Below, piece by piece: positions 1 through 64,000 of a DNA stretch of 64,000 nt. Position 1 is the first letter of the stretch. The number at the start of each line of letters is the position of its first letter. Source of the stretch: Cristatella mucedo (taxonomy: Eukaryota; Bryozoa; Phylactolaemata; Cristatellidae); NCBI GenBank assembly GCA_009760855.2, contig WPIO01000002.1, positions 2,137,501 to 2,201,500 on the forward strand, written 5' to 3'. The notes beneath the pieces were generated by a model. It searched no databases. It was not told where the DNA came from and worked only from the letters and a program-made list of their open reading frames with translations. Position numbers and translations under genes: made by a program.

Positions 1-599
1 CAGCTTGACGCACACTTCGATGCTAGCCCTGGTAGTACGGTCAGAGCCAACGATCCCGGCAGACAGCTACGGCTAAGATGTGGCCTGAGACCACCGGTGG
101 GCTATGGGGACTATGTGCTCACTGTTTAGCCTTCTCGTTGCCAGAGCAGTAGAGAAGAACAGCTGCTTGCTGCTCTGGTTACGTCGTGGATTGATCTCCA
201 GATCAGGTAGGCATGTGGTTTCATTTAATTGATGACACTGCCCCTGATCGTTGTACAAGTGGGCCGTGACACTCGATGTGGTATGCTGTCGGGACGTGCT
301 ATTGGTGATTGTTGTGACAAGGGAGTCAGCGGCACTCTGGTGGGCCAACGGGGCGAAGAGAGTCGTGCTTCGTCCTGCTCTGTGAGTGGTGAAATAAACC
401 GGTGATGTTGCTCGTCGGCTAGCATTCTGTGCTGTTCGCGACGATAACTCAAGCTACAGCCACTTCCTGGGTTGGTCCAATTGTTCTGGTGACCAAGCCT
501 ACATATGTGAGAGGGCGCATAAACATTGACCCTGGTTCTCTGAGTAAGGCAACGCAGCGAGAGCATTATCAACGCAGGCAACCGATGATGTCTTGGCCA
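1..599. other. No recognisable gene
   Basis: Several short overlapping open frames exist on both strands, none with a recognisable domain. The stretch lies directly upstream of a broken Ty3/gypsy reverse transcriptase and may be older pol sequence of the same element, but I cannot show this. Confidence 0.4.
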
Positions 600-1180
600 A
601 CATAAATGGCTGTAACTACTTATTTTCACTTCATTCTACGGCGGGCTTCACTGAGATTATTAATGGACACGCTCAGCAGCTTGCTTTACTCTGTTGTCAT
701 ACCCTTTGGACGCTATGGGTACCTTTCTCCTGTTCTAATGGCGTTTGATTCCAGCTTTGCCAAAAGATTTGTGGATATCACTAGAGTTGTTCACATACAT
801 CATTAATGTTAAGGTCGTGGGCCCCACGGTCGAAAGGCAAGATGACCGCGTCTACCATGTGCAGCAGCGCTGCTGTGAGATCATCATTGGCCTCACTCAA
901 TCAGGGACAAATAAATCCTCCATAGGCTGGAGCTGACTTATTTCTGACATACATTTTCGGCCAGCGGCAGGCAGTTTGAATCAGACAAATTTACAGGAGT
1001 TTTCTGAGCTTTCCTTCCCTGGCTCATAAGAAGCTCAATTCCAGCGCTTCTTGGGGATGACCGACTATTTGACCAAGACTTGCCCAGCCCTATTAGAAGG
1101 CATGACGGTCCTGCGGCAGCTGACAGAGACAGGCTCTAAGACAAAGTCCATGGATATGCCTTCGAGAATTTTTAGTACGT
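600..1180 (+). pseudogene. Broken Ty3/gypsy reverse transcriptase fragment
   Basis: Successive pieces, in shifting frames, follow the order of a Ty3/gypsy reverse transcriptase. A piece reading VVIPFGRYGY (about 690-720) resembles the TPFGRY motif. At about 790-900 comes a thumb-side piece ending VQQRCCEI, preceded by YIIN where the catalytic YxDD box is expected. A piece around 945-965 reads YFGHIFSASG-like in a shifted frame. From 1,052 the frame reads QRFLGMTDYLTK, then LRQL, typical of the end of the RT domain (FLGMvnYl..fipnl..pLR.L). Stop codons, frameshifts and the lost aspartates show that it is dead. The assignment rests on motif order, which I read by eye. A BEL/Pao element would be the main alternative. 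Confidence 0.6.
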
Positions 1181-1372
1181 GTTTTCCGGCGCACCTACGC
1201 TGGCCTTTCGTGATTTTTCGAAACCAGTGATGTTGCTGTTGATGCCCAACATCGTGGGCTGTGGCAAGCACGGCGGCTACTTTTTTCTTCTCACACTGCC
1301 GTTGCAGCAGCGGTACGCTCGCGTCGAGAAGGAGACGGTGGCTGTGCAGTTCGGTCTGGGAACGCTTTCGTC

Positions 1373-1606
1373 GATGTGCTTATGCGTGCTGACACTGTGC
1401 ATGCTGCCACTAACCACATTTGCATGCTGACCCTGTGCATGTCACCCCTAACCATGTTATTCATTTCGTTTGTTTTTCAAGCATGATTTTACTTACCATT
1501 CAATTGCATTTCACTTTACAGCAAATGTAAAGCGCCTAGAGAGAGATTAAGTTCTCTGAGGGCGCTTTATCAAGTGAATTATTATTATTATTATTATTAT
1601 AATTAT
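1373..1606 (+). mobile_element. LINE-A 3' end (L2/CR1-like)
   Basis: This is a 5'-truncated 3' UTR of the LINE-A family. It contains two diverged copies of a short unit around GCATGCTGAC...CACTAACC. Then comes the family hairpin (AAAGCGCCTAGAGAGAG ... TTCTCTGAGGGCGCTTT) and a tail of ATT repeats at about 1,580-1,606. Confidence 0.85.
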
Positions 1607-2399
1607 TACATAATTAATCTGCAGGCAATCGTGAGAACTGACCACAGGCTCTTGCTAAGCGATATCAACAAAGCAGCATCATAGGGGTCACCCATGTTGC
1701 CGCCAAGGTGCATTCCCTCTCCGAAATACTACTTTAATTTAAGTACCAGTGAAAGAAGTTCCCAAAATGTGGTTACGTAAAGTGACGTAGTTACCAAAAA
1801 CATACAAGGGAGATCGGCTCCTAATCGGTGCTTTTGAAGAAAAGCCCGTAGTGCAAACGCAGCTTAAGGCTGCCCAGCTGGATGGGTACTAGTGTGGGGC
1901 CAGCACGCTTAGTTTCGGCTCGACGAAGGTTGAATGGCGAAGCCCCCCCCCCTTCCAGATGCGGGCTGTGGATGACGATGGCGCTGTAATGTGCGTAGGC
2001 GAGTGAATGACGACGCAGGCGGGAGATCTGACATGCCGGTGCTGTAGCCATCAGGTATGCTTCTCCGAAGCAAGAGACACGACGATGAAAAGAGAGTGGG
2101 TAGTGTCCACACAGGCCGAAAGTGAAAACGGCAGCTGAATAGGTGTTTTGATCACGCGACACCAGCCCATTCATTAACCAATCCGCTGATTCGGCGGATA
2201 CAGCTAAGCTGCAGTGCATCACGTGCTCTCGAATAGCACGCCAATTAGGCGGTCGGAGCTGTGCGAATCCGGTTTTGGCTGAACGACGAGGCGGAGATTG
2301 GACGCACACTCAAACACAGAAAAAAGGCACTTAAATTAGGCACGAGGAGCCAACTGGTCTAAATGAATAAAGAACGGCGGAATGTCGCCATAAGCTATC
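1607..2399. other. Intergenic, no supported gene
   Basis: There is a minus-strand open frame of 162 codons (2,309-1,821) without any recognisable domain, low complexity or splice support. I treat it as chance. Nothing else stands out. Confidence 0.4.
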
Positions 2400-3237
2400 T
2401 TACCTGCCCGAAATCTATGTGTCATATTCCAAAGTGATCTTTCGTTAAACGACTACATCAGCTCCACAATAAAGTCTGCCTACTTTTAGCTAGATAACCT
2501 TGCTAAAAGTCGTGCATGTTTAGGCGGGAATACCACATCTCAATTGGTCAATGCATTTGCGACATCTCGTCTTGACTTCTGTAACTCACTGCTTGCCTGT
2601 CTACCGACCTGTGCAATCGGGCGCTTACAGCTGCTGCCAAACTGTGCAGCTAGGCTTGTCTGTTGTGAGCGTCGCAGTTGCCACATCACACCACCTCTCT
2701 TCGACCAGCACTAGCTCCAAGTCAAGCTGCGAATCACTTTGAAGGTTTAGTCCCTTTATTCTTTGGCTCCAGCCTAGCTATCAGATCTACTGATCCACCA
2801 AGCTCAGCATCGTACCGCCCACTTTTATGAATTAATCATTTACCTTTACCTTGTACGAACATCGAGTCCTTTGGAGACAGCGCATTTAGTTCGTATGCTC
2901 ACAAAGTCTGGAACTCACTCTTGACTTCCGTCACGACTTCCCCTGACTTGACCACTATTATAAAGAGATTAAAAACGCACCTATTTACGACAGCATTTAG
3001 TAGGTCCATACGATTCGTCCGTTATGTGCTCATGCGTGCTGAAACCGTTGCATGCTGCCACTAACCGCACTTGCATGCTGACCCTGTGCATGTCACCCCT
3101 AACCACGTTATTCATGTTGTTTATCAAGCCTGATACCACTCAAAATTCGGTCGTGTTTCCTTGCAGCAAATGTAAAGCGCTTAGAAAGAGATTCAATTTT
3201 CTGAGGGCGCTTGATCAAGTGTATTATTATTATTATT
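2400..3237 (+). mobile_element. LINE-A copy, RT C-terminal part and 3' UTR
   Basis: A 5'-truncated, frameshifted copy. Around 2,430-2,460 it encodes the post-RT region in pieces; around 2,560-2,600 it reads SRLDFCNSLLA, the conserved block downstream of the RT in L2/CR1-like elements. The 3' UTR carries the GCATGCTGACCCTGTGCATG unit, the hairpin and ATT repeats ending near 3,237. Confidence 0.85.
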
Positions 3238-4857
3238 ACCTGAAGCTCTTGCTCTGCGAGTTGTCATTGGAATGCTGCCATTGTGAGACGCAGTGCTGCC
3301 GTGAACCCACCACTAGTCAATGGTCGAGAAAAATTAGGATAGTTTATTAGCACGGCCGAAAAACAGAACGTGGACCGTTTCAAATATGGACAAACAACAA
3401 GCAACCAACGGGTCCAATATATAGTAGTCCTAAATTATTTCTATTGGCTGAGCAAGCTATACTAATCTTAATACTACTGGCTTCTCTTCGCGATCACGCG
3501 CTGATCAGCCCTGATCATCCGTAGCTTATGTGGCCTTGGCAGAGGCCTATTGGCCTATGTACACGTGATATGCAGCCAATCAGCAGTGGTCTGCAGCTCC
3601 AAAAAAAGTCGGTGTTCTGAGTCACTCAGTGCTGCACTGCTGGTCAAGGTGAACCACCTGGCACAATGACTGTGAATCGGATTCAACCAACGGTCAGCCG
3701 TTAAGGAGCTTTTAAGTACTGCACAAAGGCAGCTGGAAAAGCCTGTTTTCTTCCGGAAAATTATTTCTTTAAGCTCCATCCTTGAGAGGAGACCCAGAAA
3801 ACCGCACAGCACTGCGCCCTGTGTCCCAATAATGAGTATCGAGGTCAACAACTGTCAACGCCCTGACCTCGTCGAACTAGCCGTAACCAACTCTAATGTA
3901 GCCATCAGAGCAGCTCAATTAGGACAGGCTTGTCTTGCGTAATGAACACCAACTCCCATTTTCTCGCAGCCTGATTGCGCCCTCTGGTTTGTCCAGCTAA
4001 AAGTACAGTTCCGGCTAAAAGTAAAGACTAGCGAAGAACTGACAAGAAGGTTTTATTATATGTGGGGGATATTTGCACGATTTCTTCGTCGCAAAAGTCC
4101 GAGATAGTTCGCTCCGACTGTATCTCCAGGAAGTTCTGGACGCAAAGCCTTAGCTTAGAGCCTTAAGCTACCCTTGTTCTGTTCACATTTTCTCGTTAAA
4201 ACTCGCCTGCTCGACATACTACCGACCGGCTAGCAGCTGCGAGACCGAAGACTGCCTAATTCCTTCATGCCGTGCAGAATGTAATCGCTGCGCCAGCCGG
4301 CTGCTACCTTCGACCGCCCCGTAGTGCGCTGCCTTTTCGTGTAACGCCTACCCTACTACGATAATTCATCTCGTGCTCGTTGCTTCTTCACTCTATTCCT
4401 ATCATGAAAATATCGCCGAGCTCACTGACCGTGTTACAGAAGAGTTCCAGTTTACAGCGATTCAGTGAACTCAGTACATGAAAAGGACGCTCTCTCCTTG
4501 CCTGGATGCGGCTGGCATCGCTGCACTGTCTTGGACCATCTAAGGTCACATGCAGCCAGTCTCAGGTGCATAGGTGCATAGAGCTCCCCAGCCCACTGCA
4601 AACTGACCTCGCTGTGGTCCACGGGGATTTTGACGCGACCAAACGGCCGCTGCCGCCCCGTGGAATTTTGCTCACAGGCAAAAGTAACAAGCTGGCACAA
4701 TCTTTACAGAGAAGTAGCAAAAGTCTGGGAGATGACGACCAATCGTGTTGGTACCGCATAACCTTCGGGCAGGAAGCTCGCAGGGCTCTTACAGTGTGCT
4801 GAGGCTCTGAGTGCACTACGAAACTCTCCAGCCTTTTACCCCCTGAGATTTGTGACA
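3238..4857. other. Intergenic, no supported gene
   Basis: Only short open frames without domains are present. No RNA gene or repeat from the families described here was recognised. Confidence 0.4.
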
Positions 4858-5365
4858 TTAATAATAATAATAATATTGCACTTGATAAAGCGCCATCAGA
4901 GAACTTAATCTCTTTCTAGGCGCTTTACATTTGCTGCAAAGTGATACGCTATAGAATAGTAAGTAAAATCATGCTTGAAAAACAAACAAAATGAATAACA
5001 TGGTTAGGGGTTACATGCACTGGGTCAGCATGCAAATGTGGTTAGTGGCAGCATGAACAGTGTCAGCACGCATAAGCACATCGAAGACGAATCACAAGGA
5101 CCCACTAAATGCTGTCCTAAATAGGTATGTTTTTAAGTTTCTTTTAAATGTGGTCAGGTCAGGGGATGTTCTGATGCAGGTCGGGAGGGAGTTCCAGGCT
5201 GTGGGAGCATACGAGCTAAATGCACGGTCTCCAAAGGATTTAAGGTTTGTACGAGGTATTTCTAGACTGTTGGATTCCGAAAAGCGAGTGGTACGATGCT
5301 TTGCCTGATGGGGTAGTATCTCTGAAAGATAGGCTGGAGCCATAGAATGAAGAGACTGTGAAGTT
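4858..5365 (-). mobile_element. LINE-A copy, 3' part
   Basis: On the plus strand this reads from the (AAT)n tail through the hairpin and 3' UTR into the C-terminal coding block. That block on the minus strand reads KSFGDRAFSSYAPTAWNSLP followed by a KRNLKTYLF motif. It is nearly identical by eye to the copy at 27,706-28,985, so both insertions look young. The homology stops near 5,365. Confidence 0.88.
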
Positions 5366-5879
5366 ACGGCCTGAAACGCATTGCAATAAAATCTTCTCGC
5401 CGCCCCCAAGTACGCTCGATGGCATTACTTCCTTTCTTTCCACGGTTCGGTTGCCCGCAGCCCATAATCACGCCGTTAACTAATTTTTGATCTTATGCGC
5501 GTTTTATGGTGGACGCTGGAGCCGCCATCTCTGCGCTGACAGCCGGCACTGAATCTTTCTCCTTGACTTCGATGTCCAAAAGCACGATGCTAACGGCAAG
5601 CCGATTGCCTCCTATGGCTGCCGGAGATTAATGTTGAATTTTGAAATAAAACAGACGCTTTCTCGGTGCTTTGCTGTAGTAGCTGTCTATTGTTCCCCCT
5701 ACCGCCAGATGGTCTGGATTCTCTTGCTCAGTTAAGGCTAATATTGGACATGGCAGCACAATATATTCGTTTCTACCTATTCACATATTTTCCGCAGCCA
5801 CGCCTATTGAACCCCCTGACCCTCGACTGCATCGACCTCCGCCACAAATCAACACACCTAAGATTAAATATATGAATAT

Positions 5880-6022
5880 ACAACTCATTCGTATAGCGCC
5901 ATGAGAGAACCTAATCTCTATTTGGGCGCTTTAAATATGCCTCGGGGCTCGAGCCCAGGACCTCAACCAGACCTCGTTCGGGGCGAGCACAATAGCCGAT
6001 GGACTGAACTAGCTCGGCAAGA
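5880..6022 (-). mobile_element. SINE-1 (tRNA-derived)
   Basis: Minus-strand SINE: a tRNA-like head with the GGGCTCGAGCCC B-box block, then the tail GCGCC...AGAGATTAGGTTCTCTC...GGCGCTATAC, which resembles the LINE-A hairpin. It is somewhat diverged from the copy at 38,457. Confidence 0.8.
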
Positions 6023-6814
6023 TTGACTGTTACGCGAAAGCCCAGGACACCGCGTCAGGCCCACCATCGCGAACTGCTTTCGAACTACAGGGCCGTTGGT
6101 TTGGGATTGAGCACGTCGCCGGCATCATTTCAAACTGTCGAGATTGATGCTCTCCTAGAAGACAACCTACTACAAACTTTTAACCGCAAGTTCGCTTCCC
6201 ACTGTACATGGAACGGAAGCCTTACGGAACCTAGATATCTTTATTTCAGCACGGTAGAAAATATCAATGTTCCGAACCTCATGTCCTTTTTTAAATACAG
6301 GGTTTCCGAGCGCCGCTAGCAGAAGGCTTATTTAGTCTAACATAGTCGACGTGTACCATCAAAATTCCGTGGCTCCAGGCGACTCAACTAAGACCGTAGT
6401 CGCCACATTCCATTCGGTCTTTCCGAATACATACACAAGTCTGAGCAACCCTGAAATTTATTACAGCGATTTGTGTCTACAAGCCGGGAGGGTTTGACTT
6501 TTTCTTTGCGTACGACGTACATAAGATGTTTTGATTGAGAGCATTTAACGCTGAGCCAACGACCCACTAGGATTCACTGTTTCGAGCGTCTCTAAATACT
6601 TGGCATTGGGTTGAAGCATGTGAAAGGTGTTTGTGATCTTTAAAGTTTGAGCTTCATTGGTCATGTTGTCTCCGAGGACGGATGGTGCTGAATCGTGCTG
6701 AATCCTGCTCAACTTGAAACTGTCGCGTTTTCCCAATCGTAGGTCTTTTTGAAAGCTTTGATGTTTCCTAAAAATCGTCAAATAGTATCCCCGTTTTCTC
6801 CTCCTTTGTATCGA

Positions 6815-7080
6815 TGCATTTCGCCTACTCTTTGCAGCTCTCGCCATCAAGCAATGGGTTCAGCTCCCTTCTCAGAACAGCGGGTTTGTCATCGCCTTTT
6901 TCTACAAGCCACTCTCCTCTTCCTGTTGAAGATGCGCTTATGGCTCTCATAGTCGATACGTCTAAACTACCTTTGGGAGCGGTTCTACAGCAATTGCATA
7001 ACGGCCGTTGAAAACCGCTGGCTGCCGTTTCTCGGGTTGCGACCGCCACCAAACACCGCTCTTCGGGATTTGACTTATAA
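6815..7080 (+). pseudogene. Ty3/gypsy RNase H fragment
   Basis: The frame 6,814-7,011 ends with LIVDTSKLPLGAVLQQLHNG, matching the start of the Ty3/gypsy RNase H domain (l.vDAS..avGAVLqQ). After a TGA that replaces the usual Trp, it continues KPLAAVSR...TKHRSSGFD, matching kPlaf.SR.l...e.rYs.fD. It is a relic. It could belong to the same original insertion as the RT piece at 600-1,180, separated by later LINE and SINE insertions, or be independent. Confidence 0.65.
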
Positions 7081-7799
7081 CTGTCGTCTGTGTGGTTCGG
7101 CATACAGAACGATGGCCCAGAACAACGCCAACGGTTTATTGTACAAGGCACGGAGCAGCAAGACGCACGACTGCCTTCGCCCCCTTCTCACACTTGAGTC
7201 TCCCCTCCTCCACTCCTCCGGTCCACCATCTCACCACCAGCAGGTTACCGGCCTGTGTATATACTACATCACAGGCTCATCAGAGGAGCCGGCATACACT
7301 CAAACTACAGTCTGATGACGAGACTAAGCATCACTTCTACTTCTTCGTAGGGGTGAAGCATTCAGTCTCTAGAGTGTTCAAAAGTGTTAATACATGCCAT
7401 TCGCACACTCTTTCGACAGTTCTCAGCCCGACAGCTCAGCTTGCCTTTCATTCACAGCCAATTGTAAAAGGTTTACGTAGCCAATCAGCTGCCTTTGAAT
7501 ACTGCGGCCGATAACCTGTAACCGACCAAGGGAAGCAATAACCGTCTCGCACCTGAAATGGGCTGCCGTAGATTCGGCGGTCCATCATATAATAGCCTTT
7601 CTCGGCGGCAGCACGTCTATTTCTTCGCTGAGTTTTTAGGTCCACTCAATTTATCCTCCTTAGTCCTAACTTTCCTATTCTGGTACTCGGACAGGATCAG
7701 CGTGCTCTTCGAAATTTCCGCGGTCGATTCAGCCCCGACATAAAGCAGCACTTTAGGCGACGCGTCTTTGATGCTACCTATAGGTAAACAGTCCTCCTC

Positions 7800-8300
7800 T
7801 ATCTAGAGTTTCTCTAACCTCATTTCAATTGTGCGTACAATTGAAATCAATTTTTCCTCGTTATTGGTGATTTTCAAATTCATTTTGACGAACTAACTGG
7901 CGCCTTCAGTGCCAAATTTCGTGCTCTAACTGACTCATTTTGTCTTGTGCCTCATGAACATGGCCCTACTCACATCAAGGGTATCAAACTTGGTTAAACT
8001 TTCTCCTTCAACTTGCTATCATCAATCTATTATTACCATATTATGCCGATCTGACCACATGCACATCTCATTCAGTCTACAGCCTGTGCCCTCCTCCACA
8101 GTTAAAGTTCGCTATGAATCGCAAAACCTGTAGACCATCGACATCGATGCTGAGCAATACACTATTTTCATCGCCCGTACTTCTCAACCCTCTTCCGCCC
8201 CGTCATCCTTAGTAGAACGCTGCGACACGACACTAGCTGTCAGGCTGTACAAGTTTTCACCTCTGACTAAGCTCACTGTGTGCTGATGTTTACTGCAGAA
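7800..8300 (+). pseudogene. LINE endonuclease (APE) relic, 5' part of a decayed L2-like LINE
   Basis: Beginning at about 7,862 one frame reads GDFQIHFDELTGAFSAKF..., then FCLVPHEHGPTHIKG. These are the GDFNiH, SFgLvQ and PTHi.GH blocks of the C-terminal part of an APE-type endonuclease. From about 8,065 another frame reads SFSLQPVPSSTVKVRYESQN and leads into the linker. The endonuclease, linker and RT (9,080-11,330) are in family order, so this is one old element interrupted by SINE-2 (8,320) and a satellite fragment (8,590). Frameshifts make it non-functional. Confidence 0.72.
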
Positions 8301-8319
8301 ACTAGATTAGCTATGTCTA

Positions 8320-8475
8320 TTAAGCCGTGATGGCACACTAGGTAAGGCGGCTTCTTTTCACGACCTCGGTCCCGAGAGGTCGGGGTTCGATTCCTGCGGT
8401 GGGCGATCCTTTGTTGCCGCCGCAAGCGGCAGTGATAGCCGTAAAGGCTCTTCTATACACAAAAGAGGCTGTTGA
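8320..8475 (+). mobile_element. SINE-2 (tRNA-derived)
   Basis: Internal Pol III promoter: A box TGGCACACTAG at 8,331-8,341 fits TRGYNNANNNG, and B box GTTCGATTC at 8,385-8,393 fits GWTCRANNC. A non-tRNA body follows (CCGCAAGCGGCAGTGATAGC, then AAAGGCTCTTCTATACA), ending in AAAGAGGCTGTT. It is the best preserved copy of this family in the window. It lies inside an older LINE. Confidence 0.85.
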
Positions 8476-8589
8476 ATCAGCTAGTTTAAGCGAAAGCTTA
8501 AACAAACAGAACAGATCAGGGCTGACTGTCCATCGACAGGCAAATGAGGGCCACTGTAGATCGTTGCACTCCATGCTCCGACCCACTTC

Positions 8590-8800
8590 TTGCTCCCGTG
8601 CATTGCTGACAGTTAACGAGCAAAGCAGCTTGAAAATGCCATGTTCTCACTATACTCCGCGGAATGTTACATGTAACGACAGTTGAAGCTTTACACGCCA
8701 ATTTCTCGTCCGTTGACCTAGTTGGGGTATTTGCTTGGGCAATTTTAGTCGATTGCCATTCATTGCTTGCGGTTGTACGTGCACGATGGGTTGAAAGAAT
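8590..8800. repeat. Isolated fragment of the foldback-type satellite
   Basis: Shares TGCATTGCTGACAGTTAACG, AATGTTACATGTAACGACA and CGATTGCCATTCATTGCT with the interior of the element at 13,896-18,421 (best match about 15,070-15,310). The satellite unit therefore exists outside that element, on the same strand as the matching monomers. Confidence 0.75.
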
Positions 8801-9079
8801 GGGAAGCTATCTCCATCCTTAACCAACGTAAATTGTGAGTGCCTTGGAAGATACGTTTAGAAAACTCACAAGAGCATTGAATTTGCTTGTCTTGCAGAAT
8901 TCTATGTACTTGGCTCGTCCGGTGAGGAAGCATTGTGGGTGCGTGGCAGCAAGCAATAATACAGGTCTTATAGAAGGGCAGCTGTGCAACTAGCTTAGCT
9001 GGTTAAATGAAATAAATTAGCGATATTCGGCTTGTACATGCCATCATTAACTTGGCCTGCGGGTCATTGGAGTGGAAAG

Positions 9080-11330
<2,251 letters not shown>

Positions 11331-12046
11331 TACAAGCCTTTCTAGAATGGTGGGGATTAAGCTTTAGCACTCGGGGTTAGTCTTACAGACCGTGGAGCCC
11401 CACTTTGGCTACGCCGCATGGAACAATTGTGAGACTATTTGACTGCCAGGGTATCCGACGGCATAACGAAGTCTTTGTAGACGTTCCAAATAAACGCCAA
11501 TAAAGGCTGAAATCCTCGCCTGTCCACACGTGCACAAAACATCGACTGTCGTCCTGCTTGGTTTAAGTGGCGTGATGAATGAACGCATTAGTTTTGGCAC
11601 CATTCAAATGGTTTACGAAAAAAGTGCGATTGCCAGGATATTTTGTTTGCCTCAGTTTTCACTCCGATGCAGAGCCGCTTTGGCAGAGCGACTGACCTAA
11701 TTGAAGCAACAGTTCCGCTTCCCGCCTGCCCTCTCTCCACCATACCAGACCGCTCTGTGTTTGCCACCCAGGACCTCGCCCCATCCATTAAAGTTTTCGT
11801 ACGAGCCGACCGTGCCAAGCTTCTTGTAGGAGGTTGCCATCATTAGGTTTCCTTCAAATATTGCTTCATTCTTGCTTGACTCGCAGAGTGATCACACGAA
11901 AAGATTTTGCGAGCATCTTATGAATCGGGCCATTCCCGATGCTACTCCCGATGTGTTTTACTTTCCGATATTGCCCTTGATACCCACTGCCTCATTATTT
12001 CATTCTTACATGTTGAGCTCGCGATGTCCTATAAACAGGGGTTAAT
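11331..12046. other. Intergenic, no supported gene
   Basis: Short open frames on both strands without recognisable domains or splice structure. Confidence 0.4.
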
Positions 12047-12132
12047 GATAATAACAATGATGCACTTGATAAAGCGCGCTCAGAGAACTCAATCTCTCTC
12101 TGGGCGCTTTACATTTGCTGCAAAGGGAAACG
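12047..12132 (-). mobile_element. LINE-A tail
   Basis: Minus-strand 3' end only: an AT-rich tail, the hairpin (AAAGCGC...GAGAACTCAATCTCTC...GGGCGCTTT) and the start of the 3' UTR (TTTGCTGCAAAG). Confidence 0.85.
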
Positions 12133-13530
12133 CTTTGCACCAGCCAAGTCGTCCGCCACGCTTTTCAAACAAAGCAACGAAGAAGGCGTGCTCTTGACGG
12201 TGCCTGTGATTTGTCGTTACTTCAGTCTTGCCAAAGTCCTCACCAAGAAGTGAAGCCACGCTTGGCTTCTGAGTCTTCGTTCGGTATTGCTTAGGTTTTG
12301 GACAGCCCCGCCAATCTTTGTGACGGTTGTGCCCAGACTGAAGGAGTATAGAAGCCAGAGTCGCTGTTTGAACGCGACTGGAGCAAAGAGCGACAAGTGA
12401 AGCAAAACCCACGAAGCGAATGGGAAAGCGAGCGCAAGCGCAGACGCAGTGGTGCGCGAAAGAGCAGCAACGATGCGACACCTTCGTGCCCGAAGGTGTC
12501 ACTGAAGTGGCAATGAAGCCAAGAGCCTTCGAGTGCGTGAGTGGGTAGTGAGCCTGCGTGCATGGGCGTGTGCGCCCGCCTGCCTACTGTCTGCTACGGC
12601 CGCAGCAGCTAATTCGCACAGTGGTGACGGTCTCGAGGCCTGCGCTGCCTTCGTCCGTGTGCCGTGGCGGCGCATTGCCAATGTCGATTGCGCCTTTGGA
12701 CTGTCGGAGAGTGCGCTAGGATTCCTCCGAACCAATCGGGATGGGCTTTGTGCATATTTACCCACGCTCCACACTGGCTACTGACCAATGATGCACACAA
12801 GAACCCCGTCGAAGCGGTTCGTATCCAACGCGGACCTCTGTGGTGAGTGCTTAACTGTGCCGCCCGCGAGCAATTTTTCGAGAGGCTTTCTTCCTTTCCG
12901 CTTTGGCCGTCCAAGGCTGAGTACTGAGCTCGTGGCTTGCCGAAAGGAAGCCACAAATTCTTCGGATAACGGAAAAGCCAGACTACGCATTCGTGCTCGT
13001 AATGCACCCGCGACATCGGTATACGGCTACAGATTTGCCGTGACAACTAAGAGTGACGGGTAAGTGATTCTTGAATAGTTCCAATTTTTAAGAAATGCAA
13101 TCGAAATAAGTTTTAATAAATTTAAACTACACCCTAGAGATATATCCTTATTAGCATAGTGTTTTGCGACCAATGATTGTCGTATTTTAACGACATCTGG
13201 TACTACCACACGACTCCAAAAATGTACACTCTCTCGGCAGTGCCCATCGCCAAACAAATGTGCGTGCAGAGGGCTGCGCTGCTGAAAAGTGGCTACTGCG
13301 ATCCATTCTTGGATAATTGCAGCTCATTTCTCTGGCAAGATTTACCGCTTTGGCGTTTTTGCGGCAAATGTGCCGAAAAAGCAGCCACCTAAAAAATTCC
13401 ATTACGAATCACCTTCATTACAGTCGATGCGTAGCGGCAGCAATTCATAAGCATAGTGCTGCATAGTAACTATCTTGTATTCCTTAAGTTCAAGACCACT
13501 AAGGAAAACACATTACACAGGCACACACAC
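12133..13530. other. Moderately GC-rich interval, no supported gene
   Basis: The part from about 12,400 to 13,050 is richer in GC and CpG and has several overlapping open frames up to 145 codons. None shows a domain, signal peptide or consistent splice sites. An unrecognised 5' exon or CpG-rich promoter is possible but not supported. Confidence 0.35.
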
Positions 13531-13533
13531 ACA

Positions 13534-13620
13534 TAAATATATATATATATATATATATATACATTATAGTATTCATTTTTATAGCGCCCTAAGAGAGCAA
13601 AATCCCTAAGCGGCTGTATT
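13534..13620 (-). repeat. (TA)n plus a SINE-1 tail remnant
   Basis: A (TA)n run at about 13,534-13,561 is followed by TTTTATAGCGCCCTAAGAGA, which matches the minus-strand 3' hairpin tail of SINE-1/LINE-A. The tRNA-like head is missing. Confidence 0.55.
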
Positions 13621-13642
13621 AACACGCAGGCGACGCAGACGG

Positions 13643-13687
13643 GCTAGCATACATATTGGTGGCTACGCCACCAATATGTATGCTAGC
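13643..13687. repeat. Perfect hairpin, 21-bp arms, 3-nt loop
   Basis: The left arm (13,643-13,663) begins GCTAGCATACATATTGG and is perfectly complementary to the right arm (13,667-13,687). The loop is TAC. No coding frame or known transposon end is associated. Confidence 0.95.
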
Positions 13688-13690
13688 TAA

Positions 13691-13752
13691 CGGTGACGGT
13701 GACGACCTGTGGTCGTGACCAACGGTGACGACCTGTTGTCGTCACCGTTGGT
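13691..13752. repeat. Tandem GGTGACGAC hairpins
   Basis: A second perfect hairpin, arms ACCAACGGTGACGAC (13,718-13,732) and its complement (13,738-13,752) with a 5-nt loop CTGTT. It is preceded by an imperfect copy of the same module (GGTGACGAC, CTGTG, GTCGTGACC). It follows the 21-bp hairpin after a few bases and lies about 145 bp before the foldback structure. Confidence 0.9.
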
Positions 13753-15324
13753 CCTGTAAGCCGCTCCGGAGCGCGAAAAGAGATGAGGGATATTGAGGGG
13801 TATTGAGTGCGTAGAGGCCCAACACACAAGCAGAAAGTAGGTCGCTGGGCACCAGTGGGGTCATACGACCCAGCTGGCCCGTCACAGTTAAATCTGGGTT
13901 CGACGAATTACCGCAATCCACACTAGTTAGGCTAACAACGACCAGACGTAAGCGTTTCCGAGCTCAGATTTTGCGCTGATATTATAGTACACGTTCGAAT
14001 TTATCTGTCCATAAAATTTCATGTCGCTTCGCGCACGCGCACTTATGCAAATGAGCTTTGACGCCGGACGCCTGCACCGCAATCCACCTCAATCCACTGC
14101 AATCCATTCTAGTTCTCGTCGAATCCACCACAAATCAACGGCGCAAAGCTCCAAAGAGTTTGGAATATCAAACCAGGTTGCACGTAAAATGTACCCAGAA
14201 AATCTCGCGAGATTCCGCTCACGCGTTCTCACGCAGTCCACTGAAATAAGATTGCACTGGCCCAGGCCAATACCGCAATCCACTGCATTCCACCATGCAA
14301 CGAAAGAAATCCTTATCGAAAAGCTCTTTTTTTATTGCATATGCTATAGCACACTCTGCGATAAGTGCATTAAAAACATTTCACTTGCATTGGCACTTCA
14401 GTGGACCATTATAGATTTCCGTATTTTCCCAGGTCGTTGCCATCAATTGCCTCGAATTGCCCGCGCATGTACGTTCAAGGTCAGTTGATTGGACGCGGTT
14501 ACACTTTTAATGCAGCACACTGTTACGCAAGAAAAACGCGATCTTCTCCCACCAGCTTTGTAAGTAATTGTAACAGACGATCGTAGATTGCTGTATTGTC
14601 TAGGCCGATTGCCGTCGATTGCCGTCGATTGCCCAAGGTTGAACGCGAAAAAGAACAGCATTTGCGCATACAGTGAGCGTGATGTGGGAGGATAATTACA
14701 AATTCAAGCAGCCAATTTCCAGCAAATTTGGACCAGATTTCTCCAGAGACCGGGCCTTTGCCTTCGATTGCCGTGTATGGCCCTCGATTGTGACTTTGTC
14801 GATTGCTTAAAAGGATGTGGCTGCACTTTTAATGCAGTGTAGTGCTATACGCAAGAATTGTTGGAGCTTCTCTCAGCAACTCTCAGTCCATTTGCAACTG
14901 CCCGTAATGGATATGCGTATTTCCCCTGGCCATTGCCATCGATTGAACTCGCACAATGGATAAAAATTATGCGCTCACACAGGTACATGTTACGTGGAAT
15001 GAGAGTTGCAGTTTATTGCAGCCAATCTTGTCAATTTTCCACGGATTTCGCTATCGGCCCCTACCATTGCTGTTGATTGCCGTGCATTGCTGACGGTTAA
15101 CTAACAAAGCATCTTGAAAGTTCCATGGTTTTACTTTGGACGCAGCCGAATGTTATATGTAATGACAATTGAGGCTTCCGCGCTGCCAATTTCTCTTCAA
15201 TTTACCGGGAATTTGGCTATTGACATTTCTTTCGATTGCCGTTCATTGCTCGCTATTGGACGTGCGCGAATTGTTGAAAGGATTTTATTGCACTTTCAAT
15301 ACAGTGGGCTGTGACAGGTAAGAT

Positions 15325-16381
15325 GTATGTGTATCTCCGTCAGTAACTCCACAAAGTCCTTAAGACCATGTGGGTGTTACGCAGGAGAGTTTTGTATAGC
15401 GCACTCACAGCCTAAGCGGCTTTCGGTACGCATTCGGTAGCCAACAGACTTCGTCTCACGCAACAAAGAGAAAGTGGGAAGCATAGCAGAGTCAGGAGAG
15501 CAGTTGAGGTAGTGAGTAGCATAGAAGTAGCAGTTCAGGACCGCTGAAAAAGATGTGCCATAGTCAGCAGTTGGAGAGTAGATGTCGTTGCGTAAGAATT
15601 GTGGAAGCGAGTTCCACAGTCTAGGACCTGCAGAGCTAAAGCTTCTGTCGCCAACGGTCTTTAAGCGGAGGAATGGGACAGCTAATTTATTGTCCACACA
15701 GGACCTGAGGGCGCGAACAGGCTGAAACTGATGCAGCAGTTCAGCTAGGTACGAAGGAGCCAAGCCGCAGCAGGCCTTGTGGGTCAGCGTAAGAACTTTG
15801 CTCTGTATCCTTTGTTCAACCGGCAACCATCCTAGCTCTTTCAGCAGAGGTGACACGTGCTCAAACCGCTGGGACTTGAAGACCAGCCTTGCAGCCATTT
15901 TCATAGTCCGCTGTAGTGGCATAATAGCTTTCTTTGGTAGCCCAGCCAAAAGGGAATTACAATAATCAAGCCGAGACAGAACTAAAGAGCTAGTTAATTT
16001 TTTTACAAGCCACTGTGGGAGACAGCTTCTAATCTTGGATAGGGATCGGATGTAATGGCTAGCTGTAGAGGCAGTCTTCTGAATGAAGCTTTTGAAATTG
16101 AGGCAGCTGTCGAACACGAAACCTAGATTACGAGCACGTGGTGAAGGTCGCACAATAGCATCACCTATTAGAGCAGCAAAGCCTTTTAATCCAGCCACAC
16201 GCTTAGGGTGTCCTATGAGAAGCAGTTCGGTTTTATCGTCATTTAATTTCAGGAAGTTTTCCGACATCCAGGATCGAATATCGGCAAGGCAAGCATTCAG
16301 TTTCTCAGTTGCTGCAGCAGATTCCGACGGTTTAAATGACAAATACAACTGAGTATCGTCAGCATAGAAGTACTTTATCTT
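15325..16381 (-). mobile_element. LINE-B copy with intact partial RT ORF
   Basis: A minus-strand frame open from about 16,381 down to 15,377 starts inside the RT at YFYADDTQLYLSF (catalytic YADD). It continues LKLNDDKTELLLIG, SRLDYCNSLLAGLPK, LGWLPVEQRI, LAPSYLAELL and VGDRSFSSAGPRLWNSLP, all in family order. The 3' UTR ends CTTTGTGGAGTTACAGACG with a short ATACAT-type tail at about 15,325. It is 5'-truncated at the catalytic site. The uninterrupted frame suggests a recent insertion. It sits inside the foldback array. L2/CR1-like clade is inferred from the DYCNSLL block. Confidence 0.88.
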
Positions 16382-16476
16382 GGCCCAGTAACTTTCCAGT
16401 GATCTGCGATGGACCCTAGTGGATTGCCGTATTTACCCGGGCCATTGCCGTCTGTAAATAAATCCTAGCTGTACAA

Positions 16477-16630
16477 AACAGCCTCTTTTTGTATAGCGAC
16501 AGAAGAGCCTTTATGGCTATCACCACCGCTTGCAGTGTCGATAAAGAATCGCCCACCGCAGGAATCGAATCCACGACCTCGTGACCGAGGTCGTGAAAGC
16601 TACTGCCTTACCTAGTGTGCCGTCACGGCT
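16477..16630 (-). mobile_element. SINE-2 copy
   Basis: Reverse complement of the copy at 8,320: AACAGCCTCTTTTTGTATAG tail side, GGAATCGAATCC at the B box, and CCTTACCTAGTGTGCC at the A box. It is nested in the foldback array about 100 bp from the LINE-B insertion. Confidence 0.85.
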
Positions 16631-18421
16631 GCCATGCATTGCCCAAGATTAAACGGTCAGAGCTGGTTGAAAGGGTTGAAAGTATGCGTGCACGCAGTGA
16701 GATGCTGCGTGGAATGAGAATTGGAGCTCGGTGCAGCCGATTTCTCGTCGATTTGTCACGGATTTCAGTATTGTCCCTGCCATTGCTGTCGGTTGCCGTG
16801 CATTGTTGACAATTAACGTGTAAAATAGCTTAAAAGTCCAACGATTTCACTTTTAACACAAAGAAATGTGAAATGCGACGACAATCGGCACTTCGTGCAG
16901 TCAATTTAGTGTCAACTTGCCACGGATTGTAGTGGATTGCTGATTCGAGCCGAGCCGTTGCCGTAGATCGCCATGCATTGCCCAAGATTGTACGAGCGCA
17001 ATTGCTTAAAATGATGTGGTTGAATTTAACCCGGGTGCTTTGTAGCATGCACTAAAAATTGAAGCATTGCGAAACCGATTTCACACCATTTTGCATCAAA
17101 TCGCTGCAAATTGAGATATTGGCCCAGGCCATTGCAGTCAATTGCAGCGCGTTGCTGCCAAATAATCAAGGCGATTGTAGTATAATTGTGGGATTACACA
17201 ATAATAAAAAATTATAGCAACGTGCAATCACTATTAGAGCTTAAAGTGTACGTATTCTGGTCGTTTTTCGGCGGGTTGCGGGTTCATTGACGTACTGGCC
17301 CGGGCAGTTGCAGTCGATTGCAGTGCATTGGTGCAGAGTGGCCAAGGCAATTACAGTGAAGTTATGCAAGTACACAATAACTGAAGAGTACAGTAGTGTG
17401 CAATCATAATTACAGGTTCTGGTGTTCACGTTCTGGTCGTTGTGTAGCAGATTGCAGATGATTTTGGCGGATTGAGGTGGATTGCGGAATCAGACCGGGT
17501 CATTGCAGTCGATTGCAATTCATTGTATGAGAACGCGTGTGCACAATGGAGTGAAGATTTTTGGATGCACTTTGAACTGAGTCTAGTCTTATATGCAATG
17601 TCAATTAGAGCTTCGCGATGGCGATTTGAGGATGATTTGCAGTGGAATAGAATGGATTGGGATAGTTTTCAGGTCATTTCAGACGATAGCCGCCCATTGC
17701 CACAGTGCTAGGTTGCACAATTTGTTTTTACTTTACGTGGTTGCGCACACAGCATGGTGCACTTTAATATGCAATAAAAACTGGAGCTCGGCGCAATGTA
17801 TTTCGATTTTGTATTCGGTGGATTCTGTGAATTGAAGTGAATTGTGATATTTGCCCGGGCTACTGCAGTCGATTGCAGTGTATTGCACGAGAACGGCCGT
17901 GCCTATTCAAGTGAATTTTTTTAAATAAAATTGTCGCAGAGTGTGCTATAGCATGTGTAATAAAAAAAAGAGCTTTTCGATCAGGATTTCTTTCGTTGCA
18001 TGATGGAATGCAGTGGATTGCGGTGAATTAAGGTATTGGCCTGACCCACTGCAATCTTATTTCTGGGGTCTGCGTGAGAACGCGTGAGCGGAATCGCGTG
18101 AAATTTTCTAGGGACATTCTATGCGTAGCGTAGTTCGGTATTCCAAACTTTTTTGGAGCAGTACGCAGCTAATTTGTGGTGGATTCGACGGGAACTAGAA
18201 TGGATTGCGGTGGATTTATGTGGATTGCGGTACAGGCGTCCGGCGTCAAAGCTCATTCGCGTAAGTGTCCATTAGCTGCAGCAAACATGAAATTTGGTGG
18301 ACATAAATTCGAATGTGTACTAGAATATCAGCGAAAAATTTGAGCTCGGTAACGCTTACGCCTGGTAGTTGCTAGCCTAATTAGAGTGGATTACGGTAGG
18401 TAGTGGTAATGCGTCGAACCC

Positions 18422-18955
18422 GGTAAATCTCGCATTATCAGCGGATAGTGCAGTATTTAATGAGCCGATGCGCAGCGCGCTCGTAGGTCGGGCGGAGCGG
18501 TATGAGTCCGGCTGGGGCGGAACGTTGCTGTGAGGCCACGCCCATAGCAGATGTGGGTCAACGAGCGGCCTGCAGCCAGGTTGGATCGTTCAGGTACCAC
18601 CTTAAGGTTTCACGAGCCGCCAAACATGGTAAGACGATCAGCTCCGGCCATCAAGCTTATAGTGAAATCCATAATTTGTTCTACTTTACACCCAGAAGTT
18701 AAGAGCACATGTTGACGCTGCTTTAGGTTACACCGACCACATGGATTGACCGAGCTAATAGCTCATTATATGAATAAAGAGCTCAATTTGTAAAAAATAA
18801 AATACGTCTGTTATGCAATGCTAAGCTGAACAATTACAAATATAACTTCCTAGCGGCCGATGTGAATAGAGTACACCATGTACCCAAATGCTCCATAGAT
18901 ATTCACATATCGGAAGTGCAAGCTCTTGTCATATCAGCGACTCCATTAGTAAACC
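18422..18955. other. Upstream region of ALG10
   Basis: Short, partly GC-rich interval between the foldback element and the ALG10 start codon. It must hold the ALG10 promoter and 5' UTR. I see no clear TATA box. The distance from the right foldback arm to the ATG is only about 530 bp. Confidence 0.4.
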
Positions 18956-21900
18956 ATGGCTCTAGCTGGCCGCGAGAACTTGCTGAGGACGCTAAATATA
19001 TTCGCTTTCTTTGCAGTAGTTACTGCCTTTACTTTTGCCATAATGCACTCAACGGAACCTGAGCCTTACATGGATGAGATATTTCATATAACGCAAGCAC
19101 AGTCTTACTGCGCTGGAAATTTTACAGAGGTTCGTTTGTAACTCGGCGTTAGGTTCCCTTGCAGCCTGTGCGCTTACCTCGCGACCCAGAGCTACTCAAG
19201 ACAGCACATTGCTCTTATAGTAAGCGCGGGTGAACCCCTAATATTTACTGCATGCAATATAAGATGTATACGTTCAAAGTACTATTTTTACTTTAGTATT
19301 TTTGTATAGGTCCCGATCGACCTATTTTTACGGCAGTCGGTAGCCAAAGGCCGGCGCAGTATTTTGAAAAATGGCACGAGATTATGGGAATACATTCATC
19401 TATCTCAAATTAAGAAGCTGGAAACTGTTAGCCAGGCAATCTTCACCCATGTCGAATAAGTCATCAGCGATTTATAGTTCTAGCAACGCGTTTCCTCGTA
19501 ACTTGCCTGAATCCCAGCTAAACTATCGGCCTGGTTATCGTGGAACAGACTTAAAAATTGCTCGTAATAACTTTACGAGCGGTATCGCGATGCTGAATCT
19601 TTCATGCCCGAAATAGCCAACAAAAGAAGCATTTAGCGTGCAAACTTTGACCATCGCTCCAATAGTAACGAGATCTATATGGGCGCTAGGCAGGCACGTT
19701 GCAGCAGGTGTAATGACTGCAATGTGAAATTATGATTTTGGCTGACGTTCCTCTAAATTTTGATTGACTGGCTTAACTCGATGCTTTGAATGTTTCAGTG
19801 GGATCCGATGATCACTACTTTGCCTGGACTATACCTCCTCTCGGTGGGCATGTACGTACCAGTAGCGCGACTGCTGAGCTTGGACTCTCCTTCACAGCTA
19901 TGTGAAACGCACCACCTACGGCTGATCAACGTTTTATTTTGCTTTGGAAACGTCTACTTACTGACAGCATTGACTAGACGCATACACAAAGAGGTGCGTT
20001 CGGCTGCAATGCTATCTGACAGTCGTTGCATGATGCAGCAGGCGTAACAAAGCTGACCCACGCTGATCGAGGACATGCATTGTAATATGCTTTGGATTAA
20101 TGGCAAGCCTTTCTAAAGCGTGCCCCAGAGAAAGCGTTGACATCGCGTTCGATGCATGGGGCTATGTCTCAATATCATTTTGCTCTAAATGGAACGAATA
20201 ATGCTTGGGATCGTATGAACCAGCTGCATTATTCCGCTGTAAATATTGGGTTTGAATAGGTCTTGTTGTGTTGACCTTTTGTTTGGCTGCTGAAATGCTG
20301 GTGCCGTGGCATCAACTGTGTGTTTGCAAGGTTTAATTGACCGGCTCAGAGGTGCCTGCACTTATGTATAAAAGCTTGTGCATTTGGCTCGTGCTGCGTG
20401 TGGTACATTCGTCTTTATACTGCTGTCAGTCAGTGTGCGGAGAATGTATTTGTGGCAATGTCATTGCCAATATGTAGCCAGCCAAATCGTAGCTGACCAT
20501 GCCCTTAGTACTGCTGTACTTCGATTTAGGTACTCGCATTGTTAATACAGAGGGCAGTTCATGACGTGCACTAAAGCTGCTGCTTCTGCCTGTTGTCACC
20601 ACTTTCAATGACCTTGCATCATTCAGGACTCGACGAAAGGCAGAAAGGTGTTCTCGGCTTTTCCTTCGCCCAACTGAGCTTATGATGTAATTGTTTTCCC
20701 CTGAGCTTTCTATCTCGGCTAGATTATTGTAATTCCCTTTTGGCTGGGCTACCGAAAAAAAACACTAGGCCATTGCAGCTGGCTATGAGTATGGCTGCTA
20801 GGCTAGTTTGAAAATCCCACAGGTTTTACCATGTGTCTTTTTTGCTAACAGAGCTTAGATGGCTGCCGGTTGATCAACAGATACAGAGCAAGATTCTTAT
20901 GCTGAACCACAAGGCCCGCCACGGCTTGGCTCCTCCTTACCTAGCTGAACTGCTGCACCAGTTTCAACCTCTTCGTGCCCTCAGGTCCTGTATGGACAAT
21001 AAATTAGCTGTTCTATTCCTCTGCTTAAAGACCGTTGGTGACAGAAGCTTTTGCTCTTCAGGACCTAGAGTTTGGAACTTGCTTCCATGATTCTTACGCA
21101 ACGGCAACTACTCTCCTGCTCCCGACTATGGCCTACATCCTTTCCAGCCGTCCTGGGCTGCTACTTCCATGTTACTCACTACCTCAACTGCTCTCCTTAC
21201 TCGGCTATGCTTCCCACTTTCTCTTTGTTGCGTGAGATGAAGTTTTTTGGCTACCGAAAGCCACTTAGGCTGTGAATGTGCTATACAAAACTCTCGTGTG
21301 TAACACCCACAAAGTCTTTGTGGAGTTACAGACGGATGATAACCATAGCTGGTGTGGACCCGGCTGCTGGCCCTCTTACTTGCAATCGTGCTCTGGGCTC
21401 TGCTCATTCCACAAGCACTTAGTTGCTTAGCAACACCTTGTAATTAACACATAATTAAATTATTATTATAAGTCTTTTGTATAGCATCCTTAAAGAATTA
21501 AATCTCTGTCCAGTTTGCAACTTGCTGAAAGAATATCAATAACCAAGGGTTAGTGACATGAACGGTATCATGCTTATCCTAGTCTGCAAACACAGACAAG
21601 TGTCATGTTTAAGCCAGCATGCTAAAGCAAACAATAAGACATTTAGGATCACCAGTTTGTAAGGACCCCAAAAATTAATCGCGCACAGAAAAAGTATTTA
21701 GAAAGAGATATAGTTTGGAAAGCGCATAGGAACAAGAAAGACATGTTCACCGAGTTGCAGGGAGAGCTGATCGGAGCAAATGCATCTTAAGCTGAAACTT
21801 AAATGATTCGAAGTGATTGCAGGTTGTGACGTAGATGGAAGTGAGTTCCAGCCATTTGGTTCGCCGAGCTGACGACTCGATCACCCAAAGATTTCAATTT

Positions 21901-22842
21901 AGTGAAAGCAGCGCAGAGATGACTAGAGGCAGAGCAGCAGGTGGTGTGAGACTGCACTGATGGTGGATTCACCGTATCTGTCACCAATGGATTCACTGTA
22001 TCTGTCAACAAGCCACATAAGGCAAACAGTCCAAGTGGCAGTAACTAATAGGTCACTCTAACGTGTAGAGGTTGGTGACATATCTTGCCCCTCGATAAGA
22101 CGATAGTAGCACGAGCTGGTTTGGCCCAGTGGTTACAGGTGCTCGCCCCGATCAAGGTCTGGCCGAGGTCGCGGGCTCGAGCCCCGTGGCGTATGTGAAG
22201 CGCCTGAATAGAGATTAAGTTCTCTTATAGCTCTATACCATTGAATTATATTTATATATTATTTTATAGTCCTACATCGATTGTGCTTATGTAAATGTGG
22301 TACCTCGACTAAGGTTTGACTTACTTCAAATAATAGCAACCGTGTACAATACTTCTAAATGCTCTTAGTCTTCAGTAAAATTTGCTATAGGTTTGGCAAT
22401 GGTAATTTGTATTCTAATGAGAGTGATTGCTGATAATGTAGATTCGTTTTTTCAGTCACTTGGCTTTTGTCCTGGATTGCAAACGTGCCATTGCATACCG
22501 ATCTATAAGTGGTGCAGCCTGTACATATATGGTGGACACAGTGATACTGACCATAGAGGCTGTTATCAGCAAATCGTTGTTGCTTCTTGTGTCGTATTTT
22601 TAAGCTTTCATTAGCAGCTGGGGTATACACACACGTACAGTCGCCCACAACCCACCCGCACACCAACCGTCGTATGCACACATGCATGCACTCGCACATA
22701 ACATAGACATGCTTGAATGTGAGTGCACACGCTATCACATATTTGCATGTGCGACCCCAAGCATACACCCACCCTTGGCTCACGTGCACACGCATATACG
22801 GTCATGCCCACATTTGCACGGCCATATTCGCTAGTGCACACG

Positions 22843-22880
<38 letters not shown>

Positions 22881-25414
22881 CAGCATACACGTACAAACAC
22901 ATACACATATACACACTGGAGGCAACATGTACATGCTTTCGCTCGAAGACGTTAACTCAATGCAGGGCTTTTACCTTTTGGTGTGATATAGATGTTTGGA
23001 TATGCATTCCTTTGAAGGGAAATCGTCGGCTTTGTAATCAACATAAATTTCTTGGTGTACCGAAGGCGACGTGAGTCGACATTAAATTCATTTGACGTTG
23101 AACTCAAACGCCGGGGAAGTCGAGGTTGTTCCGGATCGATGATAGTTTAGCTTGTGCGCACTTTTGCATGGTGGGCAACTGATATCATCATGTGGTGAAT
23201 GGCAGCGGATATGTTTGTAGTGCTTGGATGGTTTTATGACGGTGCCGTTCGAAGTTAGCCGGCAGCAGGTCCTGCTATTGATTCTCCCACGGATGGGCTG
23301 GGTGTAGTATTGGTTTGGAGGCTGCCTTTTTTTGTAGCTGTTATATAGTGTTTTGCACGTTTCAGCGCCCTAGCTCATGTCAGAACACGTAAGAAGTAAG
23401 CTCGCAGTCTGCTCGGCTTCGAAACTCGCGAGATACCATGAACTATAGCAACTGCTGTGTTACCTGGCTGCACCTAGTCGGTGCGTAGCTGTGCCAGGAA
23501 GGCTGAAAACTCACCAGCTTTAGCTGCTGTGTTCTGCTGGCATGACTATAGTTCCGAGCTTAATTGCTGGTAATCCAGTGTTCATGAAGAATGTGAGCAC
23601 ATCTTCGGGCATTTGTCTTAAGCTGTTTTTTGGGCCCTCCAGAAATTGATCTTTCGATCTGCCACAGCATGTCAGACCTTGCCTTCTTTTATACATTCAT
23701 TCCGTTGTCAAAAGGAAAAATGCATGCTCGTGAATGTATTCGCTGTGGAAAAGTGTAATAAATTTGCCTCGTCATAAATGCACCGTGAACCGGACTGTTT
23801 CGTTTTGCACCGTAGACGGAAGTGAACCATTTACTCCTTCAGGCAGTAGAATTACCCACCTTCGTATGCAAGCCGTTTGGTTTATGTGTGGAACCTGCTG
23901 AAACGTAGGAATGAGATGTCTGCACAATTATTATGGCTTAGAGGTTATTTTCGGTGCTTTAAGTATAATTAGTAGGAGCCGGTTAGGTCTTCCTCTGTGG
24001 CTAGACGGCATAAAAACCCCTACTGATGTTCTAGTTAGTCAGCTGTGCTTTAGGTTTTCGAGAGCTGGGCGCTATAGCTGGTGCTGTGCACTCGCGCCTC
24101 TCTGTGGCTTTGAATCAGACTGCTCTAAGCTATGGACATTGACTCGTTGTATGCTAATGTATTGGCTTTCTTAATTGCTATCTCATTCTGTCATCGTCGG
24201 CATGCATTCGCGGGTATTGCTGTTGTTTTAGCGACTCGTTCGCCTTGCTTCGCGGCGCCATCTTCCCCGGTATTTGTCAGGCGTTAGACCAAGCTTCGTT
24301 GCAAGCGCTGCGTTCTTGGCCCAAGGACCTTAGTGCAGGAGCGGTTTGCAGAAGCCCGCTCGTTTGCGACGACACTGTTTTTTAGAACGCCGACGGACTG
24401 GCAGCCATCTTGTCCGGGATCACGCTTGCTTCGCTGCCTGTGCTCTACTTTTTCACGTTTCTGTACTACACGGACGCCGGCTCGACCTTCTTTGTTCTGC
24501 TGACACTGCTGCTGCACCTCGATGAGCTGGACGTCATGTCCTCCATGAGTGGCCTGATTGCTGTCGTGTTCCGGCAGACGAACATCGTCTGGGTGTTCTT
24601 CGTGGCTGTGCTCGCCGCTCGCCGCGTCCTCGTTCGGCAGATGCTCGCCCGCAACGCGGCGCTGTCACCGGCGACGCTCGGCTTGGTAGACATCGGCCAT
24701 CACCTGGCCCGTGGTCGCTGGCTCGCTTTCGTGGCCGAGGCCGCCGCCCACTGCTGGAGCTACGCCATCGTCGGCGCGTGGTTCTTGGCGTTCGTCTACT
24801 ACAATGGCGGCGTTGTCGTGGGCGACCGGAGCCATCACGTGGCAGTAGCGCACGTCGCTCAGCTGGGATACTTCGTCTCGTTTGCCACCCTCGTGGGACT
24901 GCCCCACTTTGTCAACCCGTCCAAGCTGCTCGGCTTCGTGCGAGTGTGCTGGCATCAGCTCCACGTCGTGCTGCTCTCGGGTGGCTTCCTGACGCTGGGC
25001 GTGTGGCTGTTCACGTACACGCATCCGTACCTGTTGGCCGACAATCGGCACTACACGTTCTACGTTTGGTCGAGGATCATCCACGCCACCTGGTGGATGA
25101 AGTTTGCCCTAGTGCCTGCTTACGTCTATGGGTTCTGGACTCTTCACGACAGTGTGTCGCACCTTGACGTTGTTTGGAGGTTCCTGTACTTACTGTGTGC
25201 CGTCGTGTCCACCGTTCCGCAGAGGCTGCTGGAGTTCAGATACTTCATTCTGCCGTACTTGATCCTGCGTCTGTACATTCAGCGGCCGTCCACGCGGGTC
25301 GTCTTGCTGGAGCTTCTGCTACACTGCGTCGCGAACGCCGTTACAGTGTATCTATTCATTGAGAGGCCGTTTCACTGGCAAGGAAACAGCAAGCCGCAAC
25401 GGTTTATGTGGTGA
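18956..25414 (+). CDS. ALG10: Dol-P-Glc:Glc(2)Man(9)GlcNAc(2)-PP-Dol alpha-1,2-glucosyltransferase (ALG10/DIE2)
   Basis: Three exons, all joined in phase 0: 18,956-19,129 (58 codons, Kozak ACCATGG, donor GTTCGT), 19,799-19,993 (65 codons, acceptor TTTCAG, donor GTGCGT) and 24,386-25,414 (342 codons plus TGA, acceptor TTTTAG). The 465-aa product is close to the human length of 473. Family signatures are present: PYMDEIFHITQAQSYC in exon 1 after one hydrophobic segment; WDPMITTLPGLYL opening exon 2; FRQTNIVWVFF, NGGVVVGDRSHH, LLADNRHYTFYVW and RLLEFRYFILPYLI in exon 3; and the C-terminal RFMW. ALG10 is a multi-pass ER membrane enzyme that adds the terminal glucose to the lipid-linked oligosaccharide before transfer by oligosaccharyltransferase. 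Intron 2 (4.4 kb) holds LINE-B, LINE-C, SINE-1 and a CA repeat. Exon 3 is visibly richer in GC than exons 1 and 2. No poly(A) signal is obvious downstream. Confidence 0.95.
19130..19798. other. ALG10 intron 1
   Basis: 669-bp intron without recognised repeats or RNA genes. It ends in a TTTGAATGTTTCAG acceptor. Confidence 0.8.
20700..21320 (+). mobile_element. LINE-B copy in ALG10 intron 2
   Basis: 5'-truncated. It reads ELRWLPVDQQIQSKIL, LAPPYLAELLHQFQPLRALR and VGDRSFCSSGPRVWN, then frameshifts. Its 3' UTR (GCTATACAAAACTC, AACACCCACAAAGTC, GGAGTTACAGACGGA) matches the copies at 15,325 and 43,255. Confidence 0.85.
21465..22020 (-). mobile_element. LINE-C 3' end in ALG10 intron 2
   Basis: The minus-strand coding remnant reads LKSLGDRVVSSANQMAG, a relative of the LINE-A block KSFGDRAFSSYAPTAWNS. 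The 3' UTR holds AACCAAGGGTTAGTGACATG and ends near 21,465 with ATTATTATTAT on the other side. A second copy lies at 39,415-40,280. Confidence 0.65.
22112..22262 (+). mobile_element. SINE-1 copy in ALG10 intron 2
   Basis: A box TGGCCCAGTGG, then GGTGCTCGCCCC, B-box block CGGGCTCGAGCCC, then the hairpin tail TGAAGCGCCTGAATAGAG and an AT-rich end. Confidence 0.85.
22620..22920. repeat. CA-rich tract with (CA)n core
   Basis: Imperfect CA-rich sequence over about 300 bp with a pure (CA)n run at about 22,846-22,876, in ALG10 intron 2. Confidence 0.85.
22921..24385. other. 3' part of ALG10 intron 2, no feature seen
   Basis: No recognised repeat, RNA gene or additional exon. It becomes GC-richer over the last 200 bp before the exon 3 acceptor. 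Confidence 0.5.
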
Positions 25415-26648
25415 CAGTAGTCACGTGCGTGCGAAGGGTGAGGAAATGCCAAAACTCCGCAGATAGTCAACGTTAGTGAGGGTTGTATCGTATAGTGCCT
25501 GCATGTACTGTGGCAGCTGCACAATCCCGCTTTGTATTGTTTGGGAATTCGCTTTTGCCGTACATTCCTATGAGTGCTGTCTCAGCGTGCACTCAGTAAA
25601 TGCTGATTTGCACTTCAGTGAAGGGCTATTGGTGTGTACTGTTTTTGTACGCATCATTGTATCAATTATACAACCTGAGGATTGTAATTATGTAATAATC
25701 TTAGTACTAGGTTCGGCATAAATGCGGTTTGAATCCTGCTTTTTGTCCGACATGCTCGGACTGATTCACTTGTCATTAATGGGCATTAATCGACTAGCAA
25801 GCGCTGATGCCTGGGCGCTTTGCAGCTGGTCGGGGACCATTGCCTTGCACAATGCCATTCTGTGAGTTAACATCTTGTACGACTCAAAAGCAAGATATGG
25901 AAATCCATCGGGATGTGTGTTTCGCAAGCATTATTTAGCACCTCGATCATTATGAAAATCAGCTGTTTTCTCTTTCAGTGCGTCCTCGGCCAGAGACGTA
26001 CCCACAAATAACTCAAAATGAGCTTGGCCTTGAGATTTCGTCCGGTACGGCCAATCATGAATAGGATGCCAGAAGGTGCCTGCCTCGGTGGCCAGAATCT
26101 GCCAGATAGTCTATCCAGCCACTCTCTCTCCTTTTTAGACCTGTGAGCTCACCTAAGAGCTTCGCTAGTACGAACTGAAAGTTTGAGCAGACTAAAGTAA
26201 GTGGGCATCTCCCTCTGAAGATGGAACGGATGGTAGGGAGGTAGAGCTGGCCGTTGTTTTCTGAGTGCGAACTGCAATTCGAATTGCAGCCTGATGAACC
26301 CAGCCCGTGATTCTTTGTGCAACACTCCCAAAACCTGGAGCTCACTCCCGACTGACTTTCTCCTCGGCATTTGCTGGGTCCGTCGGCTGCCCTTTGTTTG
26401 CCTATGTGTGACCATATACTGAGTGCCCAGAAGATTTAGTTCTCTTAGGGGCGTGGTGCAAATTATTAAAGCTGACCTTAGTCAAGTTCTTCGATGTGAT
26501 AACAGAAATGACTGCACCTTCACCATCGTGGACCGAAAAAAAGTCTTAGCACCCCACCCACAGTATGCGAATTATGTGCAGATGCTTTCACTCCTGAAGC
26601 TGGTGACTGAATGCCTTCTAACTCCGCGTTAAGCTGTTAATGCTCACC
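25415..26648. other. Intergenic downstream of ALG10
   Basis: Holds the ALG10 3' UTR, whose end I cannot place because no AATAAA is evident. It contains one 18-bp perfect palindrome, CTGCAATTCGAATTGCAG, at about 26,271-26,288. No coding region is supported. Confidence 0.4.
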
Positions 26649-26656
26649 CTCTAGTG
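26649..26656. repeat. Target-site duplication of the hAT MITE, left copy
   Basis: CTCTAGTG, repeated exactly at 26,974-26,981 immediately after the right terminal repeat. Confidence 0.9.
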
Positions 26657-26973
26657 CAGCGGTTTTCAACCTCGTGACCCCTTTGGGGGTCGAGCACACG
26701 AGTCGCCTAAGACCATCAGAAAACACGCATTTCCGATTGTCCTTTCCCATAATTGCAAATTGTTTTGTGATTAATCACTATGCTTCAATTTGTAAAAAAA
26801 TTTAATTTGTTCAATTTGTAACAATGCAAATATATCCTGCATATACATTACAGTTCATTGTAGCAAAATTACAGTTATGAAGTAGCAACGAAAATAATTG
26901 TATGGTTGGGGATCACCACAACATGAGGAACTGTATTAAAGGGTCGTGGCATGAAGAAGGTTGAGAACCATGG
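26657..26973. mobile_element. SPIN-like non-autonomous hAT element (MITE), 317 bp
   Basis: An exact 8-bp target duplication CTCTAGTG flanks the element (26,649-26,656 and 26,974-26,981), the hallmark of hAT insertion. The 5' end CAGCGGTTTTCAACC and 3' end GGTTGAGAACCATGG form imperfect terminal inverted repeats. Internal blocks match my memory of the SPIN (SPACE INVADERS) consensus: GACCCCTTTGGGGGTCGA, GTCGCCTAAGACCATC, GAAGTAGCAACGAAAATAAT, GGGGATCACCACAACATGAG and GGAACTGTATTAAAGGGTCG. SPIN is known for horizontal transfer among tetrapods and some invertebrates. There is no transposase ORF, so it needs an autonomous partner. Short internal losses near both ends are visible. The identification is from recall and should be aligned. 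Confidence 0.9.
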
Positions 26974-26981
26974 CTCTAGTG

Positions 26982-27334
26982 CGTACACACAGAATACCAG
27001 TAAATTGAAGAACGCACCCTCCAGCAACAATTGCGTAATTCTTTGATTTGCAAACTAGTGAATTTCCATTGAATGTTTATTACATTGGACCGTAGGGGCG
27101 GTGCGGCAGAAGCACCCACGAGTGCAATTTCTGCCCTCAGCCATTATTGCCTCTTGCCAAGTGCTCGCTTATCCACATTGAACGAGGCTGATACCAAGGT
27201 ATGCGTAGCTGGGCTTACGGTCTGTCTATGCGCAGGTCATGAAATCGCCTCATTGCTGGTCATCTTACCGTAGTCGGCGGAGGTCAGTTCTAGCAAGTAA
27301 GCTTCTCATTGTTTCGTTTGTATTTCCGTCTACA
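26982..27334. other. Intergenic, nothing recognised
   Basis: Short open frames only. Confidence 0.4.
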
Positions 27335-27580
27335 ACTTCACAAAGCCACAAAGAATGTGGACGTTACGCAGGACCGTTTTGTGTATCTAGCGGTTAAGGT
27401 GCTCAAGGTCTGACTGAGGTCGTGGGCTCGAGCCCCGAGGCATATGTGAAGCGCCTGAATAGAAATTAAGTTCTCTTGGGGCGTAGTATATGTCGTTGCG
27501 TAAGAATTGTGGACGTGAAATCCGCAATCCTACAGAGCAAAAGCTTCCGTCGCCAACGGTCTTTAAGCGCACGTTGTAAT
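27335..27580 (-). mobile_element. LINE-B fragment interrupted by a SINE-1 piece
   Basis: The LINE-B 3' UTR (CAACTTCACAAAG to TTACGCAGGACCGTTTTGTG, about 27,335-27,386) and a LINE-B coding remnant (GTCGTTGCGTAAGAATTGTG, then AGCAAAAGCTTCCGTCGCCA, about 27,490-27,575) lie on the minus strand. They are separated by a plus-strand SINE-1 segment at about 27,389-27,485. Confidence 0.75.
27389..27485 (+). mobile_element. SINE-1, partial, nested in LINE-B
   Basis: Reads TAGCGGTTAAGGTGCTCA, GAGGTCGTGGGCTCGAGCC, then TGAAGCGCCTGAATAGAA and TTCTCTTGGGGCG. The 5' end and the A/T tail are missing. Confidence 0.8.
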
Positions 27581-27705
27581 CGTTCGACTACTCATGCATT
27601 GCAATTGCTAAACAATAATTGTCCATGTCCACGGCAATACGCATAGTATACACCTAGCTCGTTGCAAATGCGTGTGGTTTCCTCATGACTCATGCACTCT
27701 CAATA

Positions 27706-28985
27706 ATAATAATAATAATAATATTGCACTTGATAAAGCGCCCTCAGAGAACTTAATCTCTTTCTAGGCGCTTTACATTTGCTGCAAAGTGATACGCAAT
27801 AGAATAGTAAGTAAAATCATGCTTGAAAAACAAACAAAATGAATAACATGGTTAGGGGTTACGTGCACTGGGTCAGCATGCAAATGTGGTTAGTGGCAGC
27901 ATGAACAGTGTCAGCACGCATAAGCACATCGAGGACGAATCACAAGGACCCACTAAATGCTGTCCTAAATAGGTATGTTTTTAAGTTTCTTTTAAATGTG
28001 GTCAGGTCAGGGGATGTTCTGATGCAGGTCGGGAGGGAGTTCCAGGCTGTGGGAGCATACGAGCTAAATGCACGGTCTCCAAAGGATTTAAGGTTTGTAC
28101 GAGGTATTTCTAGACTGTTGGATTCCGAAAAGCGAGTGGTACGATGCTTGGCCTGATGGGGTAGTATATCTGAGAGATAGGCTGGAGCCAAAGAATGAAG
28201 AGACCTAAAAGTGAGCGACAAAACCTTGAAGTCAATCCGTTGCTTGACTGGTAACCAGTGCAGGTCGGCGAGAAGTGGAGTAATGTGGCAACTGCGACGC
28301 TCTCACGACAGACAAGCCTAGCTGCAGAGTTTTGCACCAGCTGCAATCGCCTGATCGCACATGCTGGTAGGCCAGTAAGCAGTGAGTTGCAGAAGTCGAG
28401 ACGAGATGTCACGAATGCATGGACCAACTTGGACGTGGTATCCTTATCTAAACAAGCCCTAATTTTAGCAATGTTATGAAGCTGAAAATAGGCTGATTTG
28501 ACTGTGGAGCTGATGTGGTCGTCTAACGAGAGGTCGCTTTGGAATATGACACCTAGATTTCAAGCTGATGCACCTGGAGATATGCTGGCAGAGCCAATTT
28601 TGAAAGTCAGCCTTTCCAATTTCTGAATAACACTGGGTTTGCCCATAACTAGTAAGTTAGTTTTATCATCGTTTAGTTTTAGAAAATTTGCTGCCATCCA
28701 TGATCGGATGTCATCAATGCATGCAGCAAGTGAGTTGAGAGAATTTGAGGTGCTCGAAGGCTGGGAGGGATCAAAGCAAAGGTACAACTGAGTGTCATCC
28801 GCATAGAAGTGAAAGCCTAGATTGTGCTTGGCAATCACATCAGCGAGAGGGAGAGTATAAACGGTGAAAAGGACCGGACCTAGCACGGAGCCCTGAGGTA
28901 CTCCATATTTTAGAGGTACTTCAGATGATCTTTGTCCATTCACGTCAATACTCTGGAGTCTCCCACTGAGATAGGACCTGAACCA
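27706..28985 (-). mobile_element. LINE-A copy, RT to 3' end
   Basis: Minus-strand pieces in order: VPQGSVLGPVLF and HFYADDTQLYLCF (RT catalytic YADD, about 28,800-28,880), NFLKLNDDKTNLLVMGK, SRLDFCNSLLTGLP, LVQNSAARLV, AYLSDILPHQAKH and SFGDRAFSSYAPTAWNS. The 3' UTR and hairpin follow, ending in the (AAT)n tail at 27,706. A few frameshifts and one stop break the ORF. It is 5'-truncated within the RT. Confidence 0.9.
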
Positions 28986-29109
28986 CTGCAGAGCAGTGCC
29001 AGTGATGCCCAGGCGAGATCAATCGTTGTTAATGCGCATTAAAAGACATTTTTTTTCTGTGGGTGCCTAAGCATAACTTCATATTGAGTCTTCATTAATA
29101 TGCCAAGGT

Positions 29110-30800
29110 ATGCTCGCTTCAATCGAGGAATTATTATCTTCCGTTGCACTGGAAATTTTTAGAGGCTCCTTTCAAAAAGGCTGTATTCAGGCACCTGCCC
29201 GAGGAAGCAACACTAAACCAAGTGAACTTGGGCAACTTCCGCCCAGTCTCCCTTCAACAGTTTCTATCAGACAGTGGAAAGAGTCGTGGCAGCCCAGCCG
29301 AACTCATATATTGAAGCTTTAAACCTTGCTAGTAAGTTCCAGTCTCCTTTCAGAGCTTACCATTCCACAGAGTAAGTATTGCTTCGGGTGCATAACGACC
29401 TACATAAGAATGCAGACATGGATAGAGTTTATCTGCTTGTTTTGCTCGATCTTTCGGCAGTTGTTGACACTACCAATCAACAAGTCCATCTTGAGCGCTT
29501 CTCATCTCGCCTGGGCATCTCTCGCACTGCATTGAAATGGTTCAGTTCCTATCTCAGCGGGAAACTCCAGAGTATTGATGTGAATGGACAAAGATCATCC
29601 GAGCAACCTCGGAAATATAGGGTACCTCAAGCCTTTGTGCTTGGTTCTGTTATTTTCCTCGGTATAACATTTCCCTCTTGCCGATGTGATTGCCAAGAAC
29701 AATCTAGGCTTTCACTTCTATGCAGTTGACACTCGACCGCACCTTGGCCTTTATCCCTCCCAGCCCTCCAGCACGTCGAATTCTCTCAACGCCTATGCTG
29801 CATATTTTGATGACATCCGCATATGGGTGGTACCAAACTTTCTTGAATTTAATGAAAATAAAACCAACTAACTTGCTATCGGCAAAACAAGTGTGATTCA
29901 GAAATCAGAAAGGTTAGAAATGCTCACGATCGGCTCTGCCAGCATATCTCCTGTTGAATCCGCACGAAATGTAGGTGTCGTGTTCCAAAGTGACCTTTCA
30001 TTAGACGACTACATCAACTCCACAGTCAAGTCTTTCAGCTACGTAACATGGCTAAAATTCGGGCTTGCTTAGACAGGAATACTACATCCAAATTGGTCCA
30101 TGCATTTGTGACATCCCGTCTTGACTTCTGTAACTCACTGCTTGCTGGTCCGCCGACCTGTGCTATCGAGCGCTTACAGCTGGTGCAAAACACTGCAGCT
30201 AGGCTTCGCTTTCGTGAGCGTCACAGTTGCTACATCACACAACTACTTCTCGCCGACCTGCACTGGCTTCCAGTCAAGCAACGCATCAAATTCAAGGTTT
30301 GTCACTCACTTTTAAGTCCCTTCATTCTCTGGCTCCAGTCTACCTATCAGATCTACGCCCCCACCAGGGTAAGCATCATTCCACACGCATGTCGGAATCT
30401 AATTGTTTACCTATACCTCGTAAAAACCTCAAATCCTTTTGAGACATTGCCTTGAGTTCGTATGCTCCCAAAGCCTGAGACTCACTGCCAACTTGCATCA
30501 CGACATCTTTTGACTTTACCTCATTTAAAAAGAAACTAAACACGCATCCCTATTAAAGCAGTTAGTGGGTCCCCGCGATTCGTCGTTTATATGTTTATGC
30601 GTGCTGACAATATGCATGCTGCTACTAACCATACTTGCATGCTGACCCTGTGCTTGTTACCCCTAAATATAATTTTTCCTTGTTGCTTATTATGCGTGCT
30701 ACCAATAACCATGCGATCGTGTTTCCGTTACAGCCAATGTAAAGTGCCTAGAAATAGATTGAGTTGTCTGACGGCGCTATATGAAGTGCATTATTATTAA
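29110..30800 (+). mobile_element. LINE-A copy, RT to 3' end, head-to-head with the previous copy
   Basis: Plus-strand pieces: VNLGNFRPVSLLQQF (about 29,215), LVLLDLSAVVDTTNQ (normally lvLLDlSaAFDTiDH), a YFYAVDTRPHLGL relic of the YADD box, SRLDFCNSLLAG, LVQNTAARL and LHWLPVKQRIKFKV. The 3' UTR and hairpin end with a short ATTATTA tail near 30,800. Frameshifts and stops are more numerous than in the neighbouring minus-strand copy. Confidence 0.88.
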
Positions 30801-31139
30801 TTGCGCGATACACCGGTGCTTTAGCGGCCGATGGCTGCACGAAAAATGTCATGCATTTGTAAAGGCTTCATAAAGAACGCACCGGCGTTAGGACAAAAGT
30901 TGCCAAATTATCAGCAACAAATTTTTATGAAAAATCTTTTGTCACCAGAGTTTAGGCGGTGAGTTTTCTAGCTGCAGGTTTACGCAAAAATAGTTTCCGT
31001 GTTGCTAAGAGAACCACTTTTTTTAACGTGGCACTGAATATGTGTCCGTCATTTTCGACTGCTGGAAAGCTATTAAATATTAAGCTAAAATTATTAATAT
31101 TATTATTGAGTGGACTGCTGGTTTAGGGAAACTTTGAAA

Positions 31140-31262
31140 AGTCTTAACGATCCAGGTAGTGGTTCTAGTCCCGCAGCCAGCCATCCTGGTTTGCCCACTG
31201 CAAGCGGTGTTGACAGCCGTAAAGTATCTTCTGCCGCTACATAAACGAGACTATTAGGTCAG
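31140..31262 (+). mobile_element. SINE-2 copy, degenerate
   Basis: GGTTCTAGTCCCGCAG corresponds to the B box, followed by GCCCACTGCAAGCGGTGTTG, ACAGCCGTAAAG and the tail. The A-box region is poorly kept. Confidence 0.6.
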
Positions 31263-31381
31263 CTGATCTTTACATTTTTAACTTTAAACGCGGCTCGTGG
31301 ATAGGACGTGAAATCTAGGAGACGCGAATCGTCCGCGAGTGCTCTCATCCCTTTCTTAGAGACGCGCTCTGAGAAATACCA

Positions 31382-31387
31382 TTTATT
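31382..31387 (-). promoter_or_regulatory. Poly(A) signal of the alpha-tubulin gene
   Basis: AATAAA on the minus strand, about 140 nt past the tubulin stop codon, in the context GCTGCTAATAAATGG. Confidence 0.75.
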
Positions 31388-31527
31388 AGCAGCACGTCCA
31401 GGCGAAGATGAAGATTGCTGGTGCCGCTCGCTCGCGCCAGCTCCGTCGATTCGTCGTCGATTCGTCGTCGCTCGTTCATTCATCGTCGTCGCTTCGTCGC
31501 TCAGCGGCGGCGGCGGCCTAGACCCTG

Positions 31528-34448
<2,921 letters not shown>

Positions 34449-34551
34449 TTTGACTGACGACGCGACGATGATCGACTGACTGCCCGAAGTCGGAAAAAAA
34501 CTTGAGCAAAGGTCTCTTCTCTCGCCTCGACCGCTAAAGAGTCTGCGTGAG

Positions 34552-34595
34552 TGCCCCGCGAAGCGGCCTCGCCACCCGCCCGCATCTTATATTGT
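34552..34595 (-). promoter_or_regulatory. TATA-type core promoter of alpha-tubulin
   Basis: On the minus strand ACAATATAAGATG places TATAAG at 34,591-34,586. A CTCACG initiator-like site lies about 35-40 nt downstream (about 34,552). This leaves a 5' UTR of about 100 nt before the ATG at 34,448. Prediction from sequence only. Confidence 0.6.
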
Positions 34596-34599
34596 CCTC

Positions 34600-36461
34600 G
34601 GCAGGACCGCGTGACTCGAAAGATGTTTTGCGCCCTACGGCGCCATCGCGCTCTCCGCTGGGAATCTTATTTCGTTAATTAGTCGGGGCAATATTGAGCG
34701 GCTTAATGGCCCCGATCGGGCGCCCGCCACCACCCAACGAAGCGCCGATCGATGCAGCGGCGTATGCCTCAGGGCCGCTGCCAATCCATCGTCGGCCCGG
34801 CGCATGTTGGGGACGCTCTCCGGATGTGTAGAAGGACAGACGACCTGCGAAATGGACGCCACAATTTGAAGGGTCAATTTAGAGCGTCGAGAGCACCCTG
34901 CGCCCTGCGCCCGCGCTCTGGCGGCGGCGGCCCAAAGTCAGTGGCCACGGTTCCCCGCCGCAGTCCAATCGTTGGCGGCCGCTGACCTCTGACCGCTGGC
35001 CTCGCGACGTAAGCGAAGCGCCGACCCAACGGCGACGCGTCGAACGACACATTCGGGAGTTGAACCGGAAGGGGCGCCGGGGTGCGCGGGCTTGGAAAAA
35101 TTGGGCGCTCGTTTTCCGACGCAGAGGACAGAGAGCTCTGTCGATCGGATGCCGGACTGCTGACGCGCAGTCGAGGCAGAGACCGACGGCCGTCGGAGGA
35201 AGCTCGTCTGAGCGGTAATCGTCGTGCACTCGACGACCTCGTAGACGCCAAGAGGGGAGTGCATCTTCCGTTCTGAGCGCCGCCTCCGAACTTATAAGCC
35301 AGCCGTTCTTGTTACGTCGTGCGCCAATGCGCTGCTGATGGCAAGCAACCTACAGGACTCACACTGGATACCATCCCGCTCGCGAAGCGCGGCCGCGCCA
35401 GTAGCAGCGCCTCCTACTAGCGCTTCCTCCGCCGAGTGGGAGGGGCTGCTACTCCACGCACTGCACTTCTGCTTCCTTCCTCCCTCCGCCGAGCCGGCTC
35501 GGCTGAAGGCTTAGGCGGTAGCTCTTCGCCGCACTCTAACGGTCCGTGCCAGCTCGGGCGGAAGACGGGAGCTCCCGATCGCCTGCCGGGTCTCCGGGTA
35601 ATATCGTTCTCGTGCGAGCGGCGCCGGCTTCGCCGAAAAAAGAACGACCGACCGCTTCGATTGGCGAGGCGCCTTCGTGCGGGCGCATTTCCATCGATCG
35701 TCGACCGTCGCTGCGGCCGAAGAGCCTAATTTCATTCGAGCTCGCGACGCGGCTCTAGCGAAGTTAGCGGGACGCGGCGGGAGCAATTAAACTCGCCGCC
35801 AGAGTGCGGCGAGACGCCCTGCCCGCCCGCGGCGTGGCCGCCGCCCCTGTCCCTGTGCCCAATGATCCGCCGCGGACCGGACGGCGGCGAGCTGCAGCTG
35901 CAGCAGACGACGAGACGCGGGCTCGCAGTTCGAGTCTTCTTCGGCGCTTGTTGGCGACGGCGGCTCTACCGCGGCGGCCAAGCCGACGGCGGCGGCGGCG
36001 GGGGGGGGCGGGGCGCGAGGCGTGCGAGAGTCCCGAGCGTGGGTGGCAAACGGCGAGCGAATCGGCTCCGACGATGCCGGACTCACGCCTACTCGCGCCG
36101 CTCCCACTCTGACTCCTCCGACAGCGACCGCAAGAGTCGCCAGCCCTAGTCCCGCTAGCTCGCTCGTGTACCTGCGCACCGTCCGCTTCGGCTGGTCCGT
36201 ACGTGCCCGCCGCCCTTCGCTCGGCGGCGCCCGGAGACGACGCCTAGTGTCACTCTCCAAGGTTTTTTTTGCAGCGACCCCTTGAGCGAGGCGCGCAGTA
36301 CCGAGCGCTTGGCGGCGTGGCCGGCATGTCTCGTTCTATCTCGTTCTATCTTATTCGCGGGGTGAGTGCGCTGTCTGTTCGCGAGTCGCCAGGTTAGACG
36401 CATTCGCTCGCGCCACGTCCTGGAAATGCCGCCTCGCATGGTTGAGTGATGCATCTTGGTT
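34600..36461. other. GC- and CpG-rich interval upstream of alpha-tubulin
   Basis: Strongly GC-rich, with overlapping Arg/Ala/Pro-rich open frames on both strands that reflect composition. No domain or splice structure is seen. It may include CpG-island promoter sequence, and TTATAAG words occur near 35,292 and 36,475. Confidence 0.45.
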
Positions 36462-36646
36462 CAGCCGACTCCGCTTATAAGCGTACGCTAGGGCCGGAAA
36501 CTAGGCATTCTTATATTTGGACTATTTCCATGTGTTTTGCAAATGCGGAGTGAGGCTAATATTGCCTCAAAATCTGGGGCACAGAGCTGCTATCCTTACA
36601 AGCGGAGTACTCTTACGTCAGATATTCTTATATGCGGAGTCGACTG
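36462..36646. mobile_element. Small pogo/Tigger-like MITE, about 185 bp
   Basis: The ends are imperfect inverted repeats: left CAGCCGACTCCGCTTATAAG and right, reversed, CAGTCGACTCCGCATATAAG. CAGTCGACTC-type ends are typical of pogo/Tigger elements, which insert at TA. The right flank is TA but the left flank is TT, so the target duplication is not proved. No coding capacity. Confidence 0.55.
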
Positions 36647-37394
36647 TATTCTGCCAGATTTAGGCGCGCCCCATCAATTACCTTACCATGAACTGCCAGG
36701 AACCCAGTCGCAAGTCATCTGACAACGAGCATCGAACAGACGCGAGCGAGATGCCCTCGGTCGACCGACGAGCGGTGCCATGACGATCGCGTCTCTTTTT
36801 TTTTACGCGATTAATTAGATTCGTCGCCCACCGAAGGACCCGGAGCAATTGCTGTTATCGTTGCTTCTCGTTTTGAGAGAATAAACCCGCGAGAGAATAA
36901 ACCCGCGCGATTCTCGAAGTGTAGTTGCCGCGACGACGCGTAGCTCAGAGCGTCCGCCGACGACCAGCACCACCATTGTATTTCACCGCGCGCGGAGCAG
37001 GAAGGAAGCACGACTCTATCAATATCTATCTCGCCCATCGTACGGCTCTACCTTCCCGCGACAGCTCACGTGCCGCGTCGATCACGTGAGCGACTCGTGT
37101 CGTTTAGCGCCGGCAAGTGAAACGGCGGCATCCTCAGACTCAGGGATCGTTAACTGTCTTCCATCTCAACTGACGTATTCTCTTACTCATGTTTCGAGGA
37201 ATTAAAGCCCTAAGTGTCGGGGAAAAGGATTTAAAATTTCGTCATTTCGAGTACGACGCCTAATTCAAAAGGCAAATGCGTCAGAAACGAAATCTCAAGT
37301 TTTGACGTTGGGCATATGATCAGATCAACTTTAAAAGAAAAATCAATCTGTAAAACAGGTTGATACCGGAACGAGTCCTTCGACCTCGCTAACA
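36647..37394. other. Intergenic, nothing recognised
   Basis: Short open frames only. One local duplication GCGAGAGAATAAACCC lies at about 36,875-36,905. Confidence 0.4.
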
Positions 37395-37543
37395 TGAGCT
37401 TATTTGTATAGCGTCGTGAGAGTACTTAATCTCTCAATTCAGGCGCTTCATATTCAGGCGCCACGGAGCTCGAGCCCACGACCACGGCCAATCCTTGGTC
37501 GGTCGGAGCGAGCCAGCAACTTAACCACTGGGCCAAACCGACG
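37395..37543 (-). mobile_element. SINE-1 copy
   Basis: Minus strand: tail side TTGTATAGCGTCGTGAGAG, B-box block GAGCTCGAGCCCACGACC, A-box side CTTAACCACTGGGCCAAAC. Confidence 0.85.
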
Positions 37544-38456
37544 CGGCGACGCGGTGAATATAATGCCGGAGCAGGGCCGTTTCTCGGGGAGACTTCAAAA
37601 ATAGCAACTACGAAGCCTTTAGCGGACACCAGACCTTCACGCGAAACCAAGGAGCCAGCAAAAAAAATCTCTAAATAATGGCACATCACCTAGGTCAACC
37701 GCACGCCTGATAATAATGGCGAAACGCCAACACTGAGTCGCACCCTCCAAGCCGCCGACCGGAGAGGTTTAGCTGTGGCGAGCGGGTATCCTAGTATAGC
37801 CTCGCTTTGCTTACGTGCCACGCATTTTTAACACGCGTTTCGCTACGCGCACCACCATAGGAAGGGAATAATGTAGGAGACGGCGCTAAAGTTAGCTTTC
37901 TTATGCAAGTTTCAGGCGCCGCTGGACTGAGAACAGCAAAACATAAACGGGTTCCGCACAAGCCGCTCAGATCTCAAAATTGTGACGGCAGCGATTACAG
38001 ATTCTTGAAAGTAAATCCGGGGAGAAAAGAAGGACCGGAAAAGCTGCCAGAACTAGCTAACGCCATTAATTACTAGCCTCTACATTTTTAATTTACGTCC
38101 CGTAAATCATGTTAACGGAAGTCACCTTCTGCGTCCTTAACGTCCCGTAAATGGTAGACGGAAAGAGAGCTCAATGGGAAATCAATGTATATTAAACGGC
38201 AGAATTGGGAGATCCGCAAGCAAGAGGCAGAAATAGCTCGGAGAGCTCTGAATGACTATTTACTTCCACACGCGTCCGACGAGCTTCTAAGGAGCGCTAA
38301 TTTCCGTATAAAATATAAGAGTCCGCCCGCCATTGTACATGGCCGAGTCTTTCCTACCGACGGATCAAGACGATAGAGAAAGAGAGAGAACAGCGAGCTG
38401 AATGAATGCGAAATAGTGGCGGACAAAGACAAGAGGTGAAAACAGCGGAGGAAACC
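37544..38456. other. Intergenic, nothing recognised
   Basis: No gene or known repeat. A short word CGTCCCGTAAAT occurs twice (about 38,096 and 38,142). Confidence 0.4.
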
Positions 38457-38615
38457 GAGCTAGTTTGGTCTAGCGGTTAAGGTGCTCGCCCTGACTTAGG
38501 TCTGACTGAGGTCGTGGGCTCGAGCCCCGAGGCATAGGTGAAGCACCTGAATAGAGATTAAGTTCTCTTGGGGCGCTATATAAATGAATTATATTATATT
38601 ATTATTATTATATCA
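38457..38615 (+). mobile_element. SINE-1 copy, best preserved
   Basis: A box TGGTCTAGCGG at 38,466-38,476 fits TRGYNNANNNG. B-box region GTGGGCTCGAGCCCC. The tail AAGCACCTGAATAGAG, TTCTCTTGGGGCGCTATAT, then AATGAATTATATTATATT ends in ATT repeats. It serves as the reference for the family here. Confidence 0.9.
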
Positions 38616-39337
38616 TATATTATAAGCCTCTCGGCGCCGAGCGAGCTGCAGAAACTGAGTGCAGCAGGAAGTGACCGAAGAAGAAGCCCTGGATGCTTCG
38701 CTCTGTCTGAATGCTGAGTGAACGCCTCACTTACAAGGCACGTGACCTGTACGTATATATACATATGCCAAGTCAGCAATAGGAAGGTGCGCGCAGCTCA
38801 CACTTGAGGTCGCGGTCTCGAGCGTCGGTAAGAAGGCCGGGCGCACCAGCTTGATCAGCTCACACTCGGATCTGCATTATTATGCAACACCGGAGTTTTC
38901 CATGTGACTTTTCACACGCGAAAGCTTGCGTTCCTCAAGATTTCTCGCACTCGCGCTGTATCGTCGAATGATCGAAGCTCTAAGAAGCCGTTGACAGGCG
39001 GAACAAGTTGACGTTCCAAAAGCGTCGAGCGCGAAGTCATCCGGCATCTGCCATCGGAGATTCGAGACGCGAGCAACTCCCCAAAACACTCCGACAAAAG
39101 GTAGCAGTGCAGCCCCCCCCCACGGCGGGTTAAAAAATAAAATTAAACATCGACGCAGAAACGCGGGGGGGGGGGCCAGTTCAGTGACGAGCGCTGCAAT
39201 CCGGCGCATGGAGTTAGCTCCTGCTGGCTTCTGGACGCTGGTTTTTTATTGGGAAAAAATACTTCGTCGCGGTTTCGTCGCGTGGACGACGTGTGTCCGA
39301 AGCCTCGCGGCGTAAGTACTCGTGCTTTAGTGCTTCC
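38616..39337. other. Intergenic, nothing recognised
   Basis: Short open frames. G-run and C-run tracts at about 39,112 and 39,165 are homopolymers without context. Confidence 0.4.
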
Positions 39338-39408
39338 TTTGCAGCATACGTAAAGTGCCTAGAAAGAGAATACGCTCCCCGAGGGCACTACATAAATGTA
39401 TTATTAGT
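39338..39408 (+). mobile_element. LINE-A tail
   Basis: TTTGCAGCATACGTAAAGTG, hairpin, then TACATAAATGTATTATTAG. Confidence 0.7.
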
Positions 39409-40280
39409 ACTTAGTATAGCGCCCTAAGAGAAATACTTGTCTATCCAGGCGCTTTACAGCTCGCAGCAAGAGAATCAATAGCCAAGGGCTATTGACATGC
39501 AAGGTACCATGCTCAGACAAGCATGCAGAAGCAATAATAATAATAATAATAATAATACGTTTGTTATAGCGCCCTCAGAGAACATAATCTCTTTCTAGAC
39601 ACTTTCAATTTGCCGCAAAGGAAGAGTGATCGAATGGTTAGTGGTAGCATGCTCAGTGACAGCAGGCATAACCTGGTTAGAGGTGACATGCACGTGGTCA
39701 GCATGCAAGTATGGTTAGTGGCAGCACGAACCGTGTCAGCTTGCATAAGCACACACAACAAACAGATATTATTCTTAGGCCAGTATGTTAAAGCACCCAA
39801 GAAGACAGTCAATGGCCTCCTCACCATTAGTTAGTAGGACCTCAGGCTAGTGACATCTCTACACTGAACACAGTCCTGCAGTCAATGCATGCAGGACGGT
39901 TACAAAAACGGAGAAAAAACGGAAAAACGTGAGATGGCGAAGGGAATGCTGACCGAAGCAGGTGCGCCTTTGGCCGAGACTTACACGATCCAAGGTCGCT
40001 GCAGGTGGTAATCGTAGCTTAAAGCAGGCTCCTCACTTTTGGTGCACACGACTGATGGCTCGATCACGCGAATAGATGTCAGTTTATCGAGAGACAGGGA
40101 AGACTGGCAGCCGGCGGTGCGACAGCACACCGGAAAAGCAGGTAGGCCGGAGATATAGGCCTGATGGTTAGAAAGCCAGGCAGAGGATGAAGCCCCCACA
40201 GGAGCGATTACGTGGTCGACGACAGACCAGACGATCTGCCGAGTTTTGCAAACGTTTTGTACGGCTAAGGGCACAGGCTT
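39409..40280 (-). mobile_element. LINE-C 3' end split by a LINE-A tail
   Basis: The 3' hairpin and UTR (TAGCGCCCTAAGAGAAATAC, CAATAGCCAAGGGCTATTGA) lie at 39,409-39,535. The rest (AGGCCAGTATGTTAAAGCAC onward, minus-strand coding remnant to about 40,280) resumes after 39,755. In between is a separate minus-strand LINE-A 3' end. Confidence 0.65.
39536..39755 (-). mobile_element. LINE-A 3' end nested in LINE-C
   Basis: (AAT)n tail at 39,536-39,556, hairpin TTATAGCGCCCTCAGAGAAC...AATCTCTTTCTAG, 3' UTR with the GTTAGTGGCAGCATG unit repeated. Confidence 0.8.
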
Positions 40281-40697
40281 GGGGTCGTGAATGAAGAGCC
40301 AGCTTCTGTCCACAGCTGCTTTCTTACGGGCCTTTCAGAGGGTTCCACATGCACGGAGCACATGGTCTAGTACAGATCGAAACTGGAACAGGAATCAAAA
40401 GATTGTCATTTCCCTGAATTCATTTTTTATTACAACCCTAAAGCCAGCTGGAATGCCACTAATGGCAGCATGTGCAGTAAAAAGGCACTCGGCGACTTCC
40501 AGCCAACTTCGGCAGCACACACCGAGAGCGGAGAGCAGGGGGGGGGGGCAGAGGTAAGTGAACGACTAGACTAGAACCATCCACCTTACACGGAAAGCAT
40601 CACCTGGACATCGCGCAGGCTGCCTGGCCAAGGCAGGCAGCCACGCCGCCTGGGCACGGGCAAAGTTTGACGGCCGGATGGGGGACGGAGTGCTCGA
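40281..40697. other. 3' flank of the TRIM-NHL gene
   Basis: Must contain its 3' UTR. A minus-strand AATAAA at 40,426-40,431, about 270 nt past the stop, is a candidate poly(A) signal. Confidence 0.5.
40426..40431 (-). promoter_or_regulatory. Candidate poly(A) signal of the TRIM-NHL gene
   Basis: AATAAA on the minus strand in the context GTAATAAAAAATG. It is the nearest such hexamer found downstream of the stop. Confidence 0.45.
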
Positions 40698-42920
40698 TCA
40701 CAATTTCTTGACGAGCACGAGCACCTTTTTCTGACGCGAGCCCTGGATGTTGACCTTGACTGCCATCTTCTCCCTGCCGTGAATGGCTATGTGAGACGGG
40801 TTCTCGAACCGGTCGATGGGCGACTGCACGGATATGACGTGCTGCATCTCGCCGAACGGCGACAGGTGCAGGATTCGGTGGTTCATCTCGTCCGACACGT
40901 ACACGTGGCCGCGGCTGTCGACGCACACGCCGCTCGGACTGCAGAACGTGTCCTCGTACACCCAGTGCGTGCGACTCTCCGAGATGGCCTTGACCGACAG
41001 CGAGGCGGGCTCGGTGACGAGCACGTGCCCGTACACGTGATTGACGGCCACGTGCAGTGGGTCGACGACGAGCGGCGGCCCGCCGTCGGTCGCGCGCCGG
41101 ATGCTGCGCATCAGGTGGCCGTCCGACAGCCGGTAGACGGCGATGTGGTCGCCTTCGGCGAGCAGCACGCGATCGTCGACCGTGGCCAGGTAGCCGAAGT
41201 TGTCGCGCACGCGGTTCGACCAGCGCTTGGCCAGCTCGCCGCCGGCGGCGTGCGCGTAGCAGCGTAGCTTCCACTTCTCGCCCGAGCGGCGCACGACGAG
41301 CAGGCGGCCGTCGCCGGCCACCGCCACGTCGTACACCTCGCCGTCCTCGAGCATAGTCTTCACCATCATGAGGCCGCCCGTGTAGGCGACGTACATGTTG
41401 CCGTTTCGGTCGAACGCCATGCGATAGGCGTGACAGTCGATGCCGAACGCCTTGCGCCACGTCGACGGCGTCAGGTCGTCGTCCTCGCCGCTGCCGCCGG
41501 CCGCCCCGAAGGCCTCGGCACGCGGCGACACGATCGCGTCGTCGTAGCCGGCGGCGGCGCCGCCGCCGTCCGGCTGCTGCGACGACGAGTGGAAGACGTT
41601 GAACAGCGGGCCGCACAGGTTCTCGTAGTCGGCCAGCGTCGGCTGCTCGACGTAGACATCGGGCGGCCGGTCCTCGGTCACGTCGGCAGCCATGAGCGAC
41701 ACGAGCTGACTCTCGACGAGCATCTTGACGTCGAGCAGCGATGACGACGCAAAAGCAGCAGCGCCGCCAGCCGACGACGACGACGACGACGAGGCGAGCA
41801 GACTGCACAGCCGCTCGGCAAAGCTGTCCAGAGAGGCGCACAGCGTCTGGCAGGCGTCCACGTACGACTCGTAGCGCTTGGCGCACAGCCGGGCGGCGTC
41901 GTCGATGCGGCCCGTCGCCCGCGCGAAGGCGGCGTCGAGGCAGCGCAGCGCCTGAGCCCGCTGACGCTCCAGCTCGTCGCGAGCGTCGCGCAGGCGCACC
42001 CCGGCCGCCGCGTTGGACTCGCCGGCGGCGACGAGCCGGGCGCGCAGCGCCGACGCCTTCTCCTCGACGCGGCGAGCGGCGGCGCGAAAGCGCGTTCGCG
42101 TCTCGTCCGTGCAGCCCTCGAGCGGCATGCAGCGGTGGCGCTCGCAGTGCGACAGCTTGCACAGCAGGCAGGCGAGCCGTTCGCACTCGGTGCAGTACAG
42201 CTGCACACACTCCTTCGGGTGGCGCGCGCACGGCTTCGACTCGTCGGCCCACGCAGCCGCCAGAAGGCCAGACGACTGGCCGCCGCCGCCCCCGTCGGCG
42301 TGGGCACCTTCGGCACAAGCGCCGGAGGCGGCGCAAGCGCCGGAGGCGGCCTCCCCGATGCAAGTTCCGGGGGCGGTGCCGCCTCGCTGCCTGCAGTCGC
42401 CGATGGGAACGAGCCGGTCTCGCTGCAGACGTCGGTTTCGGCGATGCCGGGCCACGCAGACGTCGCACAGGTTGTCGGCGCACTCGATGCAGCGCACGCT
42501 GGCTGCTGCCACCCTGCCCTCGGCGCTGCACGGGTCGCACGGCGTGTCGGAGCCGAGCAGGCCGCCGGCGGGAGCGTCGCTGCCGCCGTCGCCGGCAGCG
42601 CAGTTGGCCGCGGCCGCAGCTGCCTTGCGCTGCATGGCGTCGAACAGCGAGTTGAGCAGGTGATTGGCAGGCAGCTTCTCGGCGCCGCGAATGCCGCCCG
42701 GCGTTGGCAGCTGAGTCTTCTGTCGACACGTCGGGCACGGCAGCTGGTCCTTGTAGTCGTTCGAGGCGACGTACTGTTGCAGACATTTCTTGCATATGCT
42801 GTGCTGGCAGCTGAGCATCAGCGGCGCGCTCAGCCGATCGATGCAGATGGGGCAGAGGAAGACGTGGTGCACCTCGCTGTCATCCTCACTGCCGTCACGG
42901 CCGCCGGTGAGCGAATCCAT
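40698..42920 (-). CDS. TRIM-NHL-type protein (RING, two B-boxes, coiled coil, NHL propeller)
   Basis: Single open exon of 740 codons. The ATG at 42,920 (context GGCGAATGG) is the first ATG of the frame; upstream in-frame codons start only with TTG. The RING finger is C3HC4 with C23, C26, C38, H40, C43, C46, C62 and C65. B-box 1 spans about 128-165 (CDPC...RCIECADNLCDVC...H) and B-box 2 about 230-262 (CARHPKECVQLYCTEC...H). A long helical, Arg/Ala-rich region at about 270-390 fits the coiled coil. The C-terminal 240 residues hold beta-propeller repeats, clearest at SPSGVCVDSRGHVYVSDEMN. The expected role is a cytoplasmic E3 ubiquitin ligase and/or RNA-binding regulator, as in TRIM2/3/32/71 and Brat. 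The propeller, not SPRY, decides the class. No filamin domain is seen. Linkers rich in Ala, Gly and Ser include a repeated SGACA. Absence of introns could reflect retroposition or clade-specific intron loss. Confidence 0.9.
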   Translation of the reverse strand: MDSLTGGRDGSEDDSEVHHVFLCPICIDRLSAPLMLSCQHSICKKCLQQYVASNDYKDQLPCPTCRQKTQLPTPGGIRGAEKLPANHLLNSLFDAMQRKAAAAAANCAAGDGGSDAPAGGLLGSDTPCDPCSAEGRVAAASVRCIECADNLCDVCVARHRRNRRLQRDRLVPIGDCRQRGGTAPGTCIGEAASGACAASGACAEGAHADGGGGGQSSGLLAAAWADESKPCARHPKECVQLYCTECERLACLLCKLSHCERHRCMPLEGCTDETRTRFRAAARRVEEKASALRARLVAAGESNAAAGVRLRDARDELERQRAQALRCLDAAFARATGRIDDAARLCAKRYESYVDACQTLCASLDSFAERLCSLLASSSSSSSAGGAAAFASSSLLDVKMLVESQLVSLMAADVTEDRPPDVYVEQPTLADYENLCGPLFNVFHSSSQQPDGGGAAAGYDDAIVSPRAEAFGAAGGSGEDDDLTPSTWRKAFGIDCHAYRMAFDRNGNMYVAYTGGLMMVKTMLEDGEVYDVAVAGDGRLLVVRRSGEKWKLRCYAHAAGGELAKRWSNRVRDNFGYLATVDDRVLLAEGDHIAVYRLSDGHLMRSIRRATDGGPPLVVDPLHVAVNHVYGHVLVTEPASLSVKAISESRTHWVYEDTFCSPSGVCVDSRGHVYVSDEMNHRILHLSPFGEMQHVISVQSPIDRFENPSHIAIHGREKMAVKVNIQGSRQKKVLVLVKKL

Positions 42921-43250
42921 TCGCCTATGAGCACCAGCGCGTGTGCGATCAGGCTCAGGCAATCAGGGTCAGGAGCCATGCAGCCCACGGCGGCGGCAGC
43001 AGCCGCCCACGCAGAGGCAACTCGCACGTCTCTCGACTCCTCGCGGTCGAGCATTTGGTCACAGCAGCAGCAGTGAACAGCAGCCTACGCTTCCAGTGAC
43101 ACCGCCGGCCGCTCATGCCACAAAGTAAGGCAAGCTGTCGCCAGGCTAATGCACCGAGCAAAGCCACGACTGTCGCTATCTAGGTATACACCGAGCAGCT
43201 CGGGGAGCACTGCTCTCCTCATTCGGGTGCTCGGTGCAACGCAGGTCCAG
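42921..43250. other. 5' flank of the TRIM-NHL gene
   Basis: GC-rich; likely promoter and 5' UTR, no clear TATA box. It contains an 11-bp inverted repeat TGCACCGAGCA (43,150-43,160) and complement (43,228-43,238). Confidence 0.4.
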
Positions 43251-43254
43251 AGAT

Positions 43255-43510
43255 GCTCTCCTACTGCCGACTATGGCACATCCTTTTCAGCGGTCCTGAG
43301 CTGCTACTTCCATGCTGCTCACTACCTCAACTGCTCTCCTGACTCTGCTATGCTTCCCACTTTCTCTTTGTTGCGTGAGACGAAGTCTGTTGGCTACCGA
43401 ATGCGTACCGAAAGCCGCTTAGGCTGTGAGTGCGCTATACAAAACTCCCCTGCATAACACCCACGTGGTCTTTATGACTTTGTGGAGTTACAGACGGAGA
43501 TACATTACAT
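43255..43510 (+). mobile_element. LINE-B 3' end
   Basis: Begins at the coding end (CTACTGCCGACTATGGCACA), runs through GTGCGCTATACAAAACTCC and GAGTTACAGACGGAGATAC, and ends in a TACAT-repeat tail. Near-identical to the copy at 15,325. Confidence 0.88.
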
Positions 43511-44180
43511 TACATAAACCTGGCGGACGCCGAGATTCAGACAACACAAATCGCAAACGTTACAGCATTTTATAAAATCATAGCCAAGAAAAATTACCAC
43601 AAGGTAGAATAAATATGGGGGAATAAATATACGTTGCAAACGGTGCATGCTGCCTTCCTGGTACTAGCCTGGTACTCGCAACAAATGCAAAGGGAACTTG
43701 TTCAGTGGTTTCGAGCATGTTCGGAAACGGCCGAATGATGGGTTTTGGTAGCACCATCAAAAAGAGCAGAGTAAGACTTTTTGGATGTGTCGTGAAGTAT
43801 ACCCTACTCGAAAACGCATTTAAACGACAGTGTGCTAACATAGCCAGACCTGATTCTAGAAATGCAAGCAATCGATAGTGCAGTTCAAGAGATAAACCAG
43901 TCAACCCAGCTTCCCGAGGAAAGAAGAGCTGTAGTGCTGTACACAGCTGTTTAAGAAGCTCGGTCCACATCTGAGATGTCAAAACTTTGATGATCTGCAC
44001 GTTTTAAAATTTTCCATCGACATTACAAAAAGGTCGTTCAGTTTAGCACATGCTTTTGGCGATCCGAAACCTCTGAAATAGTTTAAGACTTTTTTAACCA
44101 TTGTTTTTTTGTTTAACCATGTTTTATTTTTCCCAAAACGCTGTGGGGTAGTGTTTCCTTCCTAACGTAGTATCAATTCA
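43511..44180. other. Intergenic, nothing recognised
   Basis: One minus-strand open frame of 140 codons (44,000-43,578) without domain similarity. AT-rich overall. Confidence 0.4.
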
Positions 44181-44423
44181 TATCATGCTTGGCCTATGGC
44201 TGTGAATGATCTCAATAGCATGCTTCAAACCCCCTTCCCTCTTACTAAGAAAATGCCCAGCATGGCTACTGAGATACATTTTTTAAAGGGGCAATTTTCG
44301 TATCATGCTTGGCCTATGGCTGTGCATGATCCCAAAAGCATGCTGCAAACCCCTTTACTATTGCTTGAATATTGAGAAGTTGTCCAGCATGACTATTGAG
44401 ATACATTTTTAAAGAGGGGTATT
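44181..44423. repeat. Tandem duplication of a 120-bp unit
   Basis: TATCATGCTTGGCCTATGGC starts both units (44,181 and 44,301). Shared landmarks are AAGCATGCT, CAAACCCC, CCAGCATG and GAGATACATTTTT. Differences are scattered substitutions and small indels. Confidence 0.9.
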
Positions 44424-44775
44424 GATCTATGCTTTCAGCTTTATGCAGATGACACAAAGCTGTACCTGTCTGTGCTTTGATTCCTCCATGCCATCCAGCA
44501 CTTCAAACCCTCTTAAACTTCATTGCTGCAGGTATTGATGATGTTTGCACTTGGATGATAACAAACCTCAAATTGAATGATCGCACGAACTTACTAGATA
44601 CGGGCCAACCTCGCGCTACCCAAAACTGATAAATGCAAATGGTCCTAGCTTATACCTGCTGATGCTTAGCACACGATCACTGACCAATTTCAGGCTTCCT
44701 TCCCAGCATATGTAAAGTGCCTATAAAGAGATTTAGTTCTCATAGTGTTATACGGATGCTTTATTATTTACAATT
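44424..44775 (+). mobile_element. LINE-A remnant (RT catalytic region joined to the 3' tail)
   Basis: Encodes FQLYADDTKLYLS (YADD box) directly after the tandem duplication, then decays. The end reads GTAAAGTGCCTATAAAGAG...AGTTCTCATAG and TTATTATTTA. Confidence 0.7.
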
Positions 44776-45094
44776 AGCACTTGGTGCATCCAGAAAACCC
44801 TACTTTGCAGGGCTCAGACAGCAAGACAACATTAAATCTTTCGAAAATGGCAACCACGTCGGTTGCTAGAAACAGCCCCAGATACTGAACAAGGGTCACT
44901 TTCCATGATTTTGCACTTGATAAGAAAATCAAGGCGATTGCACACACAATTGCTTACAAATATTGCTAACTCGTGCGAGTCTTAAGTTTTGGTAACATTT
45001 TATTGGCCAGCAGTCCATACGACGCTCAAATATTTGAGCTTATATCTTGGTCTCAAGAGTGCACAAATACATACACATACAATATACCTACACA
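44776..45094. other. Intergenic, nothing recognised
   Basis: No gene or recognised repeat before the CA tract. Confidence 0.4.
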
Positions 45095-45098
45095 CGCG

Positions 45099-45159
<61 letters not shown>

Positions 45160-45190
45160 GCACGCGCACACACACGCACGTGTGTGCGTG
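45095..45190. repeat. (CA)n microsatellite
   Basis: A pure CA run of about 55 bp followed by imperfect CACG units. Confidence 0.95.
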
Positions 45191-47030
45191 TATCTCTGTG
45201 GTTTCAAAATGGAAGCCTACGAGGGATAACGTTCTGATGAAATTAAATTCCTATACCTACGCAGTGTTGACATCAGCCCCCATCAGCAGCATGTCTACCA
45301 AAACACGTTTCAATTCGACAGCATTAGCTTAGTGCCTGCTGAACTCGGTACGAGTGAACTCATGAATGCTATTCCGAGATTTAAATGCAGCCTTCGACTC
45401 AACCTCGAATTTATAGTGGTAGTTTAAATTATGTTGCAGTCAGCCACAATAAACTAACACAATTTCTCAACCAATCCAGCAAATGCAATTAAACTATGAG
45501 AAGCCACATGGCGTCTTAAAGTGAGGCTACGTGACTTTTCATGAATGAAGCTGTGAAGGACCTGGTCAAAAGCCGGTCTTTGACAAAAGTCACACCGGGT
45601 ACCCACCGTGCACCCTAATAGGGTCAGACTATGACCAAAGGCACGTGTACTAAGGTAGTTGAAGTAGTCTCGCTCAGGTTCGGAGAACTGCTCAAGTGCC
45701 TCAGGCCTGGGTCGACAAATCGCGACAGTTAGGCAATTAATATCCACGAAACACGTTCACAATTAGCAACTGCGATGTGCACTGCCAATCCTGACACGTC
45801 AGAATGTGACCAGCGGATCTTCAGAGGAAAACGTACGTTCTCTGTAGTTTTCCTTTTAACTGCTGACAAAGACTAGCACGACTGACCGCAGACTTAGTCC
45901 CGCCTCTGGCGTTCCGGCAGTACAGGTTCTGTTTAATTTTCCCCCACCAGAAAACGCTAAACATGACTATGACTACCTGGGAAATACCAACTAGCCGGAA
46001 GCGCACGCCAGTCCTATGGGGGCACATTTTTAACGACCCGCATTAGCTCCGCGGCTCGCGATGCCTGTAGAGAGAAGGCAGCTCGCTCGCCTGCGCGAGT
46101 AAGCTCAGCCTCAGTAGCGGCTGCAAAGCAGAAGCGCACGCGTTCGGAGACGAACACACACCGACACACGCATACCATCGCGTCAGCGCGGGTAGCGACC
46201 GCGACGGGGCTGAGGGGTACCTTGGTTGGGCTAGACAGCTGGCTGCGTGCCTCCCAGCTGCCGTAAACGCTGGCCCCGCGGGGTGCGGCTGGGCGACTAC
46301 GATCGCAGATGAGGCACACAAAAAAAGGAAAACAAGCACGGTATGCAGAGATCTGTGCGCCGATCAGTCATCCAAGCCGACGGACCCGACGGCCAGGACA
46401 CACGCAGCATGATGACTGTTATTTCCGGTTCATCGGCGGGTGGTCGGAGGAGGGCGCTCGGACGAGCTGACCGAATCGAACGAACCGAGCTAAGCGGAGC
46501 GATTCGGAGTCCTCACGCACCCGAACTATCACACGTCACGACGCGCGATAGGAGAAAGACACCGGCGTGGAACAGCAGCGGTCAGCAGTGGGGCAGAAGC
46601 GGCCCGGCGAGCGAGTTGGACGAGTGCCAGTGCGAAGCAAATGAGGGTGACGCGGAAGCGAATCGCAACGCGTACGTTGGCCAACTGGGCCCGCAGACGA
46701 CAGCTATGCCCGCGGGAGAAGGTGGCCGGCTACGGGTCTAGCGCATTAGCTCAGCAGAAAGTAAGAAAGCTGCGGCAGAACAGCAGCTCACCCGCCCCCA
46801 CGTCGCCGCTCGAAAAGCACGCGAACTCAATGACCCCAGTCGCTGTCACGTGCCCAGCGGTGTCCCGCCATGGTGGCCTGCCACATCCGGAGCCGGTTTC
46901 GGGCATTCGGGCACAAGGGGTTTCTTGCAGCTTAACGCATGTATTACAACAATAATTTTGTTATTGCATAGTAAATTTTCAAAGATAAATATATATATAT
47001 AACAATAAAATAATAATAATAATGATAGTA
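45191..47030. other. Intergenic with a GC-rich core
   Basis: 45.2-46.0 kb: no feature seen. 46.02-46.95 kb: GC- and CpG-rich, with open frames on both strands of up to 132 codons and no domains. It may be a promoter-like CpG island of an unseen gene. Confidence 0.35.
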
Positions 47031-47185
47031 ATACACTCAATAAAGCGCCCCCAGAGAACTCACTCTCTTTCTAGGCGCTTTACAGAGGAAACACGATCGC
47101 ACGGTGAATGGTATCGCGCTTGATAAACAAAATGAATGACATGGTTAGGGGTGACATGCACAGGGTCATCATGCAAGTGTGGTTA
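47030..47185 (-). mobile_element. LINE-A 3' end
   Basis: A tail of AAT repeats just upstream, hairpin TAAAGCGCCCCCAGAGAAC...CTCTTTCTAGGCGCTTTAC, then GACATGGTTAGGGGTGACAT. Confidence 0.85.
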
Positions 47186-47191
47186 TTGCAC

Positions 47192-47197
<6 letters not shown>

Positions 47198-47252
<55 letters not shown>
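47198..47252. repeat. (TG)n microsatellite
   Basis: About 50 bp of TG following a short ATATAT run. Confidence 0.95.
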
Positions 47253-47253
<1 letters not shown>

Positions 47254-47804
47254 TGATAGTCATATAGTGTAGTATGTATAGTATATAATATACTATAGTA
47301 ATAGTCATATAGTTTAGCATGTATAGTCAGGGCAAACGCTACAATTACTGTTACAACTACTGTTGTAATTGCCAACTATACAACATATTGCCATTGTCAT
47401 CGAAGCATGCGCAAAATTTCGTCTAACAAAAACACGCATCACGGACTTACGAAATCCTCTCTACACAATGCGGTCAGACTCAGAACTCGGGAAGCACTGT
47501 TACAAATTAAAACCAATCTGCCCCATAAGTATTGCAATAATATAGATATTTTGTCAGCTGGACAGTATACTATTTTGATATTGTTACGGCACAAAATGCA
47601 ATATATTTTTTAACAATGCTGTACAATACATTTACATCGTACCGTAAATATATTTTTGTCGGCGACCTAGTTTAGAGCCTGTTGCCGTCGTTAACGCAAC
47701 CGACTTGCTTCGTCAGAGAAATAACAAGATCGCTACAAGATCGCTAAGGCTCGCCCAGGTAGACGCTTCCGCAACGACAGCCTCTCTTCGGCTCCTCGCG
47801 TCCC
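47253..47804. other. Intergenic, nothing recognised
   Basis: AT-rich with imperfect local repeats around GTATAGT; no gene. Confidence 0.4.
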
Positions 47805-47958
47805 ATTATAATAATAATAACAATAATGCACTTGATAAAGCGCCCTCAGAGAACTCAATCTCTCTCTAGGCGCATTACATTTGCTGCAAAGGGAAATGCA
47901 ATTGAATGGTGAGCAATATCTTGCTTGATAAGCAAACAAAATGAATAAAACGGTCATA
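47805..47958 (-). mobile_element. LINE-A 3' end
   Basis: AAT-rich tail, TTGATAAAGCGCCCTCAGAG, hairpin, TTTGCTGCAAAGGG, ending at AAACAAAATGAATAAAACGG. Confidence 0.85.
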
Positions 47959-47962
47959 ATTA

Positions 47963-48103
47963 TGACTTATTTGTATAGCGCCATAAGAGTACTGTACGAT
48001 TTCTATTCAGGCGGTTCTCTTAAGCATCGGGGCTCGAGCCCACGACCTTAGCCAGGTCTAGGACGGGGCCAGCACGTTAACCGCTGGACTAGACCAGCTC
48101 CAT
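47963..48103 (-). mobile_element. SINE-1 copy
   Basis: Minus strand, abutting the LINE-A end: TTGTATAGCGCCATAAGAG, GGGGCTCGAGCCCACGACC, TTAACCGCTGGACTAGACC. Confidence 0.87.
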
Positions 48104-48109
48104 CTTAAA

Positions 48110-48113
48110 TGTA

Positions 48114-48152
<39 letters not shown>
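48110..48152. repeat. (TA)n microsatellite
   Basis: Nearly pure TA run next to the SINE-1 head. Confidence 0.9.
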
Positions 48153-48153
<1 letters not shown>

Positions 48154-48359
48154 ACATCGTGGTTAGGGATTATAAAGCCGCACGAGGTACGCTAGCATGC
48201 CAACAACCTCAATCCGTGGACGATTTACTTTACCCCACCCCTACCCCGCGCCGGCCCTGCCGTCCAGCAATGCCGGCTGCTGGGGAAATGCCCAACTGTT
48301 ACAAATGCGCGGCCCTGAGTCGCCTGAGAATTTCCAGACTCGGCCAAGCAGACCCTGGT

Positions 48360-48475
48360 TGGAGGGCACTGGCCCAGGGTTCAAGTGCTCGCTTTTAATG
48401 ACCAGGGTCGCGAGCTCGTATATAGATTACGTTGTCTCAGGATGCTATACAAATAAACTGTTTTATTATTCACTA
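48360..48475 (+). mobile_element. SINE-1 remnant
   Basis: TGGCCCAGGGTTCAAGTGCTC resembles the head, GGGTCGCGAGCTCGTA the B-box block, and TACGTTGTCTCAGGATGCTA the tail. Highly diverged. Confidence 0.45.
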
Positions 48476-49595
48476 TGCTATTAAAACTTATCACTAGATA
48501 TATTATTGCAAAATAAGCTTGAGCAGCCACATGCTGGAAGCTTACGTCTGGACAAAGTTATGGGGAAGTCGACCAGGCTTCCGACTGCACTGACTCGGCG
48601 GTCACTCCCAACAGTAGCTTCTTCCGGTAGGGGGCGGAGTACAGTTAAGTAAATAAGCTTGGTTAGCAGAAATTAAGCGTACTACGAAATAGTAGACTCT
48701 ACAGAAACCACTTTTCTGATACAAATACCGTCATGCTGACTTTTAAAAATGCAGGCAACTCACGCCAAGGGACTTGCTTCTTTCAGCTAGTGTTCCTCCA
48801 GACTACTACCCGCTCGCTCGGGGATGCGATCCATGGCCATTACTCACTCCCTCGACTGTTTGTTGTCCGATGTTAATGTGTAACAGAGCCGGTCAAAACC
48901 CTCCCCGCCCCCAGACACAAGGCTTGCAGCCAGCGGGCATCAACTCGAAATTGGGGATTACCCGTCGCTGCCGAATACGGATTCTTCGGCCGGTCCCACA
49001 TGTCTAGAACTGCATCAGGAATGCCGGATCTCTGCATTCGGCTCGTTGGTCCGAAGGCTGTCAAATACCAACGACTGGCCCTTGGAAATTGCCAGCTGCC
49101 ATTTCTGTCAGCTGGTGACAAGTCCTAACCCGATGGCTTGGTGCACTTCACCACGATTCCTGGCTACTCACTAGAGCAGTAGTTGCGATCGCTCGGATGT
49201 TTCTGTTTCAGCTCTCGCTATCAAAAGTAGCCTACATACTGACGACGCGTGTGCTTTTTTTCAAGCTAGTGACTTAGTCGAATAACCATTGAGATGCTAG
49301 TGAGTACAAGGTTAACGACAGCACTTGGCATTCCCGAGCAGCCTCATTGTTTGCTCTCGCTTATGTAATTTTGTGAATGATTTTGTATATTTCAGGAAAT
49401 TGTGCGTTGGCTCTTTAGCGAATGTCAGCGATGTTATCGCTTTGTGGGCCTGGCCGTCTTCAATCTTTACCGGGGTAGGCCAAGTTCTGGATTCCAGCGT
49501 GAATTCTAGCAGTGGCAAGTCATCCAAAGTCGCCTGGAAGACTTACAAAGTAAAGTAAAAGCAAACGTCGGCTGATCACGCGGCCACATTGGCGT
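48476..49595. other. Intergenic, nothing recognised
   Basis: Short open frames only. Confidence 0.4.
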
Positions 49596-49597
49596 GC

Positions 49598-49735
49598 ATA
49601 CAGAAGCAGGAGAGTCTCAACGGCTATCACCAACACCTGCACTGGGCAACAAAGGATGCAAGTTTCGGAACTCAAACCGACGACCTGGATCGTTGAGTCC
49701 GAGCACCTTACTTAGCACACCGTAACAGGTAGGTA
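49598..49735 (-). mobile_element. SINE-2 copy, diverged
   Basis: AGGAGAGTCTCAACGGCTAT, CACTGGGCAACAAAGGATG, GGAACTCAAACCGACGACC at the B box, and CACCTTACTTAGCACACC at the A box. Confidence 0.7.
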
Positions 49736-50794
49736 ACACCCAGGGAAAGCGTTCGTCAGCAGCAGCAAGTGCTCAGACACCGAATTCCAGAGCGATTCTT
49801 CCAGCCCGATCGTTGAAAGTGCCGCCTTACACGAGGCCGCGCTCACCAGAACAGAGCTCGGTCTGGTGGATCGCCAGGATCGAAGAGACCGAGCCAGCCT
49901 TGTCGTCCGAGCCCGGCTCGCCGTGTAGGGAAGAGCCGCGGCCTGGCGACGTCTATACAGCGAAAGAAGTGGTGCCTCGAGCAGAACCTGCTTTTCAGCA
50001 GGAAGCCAGCGAGAGCTCCGTAGTAACGGCTAACTCTTGACGGACTCGAATTTGCTGCAGTCAGTTCTTTAAGTCCAGTTAAAGGGTGTGCAGTGGGTGG
50101 CTTCGAACTATTTCCGGGCCAACCCGGTACAGAGAAAACATTATGGTAATCCAATTTCGAAGTAATCAGAGAATGAACCAGTCGTTACATTACTAAGTAC
50201 TTGATTTAGATGCAGATAGTAGCAATCCTTAGGACAGTGGAGGACCGTGTTAAAAACTTTCAAAGTTTGAGACTGAGTTCAGAGTCAAAATTTTCATAGC
50301 CAGTTTCCGGCAAATTTCGAAAGTCTAAAAAACGGGGCACTGCCGATGTACACTGGGTAGTCATACTTGCCGATGCACACCGGGAAGCCGTAGTCCTTGG
50401 CTGTCAGTTCGACTGCTGCCAATGCAGCATGGCGAAACATACAGCTAATGAACTGGGAAGGACTCAAGGAAAAATGATAAGTTATTAAGCTATCGTGGAA
50501 TTATGAAATTAGCCTGCTATTTAACTAATTCCGTCGGCAAAATAGCACGAATTTAGTCAATTACAGACGCAGTCAGAAGGTCTACAATGTACAATATCTA
50601 GTACAATATATCTCGGGATGAGGTGGCATCGGGGCACGAGTCACACAAGTGCAGCCTCATCGATGTCTCATAGGAGTAGGCTCGATGCATTCCAGCCAGT
50701 GAATAGTCATGCAAAAGAGTCTGTGTCTCGAAAGACCCGTGTCTGCACAGAATGACCACCAGGTGGCTTGCACCAGGTCATCGTCCAAGGCACA
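49736..50794. other. Intergenic, nothing recognised
   Basis: No domain-bearing frame; a direct repeat of CCGATG(T/C)ACA(C)TGGG type at about 50,345-50,375 is short. Confidence 0.4.
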
Positions 50795-50796
50795 AA

Positions 50797-50889
<93 letters not shown>

Positions 50890-50900
50890 GCACGCGCGTG

Positions 50901-50957
<57 letters not shown>
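50795..50957. repeat. (CA)n/(CG)n followed by (CT)n microsatellite
   Basis: About 95 bp of CA with CG interruptions, then about 52 bp of pure CT. It is the same CA-then-CT order as at 10,172. Confidence 0.95.
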
Positions 50958-51602
50958 GCACATACACACGTGTGCACATCAGGATTGCCTGCAACCAGTG
51001 CCTCGCGTGATTATACCTATTGACTAAGTGATTGATACAGTGCCCAGAATGAAGACGGCATTTGGCCGGACTTCTGGTCCTGTGGCACCTGCAAATCGAT
51101 GGCAGACCTACCGAGGCAGCACAGCAGAGCACATGTAAGCTTGGTGGCTCGGACCCTTCATCGCTCGAAGGATTTGTTCAGGAGCTGTACAACAGTGAGG
51201 CTTTCAAGTCCCCGGTAATGAGCATCGGCCGAGGATTCCGGAAGGAATTTAAGCACAGACCAGTGTACGCACAGTGCGCAAGGGTCTGGCCGGCAGGCAC
51301 TCCGATGCGGCGCCGCCGAGCAGTGGAGCAACCGAGGCGATAGACGATACACTTCCTGCAGTTCGCTGGCACAGCGGCAGCGACATTTGACAGCGACACC
51401 GGCTGGAGCGACAGTTGCTGCAGCAGCCGCCACTGCTGACAGGCCGAACCACAAAGGCTTTGATTGCGCGCTCGGCAATGGCAAGCGCTCGACTGGCTTC
51501 CTCTGGGCGCCCCCGTGGGGCGCACCGTGGGGCCCCACGTGGGGCGCCGAGATGGCTAGCTAGCAGTGCATGCCCACTGGCAAGGTGGGTGGGGGGGAGG
51601 GG

Positions 51603-63133
<11,531 letters not shown>

Positions 63134-63157
63134 CGTGAGTGCAATGGTTTAACAGCC

Positions 63158-63300
63158 TCATTTATATAGTGGCAGAAAAGCCTTCACGGCTATCAGCACC
63201 GTTTGCAGTGGGCAATACAGGATTGACCACTGAAGGACTCAAACCCACGACCCAGGTCGTGAAGAGTGAGCATCGTACACCAGGGCTAAGATCTAGGGGC
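63158..63300 (-). mobile_element. SINE-2 copy
   Basis: TTTATATAGTGGCAGAAAAG, TGCAGTGGGCAATACAGG, GGACTCAAACCCACGACCC at the B box. Confidence 0.8.
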
Positions 63301-63371
63301 TGATGTAATACCATCCAAGACTGATTGTTCATAAATACTAAAACCCACTATAACACGCAGCAACTAATAAC

Positions 63372-64000
63372 AATAATAATAATAATAAACTTGATAAAGA
63401 GCCCTCAGAGAACTCAATCTCTTTCTACGCACTTTTGCTGCAAAGGGAAACACGATTGAATGGTGACTAATATCATGCTTGATAAACATGAATTACATGG
63501 TTAGTGGCAGCATGCACAGTGTCAGCAAGCATAAGCACATAAAGAACGAATCACAGGGACCCACTAAATGCTGTCATAAATAGGTGCGTTTTTAAGTTCT
63601 TTTTAAATGTGGTCAAGTCAGGGTGATGCATGTCGGGAGAGAACTGCTGGCTTTGGGAGCATACGAACTACATGCACGGTCTCCAAAGCATTCGAGGTTT
63701 GTACGAGGTATTGATAAACTGTTAGATTCCGAAAAGCAGGTGATACGATGCTTGGCCTGGTGGGGGAGTAGATCTGGGAGACAGGCTGGTGCCAAAGAAT
63801 AAAGTGACCTAACAGTGAGAGACAAAACCTTGAAGTCGATCCGTTGCTTGACTGGTAGCAAGTGCAGGTCGGCAAGAAGTGGTGTAATGTGGCAACAGCG
63901 ACGCTCACGACAGACAAGCCTAGCTGCAGAGTTTTGCACCAGCTGCAATCGCCTCATTGCACATGCTGGTAGGCCAGCAAGCAGTGGTTTACAGAAGTCA
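63372..64000 (-). mobile_element. LINE-A copy running off the window
   Basis: (AAT)n tail, hairpin, 3' UTR, then minus-strand coding LLPHQAKHRITCFSESNSL, LLADLHLLPVKQRIDFKVL and RRLQLVQNSAARLVCRERR. It is cut by the window end within the post-RT region. Close to the copy at 27,706. Confidence 0.9.

Follow-up and report, generated by a model that had tools for sequence, protein, structure and literature searches.

An extinct SPIN-like hAT miniature element and its coding relatives in an invertebrate genome

SPIN is a well-known example of a transposon that has crossed between distant animals. The cited passage of PMC5857283 names galago, murine rodents, opossum, tenrec and vespertilionid bats as its hosts, and SPIN is also recorded in Rhodnius in an excerpt of PMC11614815. 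In the relevant section of PMC3499496, SPIN is assigned to the Buster family, and the target-site duplication of another element, TcBuster, is given the consensus nnnTAnnn. Among invertebrates, the snail Biomphalaria glabrata is described as carrying about 1,000 copies of a hAT element with significant identity to SPIN, and the passage concerned characterizes the DNA transposons of this genome as not recent, with no intact transposases detected among them (PMC5440852). If one more invertebrate with decayed coding copies joined the known hosts, the SPIN family tree would gain a branch, and the direction and timing of SPIN movement could become easier to decide, with no mechanism changed. Here we describe an element within a stretch of 64,000 nucleotides (the whole of which is referred to as the window), together with its relatives in the genome from which the window was taken.

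The window copy, its genomic copies and their target sites

The element spans positions 26657 to 26973 and is bounded exactly by identical 8-bp copies of CTCTAGTG, at 26649 to 26656 and 26974 to 26981, in agreement with the exact target duplication reported in a preliminary description of this DNA. The features are as follows:

26649 to 26656, + strand: left target-site duplication CTCTAGTG, 8 bp with a TA centre (window sequence)
26657 to 26973, + strand: SPIN-like hAT MITE of 317 bp, type B deletion form (genome copies, consensus and alignment)
26657 to 26672, + strand: left terminal inverted repeat CAGCGGTTTTCAACCT (consensus CAGCGGTTCTCAACCT)
26657 to 26734, + strand: homology to the left end of the coding element (positions 1 to 92 of the L049 element)
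26749 to 26970, + strand: homology to the right end of the coding element (positions 3070 to 3285 of the L049 element)
26958 to 26973, - strand: right terminal inverted repeat, reading AGGTTGAGAACCATGG on the + strand (consensus AGGTTGAGAACCACTG)
26974 to 26981, + strand: right target-site duplication CTCTAGTG, 8 bp (window sequence)

The terminal inverted repeats of the window copy are imperfect, with 12 of 16 positions paired (CAGCGGTTTTCAACCT versus AGGTTGAGAACCATGG), and those of the consensus are nearly perfect (15 of 16, the mismatch being at position 4).

The genome (572,011,866 bases in 688 contigs) was searched with the window copy, and 40 of 1810 first-look candidates were scored. 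The count of genomic copies that the preliminary description had called for came, among these scored candidates, to at least 40 with the window's included, distributed over 27 contigs and grouped from 47 aligned pieces. Because the sequence recurs at 40 places among the scored candidates, the element and its duplication are not a product of chance. The main matches of the 39 other copies are 71 to 88% identical to the window copy, the 40 copies being ranked by likeness to it and thus not a random sample of the family. A majority consensus of 321 bp was built from the 22 copies that were full length by our chosen cut, and the K2P distance of these copies to it averages 0.092 (range, 0.066 to 0.130). 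As the copies lie about 8 to 9% from their consensus, the burst of amplification was an old one, and the window element is an old, extinct miniature copy. As single-stranded DNA, the first 116 consensus bases can form two long perfect or near-perfect hairpins (-38.8 kcal/mol, z -9.6, with none of 200 shuffles folding as well), and their counterpart in the window (about 26657 to 26750) is worn.

Duplications were surveyed in the 34 of 40 copies in which both ends could be placed, the other six being dropped. All eight bases are duplicated in 7 of the 34 copies, at least seven in 21 and at least six in 26. When right flanks were dealt among the copies in 1000 shuffled rounds, eight of eight bases agreed in a mean of 0.4 and a maximum of 4 of the 34 copies, and at least six agreed in a mean of 6.4 and a maximum of 13 of 34, the latter control standing above near-zero because the copies share a TA centre. 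A chance origin of the duplications is ruled out by these counts. Weak duplications (8 of 34, under six of eight bases) or unplaced ends (6) account for 14 of the 40 copies. Within the left duplications of the 26 copies that agree at six or more bases, a T occupies position 4 in 22 cases and an A occupies position 5 in 21; the TA-centred duplications thus follow the nnnTAnnn rule of the Buster group.

Elsewhere in the window, the gene features include a large exon of an ALG10-type glucosyltransferase at 24386 to 25414 (+; PF04922, E 7e-84) and, on the - strand, the main exon of an alpha-tubulin at 31528 to 32754 (Pfam and PDB), whose first coding exon was placed by eye at about 33880 to 34061 in the frame 33312 to 34061. 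Also on the - strand are one long TRIM-NHL-like frame at 40698 to 42962, with a RING finger and one NHL repeat above cut-off and a B-box below it, and an RCC1 repeat at 59721 to 60155 whose frame also covers a 26-copy GCA run at 59775 to 59853. Broken reverse transcriptase fragments, L2/CR1-like by eye, occur at 15377 to 16432 (-; RVT_1 match below cut-off), 27940 to 29018 (-) and 29376 to 30455 (+). A tRNA-like repeat (...GACTGAGGTCGTGGGCTCGAGCCCC...) lies at about 27380 to 27480 (+), and a relative of it, recognized by eye, is nested in the SPIN-like copy L015. Matches to ALKBH8_N and Tox-GHH2 fell below their cut-offs and were rejected, and an Rfam scan of the window gave no match.

Miniature subfamilies and coding relatives

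Some copies hold more interior sequence than the miniature. The longer relatives include an element of 3288 bp (L049), which has both miniature ends and the flanks GTTTAAGC and GATTAAGC, and one of 2956 bp (L051), which has both miniature ends and is without a clear duplication. The consensus of one group of miniatures, type A (321 bp), unites the outer 111 bp or so on the left of the coding element with roughly 209 bp from its right end; type B (consensus of 326 bp), the group of the window copy, has a different deletion junction. The miniature thus derives by internal deletion from a 3.0- to 3.3-kb element, and the non-autonomous status implied by the MITE label of the preliminary description is supported. 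Junction motifs assigned 15 of 40 copies to type A (two of these calls, the longer copies L023 and L026, being based on weak matches), 8 to type B and 17 to neither. Mean divergence (p) from the respective consensus is 0.086 for 12 type A copies and 0.082 for 5 type B copies.

The window copy differs from the type B consensus at 24 of 301 compared sites. It has lost about 6 and about 9 bases near its left end and 9 bases near 26844, and it carries one additional stretch of about 16 bases near 26790 to 26806. The three losses are absent from four other full-length aligned type B copies, and for this reason they appear to be private to the window copy. The earlier proposal of a locally amplified subfamily recognizable by its internal losses is thus partly upheld: the losses are real and a subfamily exists, but the subfamily is defined by its deletion junction, which was called in 8 of 40 copies, and the small losses that we checked look private.

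A genome search with 1801 bases of L049, in which all 14 candidates were scored, returned 16 matches, most of them short pieces of the right non-coding end. Matches reaching into the coding part were long on four contigs (C111, C133, C658 and C676), shorter on C5 and a fragment on C332. Six copies (L049, L051, L079, L080, L081 and L050) are 78 to 86% identical to each other in pairwise comparison. When three protein pieces of the six-copy consensus were used as probes against these same six copies, coding pieces were found in five of them, and all five (L049, L051, L079, L080 and L081) contain frame changes or stop codons; L050 gave no protein match to the three consensus probes. The C-terminal piece of the six-copy consensus matches the hAT dimerization domain Dimer_Tnp_hAT (PF05699) just above its cut-off (22.1 versus 21.4 bits), the match in single broken copies being below threshold (14.0 bits), and the N-terminal piece has a sub-threshold zinc-finger match. 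Two PDB searches listed no transposase among their matches. The dimerization domain in the coding relatives and the 8-bp duplications bear out the initial assignment to the hAT class.

Likeness to SPIN and the nature of the host

The terminal repeat of SPIN is CAGYGGTTCTCAACC, and the consensus ends CAGCGGTTCTCAACCT and AGGTTGAGAACCACTG agree with it. Likeness to SPIN was assessed through mouse DNA printed in papers, which was located by words of the consensus. A stretch of mouse genomic text in an excerpt of PMC8376875 aligns with the consensus at 92 of 125 columns and shares its terminal base; the score is 118, whereas 1000 shuffles reached no more than 44 and the remainder of the window, with both strands considered, reached 33. 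For the window copy itself, the alignment with this mouse text has 75 identities in 100 columns (score 96). Because the text had been located by its last 15 bases, the alignment was repeated without them, and the consensus still matched at 77 of 109 columns (score 90, versus 32 as the highest of 1000 shuffles and 33 for the rest of the window) and the window copy at 63 of 87 (score 74) (PMC8376875, same excerpt). In addition, primer R2 of the mouse Ate1 locus, as printed in a section of PMC2767504, holds no search term and matches the consensus at 18 of 20 bases, with a score of 32 that exceeds those of 1000 shuffles (at most 24) and of the rest of the window (at most 20).

Three other primers were given little weight because search terms make up most of them. 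Primer R1 of the Ate1 locus matches the terminal repeat at 18 of 19 bases and was itself the searched word (PMC2767504, primer text), and the matching Kcnq1ot1 (PMC6221546) and Drc1 (PMC8522639) primers, taken from excerpts of those papers, consist mostly of 15-base search terms; outside its search term, the Drc1 primer agrees at 2 of 5 bases by hand count. Six internal words of the consensus were sought in printed sequences, and none was found in mouse DNA. One internal word matched sequence in a paper on a bacterial plasmid centromere (PMC9499535) and is unrelated, and a short-motif match in PMC3418201 is a Vps18 primer that we took to be a coincidental mRNA match.

On these grounds, the SPIN-like character claimed from the first inspection is supported through the mouse matches (77 of 109 columns, and 18 of 20 bases of primer R2), and membership in SPIN proper is an inference from them. 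Such ends also belong to URR1, a rodent hAT repeat, and the mouse match could bear that name; a literature search for URR1 in connection with SPIN found no paper. The mouse matches, together with the terminal repeat of SPIN, suggest that the mouse repeat may be SPIN and not a sister family.

The host was characterized from a mitochondrial contig of 21,008 bp (C688). Its COX1 frame contains 15 TGA, 7 AGA and 4 AGG codons, and AGR codons fall at known serine sites. With AGR read as serine and TGA present in the COX1 frame, the code is an invertebrate mitochondrial one, which bears out the invertebrate host suspected at the outset. A vertebrate host, for which GC-rich exons and dinucleotide repeats had brought a lamprey into consideration, is rejected by this code; the animal is probably a lophotrochozoan. 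Ten protein genes, named by eye (COX1 also by Pfam), lie on one strand of this contig, on which cox2, nad2 and atp8 were not located. The trnP and trnT genes are on the opposite strand, as is the large rRNA gene (Rfam, run on L061 and L062 only). Nemertean mitochondria, as described in part of PMC3368773, likewise have trnP and trnT on the opposite strand, and the block nad6-cob-trnS-trnT-nad4L-nad4-trnH-nad5 is common to both; unlike in nemerteans, the large rRNA here is on the opposite strand, trnF follows nad5, and atp6 and cox1 are placed elsewhere. The contig also contains recurring units of about 2.1 kb with part of nad3, trnS and trnG (L061, L062 and L083) and a 238-bp repeat present in both orientations.

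Origin of the element and comparison with known systems

As mouse-like non-coding sequence sits in an invertebrate, horizontal transfer is the best explanation, and we consider it very likely that the window element is an extinct MITE derived from a SPIN-like hAT of Buster type, which this invertebrate lineage acquired through such transfer. In the history that we propose, a coding element would have made the transposase, which excised copies by way of their terminal repeats and reinserted them at nnnTAnnn sites, and forms reduced by deletion to about 110 bp on the left and about 210 bp on the right would have been mobilized in trans. The coding copies would then have broken and the copies decayed by about 8 to 9%. 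After its insertion at CTCTAGTG, the window copy would have acquired its substitutions, several small deletions and the additional stretch of about 16 bases. The copies read here presumably ceased to be active long ago.

The strongest competitor, which we nonetheless regard as rather improbable, is a different Buster- or Charlie-type hAT family that is related to SPIN and resembles it in terminal repeat and subterminal blocks. Several hAT families have terminal repeats near CAGYGGTTCTCAAC, and the mouse text, 74% identical over 125 columns and given no name in its paper, cannot alone separate sister families. However, the likeness to mouse extends beyond the ends, to consensus positions 55 to 75 (primer R2) and 203 to 305 (the text without its search term). 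Far less probable is that no transfer took place and that a very old hAT family was inherited vertically ever since protostomes and mammals shared an ancestor. The copies are indeed well decayed (about 8 to 9%) and the coding copies read are broken, yet non-coding sequence is no longer expected to be alignable to mouse once neutral decay has gone on for more than 500 million years, and the copies' own divergence puts the burst long after the animal lineages split. Contamination of the assembly or chance similarity can be dismissed almost entirely: the 40 copies are spread over 27 contigs of up to 24.8 Mb, which rules out contamination, 26 of 34 carry their own duplication of at least six of eight bases, and copy L015 holds a nested tRNA-like repeat that resembles, by eye, one in the window.

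For the horizontally acquired, SPIN-like element that we favor, exact-pattern scans of IMG/VR and GTDB genomes, in which near own-genome records may be excluded, found no carrier or relative, and a transposase scan of IMG/VR and BLAST searches of phages and plasmids gave no match. It is conceivable, though we hold it to be unlikely, that SPIN-like elements were present in invertebrates before or alongside their spread in land vertebrates, with lineages such as this one serving as a reservoir; jointly with this reading, and just as tentatively, the coding relics may represent a lineage that is basal to the vertebrate SPINs or stands apart from them. SPIN-like elements are already known from invertebrates, one lophotrochozoan included, and since a SPIN-like hAT has been reported in Biomphalaria (PMC5440852, in the passage cited above), the present genome probably adds a host to an element of a known kind.

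Among the described systems, TcBuster of Tribolium shares the 8-bp nnnTAnnn duplication and is placed in the same group as SPIN in the cited section of PMC3499496; unlike the element described here, TcBuster is active, and the two were compared by their target duplications. The SPIN-like hAT of Biomphalaria glabrata resembles ours in having an invertebrate host, in the snail's case a lophotrochozoan, and differs in the host itself, the snail element being likened by description. With SPIN and its non-autonomous SPIN_NA forms, the element shares the hAT class, 8-bp TA-centred duplications and a probable place in the Buster group; SPIN is reported from very distant animals, and pieces of the mouse genome match the present consensus. 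The element differs from SPIN in its host genome, its 8 to 9% diverged copies and its own deletion junctions, types A and B.
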